This document shows, piece after piece, positions 1 to 64,000 of a stretch of DNA of 64,000 nucleotides. The translations under genes and the position numbers were made by a program. The DNA comes from Roseobacter sp. GAI101 (GTDB lineage: Bacteria; Pseudomonadota; Alphaproteobacteria; Rhodobacterales; Rhodobacteraceae): positions 2,239,049 to 2,303,048 of the forward strand of contig NZ_DS999213.1 in assembly GCF_000156335.1 (NCBI RefSeq), read 5' to 3'. The first letter of the stretch is position 1, and each line of letters starts with the position of its first letter. The notes beneath the pieces were generated by a model, which saw only the letters and a program-made list of their open reading frames with translations, was not told where the DNA came from and did no database searches.

Positions 1-568
1 CTGGATCATCGCTAACACCTAAGTGCGTCGCTACCAGCGCGATATGTAGAGGTTGATCCATCGAATGAACCAAACCGCCCACATATCTCTTCAGATATCT
101 ATCATTTCAAAGAGCGTCGAGACAAAAGAAACCAAGATGCGCCGTAACTTTCAGCGCGCCCCGCCTCAATGCCTCAGAATTTCCCCGCTACGTAAACCTC
201 CGAAACCTCAGCCCCGTCCGTCCCGTCTAGCGCACCGTGTCTGCTTGTCTGCGTCTCCGGTAAGGGGCGTTCTAAGGTTTGTTCCAAATACCCGCAACCC
301 CTTTTTTGGGTTAATCGTCATTTTTTTCAAATTCCCGTATTTCGCCGTAAAATCATAGGGTTGATTATCGAATGATGCGTTAACCACCCCGGTTTGCGCA
401 GGATTATTGCTCTTACCATAGGTCAGCTTTGGGGTGCCATGTTAGCGCCCTAAACTTATCCACAGGCCGGGCGGCAAAATGTGGATTGTTTGCCGCCATT
501 CGGGCCGAATCCGGCAGCTTAGAGACCCCTGTTCGCGGCGCGATCTTGGAAATGAATCGGTATCGCAA
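1..568. other. Left-edge intergenic region, no convincing gene
   Basis: I see no credible coding sequence. The open frames here are short, Arg/Pro-rich and unlike any family I know. The region is pyrimidine-rich on the plus strand around 160-240 and AT-rich around 300-370. A 7-bp inverted pair (TGGATCA at 2-8, TGATCCA at 54-60) lies at the edge. Two DnaA-box-like 9-mers and a stem-loop lie at 456-497 and are listed separately. It may be the upstream region of a gene beyond the left edge. Confidence 0.6.
456..497. promoter_or_regulatory. Paired DnaA-box-like 9-mers with a stem-loop
   Basis: TTATCCACA at 456-464 is an exact match to the bacterial DnaA box. TGTGGATTG at 480-488 is an inverted near-match, so the two form an inverted pair ATCCACA/TGTGGAT. 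The second box lies in the loop of a perfect 9-bp stem, GGCGGCAAA (470-478) with TTTGCCGCC (489-497). This could be a DnaA-regulated promoter, a titration site or part of an origin. Two boxes are too few to call an origin. Confidence 0.35.
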
Positions 569-1177
569 TCAAACCGCCCGTGCTTTGCGCCGTTTTGGCA
601 GGCGCAAGGCCAGCAGCCCCAGAATCACGGCCATATAAACCAGCGGCTCGATCTGGAATCCTTTGACCAGCCAGATGTAGTGAACGCCCCCCAGGATCAC
701 AGCCAGATAAGTCAGCCTGTGCAGCTTGCGCCATTTGGGCCCCAGCTTGCGGATCGAGAAATTGTTCGAGGTCGCCGCCAATGGCAGCAGGCAGAGAAAC
801 CCCGCCATTCCGATGGTAATATAGGGACGCTTTATGATGTCCGCCCAGATCTGGCTTGGAATACCGACATCCAACACCAGCCAGACCAGCAAGTGCAGCG
901 ATACATAGGCAAAGGCCAGCAGACCAAAGGCGCGGCGGAACTTGATCAGGTTCACCCCGACATAGCGGCGCAACGGGGTAACCGCCAAACCGATGATCAG
1001 CAGCTGAAGCGCGATCTCGCCCAACTCATGCTCAAGCTCTTTGATTGGCTCGACACCCAGGCCGCCGGTTTGCGCCAGATACAGCAACCACGGCACCGGC
1101 AAGAGATACAGTATATAGAGAGGCCAGGTTGGCACCTTGCCGGCCAATCCGTTCACGCGATCAATGATGCTCCCCAC
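569..1177 (-). CDS. msrQ: MsrQ, haem-binding membrane subunit of the MsrPQ methionine sulfoxide reductase
   Basis: This is a 202-residue inner-membrane protein of the ferric-reductase-like transmembrane family (MsrQ/YedZ). It carries electrons from the quinone pool or a flavin reductase to periplasmic MsrP, which repairs oxidised methionine in envelope proteins. Several hydrophobic helices are visible, with histidines suited to haem ligation, for example in the segments around residues 50 (ELEHELGE) and 95 (VSLHLLVWL). The start is GTG at 1175-1177, 14 bases after the msrP stop, so the two genes form an operon. The length is normal for the family. The GTG start lacks a strong ribosome-binding site, so coupling to msrP translation is plausible. 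Confidence 0.93.
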   Translation of the reverse strand: MGSIIDRVNGLAGKVPTWPLYILYLLPVPWLLYLAQTGGLGVEPIKELEHELGEIALQLLIIGLAVTPLRRYVGVNLIKFRRAFGLLAFAYVSLHLLVWLVLDVGIPSQIWADIIKRPYITIGMAGFLCLLPLAATSNNFSIRKLGPKWRKLHRLTYLAVILGGVHYIWLVKGFQIEPLVYMAVILGLLALRLPKRRKARAV

Positions 1178-1191
1178 GGTCCGGCCCTGCC

Positions 1192-2100
1192 TTAAATGTC
1201 TTTCGCCAGGTCCATGCCTTCATAAAGGCCAGCGACCTCGCCTTCATAGCCATTGAACATCAGGGTCGGCACGCGTTTGGAAAACAGCCCCCCCCCGATC
1301 AACCGCTCGGAGGCTTGCGACCAGCGCGGGTGATCCACCTCAGGGTTCACATTACTATAGAACCCGTATTCGCGTGCGTTCGCCTTGTTCCAGCTGGTGG
1401 CAGGCTGCTTGTCGGTCAAAGTGATCTTGACCACGGACTTGATCGATTTGAAGCCGTATTTCCATGGCACCACCAAACGCAGCGGCGCACCGTTCTGGTT
1501 TGGGATGTCCTTGCCGTATATCCCCGTCGCCATGATGGTCAGGGGATGCATTGCCTCGTCCAGCCGCAACCCTTCGACATAGGGCCAATCCAGCACGGGA
1601 TACGCGACGCCGGGCATTTCGTCCGGGCGCAGGGCAGTTTCAAACGCCACATATTTCGCGCCCGACTGTACACCAGCCATGTTCAGCAGATCGGCCAGCT
1701 CGAACCCGTTCCACGGCACCACCATCGACCACGCTTCGACACAGCGGAACTTGTAGATCCGCTCCTCGATGGTCATCGCCTTCATAATATCCTCGAATGC
1801 GAATTCGCCGGGATTGTCGACCATCCCGTCAATCTGCACAGTCCACGGCGTGGTCGTCAGCTTTCCTGCATATCTGGCCGGATCATCCTTGCCGGTGCCG
1901 AATTCATAATAGTTGTTGTAGCTGGTGATTTCTTCGTAGCTGTTCGGCTCAAGCCCCTCGGGCGCGGCGGATACCGAAGACCCCATTCCGGCCAGCCCGA
2001 CCCCAGCCAAAGCGCCGCCCATGATCTGCCGCCGGTTCAGGAACATATCCTCGGGGGTCACGTCTTTGTCTTTTAGCGTATTGATCCAGCGATTGGCCAT
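1192..2100 (-). CDS. msrP: MsrP, periplasmic molybdoprotein methionine-sulfoxide reductase
   Basis: This is the catalytic subunit (302 residues) that reduces free and protein-bound methionine sulfoxide in the periplasm with a molybdopterin cofactor. A twin-arginine export signal with RRQIMGG is at residues 23-29, followed by a hydrophobic stretch ending near SSVSA. Cys120 in the RCVEAWS motif is the expected molybdenum ligand. I start at the ATG at 2098-2100 because AAGGAG lies 8 bases upstream. The in-frame GTG at 2107-2109 falls inside that ribosome-binding site. It is followed directly by msrQ, its membrane electron donor. Confidence 0.95.
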   Translation of the reverse strand: MANRWINTLKDKDVTPEDMFLNRRQIMGGALAGVGLAGMGSSVSAAPEGLEPNSYEEITSYNNYYEFGTGKDDPARYAGKLTTTPWTVQIDGMVDNPGEFAFEDIMKAMTIEERIYKFRCVEAWSMVVPWNGFELADLLNMAGVQSGAKYVAFETALRPDEMPGVAYPVLDWPYVEGLRLDEAMHPLTIMATGIYGKDIPNQNGAPLRLVVPWKYGFKSIKSVVKITLTDKQPATSWNKANAREYGFYSNVNPEVDHPRWSQASERLIGGGLFSKRVPTLMFNGYEGEVAGLYEGMDLAKDI

Positions 2101-2613
2101 TTTGGGCACTCCTTACATCTATATATAAAGTAGGTAGTGCGCCGCCCGCCCGTTACCAAACGCTTTGAGGGTACATTTCAAGGATCACACCGAAACGTCA
2201 GGGACGTGTCATGCCGTCAAAGGGGCCACAGCTTGCCCGAGTTGTTGCCGTGGGCAACCTGTGCGAAACGCCAATACTATGGTGAGGATATTGGCATTCT
2301 GCGATGCGGCAAGCAACGGCGATGCGGACAGTCCGAGGGGATTCACGGATTATGATGCCCTATAAGAATTGCAGTTTTGCAGACAATGCACCACTTCACG
2401 GCAATGCATCCTACGGCAGCTTGCGGACCGCCCCCACCATGTTCCGACAGTAAGGACGCCGCAGCGCAGGTCGTGCGCCCAAGCCGACGCCATCAAGGGT
2501 ATGGCGCTAGAAACGCGTTACCTTGATGGACCGGTCGATCAGCCGAGCGAGAGGCTGAACATGCACAAGAACACACGCGGGCAGTGCGCCACATGTTCAA
2601 GTTTCTGACGGGT
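2101..2613. other. Intergenic region of ~510 bp, no gene recognised
   Basis: The stretch upstream of msrP and downstream of the PA14-like gene has only short frames of up to about 79 codons on the plus strand. Their composition is rich in Arg, Cys and His, and I recognise no motif. An AT-rich stretch just upstream of msrP (about 2110-2135, containing tatatataaag) could hold its promoter. The middle could be decayed sequence, but I cannot name a parent gene. Confidence 0.5.
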
Positions 2614-3189
2614 CTAATTGTGGCCAAACGCCGCCGCGGGCACTGTTTCCAGCGCGCTGCCTTCTTCTGCCCACTCCATGATCAGGCAGCTCCCGCCCTT
2701 ACGTTGCCAGTAAAGCGCCTCAAGTTCGTACCACCCCGCTTCCGGAACGCTCACCTCGACAGCGCCGATCGGGTCACACCCCCGTTTCTCGTCCACCTTC
2801 GCAACCTCGCGCCCGCCGATGCTGAGTTCGAGGCCATCGTTTGAATAGGTCTCGAGCGTGTAAACGCCGGGCGCATCGAAGCGAAGATAGCCCTTGATTC
2901 GCGCCGCAACCATCATTTCCTGCCCCGAAGTAAGCGCGAAGGGCTCGCTCTCGGAACTCAAATAATCGATATCCGCCAAAGGCTCGCCTGGCTTTGCCCC
3001 AATGCCAAGCGCAATATAGGCATCGCGCAGCGACTTGACGTCTTCGGGGAAAGCATAATCGACCGCCAGCCCCGTGCTCACGCTTTCTGGCTGCGGGTCT
3101 GCGGGTTTCAGTTTCAAGGGGCTTGCCACAACCGTGCCCGCACAAAGCGCCACAAGCGCCGCCACCCCTGCTATCCGATGCATTATCAT
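2614..3189 (-). CDS. Secreted PA14-like domain protein
   Basis: This is a 191-residue exported protein with a signal peptide: residues 1-22 are hydrophobic, ending in VVAS before a Pro/Lys-rich linker. Residues 85-180 look like a PA14/GLEYA-type beta-barrel. The hallmark YSNDGLELSIGG is at 115-126, followed by a buried GWYELEALYW strand. PA14 domains usually bind carbohydrate or act in cell-surface recognition, so a periplasmic or surface glycan-binding role is an inference. Two cysteines (near 138 and 168) may form a disulfide. The start ATG at 3187-3189 has GGAG 10 bases upstream. It is monocistronic, with no functional partner nearby. Confidence 0.75.
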   Translation of the reverse strand: MIMHRIAGVAALVALCAGTVVASPLKLKPADPQPESVSTGLAVDYAFPEDVKSLRDAYIALGIGAKPGEPLADIDYLSSESEPFALTSGQEMMVAARIKGYLRFDAPGVYTLETYSNDGLELSIGGREVAKVDEKRGCDPIGAVEVSVPEAGWYELEALYWQRKGGSCLIMEWAEEGSALETVPAAAFGHN

Positions 3190-3499
3190 CTTGGCTCGTC
3201 TCCCTGTTTTTCTCTGTTCCAGCCTACGCTCACCCGCGTCGTGCGCAAGCGCTGTGTGAACCAGCTGACGTTAAGTAGGTCTCTGGAAGTTTGCAGCACA
3301 AGCACCTGCTGGTGCCCAACGCGGCATATCACGCCAGAAACGCACACTGCTGCACAAAAACGTTTGGGACAAATGCCGGCATGGGCCTGCACCGGACCGT
3401 TATCACGTTGCCCGGTCCTGCCAAGAAGATGTTAATTCGATTATCCAAGCAAAAGGGCCAGGGTTTCCCCCGGCCCTTTTTATCAACACCTAACGGCGT
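3190..3499. other. Intergenic region between clpB and the PA14-like gene
   Basis: I find no convincing gene in this ~310-bp gap. The half next to clpB contains the clpB terminator (3451-3481). The rest should include the promoter of the minus-strand PA14-like gene, but no clear -35/-10 pair stands out. Confidence 0.5.
3451..3481 (-). terminator. Rho-independent terminator downstream of clpB
   Basis: AAAAGGGCC (3451-3459) pairs with GGCCCTTTT (3472-3480) around a short GC-rich loop. It lies 20 bases past the clpB stop. The A-run and T-run flank both sides, so it can work on either strand. Confidence 0.85.
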
Positions 3500-6115
3500 T
3501 TAGTGTACCGTTGCCTCTTCCGGCTTGGGCCGGTTGCTGGCGGCGATGCGGTCGCCGATGATCAGACCTTCGACACCTGCCGACACAGGGATCAAATCGC
3601 CATCCATCACATCCCCGGCCAGGATCATCTCGGCCAGCGGATCTTGCAGCGCGCGTTGGATCACACGTTTCAAGGGCCGCGCACCGAACACCGGATCATA
3701 GCCTTCATCCGCAAGCCATTGTTTGGCCGATGCGTCCAGCTCCAGACCGATCTTGCGCCCGGCAAGCCGTTTCAACAGACGGCCGATCTGGATATCGACG
3801 ATTCCAGTCATGTCGTCGCGCGCCAGACGGTCAAAGATGATGGTTTCATCCAGACGGTTCAGGAACTCGGGGCGGAAGTGTCCGCGAACGGCATCCATGA
3901 CATCGCGCTTGGCCTGTGCCATGTCCCCGCCTTCCGGCAGTTGGCTAAGCGATTGCGCGCCAAGGTTGCTGGTCAGAACGATCAGCGTCTGCTTGAAGTC
4001 GACCTTGCGGCCCTGACCATCGGTCAGCACACCATCATCAAGCACCTGCAGCAGCACGTTGAACACATCCGGATGCGCCTTTTCGACCTCGTCGAACAGC
4101 ACGACCTGATAGGGCCTGCGCCGCACGGCTTCGGTCAGGACACCGCCTTCGTCATACCCGACATAGCCCGGAGGGGCACCAATCAGGCGGGACACGGCGT
4201 GTTTCTCCATGAATTCACTCATGTCGATCCGCACCATCGCGTTTTCGTCATCAAACAGGAACTCGGCCACGGCTTTGGTCAGCTCGGTCTTACCCACGCC
4301 GGTTGGTCCAAGGAACAAGAAGCTGCCCAAGGGGCGCGCCTCGTCGTTCAGGCCGGCGCGCGCACGGCGTACCGCGTTGGCGACAGCCTTCACCGCCTGG
4401 TTCTGACCGATCACACGGTTGTGCAATTGCTCTTCCATGCGCAGCAGCTTGTCACGCTCGCCTTCCAGCATCCGGCCGGCAGGGATACCTGTCCAGCGCT
4501 CGACCACGCTCGCGATCTGGTCGGGGCGCACGGCCTCTTCCACCATCACGTCAGCTTCGCTGTCCTCGGCTTCGCCCAGCTCGCGCTCCAGCTGCGGGAT
4601 CACGCCATAAGACAGCTCTCCGGCCTTGGCCAGATTGCCTTCACGCTTGGCGATGTCCAGCTCGGCCCGCGCACGGTCCAGCTTTTCCTTCAGCTCGCGC
4701 GCACCTTCAAGACGGTCGCGCTCCCCTTGCCACTGTGCCGTCATGGCATCGGCTTTTTCCTGAAGATCGCCCAGTTCTTTTTCAAGCTTTTCCAGACGGT
4801 CCTTGCTGGCGACGTCATCTTCTTTCTTCAGCGCCTCGGCTTCGATCTGAAGCTGCATGATCTGACGGTCCAGCGCGTCCAGTTCTTCGGGCTTGCTGTC
4901 GACTTCCATCCGCAACCGGCTGGCAGCCTCGTCCATCAGGTCAATCGCCTTGTCGGGCAAAAACCGATCCGTGATATAGCGGTGCGACAGGGTCGCCGCA
5001 GCCACAAGCGCGGAGTCGCTGATCCGCACGCCATGGTGCAGCTCGTACTTTTCCTTGATGCCGCGCAAGATGCTGACCGTGTCTTCCACCGTTGGTTCGC
5101 TTACCATCACGGGCTGGAACCGCCGCGCCAGGGCTGCGTCCTTTTCAACGTATTTGCGGTATTCGTCCAAAGTGGTCGCACCAACGCAATGCAATTCGCC
5201 CCGCGCCAAGGCAGGTTTGATCAGGTTGGCCGCGTCCATCGCGCCCTCGCCTTTGCCCGCGCCGACAAGCGTGTGCATTTCGTCAATGAACAAGATCACC
5301 TCGCCCGCGGCTTCGGTGACCTCGGTCAGGACGGCTTTCAACCGCTCCTCGAATTCGCCACGGTATTTCGCACCGGCGATCAGCGCACCCATGTCGAGCG
5401 CAAGCAGACGCTTGTTGCGCAGGCTTTCAGGCACGTCACCATCGACGATGCGCAAGGCCAAGCCTTCGGCAATCGCGGTTTTCCCTACACCCGGCTCACC
5501 GATCAGCACCGGATTGTTCTTGGTTCGACGGCTAAGCACCTGCATGGCGCGGCGAATTTCTTCGTCACGGCCAATGATAGGGTCGATTTTACCCTCCCGC
5601 GCACGTTCCGTCAGATCGAGACTGTATTTTTTCAGCGCATCATAGCCTTCTTCGGCGCTTGCCGTATCGGCAGTGCGCCCTTTCCGGACATCGTTGATCG
5701 CGGCGTTCAGGCCTTGGGCCGTCACCTTGCCGTTCTCTAGCGCCTCTTTCGCGGCGGATTTCACCATGCACAACGCCATCAGGATACGTTCTACCGGCAC
5801 GAAACTGTCGCCAGCCTTCTTGGCCAGCGCTTCGGCTTCGGCCAATACCTTGGCTGTCGCATTGTCCAGATATACCTGTGCAGCGTCGCCCGTCACCTTG
5901 GGCAGCTTGCCCATCGACAACGTCAGCGCTTCGACAACCCGTGACGGCGTACCGCCTGCGGCCGCAATCAGATTGCTTGCCAGTCCCTGGTCGTCATCCA
6001 GCAGTGCCTTAAGAAGGTGCTCCGGCGTCAGGCGCTGGTGGCTTTCTCGGGTCGCAATTGTCTGCGCTGCCTGAATGAAGCCACGCGATCTCTCCGTGAA
6101 CTTGCTCAAGTCCAT
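3500..6115 (-). CDS. clpB: ClpB, ATP-dependent disaggregase chaperone
   Basis: This is a full-length (871 residues) hexameric AAA+ disaggregase that works with DnaK to rescue aggregated proteins after heat or other stress. The N-terminal Clp repeat domain spans residues 1-145. The first AAA+ module has Walker A GEPGVGKT at 206-213. A charged coiled-coil middle domain covers roughly 400-525. The second AAA+ module has GPTGVGKT near 605, with the C-terminal D2 small domain after it. The start ATG at 6113-6115 is preceded by AAGGAGAG. A candidate heat-shock promoter lies about 100 bases upstream. It is monocistronic and ends at a clear terminator. Confidence 0.98.
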
Positions 6116-6194
6116 GGTTCTCTCCTTTTTCAGTTAAGCGCCAATCGGTTCCGGCACCTGATTATCAGCGTGCCGGGGTTTTGGCCTTGATCTG

Positions 6195-6224
6195 AATCAA
6201 AGGTTTGAAGCCCCCCGTTTCAAG
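6195..6224 (-). promoter_or_regulatory. Candidate RpoH (sigma-32) promoter of clpB
   Basis: On the minus strand CTTGAAAC (6224-6217) matches the -35 element of heat-shock promoters (CTTGAAA). A CTTTGATT sequence at 6202-6195, 14 bases on, is a weak -10 match. Position and gene identity support it; the -10 match does not. Confidence 0.35.
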
Positions 6225-6384
6225 AGGCAGGTAACATAATTCTGTCCTGAAAATTCGCCCGCACCGACCGGGTTCGCGCAGATTAGTGGAAAATGACCAC
6301 AATTCGAAGCACTTGAAACCATTCACCTAAACAGCCGCCGCGCAATATTCCGCGCACGTCAAGTAAAAAATATCCACACTACAA

Positions 6385-6413
6385 TTGACTGTTTTTTAAT
6401 GGAAAATTAACTT
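6385..6413 (+). promoter_or_regulatory. Candidate sigma-70 promoter of the small conserved gene
   Basis: TTGACT (6385-6390) and TAACTT (6408-6413) are 17 bases apart in an AT-rich block, about 115 bases upstream of the ATG at 6528. Confidence 0.5.
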
Positions 6414-6527
6414 TATTAACAGGTTGCGTTGGAATTTATGGAACTTTTCCGCAACAGTTGAGTTTACTAGTCAATGGGAGACAAACCCACGGTACGAGCA
6501 GATATAACGATCAATGAGGTAAGACAC

Positions 6528-6842
6528 ATGAAGACGTGTAAAATCCAACTGAATGACGTGATTTATAACGCTGCAGAACAATGCTTTGAGGCGATCGTCA
6601 CCGTCCATGACAAGGGCCGTTCCTTTAGATACGCCTGCGCCATCAATGCGCCGATTACAACATCCTTTGCTGACGCCGCCAAGGGTCTGACCAAACAAGC
6701 CGACCGCCGCCATCTGGGCCGCGGTGGCATGAGATCAGAGATCAAGCGACTGGGTCCCGACCAGCGCGCTGGACGCCCCCGTTTTGACCCCAAGGCCTGG
6801 CTGAAACATGTGATCAACCTGCCCGGCCTGCGCGCCGCCTGA
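6528..6842 (+). CDS. Small conserved hypothetical protein
   Basis: This 104-residue cytosolic protein has no membrane segment and no motif of known function. It has an N-terminal beta-rich half (KTCKIQLNDVIYNAAEQ onward) and a basic C-terminal half with a GRGGMRSEIKRL stretch. I believe similar proteins occur in other Rhodobacterales, but I know of no function. The start is the ATG at 6528 because GAGGTAAG sits just upstream. An earlier in-frame ATG at 6474 lacks a ribosome-binding site. A strong terminator follows, separating it from pyrF. Confidence 0.75.
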   Translation: MKTCKIQLNDVIYNAAEQCFEAIVTVHDKGRSFRYACAINAPITTSFADAAKGLTKQADRRHLGRGGMRSEIKRLGPDQRAGRPRFDPKAWLKHVINLPGLRAA

Positions 6843-6900
6843 TTTTTTCGATTTTGCGGAACTGCCTGTTGTACCTGCCCCGGTACAGCGCCGCAAACCC

Positions 6901-6968
6901 CAGAGACTGCTGCCTAGTCCGTCTCTGTTACTTGCCCGGACTGCCCTCGTGCAGTCCGGGTTTTTTTT
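6901..6968 (+). terminator. Tandem hairpins ending in a strong intrinsic terminator upstream of pyrF
   Basis: CAGAGAC (6901-6907) pairs with GTCTCTG (6921-6927). Then CCCGGACTGC (6935-6944) pairs perfectly with GCAGTCCGGG (6951-6960), followed by eight T residues. AGTCCG at 6916-6921 can alternatively pair with CGGACT at 6937-6942, which would disrupt the terminator. So this may be an attenuator for pyrF as well as the terminator of the gene before it. Confidence 0.85.
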
Positions 6969-7042
6969 GTTTTCATGGACATGCCCCGCCAGACCTCGTA
7001 AGCCAGCATCGTTTGCCCTTCCCCCACCAACCGGAGCCCCCC

Positions 7043-7732
7043 ATGTCTGACGACCGCCTGATTGTAGCCCTTGATGTTCCCAATGCCGTCGCCGGATTTG
7101 AACTGGCCCAAACGCTGGGGGATAGCGTTGGTTTTTATAAAATTGGCCTCGGGATGCTGACGGGGGGCGGGCTGGGGCTGGCCAATGAACTGATTCAGGA
7201 TCACGGCAAACGGATCTTTCTGGATATGAAGTTATTCGATATCGGGGCCACGGTCGAAGCCGCCGTGCGGGGCCTTGCGCAGTTTGATCTGGATTTCCTG
7301 ACGGTGCACGGCGACCCGCATGTGGTGCGCGCCGCGATGGAGGGTGCCTCGGGGTCGGGCATGAAAATCCTTGCTGTGACAATCCTGACCTCGCTGGATC
7401 GGACCGATCTGGACGCAAGCCTGATCCAGGCGGGCGACATTCCAGATCTGGTCGCCACCCGTGCGGGCCGCGCGTTTGACGCCGGTGCCGATGGCGTGAT
7501 CGCATCCCCGCAAGAGGCCGCCCTAATCCGCGCCCTGCCCGAAGCCACTGGCAAGCTGATCGTTACCCCCGGCGTGCGCCCTCAAGGTGCGGCGTTGGGT
7601 GATCAAAAGCGCGTGGCAACCCCGGCACAAGCGATCGCGGACGGCGCAGACCATATCGTGGTGGGTCGCCCCATCTGGCAGGCCAGAGACCCCGCCGCCG
7701 CGGCCCGTGCCGTCTTGGCCGAACTTCCCTGA
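7043..7732 (+). CDS. pyrF: Orotidine 5'-phosphate decarboxylase
   Basis: This enzyme catalyses the last step of UMP synthesis, decarboxylating OMP to UMP in the cytosol. The 229-residue TIM barrel is the usual type-1 length. The catalytic charge network is visible: Asp11 in VALDVP, Lys33 in FYKIG and the DMKLFDIG motif at 61-68 (Asp61, Lys63, Asp66). Near the C-terminus are the phosphate-binding VTPGVRP and VVGRPI segments. I take the ATG at 7043, just before MSDDRLIV, with GGAG 7 bases upstream. The frame is open further upstream but runs through the terminator. The nearby terminator/antiterminator hints at attenuation control. Confidence 0.97.
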   Translation: MSDDRLIVALDVPNAVAGFELAQTLGDSVGFYKIGLGMLTGGGLGLANELIQDHGKRIFLDMKLFDIGATVEAAVRGLAQFDLDFLTVHGDPHVVRAAMEGASGSGMKILAVTILTSLDRTDLDASLIQAGDIPDLVATRAGRAFDAGADGVIASPQEAALIRALPEATGKLIVTPGVRPQGAALGDQKRVATPAQAIADGADHIVVGRPIWQARDPAAAARAVLAELP

Positions 7733-7847
7733 TCTGACACGCGCCACCAAACCTGTGTTAATTCGGTAACAGAACAAAGCTTTTAAACCTTAGCGGGAAT
7801 AATCGTTTTGAAATTCCACAATCGTATGGCACCCTTACTATGGTGAT

Positions 7848-7916
7848 ACTCCCCGACGAACTGGTTCTTCCTGAAGTTCGTCACCTCCCCCCGCACAGTT
7901 GCGGGGGGCCTTTCTA
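7848..7916 (+). ncRNA. Candidate small RNA or structured pyrF 3' UTR
   Basis: Two compact hairpins follow each other here. GACGAACT (7855-7862) pairs with AGTTCGTC (7875-7882), and then the terminator hairpin at 7887-7908 is followed by CCTTTCT. A -10-like TACTAT lies at 7836-7841, but I see no good -35. It may be an independent ~70-nt sRNA or a processed 3' end of the pyrF mRNA. Confidence 0.3.
7887..7915 (+). terminator. Intrinsic terminator downstream of pyrF
   Basis: CCCCCCGCA (7887-7895) pairs perfectly with TGCGGGGGG (7900-7908) around a CAGT loop, followed by a short T-rich tail. It sits between pyrF and the convergent Nudix gene. Confidence 0.75.
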
Positions 7917-7929
7917 ACCCTCCACATAG

Positions 7930-8346
7930 CTACAATGACCGCGGGGAACCCCCGTTCAGATAAAGCCGCAGACGATCCTGAAACATCGGGACTGCTTTGG
8001 CGTGTGTGATAAACCTCTGGTCGGTCATCAACGCCCATTTTTGCCCCTCATCCCCGAAAACAATTTCGTCGGCAAAAGACGCAGGCAGGTGGCCGACAAA
8101 GAACCAATGCACCACGCCACCCGTTTCAAAGCTACGCCCCCAGTCGAACACCATATCGGTCAAATCCAACGCCAGTTCTTCGAAACACTCCCGCTGAACG
8201 CAGGCTTGCGGGGTTTCAACGCCTTCGCGGCCGCCGCCGGGCAAATCCCAAAAACCGGGGAAGGGCAGCCCGTCGATGTCGTCGCGCAAGATCACAACCA
8301 GTTGGTCGCCCAGATAAAGCGCGATCTTTGCCCCCTCGAAATCCAT
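7930..8346 (-). CDS. Nudix hydrolase
   Basis: This is a 138-residue Nudix-fold pyrophosphohydrolase. The Nudix box runs from Gly38 to Leu60: Gly38, Glu44, then REXXEE at 52-57. The usual glycine near the end of the box is alanine here (Ala59). WDLPGGGREG just before is typical of MutT/NUDT-like members. The substrate cannot be read from sequence; a nucleoside diphosphate derivative is likely. The start is the ATG at 8344-8346 with GAAGGG upstream rather than the in-frame TTG two codons earlier. It is divergent from dinB with a ~60-bp shared promoter region and may be a damage-sanitising partner. Confidence 0.9.
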   Translation of the reverse strand: MDFEGAKIALYLGDQLVVILRDDIDGLPFPGFWDLPGGGREGVETPQACVQRECFEELALDLTDMVFDWGRSFETGGVVHWFFVGHLPASFADEIVFGDEGQKWALMTDQRFITHAKAVPMFQDRLRLYLNGGSPRSL

Positions 8347-8408
8347 GTTCAAACCCTTCGCCCTAAGATAGTCTTGCTACGATCCAGCTTTGAACCCACA
8401 TACCCCAT

Positions 8409-9662
8409 ATGCCAGCCCTTTGTCGTGACTGCCTGTCCCAAATTGCGCCTGCACGCCGCTGTCCGGCCTGCGGTAGCCCGCGTGTGTTTGCGCATCCCGA
8501 ATTGTTTGACCTTTCCATCGCGCACATGGATTGCGACGCGTTTTATGCCTCGGTCGAGAAACGCGACAACCCGGCCCTGAACGGCAAACCCGTGATCATC
8601 GGGGGCGGGCGGCGCGGGGTTGTATCGACCGCCTGCTATATTGCGCGGATCAAGGGCGTGAAATCCGCCATGCCGATGTTTCAGGCGCTCAAGCTTTGCC
8701 CCGAGGCGATCATCATCAAACCCCGCATGGATGCCTATGTCGAAGCATCGCGTGCGATTCGCACCATGATGGAGGAATTGACACCCTCGATCGAACCCTT
8801 GTCGCTGGACGAGGCATTTTTGGACATGACCGGTACGACCAAACTGCACGGCGCACCGCCAGCGGTGATGCTGGCGCGGTTGGTGCGACGGATGAAGACG
8901 GAACTGGGGCTGACAGGCTCCATCGGTTTGTCCCACAACAAGTTTCTGGCCAAGGTCGCGTCGGATCTGGATAAGCCCAACGGCTTTTCCGTGATCGGTA
9001 TGGCCGAAACCCAAAGCTTTCTTGCCGATAAACCCGTCAGTATGATCTGGGGCGTCGGTGCAGCGTCTCTTGCCACGTTGAACAGGGCGGGAATCAAGAC
9101 GTTTTCCGATCTGCTGCGGTGGGAACGGACTGATCTGGTGGCACGTTTCGGCAGCATGGGGGACCGGTTGTGGCATCTCGCACGCGGTCAGGACAAGCGC
9201 CGCGTCTCGTCGCACGAGCAGATGAAATCCATCAGCAACGAGACGACATTCAACGACGACACCTCGGATCCCGAGCTGCTTGACGGTCACCTGTGGCGCA
9301 TGGCCCAAAAGGTCGCCGACCGCGCCAAGGCCAAGGATCTGGCGGGGCGCGTCGTGGTGCTCAAGCTCAAGCGTGCCGATTTTTCGCTGATCACCCGGCG
9401 CGTGTCACTGTATGATCCGACGCAACTGGCCGATCGCATCTATCGCACGGCGCGCGGTTTGTTCGATCAGTTGAACGATCCCGGCCCTTACCGCCTGTTG
9501 GGCTGCGGCATCTCAGACCTTGGGCCCGCCGCGGGGGCCGACCAGTCCGGCGATCTGCTGGACCCCGACGCCAAGCGCCGCGGTCAGGCCGAACGCGCCA
9601 CCGATGCGATTCGCGAGAAATTCGGCGACAAGGCCATCGTCAAAGGCCGTGCCCTACGCTGA
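8409..9662 (+). CDS. dinB: DNA polymerase IV (DinB) with N-terminal zinc-finger
   Basis: This Y-family translesion polymerase (417 residues) copies damaged DNA with low fidelity. The palm catalytic residues are in MDCDAFYASVE (Asp41) and SLDEAFLDM (Asp134, Glu135). Thumb and little-finger domains follow to the C-terminus. Before the polymerase core is a ~25-residue extension with four cysteines (Cys5, Cys8, Cys18, Cys21) in a zinc-ribbon arrangement. I associate such an extension with many alphaproteobacterial DinB proteins. No canonical beta-clamp peptide is obvious at the extreme C-terminus. The ribosome-binding site is weak. Confidence 0.95.
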   Translation: MPALCRDCLSQIAPARRCPACGSPRVFAHPELFDLSIAHMDCDAFYASVEKRDNPALNGKPVIIGGGRRGVVSTACYIARIKGVKSAMPMFQALKLCPEAIIIKPRMDAYVEASRAIRTMMEELTPSIEPLSLDEAFLDMTGTTKLHGAPPAVMLARLVRRMKTELGLTGSIGLSHNKFLAKVASDLDKPNGFSVIGMAETQSFLADKPVSMIWGVGAASLATLNRAGIKTFSDLLRWERTDLVARFGSMGDRLWHLARGQDKRRVSSHEQMKSISNETTFNDDTSDPELLDGHLWRMAQKVADRAKAKDLAGRVVVLKLKRADFSLITRRVSLYDPTQLADRIYRTARGLFDQLNDPGPYRLLGCGISDLGPAAGADQSGDLLDPDAKRRGQAERATDAIREKFGDKAIVKGRALR

Positions 9663-9674
9663 ACTTTGGGCTGG

Positions 9675-10535
9675 CTATTCGGCCGCCAAGGGCACCCGCC
9701 CCTCACCGATTCCCGCGATCTGCGCCACGACGACGTGAAGAGCCTTTTGAACGGCCTCGAAGTTGTCGTTTGGACAAACAAGTGATTCGTTCATGTACAA
9801 AGACCGGTCCAATTCAACCTGCACCGCATGCTGGCCCCGCGACGGACGTCCGTAGGCCTGCGTGATATAAGCCCCCGCAAAGGGCGTGTTGCGCGTGACG
9901 TTAAACCCCGCGTCGACAAAAGCCGCCTCGACCCGGTCCACAACATCACCGCTTGCCGTAGACCCGAAACGATCCCCCAGCACGACATCGGGCCGCTTCA
10001 TGCCGCGACGGGCCACGCCATCCATCGCTTCGTGGGGCATTGAATGACAATCAATCAGCACCGCCTGACCGTGGCGGCGACGCGCGTTGTCCAACAGTTT
10101 TTGCTGCATGGCGTGATAGGGATGCCAATATCCATCAAGGCGGCGCTGCACCTCTTCCTGACTAATCTTGCCGTGATAAATCGACCGTCCGTTGGCCACG
10201 ACCCGGGGAATCACCCCCAAACCCGATGAAACACGCGGATTATGGCCCTGTTTGCGCAGCCCTTCGATCAGCGCGGGATCAAGTTCTTCGCAGGATCGGT
10301 TCAAATCGACAAAGGCCCGCGGCGCGCGCGCCATCAGGAACGGCGCACCGAATTGGGGGGCCGCGTTGAACAGCCGATCGACAAAAGCATCCTCGGAAGA
10401 CCGGATCGTATGGCTGTCCAAAACGCTGGCCTGCAAGAACGAAAGGCTATAATCCCGCCCCGAATGGGGCGATGCAAACACCACGCAGGACAGGGCACCG
10501 TCGGGGTGTAAAACGTCATAGGCAGAGTGTGGCAT
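9675..10535 (-). CDS. N-formylglutamate amidohydrolase family protein
   Basis: This 286-residue protein of the FGase family hydrolyses N-formylglutamate (or a related N-acyl amino acid) in histidine-type degradation. Metal and substrate motifs are ASPHSGRDY at 21-29 and IDCHSMPHEA at 161-170. No hut genes are nearby, so the physiological substrate is uncertain. I start at the ATG at 10533-10535, with AAAGGTG just upstream; the in-frame TTG five codons earlier is part of that site. It is convergent with dinB, with only 12 bases between the stops. Confidence 0.9.
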   Translation of the reverse strand: MPHSAYDVLHPDGALSCVVFASPHSGRDYSLSFLQASVLDSHTIRSSEDAFVDRLFNAAPQFGAPFLMARAPRAFVDLNRSCEELDPALIEGLRKQGHNPRVSSGLGVIPRVVANGRSIYHGKISQEEVQRRLDGYWHPYHAMQQKLLDNARRRHGQAVLIDCHSMPHEAMDGVARRGMKRPDVVLGDRFGSTASGDVVDRVEAAFVDAGFNVTRNTPFAGAYITQAYGRPSRGQHAVQVELDRSLYMNESLVCPNDNFEAVQKALHVVVAQIAGIGEGRVPLAAE

Positions 10536-10589
10536 TCGCGCACCTTTCAAATAACATCATAGCGCATGTTTTTACAAAGCCAAAACCCC

Positions 10590-10618
10590 TTGATCATGTC
10601 TGCGACTCTATTTATAGA
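10590..10618 (+). promoter_or_regulatory. Sigma-70-type promoter of tRNA-Val
   Basis: TTGATC (10590-10595) and TATAGA (10613-10618) are spaced by exactly 17 bases, about 70 bases upstream of the tRNA. Confidence 0.6.
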
Positions 10619-10686
10619 CCCCGCTACCGGCGCGGAAATCTCGCGCCCCGTTTTTGTTAGGGGCGTTGGTTTTCGGGCTACATAGG

Positions 10687-10761
10687 GGGTGATTAGCTCA
10701 GCGGTAGAGCACTTCGTTGACATCGAAGGGGTCACTGGTTCGATCCCAGTATCGCCCACCA
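10687..10761 (+). tRNA. tRNA-Val (anticodon GAC)
   Basis: A complete 75-nt cloverleaf with encoded CCA is present. The acceptor GGGTGAT pairs with ATCGCCC (one G-T). The D-arm stem is GCTC/GAGC. The anticodon stem CTTCG/CGAAG encloses the loop TTGACAT, giving anticodon GAC. The T-arm ACTGG-TTCGATC-CCAGT follows. It reads valine GUC/GUU codons and lies just upstream of rpmJ. Confidence 0.97.
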
Positions 10762-10838
10762 CCTAATTCATTGGTCCAGCATCCGCTGGACTGCCCGCAA
10801 CCCGGCGCTGGCCCGCGCCACGACACAGGAGAACGACC

Positions 10839-10964
10839 ATGAAGGTTCGCAATTCGCTCCGCTCGCTCAAAAACCGGCATCGTGACTGCCGCGTTGTGCG
10901 TCGCAAAGGCCGCGTTTACGTCATCAACAAGACGCAGCGCCGGTTCAAAGCCCGTCAGGGTTAA
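10839..10964 (+). CDS. rpmJ: 50S ribosomal protein L36
   Basis: This is a 41-residue basic ribosomal protein of the large subunit. It starts [11 protein letters not shown] and ends QRRFKARQG, the form typical of alphaproteobacteria. The zinc-binding cysteines of the C+ type are largely lost, with only one Cys near residue 17. It has a strong ribosome-binding site (AGGAGA) upstream of the ATG and a strong terminator just downstream. It is encoded alone, outside the main ribosomal operons, directly after tRNA-Val. Confidence 0.97.
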
Positions 10965-10985
10965 GAACTGTTGCATTCAGTTAGA

Positions 10986-11015
10986 AAAGCCGCTCCTTCG
11001 GGGGCGGTTTTTTTT
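10986..11015 (+). terminator. Intrinsic terminator of rpmJ
   Basis: CCGCTCC (10990-10996) pairs with GGGGCGG (11001-11007) around a TTCG tetraloop, followed by eight T residues. Confidence 0.92.
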
Positions 11016-11092
11016 GTTTCAGTGCAGCACTAGGCACCATCCGGACAGGGCCATTTTGCGGCCCGAACGACGCCAACCTCTGAAAAGGCCCG

Positions 11093-12844
11093 CTAGTCCG
11101 AAAGATAGTCGCTCCAAAGCGTCCGATCGAAACCTTTGACAAAGGGTGTCAGCAGGTCGGGGTTCTTCCGCCATTTTTCGATAGAATCAGTATGTACCGG
11201 TCGCCGCAATTGCGTGGCGCTGTGGGTCAGGACCTGCGTCGCGTTCAGATCGGGACGCGCCATTGCGCCGTGCCACTCAAGGTCACAGAACGCTGCCATG
11301 CTGCGGCCTGTGGCTTCGACATCTTCGACCAGATCCTTGTAGTGGACGTCAAGGATCTGCCCCGGCAGTATGGTTTTCCAATGCGCCATTGATTGCGCAT
11401 ACAGATTGAACCTGAACGCCATTCGGTCCCAGTCATATGTATACGACAGTGCCGTTCCCGAAAAATGGGATTTCCACATCGACAGGGCAATATCCCTTGG
11501 ATCACGGCGGACATTGATGATCCGCGCATTCGGGTAAGCCGATTTCAGAAACCCGACAAGCCGGTAATTTTCGGGCATTTTATCAACATAGGCGACTGTT
11601 CCCTCGGGGAGATCCGGCATCAGCCTTTGATCCTCTCGGATCATTTTGATGGCGTCGTTGCGCGTGAATGGCAGGTTTTGTTCAATGATATCCCGCAGCA
11701 GAAAGCCTGCGGTGCCGCGCTCTCCCAATGGGGCGACATGCGGGTGGGCCCCCAAGACGGCTTCGACAAGTGTCGTGCCCGATCGCGGCAGTCCGATCAC
11801 GAAAACCGGATACGGAGCGGTAGAAGTTTCGCCGTCGCTTTCGAGAATGGCAGGAAATCTGCCAAGTATCGCGCGTGTCACATCAGCGTCGGCAACCGGG
11901 TCGTATGGCAACAAATTCGCCATTTCCTTGTTCGCCAAACCCAGCATCTTGTCAGCATCCAGCGGCTTTTCCTGCGCCGATAAGGCTGCGGACAGCGCAT
12001 AGAACAACGAAGCGCGGTCTTCGGAATTCCTCGCCACTTTCTTAAGAGCCATTTGGATTTTCGGCTCTAGGGCGGCAACCTCGGCCTTGGACAAGAGGAG
12101 CGTCAGTTGCTCTAGCGCCCCTGCATGATCGGGCTGCATGTCCAGAATGGCGTTGTAGTGGAAAATACCGTCCTCGGACCGTCCCATCTCCACGAACTGG
12201 GTGGCAAGCCGGTACCGGGCCGCGACGTTGTTCGGGGCAAGCTTCACGGCCTTCTGCACCACTTCCAGCGCCTCTTCAAATCTCGTCTGGCGCGCAAGCG
12301 GGAGGCTGAGGTTGGTCAGGGCTACGACGTCCTCCGGATTGATCTTCAAGGCAGCATACAGATCATCAATCGCGTCCTTAATATGCCCAAGGCTCAGGTT
12401 GATCGTGCTTCGAAGATGATGGACCGTGACCGATGTTGCAGTAAGGGCAAGCGCCCTGTCCACAGAGGCGAGCCCGTCCTTTTCCTTCCCCAAAGCAAGT
12501 TCGGCTTGCGCCTTGAGGTACCAGACCTTCCAGTCCGCAGGCGTCCTGATCGCAAGCTTGGCCAACTGCGCCAGGGCAACGCCCGGACGGCCGATCAAGA
12601 TCAACGTCTGAGCGAAATTCTTTTGCGCATCGGGGAAGTCCGGCGTGAGCTTCAAGGCCTTTTGAAAATACTTGATCGCATCGCCGGGCCTGCCTGTCGC
12701 GCTTGTCGCGATGCCCGTGATATTGGCGGCCACCGCCGAACCCGGCGATTTTCTGGACGCCGAAAGCGCTGCCTTCAAGCTCCGTTTGTAGTTGCCTTGC
12801 TGGAGGTATTTCTGCGCATCCAGCATGTCATTTTCATACGTCAT
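11093..12844 (-). CDS. TPR-repeat sulfotransferase
   Basis: This is a 583-residue two-part protein. Residues 1-310 are tandem tetratricopeptide repeats. Residues 345-583 are a sulfotransferase domain using PAPS as donor. The 5'-phosphosulfate loop GLPRSGTT is at 351-358 and the 3'-phosphate-binding NVRRDPRDIALS at 444-455. I see no signal peptide or membrane segment. The TPR part may select a protein or carbohydrate acceptor, as in other bacterial TPR-sulfotransferases. The acceptor is unknown, and no glycan or capsule genes lie nearby. Confidence 0.9.
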   Translation of the reverse strand: MTYENDMLDAQKYLQQGNYKRSLKAALSASRKSPGSAVAANITGIATSATGRPGDAIKYFQKALKLTPDFPDAQKNFAQTLILIGRPGVALAQLAKLAIRTPADWKVWYLKAQAELALGKEKDGLASVDRALALTATSVTVHHLRSTINLSLGHIKDAIDDLYAALKINPEDVVALTNLSLPLARQTRFEEALEVVQKAVKLAPNNVAARYRLATQFVEMGRSEDGIFHYNAILDMQPDHAGALEQLTLLLSKAEVAALEPKIQMALKKVARNSEDRASLFYALSAALSAQEKPLDADKMLGLANKEMANLLPYDPVADADVTRAILGRFPAILESDGETSTAPYPVFVIGLPRSGTTLVEAVLGAHPHVAPLGERGTAGFLLRDIIEQNLPFTRNDAIKMIREDQRLMPDLPEGTVAYVDKMPENYRLVGFLKSAYPNARIINVRRDPRDIALSMWKSHFSGTALSYTYDWDRMAFRFNLYAQSMAHWKTILPGQILDVHYKDLVEDVEATGRSMAAFCDLEWHGAMARPDLNATQVLTHSATQLRRPVHTDSIEKWRKNPDLLTPFVKGFDRTLWSDYLSD

Positions 12845-13062
12845 CCGGGCAAACTACTCGCGATTTTGGGTAATCAGATTGCATATATATCCAGAACGCG
12901 GCCGCGCAAGCGCATGATCACTCAATTGCCCTGCCCAATCGCAAATTCCCAAGTGTGAACGACAGCCGTCCCGGCTGCGCATCCCACCTCCGCCCTTGCG
13001 CTCCGCACTCCACACCCTAGGTTCCTCGTCAGACATGAAATATCTGCATCGAAAGGGATATT

Positions 13063-13935
13063 ATGACCGATCTGCCCGACTACACGCCCCCCGCCGTCTG
13101 GGAATGGGAACCCGGCAACGGCGGTAAATTCGCCAATATTAACCGGCCGATCGCGGGTCCGACCTCGGAAAAAGAGCTGCCGGTGGGCAAGCATCCGATT
13201 CAGCTTTATTCTTTGGCGACGCCAAACGGCGTCAAGGTCACCGTGCTGCTCGAGGAACTTCTGGCAGCCGGTCACGAAGGCGCGGAATATGATGCGTGGC
13301 TGATCAACATTGGTGAAGGTGACCAGTTCGGGTCGGGTTTCGTTGACGTGAACCCCAATTCCAAGATCCCTGCGATGATGGACCATTCCGCCGACAAACC
13401 GCAGCGGCTTTTCGAATCCGGGTCGATGATGCTGTATCTGGCCGAGAAATTCGGCGCGTTCATCCCGAAGGACCCCGCGCAAAAGGCCGAATGCATGTCC
13501 TGGCTGTTCTGGCAAATGGGCAGCGCGCCCTATCTGGGCGGTGGCTTCGGGCACTTCTACGCCTATGCGCCGGTCAAGATCAAATATTGCATCGACCGCT
13601 TCGCGATGGAAACCAAGCGCCAGCTTGATGTGCTTGACCGTCACCTTGCTGACAACGAATACATGGCGGGCGAGTATTCAATCGCCGATATGGCAATCTG
13701 GGCCTGGTATGGTCAACTTGTGCTGGGGCGTCTGTACGACGCGGCAGAGTTCCTTGATGTGGCGTCCTATAAGAATGTCATGAGATGGGCACAAACGATT
13801 GATTCCCGCCCCGCCGTGTTGCGCGGCCGCATGGTCAACCGCCCCTTCGGAGAGCCTGAGATGCAGCTGCACGAGCGTCACGACGCCAGCGATTTCGACA
13901 CCAAGACCCAGGACAAGATCGGGACGGACAGCTAA
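13063..13935 (+). CDS. yghU: YghU-type glutathione S-transferase (disulfide-bond oxidoreductase)
   Basis: This is a 290-residue nu-class GST related to E. coli YghU, which reduces disulfides with two bound glutathiones and has peroxidase activity. An N-terminal extension of about 45 residues precedes the thioredoxin-like domain. That domain shows LATPNGVKVTVLLEEL, NPNSKIPAMMD (cis-Pro) and FESGSMMLYLAEKFG. The alpha-helical C-terminal domain has the N-capping SIADMAIWAW motif. The ATG at 13063 follows AAGGGA. A long perfect inverted repeat follows the stop. It probably acts in redox protection. Confidence 0.93.
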   Translation: MTDLPDYTPPAVWEWEPGNGGKFANINRPIAGPTSEKELPVGKHPIQLYSLATPNGVKVTVLLEELLAAGHEGAEYDAWLINIGEGDQFGSGFVDVNPNSKIPAMMDHSADKPQRLFESGSMMLYLAEKFGAFIPKDPAQKAECMSWLFWQMGSAPYLGGGFGHFYAYAPVKIKYCIDRFAMETKRQLDVLDRHLADNEYMAGEYSIADMAIWAWYGQLVLGRLYDAAEFLDVASYKNVMRWAQTIDSRPAVLRGRMVNRPFGEPEMQLHERHDASDFDTKTQDKIGTDS

Positions 13936-13942
13936 ATCTACT

Positions 13943-13977
13943 GCGTTTTGCCGCGCCTGGAGTTAGCGGCAAAACGC
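13943..13977 (+). terminator. Perfect 12-bp stem-loop after yghU
   Basis: GCGTTTTGCCGC (13943-13954) pairs perfectly with GCGGCAAAACGC (13966-13977) around an 11-base loop, just past the stop codon. The T-run after it is weak (TTATCCC), so termination may be partial or factor-dependent. Confidence 0.55.
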
Positions 13978-13983
13978 TTATCC

Positions 13984-13996
13984 CACTATTTTAGTC
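13984..13996. promoter_or_regulatory. IscR-like (Iron-Rhodo) box upstream of the iron-binding-protein gene
   Basis: CACTATTTTAGTC matches the core of the type-1 IscR palindrome (GACTRWWWYAGTC) except for its first base. It lies about 80 bases upstream of the start codon. In Rhodobacterales this motif class marks iron-responsive genes. Confidence 0.6.
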
Positions 13997-14031
13997 AAGA
14001 ACTCCTTGCCTTAAGGGGCCATATCTGTTTC

Positions 14032-14046
14032 TTACTAAATTAGTAA
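14032..14046. promoter_or_regulatory. Second IscR-like palindrome next to the iron-binding-protein gene
   Basis: TTACTAAATTAGTAA is palindromic apart from its centre and has the same architecture (nACTAAATTAGTn) as the box at 13984. It lies 27 bases before the start codon, where a bound repressor would block transcription. Confidence 0.55.
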
Positions 14047-14073
14047 GTAATACAAATCACATGGACATTTATT

Positions 14074-15085
14074 ATGACCCTGAAAAAATCCGCTCTCGCT
14101 GCCGTGCTTATGGCCTCAGCTGCCCTGCCCGCTTTCGCCGAAGGCCAGCTGAACATATATTCGTCGCGCCACTACGACACGGATGAAAAGCTGTATTCCG
14201 ACTTTACCGATCAAACCGGAATCACCATCAACCGGATCGAAGGCAAAGCCGACGAATTGCTGGCCCGCATGAAGGCGGAAGGCGCGAATTCGCCCGCAGA
14301 TATTCTGGTTACCGTCGACACAAGCCGCCTGAGCCGGGCCCAGAACATGGCCTGCTGCATCCGTGGACAGCGACATCTTGAGGAACGCATCCCCGCCAAC
14401 TGCAAGACAGCGAAAACGAATGGTTCGGGTTCTCCCAGCGGTCGCGGATCATTTCTACGCCAAGGACACCGTCGACACGCCGCCGATGACCTATCTTGAT
14501 CTGGCCGCCCCTGCCTACAAAGGCAAGGTGTGCATCCGGTCGTCCTCGAACGAATACAACCAGACCCTGCTGGCCGCGATGGTCACGCATTACGGTGAAG
14601 AAAAAGCCACCGCTTGGGCGCAAGGCGTTGTCGACAACATGGCCCGCGCGCCGCAAGGTGGTGATACCGACCAGCTGCGCGGTCTGGTGTCCGGCGAATG
14701 TGAAATCGCCGTGTCGAACACCTATTACTTTGCCCGCGCCCTGCGCACGGACGTGGACGGCGTCAGTGCCGAAATCGACAAGATCGGCTGGATCTTCCCG
14801 GATCAGGAAGACACCGGCGCGCATATGAACCTGTCCGGTGCAGGCGTCGCGGCCAATGCGCCCAACCGCGACCACGCTGTGAAATTCCTTGAATATCTGT
14901 CGTCGGACAGCGCACAGGTCTATTTCTCGACCGGGAACGACGAATTTCCCGCCGTCAAAGGCGTCGAACTGGCTGAATCAGTCGCGAAGCTGGGTGAATT
15001 CAAGGCAGACGAAGTGAACCTGTCGGAAGTGGCCGAAAACATCCCGACTGCACAGAAAATCTTTGACGCGGTTGGCTGGGAATAA
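14074..15085 (+). pseudogene. fbpA: Iron(III) ABC transporter substrate-binding protein, reading frame disrupted
   Basis: This periplasmic ferric-iron-binding protein (FbpA/FutA type, about 340 residues when intact) delivers Fe3+ to an inner-membrane permease. The signal peptide ends PAFA before EGQLNIYSSRHYD. The C-terminal half, with KVCIRSSSNEYNQTLLA and SGECEIAVSNTYYFARAL, is well conserved. Between about 14349 and 14456 the frame shifts. Adding one base at each of five places (near 14350, 14363, 14381, 14400 and 14453) restores a standard family sequence without other changes. The site losses are all in short base runs, so this may be a sequencing artefact rather than real decay. Two IscR-like boxes precede it. 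Confidence 0.85.
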
Positions 15086-15117
15086 ATCCCACCTGCCCTG
15101 ACAGATATGTGAAAACA

Positions 15118-15157
15118 AGACCGTATCGGAAACGCTTCGATACGGTCTATTCTTTTC
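15118..15157 (+). terminator. Intrinsic terminator after the iron-binding-protein gene
   Basis: AGACCGTATCG (15118-15128) pairs perfectly with CGATACGGTCT (15138-15148 region) around a 9-base loop, followed by ATTCTTTTC. Confidence 0.85.
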
Positions 15158-15196
15158 TGGACACCCCCAGCAGCCCTACCGAACAGGAGCGTCCAG

Positions 15197-16096
15197 ATGA
15201 CCCAAGGCCCCCGCAAGACCGCCCGCGATTTCGACCCACGCCTGCTCGAGATTTTCGACGGCTATGTGCACGGCGCGATTTCGAAACGTGACTTCATGCG
15301 CCAAGCCAGCAAATTCGCCGCCGTCGGTGTAACAGGTGCGATGCTGCTGGAACAGCTTCAGCCAAACTATGCCCTGGCCCAGCAAGTCGCCCCCGATGAT
15401 CCCGACATCGAAACCGCCACCATCGAATATGACAGCCCGGACGGCCATGGCACCATCAAGGGCCTGATGGCCAAGCCGGCAGGTGCCACCGGCCCCTTGC
15501 CCGCCGTTCTGGTGATCCACGAGAACCGTGGCCTGAACCCCTATATCGAAGACGTGGTGCGCCGCTGTGCCAAAGCGGGATACCTTGCCCTTGGTCCCGA
15601 CGGACTGACGCCGCTTGGCGGCTATCCCGGCACCGACGAAGAGGGCCGAGAAATGCAGCGTTCCCTGGACGGGGTCAAGCTGATGGCGGATTTCTTTGCC
15701 GCCTTTGAATTTCTGCGCGACCATGACGACACCACCGGCAAGGTCGGCGCTGTCGGCTTTTGCTATGGCGGTGGCGTGTGCAATGCGCTGGCGGTGGCCT
15801 ACCCGGATCTGGCGGCCTCGGTCCCGTTCTACGGTCGCCAGCCGGATGCCGCAGATGTGGCTGCGATCCAGGCCCCGCTGATGATCCACTATGCAGGGCT
15901 GGACGAACGGATCAACGCAGGCTGGGACGCCTATTCAGAAGCGCTGCGGGCCAATCAAAAAGAGTTCAGCGTGCATTTTTATCCGGATGTGAACCACGGT
16001 TTTCACAACGATACCACACCCCGGTATGACGCCGAAGCTGCCGCATTGGCATGGGACCGCACCCTGGCGCATTTCGAAGAACATCTGCGCGGGTGA
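15197..16096 (+). CDS. Exported dienelactone hydrolase family protein
   Basis: This is a 299-residue alpha/beta hydrolase. The catalytic residues fit the dienelactone hydrolase pattern: Glu109 in IHENRG, the nucleophile Cys189 in GFCYGGG, Asp236 in GLDERIN and His267 in NHGFHND. The N-terminal ~65 residues carry a hydrophobic stretch ([13 protein letters not shown]) after [12 protein letters not shown] associate this with the subfamily of carboxymethylenebutenolidases that has a Tat-like leader. True substrate unknown. It lies between the iron-binding-protein gene and the convergent permease gene but has its own upstream terminator, so a link to iron is not shown. Confidence 0.9.
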
Positions 16097-16113
16097 CCCG
16101 CGCGGGCGGTGGC

Positions 16114-17784
16114 CTAGCGCTGCCGTCCCACCTGCCGACAGATCAGAATGACAGGCAGCAACCCCAGTGCAACGATCACCAGACTGGGTACGGCAGCCCC
16201 GTCCAGTCTTTCATCGCTGGCCAGACGGTATGCCTGCACCGCAAGGGTATCATAGTTGAAAGGCCGCATGATCAAGGTCGCGGGAAGTTCCTTCATCACA
16301 TCGACAAAAACGATCAGCAGCGCCGTCAAAAGGCTGGGCGACAAGATCGGCAAATGCACCCGGCGCAGGGTGCCAACCGGCGTTTCGCCCAAGGACCGGG
16401 CTGCCGAATCCATATTGGCGTGCACCATCGCCTGACCGCCCTCGTAGGCCCCAAGCGCCGCCGCGAGGAAACGTACCATATAGGCTGCGACCAGCAGCCA
16501 GATCGACCCCGTTACCAGCAACCCGGTCGAGATGTCGAAGGTACTGCGCATCCATGCGTCCAGCGCATTGTCAAAGGCTGCGAACGGCACCAGCAGCCCC
16601 ACCGCGATCACTCCGCCCGGCACCGCATAGCCAAGCCGCGCCACATAGGCGGCAGCATTCGACAGCGTTCCCGGCCGCAGCCGCTGAAAGAAACCGACAC
16701 AAACCGCCGCCGTCACCGTCAACGCCGCAGCGATCCCCGCAAGCATGGCTGAATTGCGGATAAAGCCAAGATAGCGCGGGCTGAGCAGATCCTGTTCGGA
16801 CCCGATGCCCATGGAAAACAGGATCACGACGGGCAGCACGGCCCCCAACAGCACCGGCAGGCCGCAGGCGACCAGCGCCGCAGCCGCGCGCCAGCCGGTC
16901 AATTGCAGCGGCGGCATGGCGACAGCACGGCGCGAGGGGTCATGGTATTTCGCCTTGCCGCGCTGGACCCGTTCAAGCATGGCCAGCAACAGCGCAAAGC
17001 TGAGCAGGCACAGCGCCAGCTGCGCCGCACCCGCACGGTCGAACAGGGAAAACCAGCTGGTGTAGATGCCTGTCGCAAAGGTCTGGACCCCGAAATATGC
17101 GACAGTACCAAAATCGGCGATCGTCTCCATCACGGCAAGCAGCACGCCCCCTGCGATGGCCGGACGTGCAAGCGGCAAGCTGACCTTGTAGAACGCCACC
17201 CACGCGCTGCTGCCCAAGGCACGCGCGGCCAGGAATGTCGTCGCCGACTGCTGCAGGAACGCGGCACGGGCCAGAAGATAAACATACGGATACAGCACGA
17301 GGATCAGCATCAGGGCGGCCCCGCCCAGCGACCTGATCTCAGGGAACCAATAGTCACGCGGGCCCCATCCCGTCATATCGCGCAAGGTCGCCTGCACAAT
17401 GCCCGGATGATCAAGGACATGGGTATAGGCGTAGGCCAGCACGTAGGCGGGAAAGGCCAGCGGCAGGACCAGCGCGATTTCGAGGATTTTTGCCCCCGGA
17501 AAGCGGGTCATCGTCACCAGCCACGCCGCCCCGACCCCCAGGGCAAACGTGCCCACTGCCACAAAAACCACCAGCAGCAGCGTTGTGCCGGCATAGCCCA
17601 GCAAAACGGTTTCTATCAGATGGCGCACCGTGTCTGTGCCGCCCACAAGGGCCGCCAGCAGCACCGCCAGCATCGGCAAGGCGCAAGCCCCTGCAATGGC
17701 GACGGCAGCCGCAGCCAGCAGGCGCAGCCCGTCACGGGGCCCCTTGACGTCAATTCGGGATGGATTTGTCTGGCGCGAGGTCAT
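16114..17784 (-). CDS. fbpB: Iron(III) ABC transporter permease, two fused membrane domains
   Basis: This is a 556-residue inner-membrane permease with two tandem binding-protein-dependent transport domains, each about 250 residues. It is the FbpB/CysT-W-like arrangement of ferric-iron importers. About twelve hydrophobic helices are visible, with EAA-type loops near residues 210 (RALGSSAWVAFYKVSLP) and 480 (SLGETPVGTLRRVHLP). I start at the ATG at 17782-17784 (MTSRQTNPS). The longer frame would have to translate through the IscR-like box at 17797-17809. It presumably partners the binding protein at 14074. No ATPase gene is present in the window. Confidence 0.92.
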   Translation of the reverse strand: MTSRQTNPSRIDVKGPRDGLRLLAAAAVAIAGACALPMLAVLLAALVGGTDTVRHLIETVLLGYAGTTLLLVVFVAVGTFALGVGAAWLVTMTRFPGAKILEIALVLPLAFPAYVLAYAYTHVLDHPGIVQATLRDMTGWGPRDYWFPEIRSLGGAALMLILVLYPYVYLLARAAFLQQSATTFLAARALGSSAWVAFYKVSLPLARPAIAGGVLLAVMETIADFGTVAYFGVQTFATGIYTSWFSLFDRAGAAQLALCLLSFALLLAMLERVQRGKAKYHDPSRRAVAMPPLQLTGWRAAAALVACGLPVLLGAVLPVVILFSMGIGSEQDLLSPRYLGFIRNSAMLAGIAAALTVTAAVCVGFFQRLRPGTLSNAAAYVARLGYAVPGGVIAVGLLVPFAAFDNALDAWMRSTFDISTGLLVTGSIWLLVAAYMVRFLAAALGAYEGGQAMVHANMDSAARSLGETPVGTLRRVHLPILSPSLLTALLIVFVDVMKELPATLIMRPFNYDTLAVQAYRLASDERLDGAAVPSLVIVALGLLPVILICRQVGRQR

Positions 17785-17796
17785 TTGTTTGGTTTC

Positions 17797-17809
17797 GACT
17801 ATTTTAGTC
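17797..17809. promoter_or_regulatory. IscR-like (Iron-Rhodo) box upstream of the iron permease
   Basis: GACTATTTTAGTC is an exact match to the type-1 IscR core GACTRWWWYAGTC, 13 bases upstream of the permease start. Its core is shared with the box at 13984, upstream of the binding-protein gene. Confidence 0.7.
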
Positions 17810-17864
17810 GGAAATACCAGCGGGGTGCGCAAAATTATCGCTGCATCTGCTGCGACGTCGTGCC

Positions 17865-17897
17865 GCCTTCGGCGAGGATATTTAAGAGCCAGAGAAG
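17865..17897 (+). repeat. Dispersed 33-bp intergenic repeat, copy 1
   Basis: It has the form GCCTTCGGCGAGGATATTT followed by AAGAGCCAGAGAAG. It lies between the start of the iron permease and the end of the CoA-ligase gene. See the finding on the seven-copy family. Confidence 0.85.
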
Positions 17898-17907
17898 GTC
17901 AGGGACG

Positions 17908-19134
17908 TTAGTCGTAGCTGCGTTGATCTTCGATCACGAGGCCGTCCTTGGGCAAGGTTCCGGGATCGGCAAGAACGATTCTCGCCTTGAGTTTGAGAAC
18001 GTCGACCACGGTTTGCGCATAGGCATCGGCGTCGCCGCCGGTGGTTTCGATATGCACGGTCATCACGTCCTGTTCACCAGCGCGGCTCGCCACGACGCGG
18101 GCCTTGGTGATTTCGGTATGATGGGCGACAAGGGCCGCGACCTGTTCGGGGCGCACGAACATCCCCTTGATCTTGGTGGTTTGGTCGGCGCGCCCCATCC
18201 AGCCCTTGATGCGCATGTTGGTGCGTCCGCAGGGCGAGGTGCCGGGCAGGACCGCGCTTAGGTCCCCTGTGGCAAAGCGGATCAGCGGGTAGTCAGGGTT
18301 CAGCGTGGTCACGATCACTTCGCCGACTTCACCGGCGGGGACCGGATTGCCCGTGCCTGGCGTGACGATTTCGACGATGACGCCCTCATCGACGATCATC
18401 CCCTCCATCGCGGGGCTTTCATAGGCGATGTTGCCCAGATCGGCGGTTGCATAGCTTTGCAGGCAGGTGATGCCGCGCGCGGTGTAATAGTCGCGCAGGG
18501 ACGGGAACAGGGCACCGCCGCCGACGGCCGCCTTGGTGATGCCAAGGGTCACGCCCATGTCGTCGGCTTTTTCGAGGATGACTTTGAGGTAGTCTGGTGT
18601 GCCTGCATAGGCTGTGGTGCCGACATCGCGCGCGGCGATGACCTGCAATTCGGTTTGACCGGTGCCTGCGGGCAGCACGGCCGCCCCGACGGCCTGTGCG
18701 CCGGATTCAAAGATCATGCCTGCAGGGGTCAGGTGGTAGCCAAAGCAGTTCTGGACGATATCCCCAGTCCCGATGCCAACCGCATGCAGGAACCGGCCCA
18801 TGCGCCACCAGTCGGGCGCATTTGACGAAGGTTCATAGATTGGGCCGGGGGATTGGAAGATGTGGGTAAAGGCCTGTGCAGGCTTGGTCGTGAAGCCGCC
18901 AAAGGGGGCTGATACCGCCTGCGCCTTGCCCAGTTCGGACTTGCGCAACACCGGCAGTCCGGCAAGTGCGTCGGCGCTGGTGATGGTCGCAGGGTCGACC
19001 CCGTCCAACGATCCCGAATATCCCGGCAACGCCTTTGCGCGCGCTATCTGGGCAGGCAAGGCCTGCGCCAGATCAGCGGCGCGGGCGTCGGCGCTGCGGG
19101 TTTCTTGGTCATGGAAATGGGACATCTGTGCCAT
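17908..19134 (-). CDS. PaaK-like AMP-forming CoA ligase
   Basis: This is a 408-residue member of the phenylacetate-CoA ligase branch of the adenylate-forming superfamily, which activates an acid with ATP and joins it to CoA. Features include the long N-terminal helical region, FQSPGPIYEPSS in place of a classical P-loop, YPLIRFATGDLS and GWMGRADQTTKIKGMFVRP. A C-terminal ferredoxin-like domain follows. I start at the ATG at 19132 (MAQMSHF). It is the last gene of the ABC-transporter operon, 51 bases after the livF-like gene. That suggests the transported compound is activated to a thioester after uptake. An aryl acid is possible. Confidence 0.88.
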   Translation of the reverse strand: MAQMSHFHDQETRSADARAADLAQALPAQIARAKALPGYSGSLDGVDPATITSADALAGLPVLRKSELGKAQAVSAPFGGFTTKPAQAFTHIFQSPGPIYEPSSNAPDWWRMGRFLHAVGIGTGDIVQNCFGYHLTPAGMIFESGAQAVGAAVLPAGTGQTELQVIAARDVGTTAYAGTPDYLKVILEKADDMGVTLGITKAAVGGGALFPSLRDYYTARGITCLQSYATADLGNIAYESPAMEGMIVDEGVIVEIVTPGTGNPVPAGEVGEVIVTTLNPDYPLIRFATGDLSAVLPGTSPCGRTNMRIKGWMGRADQTTKIKGMFVRPEQVAALVAHHTEITKARVVASRAGEQDVMTVHIETTGGDADAYAQTVVDVLKLKARIVLADPGTLPKDGLVIEDQRSYD

Positions 19135-19185
19135 GTTGCTTACTCGCAATTCACGTAAAATTCAGGATCGGTGGCAAGGGTCGGT

Positions 19186-20022
19186 TCAGCTGAGCCAGCG
19201 TTTCCGGCGGCGGTAACTGCGCACGTCGCGGAAGGATTTGCGGCCCTCGTCGGACATGCCAAGATAGAATTCCTTGACGTCCTGGTTTTCGCGCAGATCG
19301 GCGGCGGGACCATCCATCACGACACGACCGGATTCCAGAATGTATCCGTAATGTGCAAACCTCAGCGCCACGTTGGTGTTCTGTTCGGCCAACAGGAAAG
19401 TCACGCCTTCCTGTTCGTTTACCGATTTCACGATCTCGAAAATCTGTTCGACCAGTTGCGGGGCCAGCCCCATGGACGGTTCGTCCAGGAGGATTGTTTC
19501 AGGGCGTGACATCAGCGCGCGGCCAATCGCGCACATCTGTTGTTCCCCGCCCGAAGTATAGCCGGCCTGTGATTTGCGGCGTTCGCGCAGGCGTGGAAAA
19601 TAATCATACACCATCTCAAGATCGCGCGCGATTGCAGCTTTGCCGTCACTGCGGGTATAGGCTCCGGTCAGCAGGTTTTCTTCGATGGTCAGGTGTTCAA
19701 AACAATGCCGGCCCTCCATGACCTGCACGACGCCACGTTTGACCATCTCGGCGGGATCGGATTTGTGCACCGGCTCGTTACGGTACTTGATCGACCCTTT
19801 GGTAACCTCGCCCCGTTCAGAGTGCAGCAGGTTCGAAATCGCCTTAAGCGTCGTCGTCTTGCCCGCGCCATTGCCGCCCAGCAAGGCTGTGATACCGCCC
19901 TTGGGGACCTTCAGGCTCACGCCCTTGAGCACCAGAATGACCGAGTTATAGATCACTTCGATATTGTTGACCTCAAGAAGGGTCTCGACCTGCGCGTCGG
20001 GCGTTGGTGTGGCGTCCAGCAT
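19186..20022 (-). CDS. livF: HAAT-family ABC transporter ATPase (LivF-like)
   Basis: This is one of two cytosolic ATPases of a branched-chain-amino-acid-type importer (278 residues). Walker A GGNGAGKT is at 49-56, the signature is the variant TSGGEQQ, and Walker B is ETILLDEPSMGLAP. Its C-terminal tail (after DVKEFYLG) is basic and longer than in E. coli LivF. The start is uncertain by five codons. I choose the ATG at 20020-20022, which has AAAGAG upstream; an earlier ATG at 20035 lacks a ribosome-binding site. It follows the binding-protein gene by about 75 bases in a seven-gene minus-strand operon. Confidence 0.93.
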   Translation of the reverse strand: MLDATPTPDAQVETLLEVNNIEVIYNSVILVLKGVSLKVPKGGITALLGGNGAGKTTTLKAISNLLHSERGEVTKGSIKYRNEPVHKSDPAEMVKRGVVQVMEGRHCFEHLTIEENLLTGAYTRSDGKAAIARDLEMVYDYFPRLRERRKSQAGYTSGGEQQMCAIGRALMSRPETILLDEPSMGLAPQLVEQIFEIVKSVNEQEGVTFLLAEQNTNVALRFAHYGYILESGRVVMDGPAADLRENQDVKEFYLGMSDEGRKSFRDVRSYRRRKRWLS

Positions 20023-20097
20023 GGGTGTCTCTTTCATAGATGGCGGTTGTCGGGGATGCGGCGACCTGGCCGCCGCATCCCAATTCGAACGGTCCGC

Positions 20098-21384
20098 TTA
20101 GCAGCCTGGCGTGATACCGGATTCAGCAGCAAATGCGGCTGCGTCTTCGGTAACCAACGGGCCAAGGATGTCCTGGTCAGACTGCACATAGTCGGTGATC
20201 AGGCTCCAGCTGTCGGCAGCTGCGTCCCACTGGGACACGGCCACAAAGCCGTTACCGCCATGGTTTTCACAGGATACCTTGAATTCCGGACCAAAGTTCG
20301 GCAGGCCAAGATCGGCCATTTTGGCCTCTGTGATCTCAAGCGCTTCCATACCGTCACGCATTTGCGCAGGCGTCAAAGTGGTCGTGTTGTGCATGCCTTG
20401 CGCTGTTTTCGCAGCTTCGGCCGCCAACATCGCGGCATAAAGACCACGGTTGTACAACGCCGTACCGATCTGGTCGCCTGCACCCGCAGCTTTGCCCGCA
20501 TCGACGACAAACTTCTGGATGTCGTCAAACACCGGGAAATCATCGCCCACGTTGTGGAACGTCAGTGCCTTGTAGCCGTTGGCCGCATCGCCCGCAGGAC
20601 GTACGTCGTTCTCAGAACCGGACCACCAGATGCCGATGAACTGATCCATCGGGTAACGGATGTTCGCCGCTTCCTGAATGGCAACCTGGTTCATGACGCC
20701 CCAACCGTACATGATAACATTGTCCGGCTTTTCACGACGGATTTGGAGCCACTGGGACTTCTGCTCCTGACCGGGGTGGTCGATGGGCAGCAGGCTCAGT
20801 TCAAAACCGTGCTTCTTGCTCAGCTCTTCCAGCGTGCGGATCGGTTCCTTGCCGTAGGCAGAGTTGTGATAGACCAGCGCGATCTTCTTGCCCTCAAGGC
20901 TGCCACCGTTCACGTCCAGCAGGTGCTTGATCGCGACCGATGCGCCATCCCAGTAGTTCGCAGGATAGTTGAAGATGTTCTTGAACACGGAACCGTCTTT
21001 GGCAGAGGTCCGGCCATAACCCATCGAGTGGACAGGGATTCCGTCGGCAGTCGCTTTGGGAATCAGCTGGTAGGTAATGCCCGTGGAAAGCGGTTGATAA
21101 ACCAAAGCGCCTTCGCCCTTGGTGCTTTCGTAGCATTCCACACCTTTTTCGGTGTTATAGCCGGTTTCGCATTCGATCATGCGGATCGCTTCGCCACCGA
21201 TGCCGCCATCGCGTTCATTCAGCAGCGTGAAGTAATCTGCATAGCCATCCGCAAACGGAATGCCGTTGGCGGCGTAGGGGCCGGTGCGGTAGCTTAGTGA
21301 TGGAAAGACAAGCTCTGCCATCGCGGGGCCGGCAGCCAGTGTAACGCCAAGCGCCACTGTGGTCAGTTTCAGTTTCATGTTCAT
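20098..21384 (-). CDS. HAAT-family ABC transporter substrate-binding protein
   Basis: This is a 428-residue periplasmic binding protein (Peripla_BP_6, LivK-like). A clear signal peptide ends GPAMA before ELVFPSLSYRTG. Two Rossmann-like lobes follow, and the protein ends in ITPGC with a Cys that may pair with one near residue 60 or 70. It is longer than amino-acid-binding LivJ/K (about 370), which fits subfamilies that bind aromatic or fatty acids or amides. The ligand cannot be read from sequence. GGGAGG sits 8 bases before the ATG at 21382. It is central to the operon with two permeases, two ATPases and two CoA ligases. Confidence 0.93.
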   Translation of the reverse strand: MNMKLKLTTVALGVTLAAGPAMAELVFPSLSYRTGPYAANGIPFADGYADYFTLLNERDGGIGGEAIRMIECETGYNTEKGVECYESTKGEGALVYQPLSTGITYQLIPKATADGIPVHSMGYGRTSAKDGSVFKNIFNYPANYWDGASVAIKHLLDVNGGSLEGKKIALVYHNSAYGKEPIRTLEELSKKHGFELSLLPIDHPGQEQKSQWLQIRREKPDNVIMYGWGVMNQVAIQEAANIRYPMDQFIGIWWSGSENDVRPAGDAANGYKALTFHNVGDDFPVFDDIQKFVVDAGKAAGAGDQIGTALYNRGLYAAMLAAEAAKTAQGMHNTTTLTPAQMRDGMEALEITEAKMADLGLPNFGPEFKVSCENHGGNGFVAVSQWDAAADSWSLITDYVQSDQDILGPLVTEDAAAFAAESGITPGC

Positions 21385-21475
21385 CGGTGTTTCCTCCCTG
21401 GATATGTCCGATAGTGCCGGGTTTGCCCGGTCGTCTTCTTCGGCGTGGGTCTCCTCCCCCGCCATGTGCCGTCCC

Positions 21476-22552
21476 CTAGTGCGGGAAGGGCCACAATCTC
21501 AGTTTTTCCTTGGCCACGCGCCATAGTTGGGCAAGGCCATGCGGTTCTGCGATCAGGAACACGATAATCAGCCCCCCGACGATCACAAGCTGCAAATGCG
21601 CCACGATATCCGTGGGCCAGCCCAGCCAGTCCACGCCAACGATCTTGAGAACGACCGGCAGCAGCACCAGAAATGCGGCCCCGGCAAAGCTGCCAAAGAT
21701 GGACCCCAGCCCGCCGATGATGATCATGAACAGCACAAGGAACGACTTCTGTATGCCAAAGGCTTCGCCGACTTCGACAGCGCCCAGATAGATCGAAAAG
21801 AACAGCGCGCCCGATATGCCGATAAAGAACGACGATATCGCGAATGCCGTCAGCTTGGCCCGCAAGGGGTTCACGCCGATGATCTCGGCCGCGATATCCA
21901 TGTCCCGGATCGCCATCCATTTGCGTCCCACCGACCCGCGGGTCAGGTTGCGGGCGACATAGGCGCTAAAGATCACGAACATCAGACAGAACAGATAGGT
22001 CGCCCAGGCTTGGGTATTCGCACCTGTGATGTTGACCCCCAAGAACGTGCGCTCCGGCGCGCTGATCTGACCGGAAGCCGAATAGTTGTAGAACCACGGT
22101 ACCCGGTTGAACAGCCACACAAGAAAGAACTGCGCCGCCAGTGTCGCCACCGCCAGATAGAACCCCTTGATCCGCAGTGACGGCAAACCGAACAGCACGC
22201 CAACCGCCGCCGTAATCAGCCCCGCCAGCAACACATGTATCAACATGCTGACATCCGGAAAGCTGGTCATCAGCTTATAGCAGGCATAAGCCCCCACAGC
22301 CATGAAGCCACCGGTGCCAAGGCTGACCTGCCCGCAATAACCCACCAGAATGTTCAACCCGATCGCTGCAATGGCATAGATCAGGAACGGCAGGAAAAGC
22401 GAATTCACCCAATAGTCGTTGATCATAAACGGGATCACGGCAATGGCTACGAACAGCACAAAATAATAGCGGTACCGGTCGAACTTGATCGGAAACGTCT
22501 GGCTGTCTTCTGCATAGGTGGAGCTGAAATCCCCTGATTCACGATAAAGCAT
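21476..22552 (-). CDS. livM: HAAT-family ABC transporter permease (LivM-like)
   Basis: This is a 358-residue inner-membrane permease with about ten hydrophobic helices and the LivM signature region (INILVGYCGQVSLGTGGF-like, near residues 68-85). The EAA-like cytoplasmic loop is around GRKWMAIRDMDIAAEIIGV. The first ~25 residues are polar and cytosolic. It forms the transmembrane channel with the LivH-like subunit. The start is the ATG at 22550-22552 preceded by a GGAATGAGGGG sequence that is repeated in front of the LivG-like gene. Confidence 0.93.
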   Translation of the reverse strand: MLYRESGDFSSTYAEDSQTFPIKFDRYRYYFVLFVAIAVIPFMINDYWVNSLFLPFLIYAIAAIGLNILVGYCGQVSLGTGGFMAVGAYACYKLMTSFPDVSMLIHVLLAGLITAAVGVLFGLPSLRIKGFYLAVATLAAQFFLVWLFNRVPWFYNYSASGQISAPERTFLGVNITGANTQAWATYLFCLMFVIFSAYVARNLTRGSVGRKWMAIRDMDIAAEIIGVNPLRAKLTAFAISSFFIGISGALFFSIYLGAVEVGEAFGIQKSFLVLFMIIIGGLGSIFGSFAGAAFLVLLPVVLKIVGVDWLGWPTDIVAHLQLVIVGGLIIVFLIAEPHGLAQLWRVAKEKLRLWPFPH

Positions 22553-22561
22553 CAGCCGCGC

Positions 22562-22588
22562 CCCTCATTCCAAATGGTAAAAAATCCC
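22562..22588 (-). repeat. Repeated upstream segment, copy in front of the LivM-like gene
   Basis: CCCTCATTCCAAATGGT (plus-strand orientation, 22562-22578), followed by an A-run and ATCC, recurs at 24481-24497. On the coding strand it contains GAATGAGGG, which probably serves as the ribosome-binding site of the gene that follows. Confidence 0.6.
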
Positions 22589-22627
22589 GGGGTTTGGGGC
22601 AGCGCCCCGATCCGACATCGAATTAGG

Positions 22628-23617
22628 CTAAACACGCTCAATGATCTTCTCCCCAAACAAACCCTGCGGACGAAACACGAGGAAAATCAGCGCCAGCATA
22701 TAGGCAAACCAGTTCTCCGTCGCACCACCAAGAAAGGGTGCACCAATCAGGAATTCGAACAGCTTCTCACCCACACCGATGATCAGACCGCCGACAATCG
22801 CACCGGGGATCGACGTAAACCCGCCCAGCATCAACACGGGCAATGCCTTCAACGCGATCAGCGACAGCGAAAACTGCACGCCCGATTTCGTGCCCCACAT
22901 GATGCCGGCCACAAGGGCGACAAACCCCGCCAACGACCACACCAGGATCCAGATAAAGTTCAGCGACACACCGACGGACAACGCCGCCTGATGGTCATCC
23001 GCCACAGCCCGCATTGCGCGGCCTTGCTTGGTATATTGCGCAAACATGACCAACCCGATGACCAGCAGCGCCGCGATGATGCTCGCCACGATATCCAGGT
23101 TGTCGATGAAGAAGCCGTAGCCCAGGGCCTCGAACGTGGTCTCGTCGATCCATGTGTTGATGCCCTGCGGCAGGCCGACATCCATTGATTTGATGTCGGA
23201 CCCCCACATCAGATCACCTACGCCCTCAAGGAAATAGGCAAGACCGATGGTCGCCATGAACAGGATGATCGGCTCTTGCCCCACCAGATGGCGGAACACC
23301 AACCTCTGCACCGCATAGGCCAGGGCGATCATCACCACCATGGTCAGCAAAATCGCCAGAAACGCCGGAACGTTCCACCCGAAGTGATGGACGTCGGTGC
23401 CGAAGACAGCGTTGATCAAGTGGCTGAAGGGTACCTGCCCGTCCATGATCCCCGCCAGGGTCAGCGCGGCAAACAGCGCCATGACCCCTTGCGCATAGTT
23501 GAAAATTCCGGACGCCTTGTAGATCAGAACAAACCCCAACGCGACCAGTGCATAAAGCACCCCCGCCATCAGACCGTTCGCGGTTACCTCAAGGGCAAAG
23601 GCCAGTTGCTCAGGCAT
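22628..23617 (-). CDS. livH: HAAT-family ABC transporter permease (LivH-like)
   Basis: This is a 329-residue inner-membrane permease with about eight hydrophobic helices. LivH features include NGLMAGVLYALVALGFVLIY at the N-terminus and the GRAMRAVADDHQAA cytoplasmic loop that docks to the ATPase. A conserved GGFTSIPGAIVGGLIIGVGE segment lies near the C-terminus. I choose the ATG at 23615-23617 because GGAGG lies 7 bases upstream; a TTG seven codons earlier is part of the leader. It is cotranscribed with the LivG-like gene, 35 bases upstream. Confidence 0.93.
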   Translation of the reverse strand: MPEQLAFALEVTANGLMAGVLYALVALGFVLIYKASGIFNYAQGVMALFAALTLAGIMDGQVPFSHLINAVFGTDVHHFGWNVPAFLAILLTMVVMIALAYAVQRLVFRHLVGQEPIILFMATIGLAYFLEGVGDLMWGSDIKSMDVGLPQGINTWIDETTFEALGYGFFIDNLDIVASIIAALLVIGLVMFAQYTKQGRAMRAVADDHQAALSVGVSLNFIWILVWSLAGFVALVAGIMWGTKSGVQFSLSLIALKALPVLMLGGFTSIPGAIVGGLIIGVGEKLFEFLIGAPFLGGATENWFAYMLALIFLVFRPQGLFGEKIIERV

Positions 23618-23652
23618 ATCAGACCCTCCAGTTCGCAAAGTTTAGGTCAAAA

Positions 23653-24474
23653 TCAGTCATCATGTGCGACCCCCAAATAGGCGTCGATCACGGCTTGGTT
23701 GTTGCGCACCTCATGAGGTGTGCCGTCGCCGATCTTCTTGCCGTAATCCATCACCACCACCCGGTCGCTCAGATCCATCACGACACCCATGTCATGTTCG
23801 ATCAGCGCGATCGTGGTGCCGAATTCGTCATTCACATCCAGAATAAAGCGGCTCATGTCCTCTTTTTCCTCGACGTTCATCCCGGCCATCGGTTCGTCCA
23901 GCAGCAAGATAGACGGCTCCGCCGCCAGCGCCCGCGCCAGTTCAACGCGCTTTTTCAAACCGTAAGAAAGGCGCGACACCGGGGTTTTGCGGATTGCCTG
24001 AATTTCAAGGAAATCGATAATCTTCTCGGCGACTTCGCGGTTCGCGGTCTCTTCCCGCTCGGCCTTGCCTTTCCAGAGCGACTGCCAGAACAGGCCGGTT
24101 TCCATATGGGTCAACCGTCCGGTCATGACGTTGTCCAGAACCGACATGCCCTCAAACAAGGCGATGTTCTGGAACGTCCGCGCGATGCCCTGTTCGGCGA
24201 CCTGAAACGGCTTCATCGGCGCGCGGCGCGCTCCTTTGTACCAGACTTCACCCTCTTGCGGCACGTAAAACCCGCTGATCACGTTCAGCATCGACGACTT
24301 GCCCGCCCCGTTCGGCCCGATGATCGCGCGAATTTCACCCTCGCGAATATCAAACGAGATATCCTTGATTGCTTCCACGCCACCAAACCGCAGGGTGATG
24401 TTTTTCATCTCCATCACGACAGGGCCGATCTGGCGACCATCCGCGGTGATGTATCCGTCCGCCTGATCCTTCAT
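23653..24474 (-). CDS. livG: HAAT-family ABC transporter ATPase (LivG-like)
   Basis: This is the second ATPase (273 residues) of the importer. Walker A GPNGAGKS is at 53-60. The signature is the LivG-type LSYGLKKR rather than LSGGQ. Walker B is SILLLDEPMAGMN, with the H-switch in ALIEHDMGVV. The C-terminal extension typical of LivG (GTPHEVRNNQAVIDAYLG) is present. The ATG at 24472-24474 is preceded by GGAATGAGGG. It pairs with the LivF-like ATPase four genes downstream. Confidence 0.94.
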   Translation of the reverse strand: MKDQADGYITADGRQIGPVVMEMKNITLRFGGVEAIKDISFDIREGEIRAIIGPNGAGKSSMLNVISGFYVPQEGEVWYKGARRAPMKPFQVAEQGIARTFQNIALFEGMSVLDNVMTGRLTHMETGLFWQSLWKGKAEREETANREVAEKIIDFLEIQAIRKTPVSRLSYGLKKRVELARALAAEPSILLLDEPMAGMNVEEKEDMSRFILDVNDEFGTTIALIEHDMGVVMDLSDRVVVMDYGKKIGDGTPHEVRNNQAVIDAYLGVAHDD

Positions 24475-24480
24475 GCGACA

Positions 24481-24508
24481 CCCTCATTCCAAATGGTCTT
24501 AAAATCCA
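24481..24508 (-). repeat. Repeated upstream segment, copy in front of the LivG-like gene
   Basis: This is the second copy of CCCTCATTCCAAATGGT (24481-24497), followed like the first by an A-run and ATCC. See the copy at 22562. Confidence 0.6.
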
Positions 24509-24547
24509 CTGCGCGCGCGCTGCGCCCGAACACTCCGCTCATGATGC

Positions 24548-26518
24548 TCATGCCGCAGCCTTCTTGCGATTGTCTGCAAAGACCTTCGCGTCACGCACTT
24601 CCAGCGTGGCCGAAATCGACCCTTTGCGCCCGTCCTCATAGGTCACTTCCGTGACCGTGCTGACCGACGATGACCCGTCATACAAAGCGTTGATGATGTC
24701 TTCGAACTTTTCACCGATCACCTTGCGGCGCACCTTGCGGGTGCGTGTCAGCTCGCCGTCATCAGCGTCCAGTTCCTTGTGCAGCACGACAAAGCGGTGC
24801 ACCTGACAGCCCGACAGCATCTCGTCTTCGGCGATTGAGGCGTTGACCTCCTCCACATGGCTTTGGATCTGGTCCATCACCTGAGGATGCCGCGCAAGTT
24901 CCTGATAGGACGCATAACCGATGTTGTTCCGCTCGGCCCAGTTGCCGACCGCCGTCAGGTCGATGTTGATGAACGCCGTACATTCCGTGCGCCCATTGCC
25001 AAAGACAACCGCCTCCAGAATGTTCGGGAAAAACTTCAGCTTGTTTTCAACGTATTTCGGCGCGAACAGGCTGCCGTCGGCCATCTTGCCCACATCCTTG
25101 GCGCGGTCGATGATGCGCAGGTGGCCTGTGCTTTCCTCGATAAAGCCCGCGTCGCCGGTTGCGACCCAGCCTTCGGCATCCTTGGTATCCGCCGTGCTTT
25201 CCGGGTTCTTGTAGTATTCCACAAAAACACCGGGGCTGCGGTAGAAGACCTCGCCGTTGTCCGCGATCTTCAGCTCTACGCCGGGGCATGTCACGCCAAC
25301 GGTGTCGCTGCGCACTTCGCCATCGGGCTGTGCGGTGATGAAAACGGTTGCTTCGGTCTGACCGTAAAGCTGTTTGAGGTTGATCCCGAGCGAGCGGTAG
25401 AAGTCGAAAATCTCGGGGCCGATCGCTTCGCCTGCGGTGTAACCCACGCGCACGCGGCTCAGACCCAGGGTGTTTTTCAGCGGACCGTAAATCATCAGCT
25501 CGCCCAGACCGTATTTCAGCCGGTCCATGAACCCGACGGGCTTGCCGTCCAGAATATCGGGGCCGACACGGCGCGCGATCCCCATGAAGGTGTCGAACAA
25601 CCACTTCTTGAAACGGCTGGCGTCTTCCATCCGGATCATGACGCTGGTCAGCTGTGTTTCAAACACGCGGGGCGGCGCGAAGTAATAGGTCGGACCGATT
25701 TCGCGCAGATCGACATGCATCGTGTCGGCGGATTCGGGACAGTTCGTGCAGAACCCCGTCCACAGCGCCTGACCGACAGAGAAGATGAAATCGCCGACCC
25801 AAGCCATCGGCAGGTAAGCAAGGATATCATCGGTTTGACGCAGGTGGTCGAATTCAGACGACGACTTGGCCGTCTCGATGATGTTGCGGTTGCTCAGCAC
25901 GACGCCCTTTGGCTTGCCCGTGGTGCCGGAGGTATAGAGCATCACACCGGTGCTATCGTAATTCAGCTTGGCCTGACGCGCTTCAAGCTCCTTGATATGC
26001 TTGTCGCGGGTCTTGCGGCCGAGGTCCTGAACCGCGCTGTACTGGTCCAAAGCCGCGTGGTCGTATTTACGCAGACCGCGCGGATCAAGGTAGATCATCC
26101 GTTCGAACTGGGACAGCTGGTCTTGAACCTCAAGCACCTTGTCGACCTGTTCCTGATCCCCGACGATGGCAAATCGCGCGCCACAATGTTCCAGCACATA
26201 GGCCATTTCTTCGGCATTGGCGTCTTGGTATAGCGGCACCGGCACTGCGCCGACCATCTCGGCGGCCATCATCGCCCAGTACAGATAGGGGCGGTTGCGG
26301 CCGATGATGGCGATAAAGTCGCCTTCGTTCGCGCCAAGTTCAAGTAGGCCAAGGGCCAGTGCTTCGACTTCGTCGCGGGTCTGGGACCACGTCCAGCTTT
26401 GCCAGATACCATATTCTTTTTCGCGATACGCCGGCGCGTTCGCGAATTGCTTTGCATTACGATGCAACAGCGCCGGAACGGACTGCGGTCCGTCGGCGCT
26501 TACAAGCTTGTAAGCCAA
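24548..26518 (-). CDS. Long-chain acyl-CoA synthetase-like AMP-dependent ligase
   Basis: This is a 656-residue adenylate-forming ligase of the long-chain fatty-acid-CoA ligase branch. The AMP-binding motif YTSGTTGKPKG is at about 195-205, GQTEATVF follows later, and the hinge region reads VATGDAGFIE...IIDRAKD. The adenine/phosphate contacts are intact. The start looks like TTG at 26516-26518 (reading AYKLVSADG after it), because GGGAGGAAG is four bases upstream. The longer frame to an ATG further up lacks such a site. It is the first gene of the operon with the HAAT transporter, so it probably activates the imported acid. Confidence 0.9.
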   Translation of the reverse strand: MAYKLVSADGPQSVPALLHRNAKQFANAPAYREKEYGIWQSWTWSQTRDEVEALALGLLELGANEGDFIAIIGRNRPYLYWAMMAAEMVGAVPVPLYQDANAEEMAYVLEHCGARFAIVGDQEQVDKVLEVQDQLSQFERMIYLDPRGLRKYDHAALDQYSAVQDLGRKTRDKHIKELEARQAKLNYDSTGVMLYTSGTTGKPKGVVLSNRNIIETAKSSSEFDHLRQTDDILAYLPMAWVGDFIFSVGQALWTGFCTNCPESADTMHVDLREIGPTYYFAPPRVFETQLTSVMIRMEDASRFKKWLFDTFMGIARRVGPDILDGKPVGFMDRLKYGLGELMIYGPLKNTLGLSRVRVGYTAGEAIGPEIFDFYRSLGINLKQLYGQTEATVFITAQPDGEVRSDTVGVTCPGVELKIADNGEVFYRSPGVFVEYYKNPESTADTKDAEGWVATGDAGFIEESTGHLRIIDRAKDVGKMADGSLFAPKYVENKLKFFPNILEAVVFGNGRTECTAFINIDLTAVGNWAERNNIGYASYQELARHPQVMDQIQSHVEEVNASIAEDEMLSGCQVHRFVVLHKELDADDGELTRTRKVRRKVIGEKFEDIINALYDGSSSVSTVTEVTYEDGRKGSISATLEVRDAKVFADNRKKAAA

Positions 26519-26585
26519 ATGTCTTCCTCCCAATGCCTGCTCTTTAATGGCAGGTCGATCGCTGATGCGATTCTGATGTCGCATC

Positions 26586-26614
26586 ATGATGTTCACCGAA
26601 GGTTGATCGTCAAC
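26586..26614 (-). promoter_or_regulatory. Candidate promoter and operator of the transporter/ligase operon
   Basis: On the minus strand TTGACG (26613-26608) and CATCAT (26591-26586) are 16 bases apart. The -35 overlaps the short palindrome GTTGATCGTCAAC (26602-26614), a possible repressor site. The -10 is only a 4/6 match. Confidence 0.35.
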
Positions 26615-26730
26615 TTTTTCTTAATGATTTCTCAATCCTTACGAATTGTTACAAGGTGGTTTTAATCCGACAGCCTTGGCACCAGCACCGCTAAGGTGGT
26701 ATCCCTTGAAGACTGAAAAGGGGGGCAGAC

Positions 26731-28641
26731 ATGCAGCTGAACGACACGCAGACCAACGCGATGACGGCGGCCGGGCTGAACCTGATTGCGCAAGCCCTCA
26801 CGATTTATGATGCAGACCTGAATCTGGTGCTGTGCAATGCGCCCTTCCAGCAGATGTTCGATCTGCCGCGGGCGCTGGTCACGCCCGGCGCGACCTTTCA
26901 GGAAACCATCGCCCACTTGGCGCGGACCGGTGAATACGGCGATGTCGCGGATGTTGCCGCCTTCGTAAATGAACGCGTGGTACAGGCCCGCGCATTCGAG
27001 GCGCATTACATGGAACGTACCCGCTCGAACGGGCGCACGATCTCGGTCGAAGGGTCGCCGCTGCCGCAGGGGGGCTGGGTGACGGTCTATACCGACATCA
27101 CCCGCACAAAACAGCACGAGGCGTTGTTGCGGGCCCGGTCGGACGCGCTGTCGGGACAGGTCATCGCCCACGCCGAAGAACTTTCCGCCACCAACCGCGA
27201 ACTGGCCGCGATGAACACTGCATTGGAAGAGGCCAAGCGCCAACTGACCCTGTCAGAGGCCCGCACCCGTCTGACCACCGAAATGATGCCCGCCCATATC
27301 GCCCATGTCGATGCCGACGGGCGTTATACCTATTCCAACAGGCGGCTCAGCTCGGTGATGCCCGGACGGCCGACCGACCTGATCGGGCGCAGCATTCGCG
27401 ACGTTCTGGGCGCGCAGGCGCATGACAGCATCGCCCCGTCGCTGACCCAGGCCTATGCCGGAAAGCAATCCATTGTGGAATTCAGCGACCACGCCACTGC
27501 GCGCCGCATCCGTGGCGCTTTCACGCCGGACAACAACGGCGGCGTCTACATTCTGTCGATGGATGTAACCGAAGAAACGCAGAACCGGACGGCCCTGCAA
27601 CAAACGCGGCGGCGCGAATCCGCAGCGCAGGTGATATCGGGCCTGGCGCATGATTTTTCGAACCTGCTGACGATTATCCTTGGCCTGCAGTCGCGTTTGG
27701 GGCGGCTGGACGCCCTGCCCGCAACGGCGCACCCGTTGATCGAAGGCACCTTGGCTGCCGCACGGCGCGGCGGTGCCCTGCTGAGTACCATCGCCGATAT
27801 GACCGGCGCGCGGACCTTGCGACCGATGGCGACCAACATCGACACGATGCTGGCCGATCTCAGCGTGCTGGCGCGGCCCACCCTGCCCGAAGCCCTTGAA
27901 ATGCGCATCGTAAACCGCATGCCGGAACGCCCTGTGCTGCTGGACAGCGGGTTGGTGCAGGACGGGCTGCTGAACCTGATCCTCAATGCCCGCGACGCCT
28001 GCGGCACGGCGGGGGTCGTCACGCTTGAGGTGCAGCTGGTCCATGATACCTGGATCGAATTTGCGCTGCGCGACACCGGACCGGGATTTTCGCCCTCGGC
28101 GCTTGAAAACGGTTTCACGCCATTTTTCACCACCAAAGGGGCCGAAGGGTCCGGCCTTGGGCTGGCAATGGTTTATGACATGGTGAAATCAGCCGGCGGC
28201 GATCTGCGGCTGGCCAATACGGACAGCGGCGCGCTGGTGACGATGCGCCTGCCCTACCGCCCCGCTGTTGCCGCCACCACCGGGCTGGTGCTGTTGGTCG
28301 AAGACGCCGATGACCTGCGCGCGCTGGTGCGCGACATGCTGATGGGTCTGGGCCATTCCGTGATCGAGGCCGCCAGCGCGGACGAGGCGACCGCCCTGCT
28401 GGCCGACCTGCCGGACATCGCGCTGATCCTGTCCGACATCCAGCTTGTGGGCGAAGCCACGGGCCTTGACCTGGCGAAACGCCTTGGGCCCGACGCCCCG
28501 CCACTGGTGCTGATGACGTCCCTGCCCACCGATGATGCGCTGTTTCTTGAAGCGCAAAAGCGCGCCCCGGTTCTGCGCAAGCCCTTTGGCCCGGACGATC
28601 TGACCGCCCTGATCAACCCCAAGGAGATGGCAGCACAATGA
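26731..28641 (+). CDS. Hybrid PAS-domain sensor histidine kinase with receiver domain
   Basis: This is a soluble-looking 636-residue sensor with no transmembrane segment. Two PAS domains (about 15-125 and 180-285) flank a coiled coil. Dimerisation/phosphoacceptor His307 lies in SGLAHDFSNLL. The ATPase domain shows the N-box NLILNARDA (415-423), DTGPGF (448-453), TPFFTTK and GSGLGLAM (473-480). A C-terminal receiver has acidic residues 524-525, phospho-Asp569 and Lys617. The next gene overlaps it by four bases (ATGA) and encodes a response regulator, so the internal receiver may tune or relay phosphate to it. The signal is unknown and probably cytosolic. Confidence 0.93.
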   Translation: MQLNDTQTNAMTAAGLNLIAQALTIYDADLNLVLCNAPFQQMFDLPRALVTPGATFQETIAHLARTGEYGDVADVAAFVNERVVQARAFEAHYMERTRSNGRTISVEGSPLPQGGWVTVYTDITRTKQHEALLRARSDALSGQVIAHAEELSATNRELAAMNTALEEAKRQLTLSEARTRLTTEMMPAHIAHVDADGRYTYSNRRLSSVMPGRPTDLIGRSIRDVLGAQAHDSIAPSLTQAYAGKQSIVEFSDHATARRIRGAFTPDNNGGVYILSMDVTEETQNRTALQQTRRRESAAQVISGLAHDFSNLLTIILGLQSRLGRLDALPATAHPLIEGTLAAARRGGALLSTIADMTGARTLRPMATNIDTMLADLSVLARPTLPEALEMRIVNRMPERPVLLDSGLVQDGLLNLILNARDACGTAGVVTLEVQLVHDTWIEFALRDTGPGFSPSALENGFTPFFTTKGAEGSGLGLAMVYDMVKSAGGDLRLANTDSGALVTMRLPYRPAVAATTGLVLLVEDADDLRALVRDMLMGLGHSVIEAASADEATALLADLPDIALILSDIQLVGEATGLDLAKRLGPDAPPLVLMTSLPTDDALFLEAQKRAPVLRKPFGPDDLTALINPKEMAAQ

Positions 28642-29339
28642 CACGCCCCCTTGTTACCATTCTGGACGACGAACCCGAAATCCGCACCCTGCTTGCCGAA
28701 GTGCTTGAGGAAGCCGGGTTCGACACGCTCAGCTTTGGCCGCGCCCGCGCGTTCGAGGCTGCCTTGGCCACCCACACCCCCGATGTCTGCCTTGTCGATC
28801 TGTCCCTTCCCGACACCGACGGGCTGACGCTGGTGCACCGCCTGGCGCTGGAACAGGGGGCGATTGTCATCATTATCTCGGGTCGCGCGCAGGTTCAGGA
28901 CCGCGTGACGGGGCTTGAACTTGGGGCCGATGATTACATCATCAAACCCTTCGACCCCGCCGAGGTCGTCGCCCGCATCCGCGCCCGCCTGCGCAGCCCG
29001 AAACCCGCGTCCCAAACAGGCAACGTCGCCGCCTTCAACGGCTGGACGGCACATTTCGACCGGTACACGCTCGAGGATGACACAGGGGCCGAAACCCCGT
29101 TCTCCCATGCGGAAGGCGAAGTCCTGCGCCTGTTTCTGGACGCCCCCAAACGCCTGATCAGTCGCGCACAAATGCAAACCAGCCTGGGCGGCGTCGCATC
29201 CGAAAGCTTTGACCGCGCCATGGATGTCCGCATCTCGCGGCTGCGCACCAAACTGCGCGAAGACCCCAAAAACCCGCAGTTGATCAAAACAATCTACGGT
29301 GCCGGCTATATCTTTCTGGGAGACGTGACATGGAGCTGA
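28638..29339 (+). CDS. OmpR-family response regulator
   Basis: This is a 233-residue two-domain regulator. The receiver has Asp10/Asp11, the phospho-acceptor Asp54 in CLVDLSLPDTDG and Lys103 in YIIKPF. The C-terminal winged helix ends in the usual RLRTKLRED and IKTIYGAGYIF segments. It overlaps the hybrid kinase gene by four bases, so they are a translationally coupled pair. Target genes are unknown; the divergent transporter/ligase operon is a natural candidate. Confidence 0.95.
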   Translation: MTRPLVTILDDEPEIRTLLAEVLEEAGFDTLSFGRARAFEAALATHTPDVCLVDLSLPDTDGLTLVHRLALEQGAIVIIISGRAQVQDRVTGLELGADDYIIKPFDPAEVVARIRARLRSPKPASQTGNVAAFNGWTAHFDRYTLEDDTGAETPFSHAEGEVLRLFLDAPKRLISRAQMQTSLGGVASESFDRAMDVRISRLRTKLREDPKNPQLIKTIYGAGYIFLGDVTWS

Positions 29340-29800
29340 CCCCCTATCAACTGGGTCCTGACGACCCTGCGCTTGGGCCCCTCCTGGTCCTGATGCACGA
29401 TTGCTTCGGATATATGGAGGGCCGCATTTCACCGCCAAGCTCTCTTGGTCAGGTGACAGCGGCAAGCCTTCGGGACACTGCGGCGCAGGCCGAAATCTGG
29501 TGCATTGGCGCGCCACCTGTTGCCTGCATGATCCTGACCGAAAAGCCCGGCAGGCTTTATCTGGGCAAGGTTTGCGTGGCCCCTGCCCATCAAAGGCTCG
29601 GGCTTGCCCGCCACCTGATCGATCACGCAACGGCGCGCGCCCGTGCCTTGCGCCTGCCGGTGCTGGAGCTGCAAACGCGGATAGAGCTCGAGGATAACCA
29701 CGCCACTTTTCGTGCGCTTGGCTTCACCGAACATGCGCGCACCGCACATACCGGATTTGATCATCCCACCAGCATAACCCTGCGCAAGCCGGTTCCCTAG
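29330..29800 (+). CDS. GNAT-family N-acetyltransferase
   Basis: This is a 156-residue acetyl-CoA-dependent acyltransferase. The acetyl-CoA pyrophosphate loop is VCVAPAHQRLGLARHL, and the C-terminal beta-bulge is followed by NHATFRALGFTEHA. The substrate is unknown. Its ATG lies inside the end of the response-regulator gene (10-base overlap), so it is the third gene of that operon. Its stop overlaps the stop of the convergent crotonase gene by four bases. Confidence 0.88.
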   Translation: MELTPYQLGPDDPALGPLLVLMHDCFGYMEGRISPPSSLGQVTAASLRDTAAQAEIWCIGAPPVACMILTEKPGRLYLGKVCVAPAHQRLGLARHLIDHATARARALRLPVLELQTRIELEDNHATFRALGFTEHARTAHTGFDHPTSITLRKPVP

Positions 29801-30555
29801 CCGCCCAACATCGCCCGCATCGCCGGCACGGTTTCAGCGTTGAACCACCCCCCCTCCGGCGTGTTGGCCCCTGCCGCGATGCCCGCTTCGATCTTGGCAA
29901 TCGCATCGCCCCTGATCTGCCGCTTGACCGACGCAAAGGTCGCAGGCGGAATCTGCGCCAACGCTGCGGCTTCGTCTATCGCGGCTTGCAACAAATCCTC
30001 GGCGGGCACGATCCGGTCCACGATGCCCGAAATTTTCGCGTCCTCCGCCGCCATCGGCTGCCCGGTCAACATCAAGCGCCGCAGATCATTGGGTGAAAGC
30101 GTCGCGCGCGCGATCTCAAGCGGGCCAAGGGGAAAATCCGCCCCCACCCGAACCTCGGCCAGCCCAAAGGCGGCCTTGGGCGCGGCAAGCCGGACATCGC
30201 TGGCCAGCACATAGAACAGCCCGCCCGCAATCGCGGCACCGTTTACAGCCACGACAACCGGTTTCTTGCAGGCGAACAAGGCCAGGAACCCGTCATTCAG
30301 CGCGGTCACGATGGCGTGCTGGGCCGCGAGATCAAACCCTTGCGCCTGCTTCAGGTTCAATCCGGCCGAAAACACCTTGAATGGCGATGCAATCACGATG
30401 GCGCGCACAGATGCATCCGCCTCGAGCGCCTTGATCCTCTGCGCAAACTGCATCAGGCCTTGGGCGGAAATCGCATTGACCGGCGCGTGGTTCAGGGTCA
30501 GGCAAACGACACCGCCCGCATGGTCGCTGCGCATCAGGTCAGGGGTATCTGTCAT
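29797..30555 (-). CDS. Enoyl-CoA hydratase/isomerase (crotonase) family protein
   Basis: This 252-residue crotonase-fold enzyme acts on acyl-CoA thioesters. Oxyanion-hole segments are SPFKVFSAGLNLKQ and AAIAGGLFYVLASD. The residues at the catalytic glutamate sites are only partly standard (FGLAEVRVGADFPLG), so hydratase, isomerase or another crotonase reaction is possible. It is monocistronic and convergent with the GNAT gene. The nearby CoA-ligase operon is divergent in function but shares acyl-CoA metabolism. Confidence 0.88.
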   Translation of the reverse strand: MTDTPDLMRSDHAGGVVCLTLNHAPVNAISAQGLMQFAQRIKALEADASVRAIVIASPFKVFSAGLNLKQAQGFDLAAQHAIVTALNDGFLALFACKKPVVVAVNGAAIAGGLFYVLASDVRLAAPKAAFGLAEVRVGADFPLGPLEIARATLSPNDLRRLMLTGQPMAAEDAKISGIVDRIVPAEDLLQAAIDEAAALAQIPPATFASVKRQIRGDAIAKIEAGIAAGANTPEGGWFNAETVPAMRAMLGG

Positions 30556-30679
30556 TGTTAACTTTCCTTCTGCTTTGCGCCGAAGGTTTCATGCAATCCC
30601 CTGACTGTCACCTTAAAAAAGCCCGACACGGGGTGGATTTTCATTGCGCCCCCAAGTGCCTCGGCGCTAGATTCAACAA

Positions 30680-30907
30680 ATGATTGAATGCCTTCTTTAC
30701 CGCACGGGACGCGCTCAGGGGCGGCTGTTCTACCGCGTTGAAATCGCGATGAACCTGTTCAGCGAAGTCTCTGTGCTGCGCGAATGGGGCGTGGCAGGCG
30801 GACGCCCCAAAGCAATCGTGCAATGCTTCAGCAACCTGCGCGAGGCGTCTCGTGTTGCGGACCGACACCGCAACCGCGCAGAGCGGCGTGGATATCTACG
30901 CTTCTGA
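30680..30907 (+). CDS. Small WGR-domain protein
   Basis: This 75-residue protein is almost entirely a WGR domain, the fold seen in PARPs and in bacterial MolR-type proteins, where it binds nucleic acid ends. The diagnostic [18 protein letters not shown] stretch is near residues 33-50, and the C-terminus ends [10 protein letters not shown]. Function in stand-alone form is unknown. There is no strong ribosome-binding site. Its 3' end overlaps the convergent amidohydrolase gene by 12 bases. Confidence 0.8.
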
Positions 30908-32101
30908 TCCCAACCGTGCGACCGCATGTGCCAGCACCTGCACCCCGGCAACCAGGTCCGCTTCGCCCGTGTCTTCCTCGAATGTATGGCTGAGCCCGCC
31001 AATCGACGGCACGAACAGCATGGCCACTGGCATCAGCCGCGACACGTTCGTCGCGTCATGCAGGGCACCCGACGGCAGCGTGCGCCACTTGCCCGGCGCA
31101 ACGGCCTCGGCCCCCGCCTCCAGCGCACTGCGCAACCGCTGATCCATCGAAACAGGCTCCAACCCCAACATCGGCCCATAGCTCAGGTCCATCCCGCGGT
31201 CCTCCGCGATCTCGGACGCTGCGGTGCGAATGACCGTCTCCATCCGCCCCAGGCGATCACTGTCCGCATCGCGCCACTGCATCGAAAACACCGCACGTCC
31301 GGGCACGATAGAAGACGCATTGGGATGCAGCGACAGATGCCCGATCGTCCAGACGGTTTGCGGCGTGACCACATTGCGCAGCCGGTCATTCAACACTGCG
31401 TTAAAGGCCGATACGGCCTGAAACGCGTCGCGCCGCAGATGCATCGGTGTGGTGCCGGCATGGTTTTGCTGCCCCTCAAAAGTAATCTTCATGTCGCGAA
31501 TGCCAACGATATCAGTGACAACACCGATTTGTTCGCCACTGGTGTCCAGCGTCGGACCCTGCTCGATGTGGAGCTCGATAAAACCGGTAAATTGCTCTGC
31601 CGACACTGCGCCCGTCACCATATCCGCGACCGCACGCCGCGCATCACCCAAAGCGATTCCGGCATGATCCACCAGCCGATCCGCATCCTTTTGCGTCAAC
31701 TGCCCTGACCAGACGGCACTGCCCGTGGTCACGCCAAATCGCCCCTCTTCATCTTGAAAGGATACGACCGACACCGCAGGCCCGCCTGCATCTCGCGCCG
31801 CCCTTGCGACCTCAAGCGCTGCAATCACCCCCAGGGCACCGTCCAGCCAACCGCCCTCCGGCTGGCTGTCCGAATGCGACCCCAGCAGCAAAGACGGCCC
31901 CTCTGCCAATCCGAACAGATTGCCCATCGCATCCACTTCAACGCGCAGGCCCGCATCTTCCATCTGCCGTGCAAGCCAGCGCCGCGCCGCAATATCAGCG
32001 TCCGAATATGCCGGGCGCACAACGCCCTTTCCCACCCCCGACGCGCCAAAGCCGCGCAACGCATGCAAATCCTTCAAAAACCTGTCTGCTTCAATCCGCA
32101 T
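30896..32101 (-). CDS. M20-family Zn-dependent amidohydrolase (allantoate amidohydrolase / carbamoylase type)
   Basis: This 401-residue dinuclear zinc hydrolase belongs to the family of allantoate amidohydrolase (AllC), N-carbamoyl-amino-acid hydrolase and ureidopropionase. Metal ligands are visible as His76 in GSHSDSQ, Asp87 in GGWLDGALG, Glu118/Glu119 in FQDEEGRFG, His178 in ELHIEQG and a late His in [10 protein letters not shown]. Given the ureide genes at 48.5-52 kb and no other AllC candidate in the window, allantoate is a reasonable substrate, but the family is broad. The ATG at 32099-32101 follows AAGGTGG. The 16-bp palindrome upstream may be its operator. Confidence 0.85.
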
Positions 32102-32113
32102 GCTATGCCCCAC

Positions 32114-32162
32114 CTTCTCTGGCTCTGAAATATCCCAGGGAGTTTGAGGGACAGCGTCCCTC
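32114..32162 (-). repeat. Dispersed repeat, partial copy 2, with adjoining hairpin
   Basis: CTTCTCTGGCTCTGAAATATCCC (32114-32136, shortened form of the 33-bp family) is followed by a perfect stem GAGGGAC/GTCCCTC (32146-32152 with 32156-32162). It lies just upstream of the amidohydrolase start. Confidence 0.65.
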
Positions 32163-32184
32163 ATCCCTTAAAATATCTGTTCAA

Positions 32185-32200
32185 GTCGATAATTATCGAC
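32185..32200. promoter_or_regulatory. 16-bp perfect palindrome, possible operator
   Basis: GTCGATAATTATCGAC is fully palindromic and AT-rich in its centre. It lies 84 bases upstream of the amidohydrolase start and 100 bases past the fdhA stop. Size and position suit a dimeric repressor, but one such palindrome is expected by chance in a window this long. Confidence 0.35.
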
Positions 32201-32300
32201 CCCCAGCAGAACGCGGAAACCAAGGCGATGCAAGACCGGAATGGCCGACGCGCTTTTTCAAGCAACATCCCGAATGAAAATGCGTCATGGCGTGACAGAC

Positions 32301-35069
32301 CTACTCCGCCGCAACGGCCCCCTTCGCCGCCTCGACCTTGACGGCCGAGAATTTGAATTCGGGGATCTTGCCATAGGGATCAACCGCCGGGTTCGTCAGG
32401 ATGTTCGCCGCCGCCTCGACATAGGCAAAGGGCAGGAACACCATGTCCGGCGATACGGCGCGGTCTTCACGGGCCATGATCTCGATCATGCCGCGCTTTG
32501 TCGTCAGCCTGACATGTTCGCCGGGGGCCACACCCAGCTTGCGCAGGGTAGACGGATGCAGCGAACAATTCGCCTCGGGCTCAAGCCCGTCCAGCACGGC
32601 AGACCGCCGCGTCATTGAACCGGTGTGCCAATGCTCCAACTGCCGCCCCGTGGTCAGGATCATCGGATAGTCCTCGTCCGGGGCGTCATCGGGCGCGATG
32701 ATGCTGGCCGGCGTAAACCGGGCGCGCCCGTCCTGGCGGGGGAACCCGTCACCAAAGACAATCGCCTGCCCGGGATCGGTGGGGCTGGTCGACGGGTACG
32801 TCACCGCGCCTTCGCCCTCAAGCCGGTCCCATGTGATGTTGTTAAGAGACGACATGTTCAGCTTCATTTCCGCGAACACCTCGCTCGGGTGGGAATAGGC
32901 CCACTCCAGCCCCAGCCGCTTGGCCAATTCGACCTCGATCCACCAATCCTCTTTCGCCTCACCGGGTGGCACCACCGCAGCACGGCCCATCTGTACCTGA
33001 CGGTTGGTGTTGGTCACTGTGCCTGTCTTCTCGGCAAAGGCGGAAGCTGGCATAATCACATCGGCGAAATTCGCCGTTTCGGTCAGGAAAATATCCTGCA
33101 CCACCAGATGTTCAAGCTTGGCCAGCGCATCACGGGCATGTTCCACATCGGGGTCCGACATCGCAGGGTTTTCGCCCAGAACATAAAGGCTGCGAATATC
33201 GCCGTCATGGATCGCATCCATGATCTCGATCACCGTCAGGCCCTTTTGATTGCTGAAATCTGCGCTTTTCCATACCTCGGTAAAGGCCGATCGCACACCG
33301 TCATCCGCAACCGGTTGGTAATCCGGCAGGAACATCGGGATCAGCCCAGCGTCGGACGCCCCTTGTACGTTGTTCTGCCCGCGCAGCGGATGCAGCCCCG
33401 CACCGGGTCGCCCGATCTGACCCGTCATCAGCGCAAGCGAAATCAGACAGCGTGCGTTATCAGTGCCGTGAATATGCTGCGACACGCCCATGCCCCAGAA
33501 GATCATGGCAGCATTGGCACCGGCGAAAGTCCGCGCCACATCACGCAGGGTTTCGGCATCAATACCGCAAATCTTGGCCATCTTTTCGGGCGTAAACGTC
33601 TTAAGATGCGCCTTCTCGATTTCCCAATTTTCGGTATAGGCTTCGATATACTGTTGATCGTACAGCTTTTCTTCGACGATCACATGCATGATCGCATTCA
33701 GCATCGACACATCCGTACCGGGCCGGAATTGCAGCATATGCGACGCATGCCGCTTGAGCGCCTGGCCGCGCGGGTCCATCACGATCAACTTGCCGCCGCG
33801 CTTGGCGAACTGCTTGAAGAAGGTCGCCGCGACCGGATGGTTTTCGGTCGGGTTCGCCCCGATCACAATTGCCACATCCGCGTTTTCGATCTGGTTGAAC
33901 GTCGCGGTGACAGCCCCCGATCCGACATTCTCCATCAACGCGGCAACCGACGACGCATGGCACAGCCGCGTGCAGTGATCGACGTTGTTGTGACCGAAAC
34001 CTTGCCGGATGATCTTCTGGAACAGATAGGCTTCCTCGTTGGTGCATTTGGCCGACCCGAAACCGGCAACACCACGCCCGCCGATCTTTTTCATGCCATT
34101 GGCCGCGAAATCCAACGCCTCGTCCCAGGACGCCTCGCGGAAATGCGTGTGCCAATTTCCGGGATCGACGTTCAGCCCCTTGGCAGGCGCGTCGTCGCGG
34201 CGGATCAATGGCTTGGTCAGCCGATGCGGGTGGTGGATATAGTCGAACCCGAACCGCCCCTTCACGCACAAACGCCCCTCGTTCGCGGGGCCGTTGATGC
34301 CTTCGACATATTTGATCTTGCCGTCCTTGACCTTCAGCGACACCTGACAGCCCACACCGCAGAACGGGCAAATGCTGTCGACTTCGCTGTCGAAATCCGC
34401 GCGGTCCCCGACCTGGGCATCATCGACGACCGTGGCCTCCATCAAGGCCCCTGTCGGACAGGCTTGCACGCATTCGCCGCACGCGACACAAGACGACGCC
34501 CCCATCGGGTCTGCCATGTCAAAGGTCGGATAGCTGTCATGGCCCCGGCCCGACATGCCGATGACGTCATTCACCTGAACCTCGCGGCAGGCCCGCACAC
34601 ACAGGTTGCATTGGATGCAGGCATCCAGATTGACCCGCATCGCCACATGGCTGTCATCCAGCAGCGGTATGCGCCCCTCCTCCAGCTTCGGAAAACGGCT
34701 GGACTCAATCCCGTTCAGCGCCGCCATATCCCAAAGATGGCTCGACTTGTCATGCGCCACGTCTTGGACCGGCTGATCGGTGACCAGCAGTTCCATTACC
34801 ATCTTGCGCGCATTTTCCGCGCGGGCGTTGTTGGTGGTCACAACCATCCCGTCGGCAGGCTCGCGCAGACATGACGCCGCCAGGACCCGCTCACCCTCGA
34901 TCTCGACCATACAGGCGCGGCAATTGCCATCAGGGCGATAGCCCGGCTCGGGGGTGTAACACAGATGCGGGATTTTCAGGCCGCGCCCGTTGGCAACCTC
35001 CCAGATGGTCATCCCGACCTCGGCCTCGACCTTTTCGCCATCCAGCGTAAATGAAATTGTCTCGGCCAT
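32301..35069 (-). CDS. fdhA: Formate dehydrogenase alpha subunit (NAD-type molybdoenzyme)
   Basis: This 922-residue catalytic subunit oxidises formate to CO2 at a molybdenum bis-pterin site. Modules in order: a [2Fe-2S] ferredoxin-like domain (Cys37, 50, 53, 67); two [4Fe-4S] motifs (Cys151, 154, 157, 161 and Cys194, 197, 200, 204); the molybdoenzyme [4Fe-4S] site (Cys234, 237, 241, 268); and the catalytic domain. The active-site Cys370-His371 in CTRLCHASS replaces selenocysteine. A C-terminal molydopterin-binding domain follows. AGGAGG precedes the ATG at 35067. No beta/gamma diaphorase subunits or FdhD genes are beside it. Confidence 0.94.
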   Translation of the reverse strand: MAETISFTLDGEKVEAEVGMTIWEVANGRGLKIPHLCYTPEPGYRPDGNCRACMVEIEGERVLAASCLREPADGMVVTTNNARAENARKMVMELLVTDQPVQDVAHDKSSHLWDMAALNGIESSRFPKLEEGRIPLLDDSHVAMRVNLDACIQCNLCVRACREVQVNDVIGMSGRGHDSYPTFDMADPMGASSCVACGECVQACPTGALMEATVVDDAQVGDRADFDSEVDSICPFCGVGCQVSLKVKDGKIKYVEGINGPANEGRLCVKGRFGFDYIHHPHRLTKPLIRRDDAPAKGLNVDPGNWHTHFREASWDEALDFAANGMKKIGGRGVAGFGSAKCTNEEAYLFQKIIRQGFGHNNVDHCTRLCHASSVAALMENVGSGAVTATFNQIENADVAIVIGANPTENHPVAATFFKQFAKRGGKLIVMDPRGQALKRHASHMLQFRPGTDVSMLNAIMHVIVEEKLYDQQYIEAYTENWEIEKAHLKTFTPEKMAKICGIDAETLRDVARTFAGANAAMIFWGMGVSQHIHGTDNARCLISLALMTGQIGRPGAGLHPLRGQNNVQGASDAGLIPMFLPDYQPVADDGVRSAFTEVWKSADFSNQKGLTVIEIMDAIHDGDIRSLYVLGENPAMSDPDVEHARDALAKLEHLVVQDIFLTETANFADVIMPASAFAEKTGTVTNTNRQVQMGRAAVVPPGEAKEDWWIEVELAKRLGLEWAYSHPSEVFAEMKLNMSSLNNITWDRLEGEGAVTYPSTSPTDPGQAIVFGDGFPRQDGRARFTPASIIAPDDAPDEDYPMILTTGRQLEHWHTGSMTRRSAVLDGLEPEANCSLHPSTLRKLGVAPGEHVRLTTKRGMIEIMAREDRAVSPDMVFLPFAYVEAAANILTNPAVDPYGKIPEFKFSAVKVEAAKGAVAAE

Positions 35070-35189
35070 GGGGGATCCTCCTGCAACTCGTTTCCGCAGT
35101 CTAATCCGCAACATCATGCAACGGCAGTCACAATCCCGACACACCACCCCGATTTTGCGCCACGGCTGTTTCCGATACGCTTCCCCTCG

Positions 35190-35222
35190 CTTCTCTGGCT
35201 AAAAAATATCCTCGCCGAAGGC
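35190..35222 (-). repeat. Dispersed 33-bp intergenic repeat, copy 3
   Basis: CTTCTCTGGCTAAAAAATATC followed by CTCGCCGAAGGC lies between the divergent fdhA and histidine-phosphatase genes, in reverse orientation to copy 1. Confidence 0.8.
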
Positions 35223-35284
35223 TCCGGCCCTTCCAACCCGCGCAGCGCTTGCCTATCAAAGGCCCAACAGCAAAAGGCGCGCCC

Positions 35285-35938
35285 ATGTCCCACATCACCC
35301 TTATCCGCCACGGTCAGGCAAATTCCGCCGCCACGGACGAAGCCAGCTACGACATGCTCAGCCCGCTTGGCCACCAACAGGCGGCCTGGCTGGGCGATCA
35401 CCTGCGCCACTCAGAAACCCACCACACCCGGCTTTATACCGGAACACTGCGCCGCCATATCGAAACGGCAGACGGCATGAACACCGGGCTTACCCCCATC
35501 CGCGACGCCCGCTTGAACGAACTCGAATACTTCACCCTTGCCACCCTGCTGGAGCAGCAACACGGCGTCCCCCTCCCCGATGACCAGCACGGGTTCAGCG
35601 CGCACCTGCCGCTGGTGTTCGAGACGTGGAAAAGCGACAAGCTCGACAATCCCCCGGAAAGCTACGCCAGCTTCGAGGCGCGCATCCAGTCGGTGCTGGA
35701 GGAGATTGCAGCAGGCCAAGGCCCCGCGCTTGTGGTGACCTCCGGCGGGCTGATCTCGATGGCGATGGCGCAGGCGATGGGGCTCGGCGTGCCCGCAATG
35801 GCACGCATGGCACTGGCAATCATGAACACGTCGATGCACCGCCTGTTTCCCATCGGCGGCCACTGGTCGCCCGTCCTGTTCAATGCGGTCCCCCACCTTG
35901 ACACCGCCGAGCGCCGCACAGCGCAAACCCATATCTGA
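35285..35938 (+). CDS. Histidine phosphatase superfamily protein lacking the second catalytic His
   Basis: This is a 217-residue phosphoglycerate-mutase-like protein. The N-terminal motif LIRHGQ (Arg8, His9) is intact, and the arginine segment TLRRHIETAD is present. The second catalytic histidine, normally in a V(S/T)HGG motif, is Ser153 (VVTSGGLIS). So it may be a variant subfamily with altered chemistry or an inactive binder. The start at 35285 is the ATG before SHITLI. It begins a plus-strand operon with the GST and saccharopine dehydrogenase genes. Confidence 0.88.
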   Translation: MSHITLIRHGQANSAATDEASYDMLSPLGHQQAAWLGDHLRHSETHHTRLYTGTLRRHIETADGMNTGLTPIRDARLNELEYFTLATLLEQQHGVPLPDDQHGFSAHLPLVFETWKSDKLDNPPESYASFEARIQSVLEEIAAGQGPALVVTSGGLISMAMAQAMGLGVPAMARMALAIMNTSMHRLFPIGGHWSPVLFNAVPHLDTAERRTAQTHI

Positions 35939-35949
35939 AAGGTCAGATC

Positions 35950-36570
35950 ATGCTCAAACTTTACTACGCTCCGGGCACCATCTCGATTGCCGTGGCCATC
36001 ACGCTCGAAGAAGCCGCGCTGCCCTATGAGGCGATCAAGATCGATTTCAAAACCGCCGAGCAGACACAGCCCGATTACCTTGCGCTGAACCCCAAGGGGC
36101 GCGTACCTGCACTGGTTCTGGATGACGGGACGGTGCTGACCGAAACCGGCGCGCTGCTGGAATACATCGCGGCCATCGCGGCAGATAAAAACCTTGTGCC
36201 TGCCGATCCCAAAGATGCGGCCCACATGCGCAGCGCCATGTACTACCTCGCATCAACCATGCACGTTGCACACGCCCACAAGATGCGCGGTTCACGTTGG
36301 GCCACGCAGCAATCCAGCTTTGATGACATGACTGCCATGGTCCTGCAGACCATGTCGGCCTGTGCCGCCTATGTCGACACCCACATCCTGCGCGGCGATT
36401 ATGTGCTGGGGGACAATTTCAGCATCGCCGACCCATATCTTTTCATCGTCTGCAACTGGCTTTCAGGGGACGGCGTCGATGTCGCGCTCTATCCGAAAAT
36501 CCTGAACTTCATGACTGAAATGAAGCAGCGGGCCAGCGTCGGAACCATCTACGAAAAGGCCATGCTATGA
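35950..36570 (+). CDS. Glutathione S-transferase family protein
   Basis: This 206-residue protein has a thioredoxin-like N-terminal domain (MLKLYYAPGTISIAVAITLEE, with LNPKGRVPALVLDDG around the cis-Pro and TETGALLEY binding glutathione). The helical C-terminal domain has FSIADPYLFIV. It resembles beta-class bacterial GSTs. Substrate unknown. It starts 11 bases after the phosphatase gene and overlaps the next gene by four bases (ATGA). Confidence 0.92.
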   Translation: MLKLYYAPGTISIAVAITLEEAALPYEAIKIDFKTAEQTQPDYLALNPKGRVPALVLDDGTVLTETGALLEYIAAIAADKNLVPADPKDAAHMRSAMYYLASTMHVAHAHKMRGSRWATQQSSFDDMTAMVLQTMSACAAYVDTHILRGDYVLGDNFSIADPYLFIVCNWLSGDGVDVALYPKILNFMTEMKQRASVGTIYEKAML

Positions 36571-37628
36571 CCGCACCCCATCTTTGGGTCCGCGCTGAAC
36601 AGCGCGACAACGAAACCCGCGTGGGTTTGACACCTGCGGGGGCGGCAACCCTGCTGGCCCAAGGTTACCGCGTCACGGTCGAGGCGTCGGATACCCGCGT
36701 TATCCCGACCGACGCCTACGCCCAGGCAGGCTGCACCATCGCACCGCAGAACAGTTGGCCCGACGCCCCGGATGATGCCATCATCTTTGGTCTGAAAGAA
36801 CTGCCCGACGATGGCACGCCGCTCAAGCACCGCCACATCATGTTCGGCCACGCCTACAAGGGACAATCTGCCGGGCGCATCCTTCTCAAGCGCTTCAACG
36901 CCGGTGAAGGCACGTTGTACGATCTGGAATATCTCACCGATGACACAGGTCGCCGCGTCGCCGCCTTCGGCTATTGGGCCGGTTTCGCGGGGGCTGCTGT
37001 CGCGGTCAAATGCTGGATCGCCCAGAGGCACGGGACATCGGCAGCCCCGATTACCCCCTACGCAAACGCGGATACGCTCACGGCCGAACTCAAAACCGAC
37101 CTGGAAGCCCTGTCTGCCCGCCTGCCCGATGCCTTGGTGATCGGCGCGCTCGGCCGGGTCGGAACAGGCGCATCGGACCTCTGCAAGCGCCTGAATATCC
37201 CCGTTACCGGTTGGGACATGGCGCAAACGGCACATGGTGGCCCATTCCCCGAAATCCTGGAACACGGGCTGTTTTTCAACTGCATCCTCGCAGGCCCACA
37301 AACGCCCGTATTCGTTCCAAAAGACGCGGCAATCCTGCCACGCAACCTGCGGGTCATCGGCGACATCGCCTGCGACCCCGACAGCGATTTCAACCCTGTC
37401 CCGGTCTATGACCGCGCAACGACCTGGGAAGAACCCGCGCTCCGCCTTCACGACGCGCCCCCACTTGACGTGACGGCCATCGACAACCTGCCGTCGATGC
37501 TTCCGCTCGAGAGCTCTGAAGACTACGCAGCACAGCTTCTCGACACACTAGGCAGTCTGTCCCGCCCCGGGGCCCCAGTATGGCTAAGGACCAAAGCCCT
37601 TTTTGACCAACATCGAAACGCACTTTGA
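36567..37628 (+). CDS. Saccharopine dehydrogenase (LYS1 type, L-lysine-forming)
   Basis: This is a 353-residue NAD-dependent saccharopine dehydrogenase of the alanine-dehydrogenase-like fold. The catalytic pair Lys77 (LKEL) and His95 (FGHAYKGQ) is in place, and the NAD-binding loop GALGRVGTGAS is at 193-203. The reaction interconverts saccharopine with lysine plus 2-oxoglutarate. In bacteria this fits lysine degradation rather than the fungal aminoadipate pathway. No second saccharopine enzyme (LYS9 type) or aminoadipate gene is present in the window, so the pathway is not closed here. It is translationally coupled to the GST gene. Confidence 0.88.
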   Translation: MTAPHLWVRAEQRDNETRVGLTPAGAATLLAQGYRVTVEASDTRVIPTDAYAQAGCTIAPQNSWPDAPDDAIIFGLKELPDDGTPLKHRHIMFGHAYKGQSAGRILLKRFNAGEGTLYDLEYLTDDTGRRVAAFGYWAGFAGAAVAVKCWIAQRHGTSAAPITPYANADTLTAELKTDLEALSARLPDALVIGALGRVGTGASDLCKRLNIPVTGWDMAQTAHGGPFPEILEHGLFFNCILAGPQTPVFVPKDAAILPRNLRVIGDIACDPDSDFNPVPVYDRATTWEEPALRLHDAPPLDVTAIDNLPSMLPLESSEDYAAQLLDTLGSLSRPGAPVWLRTKALFDQHRNAL

Positions 37629-37635
37629 TCGCCCG

Positions 37636-37668
37636 TTTCTCTGGCTCTCAAATATCCTCGCCGAAGGC
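37636..37668 (-). repeat. Dispersed 33-bp intergenic repeat, copy 4
   Basis: TTTCTCTGGCTCTCAAATAT followed by CCTCGCCGAAGGC directly follows the saccharopine dehydrogenase stop. It is inverted relative to copy 5, 31 bases away. Confidence 0.88.
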
Positions 37669-37699
37669 GAAACCCTTGGGCGCGCGCCAATAAAAAGAT

Positions 37700-37732
37700 G
37701 CCTCCGGCGGGAATATTTAAGAGCCAGAGAAG
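37700..37732 (+). repeat. Dispersed 33-bp intergenic repeat, copy 5
   Basis: GCCTCCGGCGGGAATATTTA followed by AGAGCCAGAGAAG forms, with copy 4, an imperfect inverted repeat of ~30 bp between two convergent genes. It could fold into a long stem and act as a two-way terminator or mRNA 3' stabiliser. Confidence 0.88.
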
Positions 37733-37792
37733 CGAGGGGAACGCAGAAAATGTAATGTCGTCGCAAGACGACACCATTGGGTCGATGCTGGC

Positions 37793-38527
37793 TTAGCCGA
37801 AAACGCGATAATAGATGGAATCTGGCAAGAATTGCGCAAAGCGGAACAGAAGCGAAAACGCGAATGGGAAGCTCTTCTTGAACCGATCACTGTTCATGTG
37901 ATCGAACACTTCCTGGGCGGCGGCGTCGGGCTCCATAAGGAAAGGCATCTTGAAGTCGTTCTTTTCGGTCAGCTGCGTCTTGATGAAACCCGGGTTGATG
38001 ACCTGCACCTTGACGCCCGTCTTGCGCAGATCGGCATACATGCATTCCGCCAAGGACAGCGTACCAGACTTGGAGGCTGTGTACCCGATCGATCGGGGCA
38101 ACCCGCGAAATGCTGTCAGACTTGAGGTGATCACGATATGGCCGGCGTCTTTCTTGACCATGCCTGGCACCACTTCGCCAAGCACCCGGACGAGGCCTGT
38201 CAGATTGACGTCGATCATCGTCGTCGCGTGATCCGCTTCCCAGGCTTTCGCTCCGAAAGGCCAATAGGCACCGGCCAGATAGACGATGCCATCGACTTCG
38301 CCCACGGCAGAAACCGCTGCGCGCACGCTTTCGATATCCTGGACATCCATCGTCTGATAGCTGGCCCTACCCGGAAGCTCCTCAACCAGTTTGGCGAGCT
38401 TGACTTCAGACCGGGCGGACAAAATTACTTCGGCCCCTGCACGGTTGATCCTGTGCGCCAGCGCCTCACCCAATCCGGCGCTGGCACCGACCAGCCAATA
38501 CCGTTTTCCTTGCCAAGCGTTTTTCAT
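37793..38527 (-). CDS. Short-chain dehydrogenase/reductase
   Basis: This 244-residue NAD(P)-dependent SDR has the cofactor loop GASAGLG at 14-20, a Ser around 136 (ITSSLTAF) and the catalytic Tyr149-x3-Lys153. It is the last gene of the five-gene operon that also holds the FAD oxidoreductase, DUF1365, MFS and DUF3833 genes. SDRs are found at this position in the related Rhodobacter cluster. Substrate unknown. I use the second of two adjacent ATGs (38525-38527), which has AAGGA six bases upstream. The start region overlaps the DUF3833 stop. Confidence 0.9.
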   Translation of the reverse strand: MKNAWQGKRYWLVGASAGLGEALAHRINRAGAEVILSARSEVKLAKLVEELPGRASYQTMDVQDIESVRAAVSAVGEVDGIVYLAGAYWPFGAKAWEADHATTMIDVNLTGLVRVLGEVVPGMVKKDAGHIVITSSLTAFRGLPRSIGYTASKSGTLSLAECMYADLRKTGVKVQVINPGFIKTQLTEKNDFKMPFLMEPDAAAQEVFDHMNSDRFKKSFPFAFSLLFRFAQFLPDSIYYRVFG

Positions 38528-39084
38528 CATCTGTCCTTTGTTCGGATCGTCGCGACCAGTTCTGCGACCCGTATGCCATATTTGCGAAACTGGCTGCGGT
38601 TGATCATTGTTCCATCGGAGGTAAGGTAGATCCAATCGATGGTTTGCAAGGTGTGGCCGCCCAGTTCGTCAGGCAGTTTTATCGGATACCTGAGCTGTAT
38701 CGTTGATCCGGAATGCTGACCGCGCCCAACGCCCGGCACATCCGGGGCTGTCGCGGTAAACCGACCGCCTGCGCCCAGCGTGATCGTCCAGACACGGTCC
38801 TGGGTCGCCTCATTATCATAAACGAAGTGTTCATTGATCTGCGCTGTGTCACCGTCCCATGATACGTTGAAATCCGCGACGAAACTACTTGTCACACGCC
38901 CCGCAGGCCCAAAGATGACGCCTTCGCAGACCATCTCTCCGTTCAGGTGTTTCTTCATGTCCAGAACTAGCAGATCATCCGCATAATCCGCCGGTTTCTG
39001 GCCGGAAAACGCCCAGAATTTGCACCGCAGCGCTGCGGCAAGCAAGACAACACCCGCACCGATGAACAAATAAGTCATTTCCAT
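38527..39084 (-). CDS. DUF3833 family protein
   Basis: This 185-residue protein has a single N-terminal hydrophobic helix (about 4-20), so it is either membrane-anchored or exported. The following beta-rich domain has the DUF3833 pattern (GQKPADYADD, LNGEMVCEGVIFGPAGRV, DWIYLTSDGTMINRS). No enzymatic function is known to me. It lies between the MFS and SDR genes with 0-2 base spacing, so it belongs to the same pathway as the FAD oxidoreductase. Confidence 0.88.
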   Translation of the reverse strand: MEMTYLFIGAGVVLLAAALRCKFWAFSGQKPADYADDLLVLDMKKHLNGEMVCEGVIFGPAGRVTSSFVADFNVSWDGDTAQINEHFVYDNEATQDRVWTITLGAGGRFTATAPDVPGVGRGQHSGSTIQLRYPIKLPDELGGHTLQTIDWIYLTSDGTMINRSQFRKYGIRVAELVATIRTKDR

Positions 39085-39086
39085 CT

Positions 39087-40331
39087 TCAGGGACCGTCCT
39101 CTTGCAGATTTGCCCCCACAAGCAACGCGACTGCAGCGCTCTTGAGCACGCAGGGCAGGCCGGCATAGAGCCAGACCAGTGTCGTCAACGCCTCGGGTGG
39201 GGTCACCAAAGCACCGCTGTCAAAGCCAGCAGCGTGTAGTATTGGAAGTAGCGTGACCGCAGCGAAAGCAAGCGTGAACTTCGAGACAAGCGACCACAGC
39301 CCGAATCCTTCGGCGGCGGATGGCGCAATCTTGGCCATGCGGGTGGCAAACATGGCGGGCAGCAGCGTCAGGTCAGCCCCCAGTGCCGCACCCGAACCGA
39401 TGCACACAAGTGCAAAGGCCCCGATGTCGCCAGCCGCCAGCGTCAGCGCGCCTGCGAAGGCGACGATGGCCAGCACCATGGCCCCCAGCAGCACCGGCTT
39501 GGGGCCGAGGCGTTCGGCCAGCAGGCCCCAGAATGGCGCTGCGGCCGCGGCGGACAGAAAGAACAGCAACAGCAATGGCCCCTCCCATCCAGGGGCCTGC
39601 AGGGCGCTTTCGACATAGAACAAAAAGAGCGTCGACGTGACTGCTACCGGTGCCGCATTCAGCAGGGCGATCAGCAGCAGGCGGCGCGCAACAGGATCGC
39701 GCAGCACGGTGCCAAACCCGGTCGCTGACGGAACCCCGACGCTGCGCCATTCACCGCGCATTGCAACAACCGATGCCAGGGACAGCACCGCGAACCCGAC
39801 GGCGAACCCGGTAAAGGGCGCGTCCATCACCGCCCCCAAGGCAACGGGCACCACAGAGGCCACACAGACCCCCAGCAAGGCACCCGTCTCGCGCCAGCGG
39901 GCGAGCGACAGATGTCCGGTGCCGGGCAAAGCGGCTGCGTCGGCCTTGGCCACGCCTTGGGCATAAAAGCAGATGGTCAAAAAGCTGAACGCCGAAAAAA
40001 CCCCTGTCAGCGTGACGGCAAACCACCAAAGCGGCGGCAGCAGCGGCGGCACCGCAAACAGCGCGATCATCGAACCAGCCATCACCGCGCAGGCCACAGC
40101 AACAGCAATCCCGCGGTGGTCGCGCAGTTTCTCGGAGAGCTTGCCAAGCAACGGGTCCTGCACCACGTCCAGCAGGCGCAGCACAAACAAAACGGTCCCC
40201 AAAGCCGCGAGGGAAACACCATATTCATCGACGAAAAACTTTGGGGCGTGGATATAGATCGGCAGCCCCGCAGCAGCCAGAAGGGCCGCGAACAGCGCAT
40301 AGGCCGGAAGGTGCCGCGCCGCGGGCTTCAT
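39087..40331 (-). CDS. MFS transporter (GPH/MFS_2 type)
   Basis: This 414-residue inner-membrane carrier has about twelve hydrophobic helices. The N-terminal half has the glycoside-pentoside-hexuronide-like signature around LLDVVQDPLLGKLSEKLRDH. Despite sugar-symporter similarity, the context (FAD oxidoreductase, DUF1365, DUF3833, SDR) points to a lipid- or envelope-linked role. The corresponding gene in Rhodobacter lies in an operon controlled by sigma-E/ChrR. It overlaps DUF1365 by four bases. Confidence 0.9.
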   Translation of the reverse strand: MKPAARHLPAYALFAALLAAAGLPIYIHAPKFFVDEYGVSLAALGTVLFVLRLLDVVQDPLLGKLSEKLRDHRGIAVAVACAVMAGSMIALFAVPPLLPPLWWFAVTLTGVFSAFSFLTICFYAQGVAKADAAALPGTGHLSLARWRETGALLGVCVASVVPVALGAVMDAPFTGFAVGFAVLSLASVVAMRGEWRSVGVPSATGFGTVLRDPVARRLLLIALLNAAPVAVTSTLFLFYVESALQAPGWEGPLLLLFFLSAAAAAPFWGLLAERLGPKPVLLGAMVLAIVAFAGALTLAAGDIGAFALVCIGSGAALGADLTLLPAMFATRMAKIAPSAAEGFGLWSLVSKFTLAFAAVTLLPILHAAGFDSGALVTPPEALTTLVWLYAGLPCVLKSAAVALLVGANLQEDGP

Positions 40332-41089
40332 CCGCGCGAGACCTCTTTGTCGGGCGGGTCGGGACGGGGTTTATAGCCGCCACCTTTCCACCAAAGCTTG
40401 AGCGCCTGCCAGTGGATCAACGCCAGAACGCGGCGTGCGCCAAACGGGCGGCGCAGCAGGGACCGCAGGATGCCGGCATTCGTCAGCGGCTTGCGCGTGC
40501 CGGTCAATGTCGCGATCAGCCCGCCATCGGCTTGGGTGTAGTCGATCCAGATCCCGACACGGTCGGGGCGGATGTCAAAGCGGAAACGGTACGACCCCTC
40601 GACCGGTTGAAAGGGCGAGACGTGAAATATCTTGGTCGCGTGCAGATGGTCATCCGGCTTGATCTCGCGCAGGTCAGGGTGTTGGCACAGATAGCTGTGG
40701 CGGTCGCCAAAGGTATTCGACACTTCGGCAATCACCGTGATCAGCGCGCCGTCCTGCCGGCGACAAAGCCAAAAGCTGACCGGATTGAACACATGTCCGA
40801 GAACGCGCGGCTGTGCCATGATCTCGATCTTGGTGACGCCCTCGATCTGATGTTGCGCCAAGACGTCACGTACCCAGGCGGCACCGCGTCCGGCCCCCTT
40901 GGCCCCGCCATGGTCGCTGTCGTGCAACGATGTCAGGCCGCTGCGGTTGCGCGCGAACAGGGTCGGCGTCCTCAGTGGCGCTTCGGCATCCAAAACGATG
41001 TAATCAACCGAGTAGCGGAAGGCATTTTCGACCGCGCCCTTGCGCCCATGATAGGTCACGCCGACGATATGATCGACGCCGTCGGTCAT
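40328..41089 (-). CDS. DUF1365 family protein (UfaO-like candidate)
   Basis: This 253-residue COG3496 protein shows the family pattern VTYHGRKGAVENAFRYSVDY at the N-terminus, GHVFNPVSFWLCRR mid-protein and FHVSPFQPVEGSYRF. Members sit next to COG2907 FAD oxidoreductases in many bacteria. In Rhodobacter sphaeroides the pair, as I recall it, is tied to methylated furan fatty acid formation and the singlet-oxygen response. The exact correspondence is inferred. Four-base overlaps on both sides show tight coupling. Confidence 0.88.
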   Translation of the reverse strand: MTDGVDHIVGVTYHGRKGAVENAFRYSVDYIVLDAEAPLRTPTLFARNRSGLTSLHDSDHGGAKGAGRGAAWVRDVLAQHQIEGVTKIEIMAQPRVLGHVFNPVSFWLCRRQDGALITVIAEVSNTFGDRHSYLCQHPDLREIKPDDHLHATKIFHVSPFQPVEGSYRFRFDIRPDRVGIWIDYTQADGGLIATLTGTRKPLTNAGILRSLLRRPFGARRVLALIHWQALKLWWKGGGYKPRPDPPDKEVSRG

Positions 41090-42405
41090 TCGGCGGCCAA
41101 GGCCACCTTTGCAGCGCCTCTGATGCCTTGCACCACATCGACCGCGCTAGACAGTCCATCCTCGTGGAAACCATGCTTCATCCAGGCCCCGCAGAACCAT
41201 GTGTTGTTGGTCCCGTTGAAACCGCGCATCTGTTCCTGCGCAGCCAAGGCACCGCGATCATAGACCGGATGGCGCAGGGTGACCTGATCATAGATCAGTT
41301 CCTCGCGGATCGTGCGCGTGGTGTTGAGCGTGACGAAATGCGGGTCGTCCATAGGGATGGGTTGCAGCGAGTTCATCCAATAGGTCAGATCGATACGCTC
41401 TGATTTCTGGCCCTTTTCTTCGGCATAAACCCAGGACGCCCATGTCTTGCGGCGCTTGGGCATGATCGACGCATCCGCATGCAACACGATATTGTTGGGC
41501 TGGTATTTCACTGCCCCCAACGCAGCGGCTTCTTGCGGGCTTGGATCGGACAGCATCGCCAGCGTATCGTCGGAATGGGTGGCAAAGATCACGGCATCAA
41601 AGGCTTCCCATGCACCGCCAGCCGTTTTCACTTCGACGCCCAGACCCGTGCGCCGCACGGATTGGACAGCGGCGTTCAGCCGGATGTCAGTCCCCTTGGC
41701 GATCAATGATGTCTCGAGCCGTCTGACGTATTGAATCGATCCGCCTTGCACCGTGTACCACTGATGCTGGCCCGTGTGGCTAAGCAAGGCGTGGTTCTCG
41801 AAAAAGTCGATCATCGAATAGGCCGGGAAATCCAGTATCTTGTCCACCGGCGTCGACCAGATCGCCCCTGACAGCGGCGTCAGGTAATATTTGCGGAAAT
41901 AGTCGCCCGCGCCCAGCTTATCCAGAAACCCCTCGATGGTCAGCGACCGGTCCTGGGCGATCCTCGTGGCGGTATTGTTGAACCGCAAAATATCACTGAG
42001 CATGCGCAAGAATTTCGGGTTCGCCAGATTACGCCGCTGCGCAAAGATCGAATCCATCGTCATCAGCGCATATTCCAGCCGGCCCCCGTCGATCGACGCC
42101 CCAAAGCTCATGTTGGATTCAATGACCGGCACGTCCAGTTCCTTGAACAGGGCCGCAAGATGAGGATAATTGGCGTAGTTGAACACGATAAACCCGGTAT
42201 CCACCGGCTGGTCGCCATTTTTGCCTGCGATCCTGGTGCGGGCATGACCGCCCAGTCGCGCTTCGGTTTCGAAAATCGTAACGCGATGGTCATCCCCCAG
42301 CATATGCGCGGCCCCCATCCCGGAGATTCCGGCACCGATCACGGCGATTTTGCGTAGGCCTGTCAGGGTGTCGGGCAAGGGCGGGTCGATGGCTTCAAAC
42401 GGCAT
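41086..42405 (-). CDS. FAD-dependent amine-oxidase-like oxidoreductase (COG2907, UfaD-like candidate)
   Basis: This 439-residue flavoprotein has the Rossmann motif GAGISGMG at 24-31, the LGGHARTRIAG motif and a C-terminal FAD contact (NTWFCGAWMKHGFHEDGLSSA). COG2907 members act on lipids; the Rhodobacter homologue is implicated in desaturating a methylated fatty acid on the way to furan fatty acids. It is the first gene of the five-gene operon. I choose the ATG at 42403-42405 (MPFEAIDPP); a GTG 18 codons earlier is possible. I see no clear ECF-type promoter upstream. Confidence 0.9.
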   Translation of the reverse strand: MPFEAIDPPLPDTLTGLRKIAVIGAGISGMGAAHMLGDDHRVTIFETEARLGGHARTRIAGKNGDQPVDTGFIVFNYANYPHLAALFKELDVPVIESNMSFGASIDGGRLEYALMTMDSIFAQRRNLANPKFLRMLSDILRFNNTATRIAQDRSLTIEGFLDKLGAGDYFRKYYLTPLSGAIWSTPVDKILDFPAYSMIDFFENHALLSHTGQHQWYTVQGGSIQYVRRLETSLIAKGTDIRLNAAVQSVRRTGLGVEVKTAGGAWEAFDAVIFATHSDDTLAMLSDPSPQEAAALGAVKYQPNNIVLHADASIMPKRRKTWASWVYAEEKGQKSERIDLTYWMNSLQPIPMDDPHFVTLNTTRTIREELIYDQVTLRHPVYDRGALAAQEQMRGFNGTNNTWFCGAWMKHGFHEDGLSSAVDVVQGIRGAAKVALAAE

Positions 42406-42535
42406 AAGAGGTCGATATCCAGTATGTTGGGTGTCGTGAAGGTAATACGGAAGAGACACGCGCCAAGATGTAAATGAGTTGCACGGCTTTTAAATGAATC
42501 TGTGTGCCCATGCGTCACTTTGACCGATGACAGCG

Positions 42536-43777
42536 CTAGCGATCCGGACGGGGTTTGGTCAGGGAGACGACGGTGGTGTCCGGCTCTGCCAGATCTTCGA
42601 AGTCGAAGTTATCCAGCCGCGCCGCGCGTTTGCCTGCACGTTCCGCAGCGGTTCCCAGCCCTTCCAGATCGGCACGGGCCTGGCCGAAATGCGTGTTCAG
42701 CTTGCCGACACGCTCCACGACAATCTCGACATCGCGGTGCAGCATTTTCAATGTCTTGCGGATGTCACCGGCCTGCTCGCGCATCCGTGCATCCTTCAGG
42801 ATTGCGCGCATGGTGTTCAGCGTCGCCATGCAGGTGGTGGGTGACACGATCCATACCCGCGCGGCGAACCCTTCGCGAACCAACTCGGGGAAATTGGCAT
42901 GCAGTTCGGCATAGACGGCTTCCGACGGCAGGAACATCAGCGCACCGTCAGCGGTTTCGCCTTCGATGATGTACTTGCTGCTGATCGCGTTGATGTGGGC
43001 CTTGACGGCGACGCGCATGGCACGGGCCGCGTCCTTCACCTCGTGGTCGGTCTTGGCCCGGCGCAGGGCCTCGTAGGGCTCAAGGGGGAATTTGCTGTCG
43101 ATCACGATGGGGCCGGGCGGGTTTGGCAGGTGGATCAGGCAGTCTGCGCGCTTGCCCGACGACAGGGTGGCCTGCATCGTATAGCTGTCACGCGGCAAAG
43201 CCTTGGACACGATGTCATTCAGCTGGATTTCCCCGAACGCGCCGCGCGTCTGCTTGTTGCTCAGGATATCTTGCAGCGACAGCACATCGCCAGACAGCTT
43301 GGTGATGTTGTCCTGCGCCTTGTCGATCGCGGCCAGCCGTTCCTGAAGCTGCGTCAGGCTGGTCGTGGTCTGTTTGGACGACCCGTGCAAGGTCGCCGAC
43401 ATCCGTTCCTGCATTTCGGCCAGACTGCGCGCCGACCGGGCCGCGTTATCCGCCAGCCGGTCCTGCATCTGCTGCTGCACATGGGCCATCCGCGCCTCGA
43501 TGCTTTGGATCATCTGCGCCTGCGCGTTGGCTTGGGTGTCAGACACCGTCTGCAAGCCGCCGCGCATCTGTTCCTGCCCCATGCCAAGCTGCTGCACATG
43601 GCCGCCCAGAACCTGCATCTGCCGCGCCAAAGGTTCAGCCATCCGTGCCGACCGCCCTGCCGCGCGCACCGCCATGATCAACAGCATCAGAATCAGCAGC
43701 GCAAGCGCCACAGCCCCAAGCACCATCAAGACGCGCGGATCATCCAACCCGTAGCTTTGCCCGCCGATCTGGATCAT
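42536..43777 (-). CDS. rmuC: DNA recombination protein RmuC
   Basis: This is a 413-residue RmuC-family protein. An N-terminal membrane anchor (residues ~14-36, VLMVLGAVALALLILMLL) precedes a long coiled coil (to ~190), then the nuclease-like RmuC domain with SGKRADCLIHLPN and PIVIDSKFPLEPYEA. RmuC limits inversion at short inverted repeats. It overlaps the mutL stop by four bases (ATGA), so it is coupled to mismatch repair. That pairing fits a genome-stability unit. Confidence 0.94.
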   Translation of the reverse strand: MIQIGGQSYGLDDPRVLMVLGAVALALLILMLLIMAVRAAGRSARMAEPLARQMQVLGGHVQQLGMGQEQMRGGLQTVSDTQANAQAQMIQSIEARMAHVQQQMQDRLADNAARSARSLAEMQERMSATLHGSSKQTTTSLTQLQERLAAIDKAQDNITKLSGDVLSLQDILSNKQTRGAFGEIQLNDIVSKALPRDSYTMQATLSSGKRADCLIHLPNPPGPIVIDSKFPLEPYEALRRAKTDHEVKDAARAMRVAVKAHINAISSKYIIEGETADGALMFLPSEAVYAELHANFPELVREGFAARVWIVSPTTCMATLNTMRAILKDARMREQAGDIRKTLKMLHRDVEIVVERVGKLNTHFGQARADLEGLGTAAERAGKRAARLDNFDFEDLAEPDTTVVSLTKPRPDR

Positions 43778-45615
43778 GTGCGCCCGAACAGACGTTCAAT
43801 ATCGCTGAGCTTGAGTTCGACATAGGTGGGCCGCCCGTGGTTGCATTGGCCAGAGTGGGGCGTCGCCTCCATCTCGCGCAGCAGGGCGTTCATCTCTTCG
43901 CCGCGCATCCAGCGGCCCGACCGGATGGAACCATGACAGGCAACGCGGCTCAGGATCGCCTCGATTCGCGCCTGAACCGTGTTGCTTTCGTTCTGGTCGG
44001 CAAGTTCGTCCAGAACATCCAGAATCATCGCCTTCGCGTTCACTGTCCCAAGGATCGCGGGGGTTTCGCGCACGGCAATGGCGCTGCCCCCGAAAGCTTC
44101 GATCGTCAGGCCAAGTCTGGTCAGTTCATCCGCCACATCCAGCAGGCGCGCACAATCGGAGGCGGAAAGATCGACGATCTCGGGGATCAGCAATGCCTGC
44201 GCGGCCACGCCGTTTTCCGCCATCTGGCGCTTGAGCTTTTCATAGACCAGCCGTTCGTGCGCGGCGTGCTGGTCAACGATCACCATGCCCGTGGCGGTTT
44301 GGGCGATAATGTAATTCTCATGCACCTGCCCGCGTGCGGTACCCAGCGGATAATCCGGCGTCTCTTGCGGTTCTTCGGTCACGGGCGCTGCGGGTGTTTC
44401 CACCCTGCCCCACATACCGGCGGTTTCGGCAAATCCGGGCGACTGCGCCTGATAGGCCGCAGTCCGCGCGCCCAGCGAAGGGCGGTCCATCTGGTAAACC
44501 CGCGCGCCGGTCTGTTCAGGCCGCATCGCGCCCAACGTCGCATCTGCCACGGTCGTCGAGGCGCGGTGCCCCGCATCCGCCAGCGCATGGCGCAGGCCGG
44601 ATACGATCAAGCCGCGTGCAAGACCCGGATCACGAAACCGCACCTCTGATTTCGCGGGGTGCACGTTGACGTCGACCAAGGTCGGGGCGCAGTCAAGGAA
44701 CAGCGCTGCCGCCGGATGACGGTCGCGGCTGAGAAGATCAAAGTAGGCCCCCCGCAATGCACCCACCAACAGCTTGTCGCGCACCGGACGGCCATTCACG
44801 AACAGATACTGTGCCACAGCAGTGCCCCGCGAATAGGTCGGCAGCGCCGCAAAACCGGTCAGATGCAGCCCTTCGCGCTCTGCGTCGATGGGCAGGGAAT
44901 TATCCGCGAACTCACGCCCCAAGACCTGCGCCAAGCGGCCATGAAGGGCGGCGAACATATCGCCCTGCTCAGCCTCGGCGCGGAACACGTCACGGCCCTG
45001 CCCGTCGCCTGACACATCACGCAGTGTGAAGCGGACGAAAGGTTCGGCCATGGCCAGACGTTTAATTATATCGGCAATCGCCTGCGCCTCGGCGCGGTCG
45101 GTGCGCAGGAACTTCAGGCGCGCGGGCGTGGCGAAAAACAGGTCGCGCAGGGTCACAACCGTGCCACCGTTCAGCGCGGCAGGGCGCACAGGGCCTGTCT
45201 GGCCGCCGTTCACGGTGATCTCGGCCCCGTCCTGGCCCGCAACGCGGCTGGTGATGGTCAGACGTCCCACGGCCCCCAGCGACGGCAACGCTTCGCCCCT
45301 GAAACCGAAGGTGTGAATGTTCAACAGGTCTGATCCGTCGATCTTTGACGTGGCATGGCGTGACAAGGCCAAGGGCAGGTCAACCGCCGGAATGCCGCAG
45401 CCATCATCCGTCACACGGATCAGCGTCTTGCCCCCATCGGCATATTCCACGGTGATCTGGCGTGCACCGGCGTCGATGGCGTTCTCGACCAGCTCCTTGA
45501 CGGCAGAGGCAGGGCGTTCGACCACCTCGCCCGCCGCGATGCGATTGATTGCGGAATCATCAAGCTGACGGATAACCGGTGCTAGATCGCGTATATTGGG
45601 GTTTGGATGAGCCAT
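43774..45615 (-). CDS. mutL: DNA mismatch repair protein MutL
   Basis: This 613-residue GHKL ATPase links MutS mismatch recognition to strand incision. Catalytic Glu41 in KELVENAIDAG, DDGCGI and TFGFRGEALPS form the N-terminal ATPase. The C-terminal domain has the metal endonuclease motif DQHAAHERLVYE, then ACHGSIRSGR and QCNHGRPT, so it should nick DNA itself, as expected without MutH. I start at the ATG at 45613 (MAHPNPNIRD); the open frame upstream has an Arg-rich, non-conserved run. Confidence 0.96.
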   Translation of the reverse strand: MAHPNPNIRDLAPVIRQLDDSAINRIAAGEVVERPASAVKELVENAIDAGARQITVEYADGGKTLIRVTDDGCGIPAVDLPLALSRHATSKIDGSDLLNIHTFGFRGEALPSLGAVGRLTITSRVAGQDGAEITVNGGQTGPVRPAALNGGTVVTLRDLFFATPARLKFLRTDRAEAQAIADIIKRLAMAEPFVRFTLRDVSGDGQGRDVFRAEAEQGDMFAALHGRLAQVLGREFADNSLPIDAEREGLHLTGFAALPTYSRGTAVAQYLFVNGRPVRDKLLVGALRGAYFDLLSRDRHPAAALFLDCAPTLVDVNVHPAKSEVRFRDPGLARGLIVSGLRHALADAGHRASTTVADATLGAMRPEQTGARVYQMDRPSLGARTAAYQAQSPGFAETAGMWGRVETPAAPVTEEPQETPDYPLGTARGQVHENYIIAQTATGMVIVDQHAAHERLVYEKLKRQMAENGVAAQALLIPEIVDLSASDCARLLDVADELTRLGLTIEAFGGSAIAVRETPAILGTVNAKAMILDVLDELADQNESNTVQARIEAILSRVACHGSIRSGRWMRGEEMNALLREMEATPHSGQCNHGRPTYVELKLSDIERLFGRT

Positions 45616-45700
45616 GCTGCTAGACCTAGCATAGCCCCCCACGATTCTTCTAGACGGTTTCGTGGCCGCGGTACGGGTTTTGAACCCGCAACCGGGCGGC

Positions 45701-46921
45701 TCAGCGGGTTGCCGCTTGGTACCACGCAACGATCTGTGCGCGTTCATCGGGCCGCATGTAGCTTAGGTTTGCAGGCGGCATCGCGTGGGTCAGGCCGGCC
45801 TGCAGGTAAATCTGCTTGGCAGCCTTCGCGATCTGATGCTCGGTCTCGAGCCGCACGCCTTTCGGAGCCCAAAGCAACCCGTCCCACGATGGTTCTGCCG
45901 CGTGGCACATGCTGCACCGGCCCAGCACGATATCATGGACCTGGTCAAAGCCGTCAGCCTGGGTAAAGCGCAGGGACGGGCCGGTCGCTTCTTCGGGTTC
46001 AGCGATGCGGAACATGGGCGCGGTGGACAGCCAGATGATCGTGATGAACAAAAGCGCCGTGGCAAGCCATGTCCAGGTCGGGTTACCCGCGCGGGAATGC
46101 AGGCTGTTGAAGTAATGCCGGATCGTCACGCCCATCAAAAACACCAGCGCCGCGATCAGCCAGTTCATTTCGGACGCAAAGGCCAGCGGATAGTGGTTGG
46201 ACAGCATCAGGAATATCACCGGCAGGGTAAGGTAGTTGTTGTGGGTGCTGCGCTGTTTGGCGATCTTGCCGTATTTCGCATCCGGCGTGCGCCCCACCTT
46301 GAGGTCGGCCACCACAATGCGCTGGTTTGGCATGATGATGAAAAACACGTTGGCCGACATGATCGTCGCCGTGAAAGCCCCCAGATGCAGCAGGGCCGCG
46401 CGGCCCGAAAAGACCGACGTGTAGAAATACGCCATACCGACAAGGATCACATATAGGCCGATCATCAGGCGCGTATTGTCATCGCCGAATTTGCTTTTGC
46501 AGATCTGGTCGTAAACGACCCAGCCAAAAGCCAGTGACACCATCGAAATGCCGACTGCCTGCCACGTTGCCAGATCCGCCACCGCGGGATCGACAAGATA
46601 GAATTCGGCCCCAAGGTAATAGACAAGGATCAGCAGCGCGAAGCCCGACAGCCATGTCGAATAGCTTTCCCATTTGAACCAGACCAGATCGTCGGGCATC
46701 TGCGCCGGAGCCACGAGGTATTTTTGCACATGGTAGAACCCGCCCCCATGGACCTGCCATTCTTCGCCATCCGCGCCGGACTTCAGGTTGCGGTCGCGGT
46801 GGAGGCCCAGATCAAGGGCGATGAAATAGAACGAGGACCCGATCCACGCGATGGCTGTGATGACATGCACCCAGCGGACGGCGAATTCGATCCACGCGCC
46901 CATGGCGGCCATATCGTACAT
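45701..46921 (-). CDS. puuD: PuuD, membrane urate oxidase/hydroxylase with C-terminal cytochrome c
   Basis: This 406-residue integral-membrane protein has an N-terminal DUF989-type urate-oxidase domain with about eight hydrophobic helices and a C-terminal cytochrome c domain with CSMCH at 336-340 and a distal Met (MPPANLSYM). It oxidises urate to 5-hydroxyisourate and passes electrons to a cytochrome rather than to O2 with peroxide release. It lies on the same strand as the purine permease and ureide genes, but a repeat copy and ~125 bp separate it from the permease gene. Confidence 0.95.
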   Translation of the reverse strand: MYDMAAMGAWIEFAVRWVHVITAIAWIGSSFYFIALDLGLHRDRNLKSGADGEEWQVHGGGFYHVQKYLVAPAQMPDDLVWFKWESYSTWLSGFALLILVYYLGAEFYLVDPAVADLATWQAVGISMVSLAFGWVVYDQICKSKFGDDNTRLMIGLYVILVGMAYFYTSVFSGRAALLHLGAFTATIMSANVFFIIMPNQRIVVADLKVGRTPDAKYGKIAKQRSTHNNYLTLPVIFLMLSNHYPLAFASEMNWLIAALVFLMGVTIRHYFNSLHSRAGNPTWTWLATALLFITIIWLSTAPMFRIAEPEEATGPSLRFTQADGFDQVHDIVLGRCSMCHAAEPSWDGLLWAPKGVRLETEHQIAKAAKQIYLQAGLTHAMPPANLSYMRPDERAQIVAWYQAATR

Positions 46922-46989
46922 GTTGGAATCCTATTTTTTCTTGGTTGGAATGGGTCCGCCGGGGGCGCGCCTAGATTACAGCGCAGGAT

Positions 46990-47022
46990 GCCTCCGGCGG
47001 GGATATTTAAGAGCCAGAGAAG
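46990..47022 (+). repeat. Dispersed 33-bp intergenic repeat, copy 6
   Basis: GCCTCCGGCGGGGATATTTA followed by AGAGCCAGAGAAG lies in the puuD/permease gap, in the same orientation as copies 1 and 5. Confidence 0.88.
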
Positions 47023-47048
47023 AGCGGTGTCTTCTGTGGCCTACGGGG

Positions 47049-48473
47049 TCAGTGCGGCAGGCTGCCTTTGGAGGTGCCCGACATGCCGCCCGACACTTCC
47101 TCAGTAGATTCTGCGGCCAGTTCTTCGGGCAGCAGCAGGTTAAGGACAATGGCGATCAACGCTGCGGGCAGCAGGCCGCTGGTCATGAGGATCTTGAGGG
47201 TGTCGGGCAGGTGTTGCACGGCACCCGGTTCCAGTTGCAGGCCCAGACCGATGGAGATCGAGATGGCGAAGATCACCATGTTGCGGCGGTTCCAGTCCAC
47301 GTCCGACAGCATCGACATGCCCGCCGCGACCACCATGCCGAACATGACGATGACACCACCACCGAGCACTTCGATCGGGATGGTGCGAATGACCGCGCCG
47401 ACTTTGGGCACCAGGCCGCAGATGATCAGGAAGATCGCGCCGATGGTCACGACATGGCGGCTCATGACCCCGGTCATCGCGATCAGGCCGACGTTCTGGC
47501 TGAACGATGTATTCGGCAGGCCGCCAAAGACGCCCGCGATCGCCGTGCCGATCCCGTCGGCGTATGTCGCACCTTCGATTTCCTTGTCCGTCGCCTCGCG
47601 GCCAGCGCCGCCTTTGGTGATGCCGGAGACGTCGCCTACGGTTTCAATCGCCGAGATGAATGCCATCAGGCAGAAGCCGATGATTGCCGCAGCCGAAAAT
47701 TCAAACCCGTATTTGAAGGGGTTTGGCAGGGCGAAGGCGGCAGAGCGGCCCCATGAGCCGGTAATCGCGTCGATGGTCAGCATGCCCGCGGCAAGCGCGT
47801 AGATGTAGCCGACGATCAGGCCGATCAGCACCGCAGAGATCGACAGCATGCCCTTGGTGAAGAACTTGATGCCGAGGGTGACGAAGATCACGACCAGCGC
47901 CGCAGACCAGTTCAGCAGGCTGCCGTATTCGGGCGTGCCGATCGCGGGAACACCGCCAGCGGCGTATTGGATGCCGACCTTGACCAGTGCCAGACCAATC
48001 ATCGTGACCACAAGGCCGGTCACAAGCGGCGGCAGGGCAAAGCGGATTTTGCCGATGAACAGGCCAAGGCAGGCGTGGAAAAGCCCCCCGATGACGATGC
48101 CGCCGAACAGCGCGGCAAGGCCGTCAACGCCTTTGCCGACCACCAGCGGGATCATGATCGGGATGAAGGCGAATGATGTTCCCTGCACGATGGGCAGCCC
48201 GGCACCGATGGGGCCGATCGTGAGGGTCTGCAACAAGGTCGCGACACCGGCAAAGAGCATCGACATCTGGATCAGATACAGCAGTTCGGGGAAATCCGGC
48301 GAATTCGAGCCAAAGCCGAACCCCGCCGCCCCCGCCACGATGATTGCTGGCGTCACGTTTGACACAAACATCGCAAGGACGTGCTGGATGCCCAACGGGA
48401 TCGCGCGGCTTAGCGCGGGGGTGTAGTTCGGATCGCGCAGCTGTTCAGGCGTCCCGATCGAAGTGCTGGTCAT
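47049..48473 (-). CDS. NCS2-family purine permease (urate/xanthine)
   Basis: This 474-residue membrane symporter of the nucleobase:cation symporter-2 family has about twelve to fourteen helices. The motif around QNVGLIAMTGVMSRHV is typical of urate/xanthine transporters. The substrate is inferred from the flanking PuuD, AllA, ureidoglycine and PuuE genes to be urate or xanthine. It probably feeds the ureide pathway. It follows the allA gene with about 58 bases between. Confidence 0.93.
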   Translation of the reverse strand: MTSTSIGTPEQLRDPNYTPALSRAIPLGIQHVLAMFVSNVTPAIIVAGAAGFGFGSNSPDFPELLYLIQMSMLFAGVATLLQTLTIGPIGAGLPIVQGTSFAFIPIMIPLVVGKGVDGLAALFGGIVIGGLFHACLGLFIGKIRFALPPLVTGLVVTMIGLALVKVGIQYAAGGVPAIGTPEYGSLLNWSAALVVIFVTLGIKFFTKGMLSISAVLIGLIVGYIYALAAGMLTIDAITGSWGRSAAFALPNPFKYGFEFSAAAIIGFCLMAFISAIETVGDVSGITKGGAGREATDKEIEGATYADGIGTAIAGVFGGLPNTSFSQNVGLIAMTGVMSRHVVTIGAIFLIICGLVPKVGAVIRTIPIEVLGGGVIVMFGMVVAAGMSMLSDVDWNRRNMVIFAISISIGLGLQLEPGAVQHLPDTLKILMTSGLLPAALIAIVLNLLLPEELAAESTEEVSGGMSGTSKGSLPH

Positions 48474-48531
48474 AGGTACTGTCCCTTGTTGGAAGGTGGC
48501 CGCGTCTTCCGGGGCGCGGTCCTTTTTGGCC

Positions 48532-49020
48532 TTAGGCTCTGATCACATAAGGCGGGTCGAGGGGATGTTCGTCAAGGTTCGCCGACGCTCCGATCCGGTC
48601 CACGACCGCAAACAGCCCTGGCTCTGCCAAGGGCGTAAGCACACCGTGCCACGTGCCGCGGTGGAAGTTCACGCCCTGATGTGGTGCTGTCAGAAACGCG
48701 CGCGGGCGTCCCGGCACACCGTTTTCATCAGGGGCCACGATGACAAGGAAGGGTTCCCCCGTCATGGGCAGAAACGCTTGTGACCCTTCGGGATGCCGTT
48801 CCAGCAGGTCCAGCACATAGGGCAAGCGGCGGGCCTCGGCGTTGAAAATGCTGATGCCGGCGCGCCCGTCGGGTCCGAAATCCAGCACCGCTTTGTCATG
48901 ATGACGTCCGCATAACCCGGCGTTGATGATCTTGTCCGGGCTGCCTGACGCATCAAGGATGTCGCCGAAGGGCGCGAAGGCGGCTTTGGTCAGCGGCTCT
49001 ATCTGGATATCGCGTGTCAT
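48532..49020 (-). CDS. allA: Ureidoglycolate lyase
   Basis: This 162-residue bicupin-like enzyme (AllA) cleaves (S)-ureidoglycolate to glyoxylate and urea. FLPMTGEPFLVIVAP and HQGVNFHRGTWHGVLTPL carry the substrate-binding residues. The ATG at 49018-49020 overlaps the stop of the ureidoglycine aminohydrolase gene by four bases, so I use it rather than longer frames. It is the last step of the ureide pathway encoded here. Confidence 0.93.
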   Translation of the reverse strand: MTRDIQIEPLTKAAFAPFGDILDASGSPDKIINAGLCGRHHDKAVLDFGPDGRAGISIFNAEARRLPYVLDLLERHPEGSQAFLPMTGEPFLVIVAPDENGVPGRPRAFLTAPHQGVNFHRGTWHGVLTPLAEPGLFAVVDRIGASANLDEHPLDPPYVIRA

Positions 49021-49832
49021 AGGGCCAGCGGCATGTGGCGGTTGACATCCTTGTACAGCAGATAGCGGAACGGCGTGCTGCCGGTCGCCACGCAGGCTTG
49101 GGGGCAGAACGCACGCAGCCACATGAAATCCCCCGGCCCGACAGGCACCCAATCGCGGTTCAGCAGATAGTCGGCAGTGCCTTGAAGCACGTACAGGCCA
49201 TGCTCCATCACGTGGGTTTCGGCAAAGGGGATCACACCACCGGGCTGAAACGTGACGATGTTCACATGCATGTCATGGCGCAGATCGAGCGGGTCCATGA
49301 AGCGCTGTGTCGCCCAGACACCGTCGGTGTCAGGCATGGCCGTATGTGGTACATCATCTTCGTGCGTCACCAGAGCCGGAGGCGTCTGGATGCCTTTGAC
49401 CGCAACATAGCGCTTGCGGATCCAGTGGATGCCGCAGGGGACATCGGCCGAATTCCACAAGGTCCAGACAGCGGCGGGCGGCAGGTAGACATAAGACCCC
49501 GCCACCAGATCATAGGCATCCCGCCCGATGGTCAACTGCGCAGTCCCATGGGCCACGAACAACACCGCCTGCGCGTCCAGATCGGGTTCTGGCGTGGCAC
49601 TGCCACCCCCCGGAGCCAGTTCCAGCGCGTACTGGGAAAAGGTTTCGGCAAAACCCGTCAGAGGCCGGGCCAGAACCCAGGCGCGTGTGTTCGACCAGCC
49701 CGGCAGAAGGCTGGTGACGATATCGCGCTGCACGCTGGCGGGGATGACGGCATAGGCGTCGGTGAACACGGCTGTGCTTTCGGGCGATTGCGACTGGTCG
49801 GGCAGACCGCCGGGGGGGAAGGCATAATTCAT
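49017..49832 (-). CDS. allE: (S)-ureidoglycine aminohydrolase
   Basis: This 271-residue bicupin enzyme converts (S)-ureidoglycine to (S)-ureidoglycolate, releasing ammonia and keeping the stereochemistry needed by AllA. Metal-site cupin motifs appear in both halves: around AVLFVAHGTAQLTIG, and in the C-terminal half FAETHVMEHGLYVLQG with PGDFMWLRAFCPQ. Its start overlaps the puuE-uraD stop by four bases, so puuE, allE and allA are translationally linked. The product of this enzyme is the AllA substrate. Confidence 0.92.
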   Translation of the reverse strand: MNYAFPPGGLPDQSQSPESTAVFTDAYAVIPASVQRDIVTSLLPGWSNTRAWVLARPLTGFAETFSQYALELAPGGGSATPEPDLDAQAVLFVAHGTAQLTIGRDAYDLVAGSYVYLPPAAVWTLWNSADVPCGIHWIRKRYVAVKGIQTPPALVTHEDDVPHTAMPDTDGVWATQRFMDPLDLRHDMHVNIVTFQPGGVIPFAETHVMEHGLYVLQGTADYLLNRDWVPVGPGDFMWLRAFCPQACVATGSTPFRYLLYKDVNRHMPLAL

Positions 49833-51241
49833 AGCATGGTCTCCAATCGCAAGCGCGCGATGCGCTCCACCTGCGCGCAGGCGGTGGTGAATTCGGTGGC
49901 TGTTTCATTTGCAAGCCGCGCCTCGAAATGGCGCAGGATGCTTGCCTTGTCGTGATCCTTGACGGCGATGATGAAGGGGAAACCATACTTGGCGACATAG
50001 GCGGCATTCAGCGCCTCGAACGACGCGCGTTCGGCATCCGTCAAGGCATCAAGGCCAGCGCTGGCCTGTTCATCAGTGCTTTCTGCCGTCAGCCGTTTCG
50101 CAGCCGCCAGTTTGCCAGCCAGATCGGGGTGGGCAGTCAGGACGCCCATGCGTTCGGCGTGCGTGGCCGACCGGAACATACGCGCCAGCGCATTGTGGAT
50201 GCCAGCGACGCTGTTGTGGGCAGGCCCCAGTTCCAGATCAAACGCGCGTTCGGCGATCCAGGGGGAGTGTTCGAACACGCCGCCGAATTTTTGCACGAAC
50301 GCCGCGCGGTCCATCAGATCAATGCGCAAGGGATGCTGCGGAGGATGGGTGGCACGCCAATGGTCGGCAATGTCGATGCGGCGCGGCGTCCAGACGCCCT
50401 CGAACCCCTTGATGTAGTCGATAAACCGCCTGAGCGCCTGGATACGCCCCGGACGGCCAACCAGACGACAATGCAGCCCTACCGACATCATCTTGGCCGC
50501 CCCATCGCAGCCCTCGGCATAAAGCGCGTCGAATGTGTCGCGCAGGTAGGCATAGAACTGATCGCCCGAGTTGAACCCCTGCGGCGTGGCAAAGCGCATG
50601 TCGTTGCAATCAAGCGTGTAGGGAATAATCAACTGATCGCGCCCCGCGACCTGCATCCAATAAGGCAAATCATCGTCATAGGTGTCGGAGATATAGTCGA
50701 AAACGCCCGTTTCGGCGGCAAGCGCCACCGTGTTGATAGAGCTGCGCCCCGTGTACCAGCCGCGCGGTGGCGTGCCCACGACTTCGCAATGCAGGCGGAT
50801 GGCTTCGGTGATGTCCGCGCTTTCGGCCTCGGCGTTGTGGTCCTTGTAGTCGATCCATTTCAGCCCGTGACTGGCGATTTCCCAATCCGCATCGCGCATC
50901 GCCTCGACCTGCTGGGGGGACCGTGCCAGCGCGCTGGCGACACCGTACACCGTCACCGGGATGTCTGCGCCGGTAAACAGGCGATGCAGACGCCAGAACC
51001 CGGCACGCGCGCCGTAGTCATAGATGGATTCCATATTCCAGTGGCGCTGACCGGGCCAAGGCGCGGCCCCCACGATCTCGGACAGGAAAGCCTCTGAGGC
51101 GGCATCGCCGTGCAGCACGTTATTCTCGCCGCCCTCTTCGTAATTGATGACGAACTGCACGGCGATGCGCGCACCACTGGGCCATTTCGGATCAGGGGGC
51201 GTGGGGCCATAGCCCTGAAAATCACGAGGATAGCGGTTCAT
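49829..51241 (-). CDS. puuE: Fused allantoinase PuuE and OHCU decarboxylase UraD
   Basis: This 470-residue bifunctional protein has a polysaccharide-deacetylase-type allantoinase in residues 1-300 (PuuE) and a 2-oxo-4-hydroxy-4-carboxy-5-ureidoimidazoline decarboxylase in 305-470 (UraD: FGGVFEHSPWIAERAF, AHPDLAGKLA, NAAYVAKYGFPFIIAVK). The UraD part makes (S)-allantoin and the PuuE part opens it to allantoate, so the fusion joins consecutive steps in reverse order of the chain. AAAGGAC precedes the ATG at 51239. It begins the minus-strand ureide operon and is divergent from uraH. Confidence 0.94.
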   Translation of the reverse strand: MNRYPRDFQGYGPTPPDPKWPSGARIAVQFVINYEEGGENNVLHGDAASEAFLSEIVGAAPWPGQRHWNMESIYDYGARAGFWRLHRLFTGADIPVTVYGVASALARSPQQVEAMRDADWEIASHGLKWIDYKDHNAEAESADITEAIRLHCEVVGTPPRGWYTGRSSINTVALAAETGVFDYISDTYDDDLPYWMQVAGRDQLIIPYTLDCNDMRFATPQGFNSGDQFYAYLRDTFDALYAEGCDGAAKMMSVGLHCRLVGRPGRIQALRRFIDYIKGFEGVWTPRRIDIADHWRATHPPQHPLRIDLMDRAAFVQKFGGVFEHSPWIAERAFDLELGPAHNSVAGIHNALARMFRSATHAERMGVLTAHPDLAGKLAAAKRLTAESTDEQASAGLDALTDAERASFEALNAAYVAKYGFPFIIAVKDHDKASILRHFEARLANETATEFTTACAQVERIARLRLETML

Positions 51242-51714
51242 GCGGATGTCCTTTGATATGCACGGCACAGATTGCCGGTCGCACCTGCCAGATATCAACC
51301 ACCGATGCCCCGAAATGTACAGCAGGCGAGAGGTTGAGGCCTGCGCAACACAGGCGGATATCTTGAAACGGAAAAGATTAGGGGTGCGAGAAAGGGGCCG
51401 CTGCCCATGCGCGGTGCATGTGCAGGCCTGTCGGCCCCTGTCCAAAGATCACCGCAGCCAGCGCGGTTTGCCCGATCATAAGAATTCTGTTCACCGATAC
51501 ACATATTTCAGACTTATTCGCGCGACTGACAGGCCGCGCATCTGTTTCTATGTAGTGACCATATAGGCCCAGGATGATTCGCAGGTCAAAACAAAAACGA
51601 ATCGGTACGCAAAAAAGAATGATTCGCCCACAAAATGCGCGCAGACAGGGGCATTGACCTGCCTTTCCTGGCCTCTATCGTGTTTCGGACGAAACCAAAG
51701 GAAGACAAATCACC
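51242..51714. other. Divergent regulatory region between puuE-uraD and uraH
   Basis: This ~470-bp gap contains no credible gene. Two direct copies of TGATTCGC (51575-51582 and 51620-51627) flank an inverted half site CGAATC at 51598-51603, in an AT-rich block about 90-140 bases upstream of uraH. This is a plausible operator set for control of both operons. The puuE-proximal half shows nothing striking. Confidence 0.55.
51575..51627. promoter_or_regulatory. Candidate operator array upstream of uraH
   Basis: TGATTCGC (51575-51582), CGAATC (51598-51603) and TGATTCGC (51620-51627) form direct and inverted half sites. GATTCG and CGAATC make an inverted repeat with a 16-base spacer. A purine- or ureide-responsive regulator is an inference; no regulator gene is adjacent. 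Confidence 0.4.
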
Positions 51715-52074
51715 ATGGCTGACGGCTATCTGACGACCCATGTCCTTGATACTGCGCGCGGGCAACCGGCGGGCGGGCTGACGATCACGCTTTATCGCAT
51801 CGAGGGGGCCAACCGTATGAAGCTGGCCGAGATGGTGACCAACGCGGATGGCCGGACCGACATGCCGATCCTGCCCAAAGGCCAATTCGCCACCGGCACC
51901 TACGAGCTGGTGTTCGAAGCAGGTGCCTATCTGGATGCAACCGGCAACCCGCCTGAAACGCCGCGCTTTCTGGACCAGATCCCGCTGCGCTTCGGCATTT
52001 CGGACAGTGATGCGCATTACCATGTCCCGCTTCTGCTTTCTCCGTTCGGCTATTCAACCTATCGCGGAAGCTGA
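51715..52074 (+). CDS. uraH: 5-Hydroxyisourate hydrolase
   Basis: This 119-residue transthyretin-like enzyme hydrolyses 5-hydroxyisourate to OHCU, the step after PuuD. It has the N-terminal [13 protein letters not shown] motif (His9) and the invariant C-terminal YRGS (116-119), with [19 protein letters not shown]. The start ATG at 51715 follows AAAGGAAG. It is divergent from the PuuE-UraD fusion, which takes its product. Confidence 0.96.
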
Positions 52075-52161
52075 ACCATAAGGCTGACGTTAGGGCGGGG
52101 TGCTTGCCAAGCATCACAGCGCCATGCGAGTTTACACCCTGATCAGACAGGAATGCGCCCC

Positions 52162-53175
52162 ATGTCCCACACCGACCCCACTCTTGTGACCGCCCCCACC
52201 ACCGTGGGGCAGAACCAGTTGCCGCAGGTGACCGAGCCGCGCAACCCCGGCATGCCGCTGGATATGGACTGGGTGCGCGCCGTGCAGGTCAATACCTCGG
52301 CGGTGGAGCGGCGCGCGGCGTCTTTGCCAGCGCGGCGGTCGGTCAAGAAAGACCATCAGGCCGCGTGGCTGCTGCGCGCCATCAGCTGCATCGACCTGAC
52401 GACACTGTCAGGCGACGACACCGCCCGCCGGGTCCAACGCCTGTGCGCCAAGGCGCGCCAGCCAGTGGCACCCGCCGTGCTGGAGGCTCTCGGCATGGCC
52501 CCGATCACCGTTGGCGCGGTCTGCGTCTATCACGAGATGATCGCCCCCGCGAAAGAGGCCCTTGCCGGGACAAACATCCCCATTGCCGCCGTTTCCACAG
52601 GCTTTCCCGCGGGCCTTTCGCCCTTTGAACTGCGCATCCGCGAGATCGAGATGAGCGTTGCTGCCGGAGCCGCAGAAATCGATATCGTCATTTCCCGCCG
52701 GCATGTGCTGTCGGGCGACTGGCAGGCGCTTTATCACGAAATGCGCGCCTTTCGTGCCGCCTGTGGCGAGGCCCATGTGAAGGCCATTCTTGCCACCGGC
52801 GAACTGGGCAGCCTGCGCAATGTCGCGCGGGCATCGTTGATCTGCATGATGGCCGGAGCCGATTTCATCAAGACGTCCACCGGCAAGGAAAGCGTGAACG
52901 CAACGCTGCCGGTAACGTTGGTGATGATCCGCGCGATCCGCGATTATTACGAGCGGACGGGCATTCGAATCGGGTACAAGCCCGCCGGCGGCATTTCAAA
53001 GGCCAAGGATGCGGTGACCTATCTGGCGATGATCAAGGAAGAGCTCGGGGATCGCTGGCTGCGGCCCGACCTTTTCCGATTTGGCGCGTCATCGTTGCTG
53101 GGCGACATCGAGCGGCAGCTCGAGCATCATGTCACTGGCAGCTATTCCGCGAGCTACCGCCATGCCATCAGCTGA
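52162..53175 (+). CDS. deoC: Deoxyribose-phosphate aldolase
   Basis: This 337-residue class I aldolase cleaves 2-deoxyribose-5-phosphate to acetaldehyde and glyceraldehyde-3-phosphate. Schiff-base Lys237 is in ADFIKTSTGK, and the catalytic Lys273 is in GYKPAGGIS. The N-terminal ~60 residues extend beyond the E. coli enzyme (259 residues). I start at the ATG at 52162 because AGGA lies nine bases upstream; an ATG at 52153 is directly against that site. The ALDH16 gene follows 49 bases downstream. Confidence 0.95.
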   Translation: MSHTDPTLVTAPTTVGQNQLPQVTEPRNPGMPLDMDWVRAVQVNTSAVERRAASLPARRSVKKDHQAAWLLRAISCIDLTTLSGDDTARRVQRLCAKARQPVAPAVLEALGMAPITVGAVCVYHEMIAPAKEALAGTNIPIAAVSTGFPAGLSPFELRIREIEMSVAAGAAEIDIVISRRHVLSGDWQALYHEMRAFRAACGEAHVKAILATGELGSLRNVARASLICMMAGADFIKTSTGKESVNATLPVTLVMIRAIRDYYERTGIRIGYKPAGGISKAKDAVTYLAMIKEELGDRWLRPDLFRFGASSLLGDIERQLEHHVTGSYSASYRHAIS

Positions 53176-53224
53176 GCCGTCTGTAGCACGGCCTGGATTT
53201 GAGTATTTTTAAAAGGGTGAAGCC

Positions 53225-55564
53225 ATGAGTGTTTCGGAAATTTATGAGACCATGGACTATGGATCGGCCCCTGAGTCTGCCGGGGATGCGTTTGCGTGGT
53301 TGGTTGATCAGGGCAGCCGGTTCGGGCACTTCATTGACGGGGCGTTCACCGAGCCGCGCGATGATTTCGAGAGCCGTAATCCGGCAAATGGCGATGTGCT
53401 CGCAAATTTGACGCAAGCCTCGCAAGAGGAAGTGGATGCTGCCGTTGCTGCGGCACGCAAAGCCCAGCCGAAATGGGCAAAGCTGGGCGGCCACGGGCGT
53501 GCCCGATTCTTGTATGCGATTGCGCGGCTGTTGCAGAAGCATAGCCGGCTGTTCGCGGTGCTGGAAACGCTTGATAACGGCAAACCGATCCGCGAGGCAC
53601 GCGATGTCGATGTGCCTTTGGCGCAACGGCATTTCTATTATCACGCTGGCATGGCGCAGCTGATGGAAAGCGAATTGCCGGATGTCGAGGCCTTGGGGGT
53701 CTGCGGTCAGATCATCCCGTGGAACTTTCCCCTGCTGATGCTGGCCTGGAAGGTGGCACCCGCTTTGGCGATGGGCAACACCGTGGTGCTGAAGCCTGCG
53801 GAATACACATCGATCACCGCGCTTTTATTCGCTGATATCTGCCGGGAGGCCGGGCTGCCCAAAGGCGTCGTCAACATCGTCACAGGCGATGGTGCCGTCG
53901 GGGAGATGATCGTCGGGGCCGAGGTCGATAAAATCGCCTTTACCGGATCGACTGCCGTGGGTCGGCATATTCGCGAAGTGACCGCGGGCAGTGGCAAGGC
54001 GCTGACCCTCGAGCTGGGTGGGAAATCACCCTATATCGTTTTTGACGACGCCGATCTGGATTCCGCGGTCGAAGGGCTGGTCGATGCCATCTGGTTCAAT
54101 CAGGGTCAGGTCTGTTGTGCGGGATCCCGGCTGCTGGTGCATGAGCCGGTTGCCGACCGGTTCTATGACAAGCTGCGCGCACGCATGGCCAAGCTTCGTG
54201 TCGGAAACCCCTTGGACAAGTCCATCGACATGGGGGCCATGGTCGATGACGTCCAGGTTCAACGTGTGACAAAGATGGTCGCAGCCAACACTGGGGGAGA
54301 GGTCTTTACCGCCGGTGAAATACCGTCTGAAGGCTGCTATTATCCACCCACGTTGATCACGGGCATGAACCCTGCCGACCCCCTGATGCAAGAGGAAATA
54401 TTCGGCCCCGTCCTTGTCGCCACGACCTTCCGGACACCGGATGAGGCTGTTCAACTGGCCAACAACACCCGCTATGGCCTTGCCGCGACGATTTGGTCCG
54501 AGAATATCAACCTTGCCCTCGATATCGCGCCGAAATTGGCCGCTGGCGTGGTCTGGATCAACGGAACCAACATGATGGATGCTGCGGCAGGTTTTGGCGG
54601 CGTCCGCGAAAGCGGCTTCGGACGCGAAGGCGGTTGGGAAGGGCTCGCGGCCTATACCAAACCCAAGGGCTCCAAAAAACCGCTGAAAGACATTGCACCG
54701 ATGGCCGGAAAAGGGGCCCCTGCGGACCCGATCGACCGCACAGCCAAGCTCTATATCGGCGGCAAGCAAACCCGCCCCGATGGCGGCTATTCCGCGCCTG
54801 TCTGGGGCAAATCCGGCGGGCTTCTAGGCCATGTATCACTCGCTGGCCGAAAAGACCTGCGCAACGCGGTCGAAGCCGCCCAAGCGGCAAAAGGCTGGAG
54901 CAAGACGACAGGCCACCTGCGCGCCCAAATCATGTACTACATTGCGGAGAACCTCGCAGCACGCAGCAAGGAATTCGCCGACAGACTTGATGCGATGCAG
55001 GGCGGCAAAACCGGCGCAAAAGAAGTCGAAGCATCGATCAACCGGCTGTTCACCTACGCCGCCTGGGCTGACAAATACGATGGCCAGGTCCACGGCGTCC
55101 CGATCCGCGGCGCGGCTCTTGCCATGAAGGAACCCGTCGGCGTTATCTGCGCTATTTGCCCGGCCGAAGCCCCGCTTTTGGGTCTGGTTTCCTGCATGGC
55201 CCCGGCGATTGCGATGGGCAACCGGGTGATCCTGTCTGCCAGCACGCCCTTCCCCCTGTCTGCCACCGATTTCATCCAGATCCTCGAAACCTCCGATGTG
55301 CCCGCTGGTGTCGTCAACATTCTGACCGGCAGTCAGGCGGATATCGCAGAACCAGCCGCGCGGCACATGGACGTCGATGCGATCTGGAGCTTTGGGGCAA
55401 AGGATCTCGGCAAAATCATCGAAAAGGGTTCCGCTCAAAATCTCAAGCGCACTTGGGTCAACAACGGACTGGCGCGCGACTGGACTGGACCAGAAGGCGA
55501 AGGCCATACGTTTCTGCAAGCCGCCACTCAGATCAAGAATATCTGGATTCCGTACGGCGAATAA
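53225..55564 (+). CDS. ALDH16-type aldehyde dehydrogenase with a second, degenerate ALDH domain
   Basis: This 779-residue protein has a complete NAD-dependent aldehyde dehydrogenase domain in residues 1-480. Asn167 (PWNFPL), Lys190, Glu263 (LELGGKSPY) and the nucleophile Cys297 (NQGQVCCAGSR) are all present. From about 515 a second ALDH-like domain follows, with oligomerisation and Rossmann parts but no catalytic Glu or Cys. This is the ALDH16 architecture; a structure of a Loktanella ALDH16 is known to me. Next to deoC it is a good candidate to oxidise acetaldehyde from deoxyribose. AAAGGGTGAA precedes the ATG. Confidence 0.93.
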   Translation: MSVSEIYETMDYGSAPESAGDAFAWLVDQGSRFGHFIDGAFTEPRDDFESRNPANGDVLANLTQASQEEVDAAVAAARKAQPKWAKLGGHGRARFLYAIARLLQKHSRLFAVLETLDNGKPIREARDVDVPLAQRHFYYHAGMAQLMESELPDVEALGVCGQIIPWNFPLLMLAWKVAPALAMGNTVVLKPAEYTSITALLFADICREAGLPKGVVNIVTGDGAVGEMIVGAEVDKIAFTGSTAVGRHIREVTAGSGKALTLELGGKSPYIVFDDADLDSAVEGLVDAIWFNQGQVCCAGSRLLVHEPVADRFYDKLRARMAKLRVGNPLDKSIDMGAMVDDVQVQRVTKMVAANTGGEVFTAGEIPSEGCYYPPTLITGMNPADPLMQEEIFGPVLVATTFRTPDEAVQLANNTRYGLAATIWSENINLALDIAPKLAAGVVWINGTNMMDAAAGFGGVRESGFGREGGWEGLAAYTKPKGSKKPLKDIAPMAGKGAPADPIDRTAKLYIGGKQTRPDGGYSAPVWGKSGGLLGHVSLAGRKDLRNAVEAAQAAKGWSKTTGHLRAQIMYYIAENLAARSKEFADRLDAMQGGKTGAKEVEASINRLFTYAAWADKYDGQVHGVPIRGAALAMKEPVGVICAICPAEAPLLGLVSCMAPAIAMGNRVILSASTPFPLSATDFIQILETSDVPAGVVNILTGSQADIAEPAARHMDVDAIWSFGAKDLGKIIEKGSAQNLKRTWVNNGLARDWTGPEGEGHTFLQAATQIKNIWIPYGE

Positions 55565-55590
55565 TCACCCAACCAAGGTTGAAAACCTGA

Positions 55591-55623
55591 CTTCTCTGGC
55601 TCCCAAATATCCTCGCCGAAGGC
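55591..55623 (-). repeat. Dispersed 33-bp intergenic repeat, copy 7
   Basis: CTTCTCTGGCTCCCAAATAT followed by CCTCGCCGAAGGC lies between the convergent ALDH16 and peptidase genes. Just after it a strong stem-loop, GCCGGACCC (55626-55634) with GGGTCCGGC (55639-55647), can form. Confidence 0.88.
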
Positions 55624-55625
55624 AC

Positions 55626-55647
55626 GCCGGACCCCGCAGGGTCCGGC
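55626..55647. terminator. Stem-loop between convergent genes
   Basis: A perfect 9-bp GC-rich stem with a CGCA loop lies between the stops of the ALDH16 and M16 genes, beside repeat copy 7. It lacks a T-run on either side, so it may be a transcript-end stabiliser rather than a classical terminator. Confidence 0.45.
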
Positions 55648-55690
55648 AAAACATCGTGTGGCGCTTTAGCGCCTCACTCTGACAGCTGGC

Positions 55691-57007
55691 TCAATCGGAT
55701 GCCGTGGTTACGACACCCTCAGGCTGACCAACCACGACAAATGCCAAGCCTTCAGGATCAAGCAATTCCCCGGCAACGCGCTTGACGTCTTCAAGGGTGA
55801 CAGCCTCGACCTTGTCATTGCGTGTCGCGATATAATCAATCGGCAAATCCAGCATCTGCATGCCCACCAGAATGCCAGCGATCGTCTGGTTTCCGTCAAA
55901 CCGCAACGGATAGGATCCGGTGATGTAGGTCTTGGCATCGTCCAGCTCTTGCTGGGTCACGCCCTCGCGCCCCATCTTGGCCCATTCATCCTGGATCACA
56001 CCGATCGCCTCGCCGATGCGGTCATTGGCTGAACTGACAGACCCTTGATAGGTTTCCGCCAGATCCATCGGTGCAAGATAGGAATAAACCCCATACGTCA
56101 GGCCCCGCTTCTCGCGGACTTCCTTCATCAGACGGCTTTCGAACGATCCCCCGCCAAGCACCTGGTTCAGCACCGTCGCGGCAAAGAAATCATCGTCTTT
56201 CTGCGCTATGCCTTTCTGCGCGAACAGGGCAACAGATTGCGGCGTCGGGAAATCAACCACGGTGGTTCCGGACGGCACCTTCACATCGGCACGCGGCGGC
56301 ATGGGGGCACCGGTTTCAGGCAGATCGCCCAGCAATTCATCCAGCAGCAGGCCAAGCTCCTCTGGCGTGATATCGCCCACCGCACCGATGTAAATCCGGT
56401 CCCGTGCCATCACCTCCGCGTGGGCCGCGACCAGATCGTCGCGGGTCAGGGCCGTAACGCTTTCTTCGGTCCCGCTCAGAGAGGTGGCATAGGGGTGGTC
56501 GCCGTACAGCAATCCATCCATCGTCTTGCGCGCAATGTCATTGGGGTCTTTCGCGCTGGACCGGATGCCCGACAGCACTTGGCCGCGCACCCGTTCAATG
56601 GCTTCCTGGTCAAACCTCGGGTTCTGCAACGCCTGCTTCAGCAGCGCCACGGACGCGTCCTGATTTTCAACCAGAAACCGTGTGGACACCGACAGTGAAT
56701 CGTCGCCCACGTTGAACCGGAAGCTTGACGCCAGGCCCTCGGCGGCGCGGGCAAAGGCGCGTGCGTCCATGTCGCCTGCCCCTTCTTCCAGCAGGCCGGT
56801 CATCAGGTTGATCGCCCCCCGCTTGCCCGGAGCATCAAGGGATGCGCCCCCCCGAAACCGGACGTCAAGGGCGACGAAAGGGATCGAATGTTCCTCGACC
56901 AGCCATGCGGTCAGCCCCCCGGGCGAGGTGACTTGTTGAATATTCACCTCTGCGCGGGCAGGCAATGCGGCCAGCAGGGTCAGGACGAACGCGTAAAACA
57001 GTCTCAT
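55691..57007 (-). CDS. M16-family protein without the zinc motif (inactive partner subunit)
   Basis: This 438-residue exported protein has a signal peptide (residues 1-19, ending ARAEV). The M16 fold is recognisable, with the substrate-binding RxY-like region SFESRLMKEVREKRGLTYGVYS. The HxxEH zinc site is missing: NLMTGLLEEGAGDM replaces it near residue 68. Bacterial M16B peptidases often work as an active/inactive heterodimer, and the next gene upstream supplies the active subunit. The two overlap by four bases (ATGA). Confidence 0.9.
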   Translation of the reverse strand: MRLFYAFVLTLLAALPARAEVNIQQVTSPGGLTAWLVEEHSIPFVALDVRFRGGASLDAPGKRGAINLMTGLLEEGAGDMDARAFARAAEGLASSFRFNVGDDSLSVSTRFLVENQDASVALLKQALQNPRFDQEAIERVRGQVLSGIRSSAKDPNDIARKTMDGLLYGDHPYATSLSGTEESVTALTRDDLVAAHAEVMARDRIYIGAVGDITPEELGLLLDELLGDLPETGAPMPPRADVKVPSGTTVVDFPTPQSVALFAQKGIAQKDDDFFAATVLNQVLGGGSFESRLMKEVREKRGLTYGVYSYLAPMDLAETYQGSVSSANDRIGEAIGVIQDEWAKMGREGVTQQELDDAKTYITGSYPLRFDGNQTIAGILVGMQMLDLPIDYIATRNDKVEAVTLEDVKRVAGELLDPEGLAFVVVGQPEGVVTTASD

Positions 57008-58347
57008 TGGGTCACCTCTTCGCGCATCAGCCAGCCTGTGACGGATGCCTCACGGTTAAACACGTCGCGGGCCGCTTGCATGATGTCCTCTGCCGTTACG
57101 GCCTCAAGCACATCGGGCCATTCCTGCACATCCTGCACGGTCAATCCGATCGCCAAGGCGCTGCCATAGCGGTTGGCGACACTGTCCGCACTGTCGCGCG
57201 AATAGATTTGTTCGGCGCGGATCTGGTTCTTGATCCGCTCAAGCTGTTCTGGATCGACGCCGTCTTTCATGAAGCTGGCCATCGCCGCGTCCATCGCGTC
57301 TTCGGCCTCTTGCAAGGTCACGTCGGGCTGCGGCACCACGACAACGTTGAACGTCGTGTCATCCAGCGACAGCCCGCTATAGAACGCCGCCGCATAGGTC
57401 GCCACAGGGGCGTCGAACTGAAGTTTTTCTGCAAAGTACGACGTCGTGCCTCCGCCCAGAATTTCGGCCAGCAGGGTCAGGGCCGCAGCCGTCTTCTGGT
57501 CACCCGGATCACGTTCCTGCGCCAGATAGGACCGGCTGACGTATTCCTGGGCCACGCGAGGGTCGCGGAAGGTCATGCGCCGTTCTGCGGTTTGGGGTGG
57601 TTCCTGGGTGCGCAGGCGTTCGGGCAAATCGGGGTTGGCAGGGATCACGCCGTAATACTGTTCGGCCAAGACACGAACATCGTCGGGCTCAACATCGCCG
57701 GACACCACCAGAATCGCATTGTTGGGCGAATAATACAGGCTGTAGAAATCCAGCGCATCTTGCAGGTCAAGTTCGCGCATCTCGTGCATCCAGCCGATTA
57801 CCGGCGTGCCGTAGCGGTGGTTCAGGTACTGCGCCGCGCTCATCTGTTCGCGGAATAGGGCGGATGGATCATTTTCAGTGCGCTGATTGCGTTCTTCGAT
57901 GATCACGTCGCGTTCGGTCGCAATGTTTTCCGGCGTCAGGCGGATGTTCTTCATCCTGTCCGATTCCATCTGCATCATCAGCTCAAGACGGTCTGCGGCG
58001 ACGCGCTGGAAATAGGCGGTGTAGTCGTAACTGGTAAAGGCATTGTCGCGGCCCCCATTCTTGGCGACCGTCGCGGAAAATTCACCTGATTCCATCTTGT
58101 CGGTGGCTTTGAACAGCAGATGCTCAAGGAAATGCGCGACACCGGACGACCCTTTGGGTTCATCGGCGGAACCGGCGCGGTACCAGACCATTTGCTGGAC
58201 AGAGGGCGCACGGTGGTCTTCGACAACCACGACCTCCATCCCGTTCTCAAGGGTGAAATGCGTGACCGCCTCGTTATCGGCGGCCAGCGCCCAGGTTGCG
58301 GGCATCACAAGCGAAAAGAAGGCCGCGAGGGCCGGAAGTCTGATCAT
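57004..58347 (-). CDS. M16-family zinc metallopeptidase, active subunit
   Basis: This 447-residue periplasmic peptidase has a signal peptide (about 1-22). The inverted zinc motif HFLEH is at 72-76 (His72, Glu75, His76), with the third ligand in VIIEERNQR (Glu151/152). Two M16 domains follow. It probably trims peptides in the periplasm. AAAGGACC precedes the ATG at 58345. It forms a heterodimer candidate with the overlapping downstream gene. Confidence 0.94.
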   Translation of the reverse strand: MIRLPALAAFFSLVMPATWALAADNEAVTHFTLENGMEVVVVEDHRAPSVQQMVWYRAGSADEPKGSSGVAHFLEHLLFKATDKMESGEFSATVAKNGGRDNAFTSYDYTAYFQRVAADRLELMMQMESDRMKNIRLTPENIATERDVIIEERNQRTENDPSALFREQMSAAQYLNHRYGTPVIGWMHEMRELDLQDALDFYSLYYSPNNAILVVSGDVEPDDVRVLAEQYYGVIPANPDLPERLRTQEPPQTAERRMTFRDPRVAQEYVSRSYLAQERDPGDQKTAAALTLLAEILGGGTTSYFAEKLQFDAPVATYAAAFYSGLSLDDTTFNVVVVPQPDVTLQEAEDAMDAAMASFMKDGVDPEQLERIKNQIRAEQIYSRDSADSVANRYGSALAIGLTVQDVQEWPDVLEAVTAEDIMQAARDVFNREASVTGWLMREEVTQ

Positions 58348-58438
58348 GATCGGTCCTTTGAACAGGGTCCTGTGACACCTACTTACGCCGCCCTACGCAG
58401 CGATCAAGGGACCTAACAGAATTGTAATCTAAGTGCGC

Positions 58439-58942
58439 TTAATTCGCGGGGGGTGCGGACGGGGTCCGTGCCCCCGCACGCCGCCAGCGCGCCGCTTCGG
58501 ACGCGGCGTTCAGCGCCTGACCGCGATAGGCCTGGTTGTAGCGGTCGGTCGGCACGATCTTGATCTGGGTAAAGCGCGCCTTGCGTTTGCGGAACGCCGC
58601 ATCGGTTTCGGCCAACTGCTGGCGAATGCCTTGGGTCACGCCAAAACGGCTGGCCTGCTGGACCAACGCACCATCGCTTGCCGGGATCGGTCCGCCTGCA
58701 GATTGCGGTGTGCCCCCAAAGGCCACGATCCCTTCGGCCAGCGCGTCCCGGTCGGTAAGGTTGGATTGCCCCGGCGTTGGCGGCGGCAGCGCGCTGTAGC
58801 TGGTCGGCAGCACAAGCGGCTTGACCGGCTGCACCAGAAATTCATCAGGCCCTCTCGAGGTGCCACGGATGTCACGCAGCCCCTGGTTGGCGCAAGCACC
58901 AAGCAGAAGTGGTATCAGGACAAGAGCGGCGACAAGGCGCAT
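58439..58942 (-). CDS. DUF3035 lipoprotein
   Basis: This 167-residue protein has a lipoprotein signal, with LLGAC at residues 13-17 giving a lipidated Cys. The remaining protein is polar with a Pro-rich segment (LPPPTPGQSNLTDRD) and a C-terminal basic tail. DUF3035 proteins are common in Rhodobacterales beside lspA; the function is unknown to me. GGAG precedes the ATG at 58940-58942. It lies 51 bases after lspA, which would process its signal peptide. Confidence 0.9.
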   Translation of the reverse strand: MRLVAALVLIPLLLGACANQGLRDIRGTSRGPDEFLVQPVKPLVLPTSYSALPPPTPGQSNLTDRDALAEGIVAFGGTPQSAGGPIPASDGALVQQASRFGVTQGIRQQLAETDAAFRKRKARFTQIKIVPTDRYNQAYRGQALNAASEAARWRRAGARTPSAPPAN

Positions 58943-58993
58943 GACAGATCTCCTATAAGTCACAGCATAACTATCGCAGGCAGGCAGGAAATG

Positions 58994-59491
58994 TCACTGG
59001 CCTTTTTTGCGCGACGTTTTCGGGGCGGATTTCGGCGTGGATGTGAAAAAGATCAGGCCGATGGCACCGGCAAAGATATAGATGTCGGCGATGTTGAACA
59101 CGAAGGGGTTGTTGATCCCGCAGCAGGACATGTTCAGAAAATCAAGGACATAGCCGTAGACCAGCCGGTCTACGACATTGGCAAGCGCACCGCCGACCAG
59201 CAGGCCCGCGCTGATTTTCGCCCAGACCCCAAGCGCATGACGATGCGCCCAAACCACGACCCCGACGCAAATCACGCAGGCGACCGCGATCAGGATCCAG
59301 CGGCTGGCGTCCGTGCCATCGCCGAACAGCCCAAAGTTGATGCCCCGGTTTTCACCATAGCGAAAGTTCAACAGCGGGGGCAGCACATCAATGGACATGA
59401 CGCGGCTCAGCTCCATCGTGTGGATCACGAGGTATTTGCTGAGCTGATCGGTGATGAAGGCCACGAAACCAGCCCAGAACATGATGCGCAT
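58994..59491 (-). CDS. lspA: Lipoprotein signal peptidase II
   Basis: This 165-residue inner-membrane aspartyl protease removes signal peptides from prolipoproteins. Four hydrophobic helices are present. The catalytic aspartates are Asp108 in NVVDRL and Asp136 in FNIADIYIF. A 16-base gap follows the purH stop, so it is in the purH operon. The first ATG (59489-59491) is used. Confidence 0.96.
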   Translation of the reverse strand: MRIMFWAGFVAFITDQLSKYLVIHTMELSRVMSIDVLPPLLNFRYGENRGINFGLFGDGTDASRWILIAVACVICVGVVVWAHRHALGVWAKISAGLLVGGALANVVDRLVYGYVLDFLNMSCCGINNPFVFNIADIYIFAGAIGLIFFTSTPKSAPKTSRKKGQ

Positions 59492-59507
59492 GATGCTTGC
59501 TCAACCC

Positions 59508-61094
59508 TTAATGTCTGAAGTGGCGCATGCCGGTAAAGACCATGGCAAGGCCGGCCTCATCCGCAGCGGCGATCACCTCGTCATCGCGCATTGATCCGCC
59601 GGGCTGGATCAGCGCGGTTGCCCCTGCTTCGGCTGCCGTGATCAGACCATCGGCAAAGGGGAAAAACGCGTCGGAGGCAACGACCGACCCTTGGGTCAGC
59701 GGCGCGGGCAAGCCCATCGCTTCGGCCATGTCCTGCGCCTTGCGCGCCGCGATGCGTGTGCTGTCAACGCGGCTCATCTGACCGGCACCGACGCCGACGG
59801 TGGCCCCGTCCTTGACGTAGATGATCGCGTTGGATTTCACGTGCTTGGCGACGGTCCAGGCGAACATCATATCCGACAGTTCCTGATCTGTCGGCTGGCG
59901 CTTGGTCACGACCTTGAGGTCGTCCAGCGTGATCCGGCCCACGTCCTTGTCCTGCACCAGATAGCCGCCCGACACCTGACGGAACGCCAGCGCTGCCGCA
60001 GTGGGATCGGCCAGAACATTGGTTGTCAGCAAGCGCAGGTTCTTCTTCTTGCCGAAAATCTCCATCGCCTCGGCGGTGGCACCGGGGGCAATCACCACTT
60101 CGGTAAAGATCGCGCTGATCGCATCGGCAGTTTCCGCGTCAAGCTCTTGGTTCAGTGCGATAATCCCGCCAAACGCACTTGTGCGGTCACAGTCGAACGC
60201 ACGTGTATAGGCGTCGACCATCGACGTGCCGCGCGCGACACCGCAAGGGTTCGCGTGCTTGATGATCGCGCAGGCGGGGCCTTGGGCGGGGTCAAATTCG
60301 CTGACCAGTTCATAGGCCGCATCCGTGTCGTTGATGTTGTTGTAGGACAGTTCCTTGCCCTGATGCTGGGACGCGGTGGCGACGCCGGGGCGGTTTGATC
60401 CGTCGGTGTAAAAGGCCGCCGACTGATGCGGGTTTTCGCCATAACGCAGGGTTTGCGCCAGGGTACCGCCCACGGTGCGACGGCGCGGCGTGCCACCAAC
60501 CTGGGCCGCCATCCATGTGCTTACGGCGGTGTCATAGGCCGCCGTGCGGGCATAGGCCGTCTGGGCCAGGCGCTGGCGCAGGGCATAGGACGTCTGACCG
60601 TCGTTTTCCTGCAGCTCTGCGATCACGGTGGCGTAATCCTCGACATCTACGATCACGTTCACAAAACCATGGTTTTTCGCGGCCGAGCGGATCATCGCAG
60701 GGCCACCGATATCGATATTCTCGATCACTTCGTCATACGCGGCACCTTTGGCCACGGTTTCTTCGAACGGATAAAGGTTCACCACCACCAGATCGATTGC
60801 GCCGATCCCGTGTTGCTCCATCGCGGCGACATGCGCATCATTGTCGCGCAGGGCCAACAGTCCGCCGTGCACCACAGGATGCAGCGTCTTGACCCGACCA
60901 TCCATCATTTCGGGAAAACCAGTGACCTCGGCGACATCTTTCACGTCCAGACCCGCATCGCGCAACGCTTTGGCCGTGCCGCCGGTGCTAAGCAACTCAA
61001 CCCCATGGGACGCCAGCGCCTGCCCCAGTTCGACCAGACCGGTCTTGTCTGAAACGGAAAGAAGCGCGCGGGAGACGGGGTGAAGATCGGGCAT
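59508..61094 (-). CDS. purH: Bifunctional AICAR transformylase/IMP cyclohydrolase
   Basis: This 528-residue cytosolic enzyme performs the last two steps of IMP synthesis. The N-terminal ~195 residues are the IMP cyclohydrolase ([31 protein letters not shown]). The remainder is the AICAR transformylase, with the catalytic Lys-His pair in [11 protein letters not shown] and [18 protein letters not shown] precedes the ATG at 61092. It lies between the heparinase-like gene and lspA on the minus strand. Confidence 0.97.
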
Positions 61095-61111
61095 GAGGTG
61101 GGTTCCTTGGG

Positions 61112-62860
61112 TCAGTCTTGGTCATCATAAGGATCGTCGAGCGACAGATCACGCACGCCAATCGCAGTTTCCTGCGCTTTCGACAAGGACCACCTGACCC
61201 GCGTGGCATGTGTCATGGCACGTCCGGTCAGCAAAATCTGCAGCGAAGCGCGGGGCTTCAGACGGTTCCGTTCAAGATAAACGCTTGGTTCCAATGACAG
61301 TTTCTGGTTCCCGTCGTGGCGAAACACCCAAATCTCGCCGCTTTTGAGCGCCATCGAAATTGCAGCCCCGCCCAGATCAAGCGTAGCGTCCACGTCCGGA
61401 TGCAGGTGAAAACGAATCTCGAAGGGAATCCCCTTGAGCTGTACCGCGTCCATCTGGCGGTCGAATTGACGCTTGTCGGCCTCCTCGATCGCCAGCAACA
61501 TGTCTTCACCCGCCAGGGCCCGCCCGTCATAGGTCAGCTCCAGCGTGCGCGCATGGGTCAGGCCAAAGCCCGCGACATAGCCGTCGTGCCCCCCCTGAAA
61601 GCACGTCCCGTCGCCCAGCGCGCCGATTTCGACCGGAACCTTGGTCGGACAGGCAATCAATGCCTCCTGCCCGGTATAGCGGTCCGGTGCCGACAGCCTT
61701 GCGCTGGAAAACCCGGCCAGAGACAGGCCCGAATGGGACGGCGTCGCACGCCCGGCACGCCGCCATTCTGCGCCAAACGACGCGCCCGACCCGCAGTTGA
61801 CCACCAAAGGCCGCCTGCCCGACGTCAATTCAAACGCAAGGGTCGAGGCATGCGCATTCACCGACGCGGCCCCACCGGGCGGCGGGCTGGCGTCGATAAT
61901 GACGCTGGTGCGCCCTGCGGCCAGACGTGCATAGCCCATCGACAACCCGTCGGGCTGGGTGGTTTTGATCTTGGCCGTGGACAGCGCGTGATCCAGCCAG
62001 CCCTCGGGGCCGCGCCCGCCCCCGTGAAAGCGCGCCAGCCCGCCGTCCGAATGGCGCAGGGTGCGCAATGTGGGGGCGATACGTTCAATCGCCGCCATAT
62101 GCGCCTTGGGCGTTCCCCGACCTGCATCGCTAAGCGCTGCAGCGGCCCATGTCAGAAGGGTAAAGACCTGCAAAAGCTCTTCCGGGTTGCGCGTGGGCAG
62201 CCCCCCTTGTTCGTCGATCTGCGCATCACATTCGCGCGCCAGTGCCTTTATCGCAGGGTCGGCAAGCGCTTCTTGTCCCTCGATCGAGAGGCCAGCATAG
62301 ATCAGCCCCGTCAGCGCCTCGAACCGGGGCAGTCCGGGGGCCGCCCCATGCCAGCGCCGCGAAAGGAAGTTGGTCTGTTCGACCAGGGACCGATAGAATG
62401 CGTCACTTTTTTCGTGATCCGTGCCGCGCAACAGAAAAAGCGCATGGTTGATCCACCGGATCAGCCGGCGCCCTGTCAGATCGGGGGTCCAGCCGATGCC
62501 ACGCCCCTTGCCGAACCGGTCAATCCAGCCCCAAAGCCACCGCTGGGCGGTTGCGCGCGCGCGGATGTCGCCGACTGCTGCCAGATCATCCATCCAGGCA
62601 AAGCCATGCAATTCTCTGGCGAAATCCAGCTCAGGGATCGCGACCTCCCACAGGGTTTCGGCATCAGGCGCTTCGATCAGGTTACCGGAAAATAAAAGGT
62701 TGCCCGCAATCAGCTGACGACCACGGGCAAAAGACCCGATCGTGCGGGGTTCGGGCGCAGAGACGAAACCACGCGCCTGCGTCCGCGTCCGTGTCGCGGC
62801 GCGGGCATGCCAATGGTTAAGGAAGCGCGATTTACGCGCCTGAAATCGGGAGCTGAACAT
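61112..62860 (-). CDS. Heparinase II/III family protein
   Basis: This 582-residue protein has an alpha/alpha-barrel N-terminal domain (to about 330) followed by a heparinase II/III-like beta-sandwich domain. Conserved points are [31 protein letters not shown] and [26 protein letters not shown]. No signal peptide is obvious. Family members cleave uronic-acid polysaccharides. The gene pairing with purH and rsmB recurs in alphaproteobacteria in my experience, without a clear explanation. True substrate unknown. Confidence 0.9.
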
Positions 62861-62984
62861 TCGGTGCCTCTGTACGCTCTGGTGGCGTTTGCCAGAGCAT
62901 AGCGCTGGTTGTGCGCTGAGTCACCGCATTTTGGCATCAAAGGGGTCAGGACGCTGACGATCATCAGCGCTCAGGCGCGGCAGC

Positions 62985-64000
62985 CTAGTCCGCCTTGCGC
63001 AAGCAAGCGATGTAAAAACCGTCCATCCCGCCTAGATCTGCCCAGTAATCAGGACGCAGCCGCAGCCCTCCTTCAGAGGATATCCAAGAAGGATCAATGC
63101 CGGGAACGCTCAGGGCGCTTTGATCGACGCTCATGTCCGAATGACGCTCGAGGGCTTCGTCCACCTGCACTTCGCCTTCGTCGGGCAGCAGCGAACAGGT
63201 ACAGAAAACCAAACGCCCACCAGGGTTCAGCAGCGACCACGCATGGTCGATCAACTCGGCTTGCAGCTCGATCAACTCGCCGAATTCGGACCCGTCTTTG
63301 GCATGGGGCAAATCGGGGTGGCGGCGGATCGTACCCGTGGCCGAACAGGGTGCATCCAGCAAGATGGCGCTGAACTTCCCCTCGAACGCGCGTGCATCCA
63401 TGACGACGGTTTTCGCGGGAAGATGCACGCGGGCAAGGTTCTCCTTGACCCGTTGCATCCGTGGCTTTGAACTGTCTACGGCCGTGACCTGTGCGCCTGC
63501 CGCCGCCAGTTGCATGGTCTTGCCGCCCGGTGCTGCGCAAAGGTCCAGCACTGCTTCGCCCTTTTGCGGGGCCAAAATCTTCACCGGCAGGGCCGCGGCT
63601 GCGTCCTGCACCCACCAATCACCCTCGGCAAAGCCCGGCATCGCTGTGACCTGACCGGCATCCATGACCCGGACCGACCCGGTGGGCAGGACAGACCCGC
63701 CCACGGCTTCCGCCAATACGGCAGGATCGCCCTTGGCCGTCAGATCAAGCGGCGCGCCGGCAAAATGTGCAGCTTCGATACCGGTGATCGCCTCGGCACC
63801 CCAAGCCTCAACAAGCGGACCGCGCAACCATTTCGGCAAACGGGGGGACCGCAAGGCCGCCCAGGCCTCGGGCCCTTCGGCGGCAATCTTGCGCAGAACG
63901 GCGTTGGTCAACCCTTTGAGGTGCCCCAGCTTCTTGTGCGTCGCGACAAGTTCGACCATCGCATTCACGACACCGTGGGCAGCACCGCCTTGGCACAATT
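62985..64000 (-). CDS. rsmB: 16S rRNA (cytosine-967) methyltransferase, 5' end cut by the window
   Basis: This is the C-terminal ~338 residues of an RsmB/Sun protein; the start codon lies beyond the right edge. The NusB-like domain (LKGLTNAVLRKIA) is followed by the SAM-binding LDLCAAPGGKTMQLA, the first catalytic Cys in LDAPCSATG and the second in VFCTCSLLPDEGE. It makes m5C967 in 16S rRNA. It lies upstream of the heparinase and purH genes on the same strand with a 124-base gap. Confidence 0.95.
   Translation of the reverse strand, partial: LCQGGAAHGVVNAMVELVATHKKLGHLKGLTNAVLRKIAAEGPEAWAALRSPRLPKWLRGPLVEAWGAEAITGIEAAHFAGAPLDLTAKGDPAVLAEAVGGSVLPTGSVRVMDAGQVTAMPGFAEGDWWVQDAAAALPVKILAPQKGEAVLDLCAAPGGKTMQLAAAGAQVTAVDSSKPRMQRVKENLARVHLPAKTVVMDARAFEGKFSAILLDAPCSATGTIRRHPDLPHAKDGSEFGELIELQAELIDHAWSLLNPGGRLVFCTCSLLPDEGEVQVDEALERHSDMSVDQSALSVPGIDPSWISSEGGLRLRPDYWADLGGMDGFYIACLRKAD

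Follow-up and report, generated by a model that had tools for sequence, protein, structure and literature searches.

In Roseobacter sp. GAI101, the published sequence of the gene for a ferric-iron-binding protein lacks five single bases within a short stretch. We hold it very probable that a local base-calling or consensus error of that sequence is the best explanation for the five missing bases. The gene itself is ordinary, and its break is most likely not a real feature. The features used below are listed with positions counted from the start of the window, the whole stretch of 64,000 nucleotides that was analysed.

14021 to 14057, forward strand: imperfect, AT-rich palindrome within the leader; intact, and a candidate operator/promoter region (repeat search, 78% complementary).
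14074 to 14348, forward strand: intact first part of the gene with a signal-peptide-like start and a His-Tyr pair (open reading frame, alignment, ligand comparison).
14349 to 14456, forward strand: damaged stretch with five one-base gaps in which the frame is lost (alignments to relatives).
14457 to 15085, forward strand: intact second part of the gene with three tyrosine positions (alignment; SBP_bac_6 at 1.9e-14; within the open reading frame 14363-15085).
15118 to 15148, forward strand: likely terminator of the gene, a perfect 11-base inverted repeat with a 9-base loop, then a T-rich stretch (repeat search, sequence).
16114 to 17832, reverse strand: convergent ABC-transporter permease, intact (93% identical to the closest relative over 572/572 residues).

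Judged by homology, the gene is predicted to encode a FutA/IdiA-type (class IV) periplasmic ferric-iron-binding protein; as printed, it reads as a broken and not as a proven working member. The closest relative by this gene is G036, a genome of the same genus, and its intact homologue (L028:4593-5618) matches the PDB entries 2pt1 (E 5.4e-102) and 6g7n (E 3.2e-97). Both matches span residues 27/28-342 of its 342, which is the whole mature length. 6g7n is Tery_3377 of Trichodesmium, whose second-lobe ligands are three tyrosines, and in the related FutA2, a loop of the first lobe contributes a histidine and a tyrosine as further ligands, as given in the passages of PMC6254336 used here. Via the alignments with 2pt1 and 6g7n, the ligand codons in the window fall at 14170-14175 (His-Tyr), 14555-14557, and 14723-14728 (tyrosines). 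All five predicted ligand positions are intact and lie outside the damaged stretch. In Pfam, the second part of the gene belongs to SBP_bac_6 (PF13343, 1.9e-14) and the first part as printed to no family, while NCBIfam gave nothing above the cut-off for the binding-protein reading frames of the window. A single open frame for the whole protein is absent from the window as printed. The gene has a real match in 59 of the 61 other genomes of the genus, and 19 of these gene loci were aligned. In the genome of the strain itself (4.52 Mb, 9 contigs), the wide Pfam family PF13343 has six other members, and no second copy of the gene was found at E 1e-5.

When 14064-15085 is aligned with the 19 loci of the same genus, the row of the window has five one-base gaps, after 14348, 14358, 14376, 14399, and 14452, and a base is present at each of these sites in 19/19 loci. 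Gaps were counted only in columns filled in at least 10 of the 19 rows; by this count, the window has no coding gap beyond the five, and it holds no coding base that is missing from most of the 19 relatives. When 80 genome loci are aligned and only columns with a base in more than 40 of them are counted, the identical five gaps are again the only ones of the window, and all five sites carry a base in 80/80. These 80 are the best 80 of 84 loci, and the set partly overlaps the 19. The initial annotation had reported five one-base losses in ~105 bp that destroy the frame, near 14350, 14363, 14381, 14400, and 14453, with no other change needed to restore it. Both alignments bear this out, and the positions it named are within a few bases of the aligned gaps. 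The gaps themselves can be placed only to within a few bases; the second, for example, lies after 14358 in the alignment and near 14366 by blastn.

A frame without stops runs through the gene in 80/80 related loci (best 80 of 84). The disruption shared by close relatives that had been named as evidence against an error did not turn up, either in the 19 aligned loci or in the best 80 of 84 genome loci. In the window, the reading frame 14074-14499 (141 aa) is open but garbled past ~14348, and the reading frame 14363-15085 (240 aa) gives the proper protein only from ~14453. It is scarcely credible that programmed frameshifting bridges the breaks or that the gene acts as two pieces. Both parts are indeed open frames of some length, but five shifts would have to occur in 105 bases, an arrangement not found in the relatives examined. 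By eye, the first reading frame has a signal-peptide-like start and a stop inside the protein, and the second starts without a signal-peptide-like stretch, which argues against two separate pieces.

The substitutions in the damaged stretch speak to selection. Codons were counted in the register of the relatives, with the five gapped codons left out. Against the closest relative, the ratio of silent to changing codons is 16:2 in 14345-14456, compared with 18:3 in the upstream and 63:10 in the downstream flank. Against five relatives, 2, 4, 4, 4, and 7 changing codons are found in the stretch, and ten pairs among the intact relatives differ there by 2 to 9. An excess of amino-acid-changing substitutions, as expected under relaxed selection, was therefore not found in the damaged stretch, neither against the closest relative nor against the five. 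Because the differences in the stretch are mostly silent, like those in the flanks, the gene was under selection until very recently or still is. At the DNA level, differences from the closest relative amount to 29/256 and 74/626 in the flanks (11-12%) and to 23/127 (18%) in 14330-14456, so substitution is slightly raised in the stretch (23/127 vs 103/882, p 0.045). The initial description of the flanks as perfectly conserved thus holds roughly for the protein but not for the DNA. Two substitutions just 5' of the first gap, at 14337 and 14341, appeared private to the strain and suggestive with 19 relatives; with 80, only 14341 is near-private (shared by 1/80), and we dropped them as a signal.

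Old decay would mean that iron uptake by this system was no longer needed and that the gene has become a pseudogene. Several breaks in the frame would suit such a history, and absence of the gene may occur in the genus, as 2 of the 61 other genomes have no real match (none in G054, and 26 bases in G053, which is 64%-complete). We consider it very improbable nonetheless. Differences are mostly silent within and outside the stretch, including those between the gaps, which therefore do not look like old decay. The rest of the gene is gap-free; the permease, the leader, and the likely terminator are whole; and none of the relatives examined (19 loci; best 80 of 84) has the break.

The core of the leader palindrome, CTGTTTCTTAC, is common to 11/16 aligned relatives, and 14021-14057 is a candidate regulator site that may respond to iron. 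The permease at 16114-17832 is likely the membrane partner of the iron-binding protein; a permease match at E 1e-20 is present in 51/80 loci (best 80 of 84). A dienelactone-hydrolase-like gene of the YghX family (15197-16096; NF041440, 490 bits) separates the iron-binding-protein gene from the convergent permease. It has no match in contig C5 of the closest relative, and among the best 80 of 84 loci, only L034 carries it (93% identical).

To estimate the frame-break background, three blocks were compared, with 800 kb from the strain's own genome and 715 kb from the closest relative. Because diverged stretches made a raw tally of DNA indels between the two too noisy, a protein-frame test was used instead; it covers genes matched at 60% or more, and compensated shifts would escape it. 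The test matched 368 genes of the relative (127,228 codons). It gave 8 frame breaks for the own genome and 15 for the relative, which served as a control; several of the reported breaks touch no more than the initial or final portion of a frame. With fewer reported breaks than the relative (8 vs 15 of 368), the own genome is not error-rich in general. Six of the 8 breaks, the iron-binding-protein gene included, were inspected at the DNA level; the other two overlap on opposite strands at 3089410-3092627. Among the six, only the iron-binding-protein gene has a series of single losses of the same sign, and at the other five, the indels stand alone or are compensated. What comes closest to a cluster lies at 3095450-3096450, where the gene has one extra base, a compensated pair, and, right at its start, two single losses with a spacing of 3 bases.

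If the breaks were independent events, the expected number of occurrences of five within 105 bases would be 1e-14 to 1.5e-8 (assuming 3 to 50 events per 382 kb). The low background and the improbability of so many same-sign losses as independent events therefore point to one local event. Such an event could be biological: the losses may be real and very recent, left by a single episode of mutation, such as the copying of a patch by a base-skipping error-prone polymerase, that switched the gene off in the strain or in a culture stock. As a single event would leave them, all five are single-base losses in one stretch of 105 bases, with no damage elsewhere in the gene; no N-run adjoins the spot, and the coding sequence that was compared looks otherwise fairly accurate. 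On the other hand, the known rates of error-prone copying are much below ~5 errors per 105 bases, the losses come without accompanying insertions, and any rise in substitutions is slight at most. All of the 80 loci have an open frame, and no second copy of the gene was found in the genome at E 1e-5. Overall, we regard real recent losses as unlikely. That a single real episode produced five deletions in 105 bases and almost nothing else, the footprint of a base-skipping polymerase patch, and struck the only FutA-type protein found, is distinctly unlikely.

Some further observations from the same comparisons are reported for their own sake. Outside the window, another gene of the own genome is broken relative to the closest relative by the loss of one base in a G run at C9:2403152; this loss may be real or another error. 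Within the window, an apparent one-base loss at ~21400 was rejected as a further case, as it falls in the leader of a Peripla_BP_6 gene (20098-21465, reverse strand) whose likely, signal-peptide-like start lies downstream; the listed start of this reading frame is probably ~27 codons too long. A dispersed repeat of ~33 bases, e.g., L151:7409-7442 in the own genome, has 23 matches in G036. Allowing up to 4 mismatches, 9 copies are present in the 800 kb of the own genome including the window, and 6 of them are in the window.

With several sequencing methods, false losses are expected to be confined to runs of identical bases. In the relatives, the lost letter lies within such a run in 19, 17, 9, 14, and 2 of 19 for gaps one to five. 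The claim that every lost base lies in a short run is accordingly clear for the first two gaps and likely for the fourth, but it is not clear for the third and fifth. Runs account for ~40% of the bases in the relatives' version of the stretch; the chance that 5/5 losses fall in runs is ~1-2%, which would be mild evidence even if all five did so. No hairpin able to disturb sequencing was found, as the stretch folds worse than its shuffles (z +2.2; 200/200 shuffles fold at least as well).

The 40 sampled stretches (800 kb) of the own genome contain seven N-runs of 61, 332, 34, 20, 30, 798, and 2500 bases, vs none in 36 sampled stretches of the closest relative. The run of 332 bases takes the place of ~466 bases in the relative, which is how a gap of estimated size would behave, and the genome looks like a scaffolded draft. 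The 2500-base run is likely masking; it ends exactly at the start of the window and is, at ~14 kb, the nearest sampled run to the damaged spot. There are no N-runs inside the window, and the spot adjoins none. An effect of contig ends was considered as the cause and rejected: at the N-run flanks that could be compared, single losses formed no clear same-sign series, although some diverged flanks have gaps of both signs. In this comparison, two of the seven runs had no match in the block of the relative, and one was matched on one side only.

A local sequence error would arise as follows. At a short spot, the consensus would have been built on one or very few poor reads, and base-calling of such reads would have dropped single bases in a draft that is otherwise fairly accurate but apparently gapped. 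Spots covered by a single read would be expectable in a scaffolded draft. We infer low local read support at this spot and an intact gene in the living strain, which would then have an ordinary working gene for a FutA/IdiA-type periplasmic ferric-iron-binding protein. An error is favored because the losses are local and unseen in relatives, show no sign of relaxed selection, and lie in intact surroundings, and because N-runs occur in the sample. Counted against it are the distance of the spot from N-runs, the lack of a clear same-sign series at the compared N-run flanks, the losses that are not clearly confined to runs, the few breaks elsewhere, and the slightly raised substitution. Taking these together, we share with high confidence the initial preference for an error over decay: all 80 loci are open, the substitutions are mostly silent, the leader and the permease are conserved, the anomaly is local, and the sampled sequence has N-runs.

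If the missing bases are an error, the matter is one of annotation only; the strain should not be listed as lacking this iron-binding protein, and a flag should be set at the spot. If they were real, they would be an unusual footprint of mutation, and a well-conserved gene for iron uptake would have been lost. The initial conclusion that real losses would end iron uptake by this system is reasonable, given that no second copy was found at E 1e-5, although the six other PF13343 proteins are present.

Compared with the FutA/IdiA class as represented by 2pt1 and Tery_3377, and as far as the ligand passages of PMC6254336 describe it, the gene has the His-Tyr pair and the three tyrosines at the ligand places of the class. 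The only difference found is in the frame, which in the window breaks between the two parts. The break can be set beside the errors treated by the tool Kastor, which, according to the portion of PMC12007338 consulted, deals with gene-fragmenting indel errors of draft and long-read assemblies. As in those errors, false one-base deletions would split a conserved gene and be recognised against relatives. Unlike them, again going by that portion, the deletions here are five in 105 bases of an otherwise fairly clean sample and not scattered genome-wide, and the present sequence need not be a long-read assembly.
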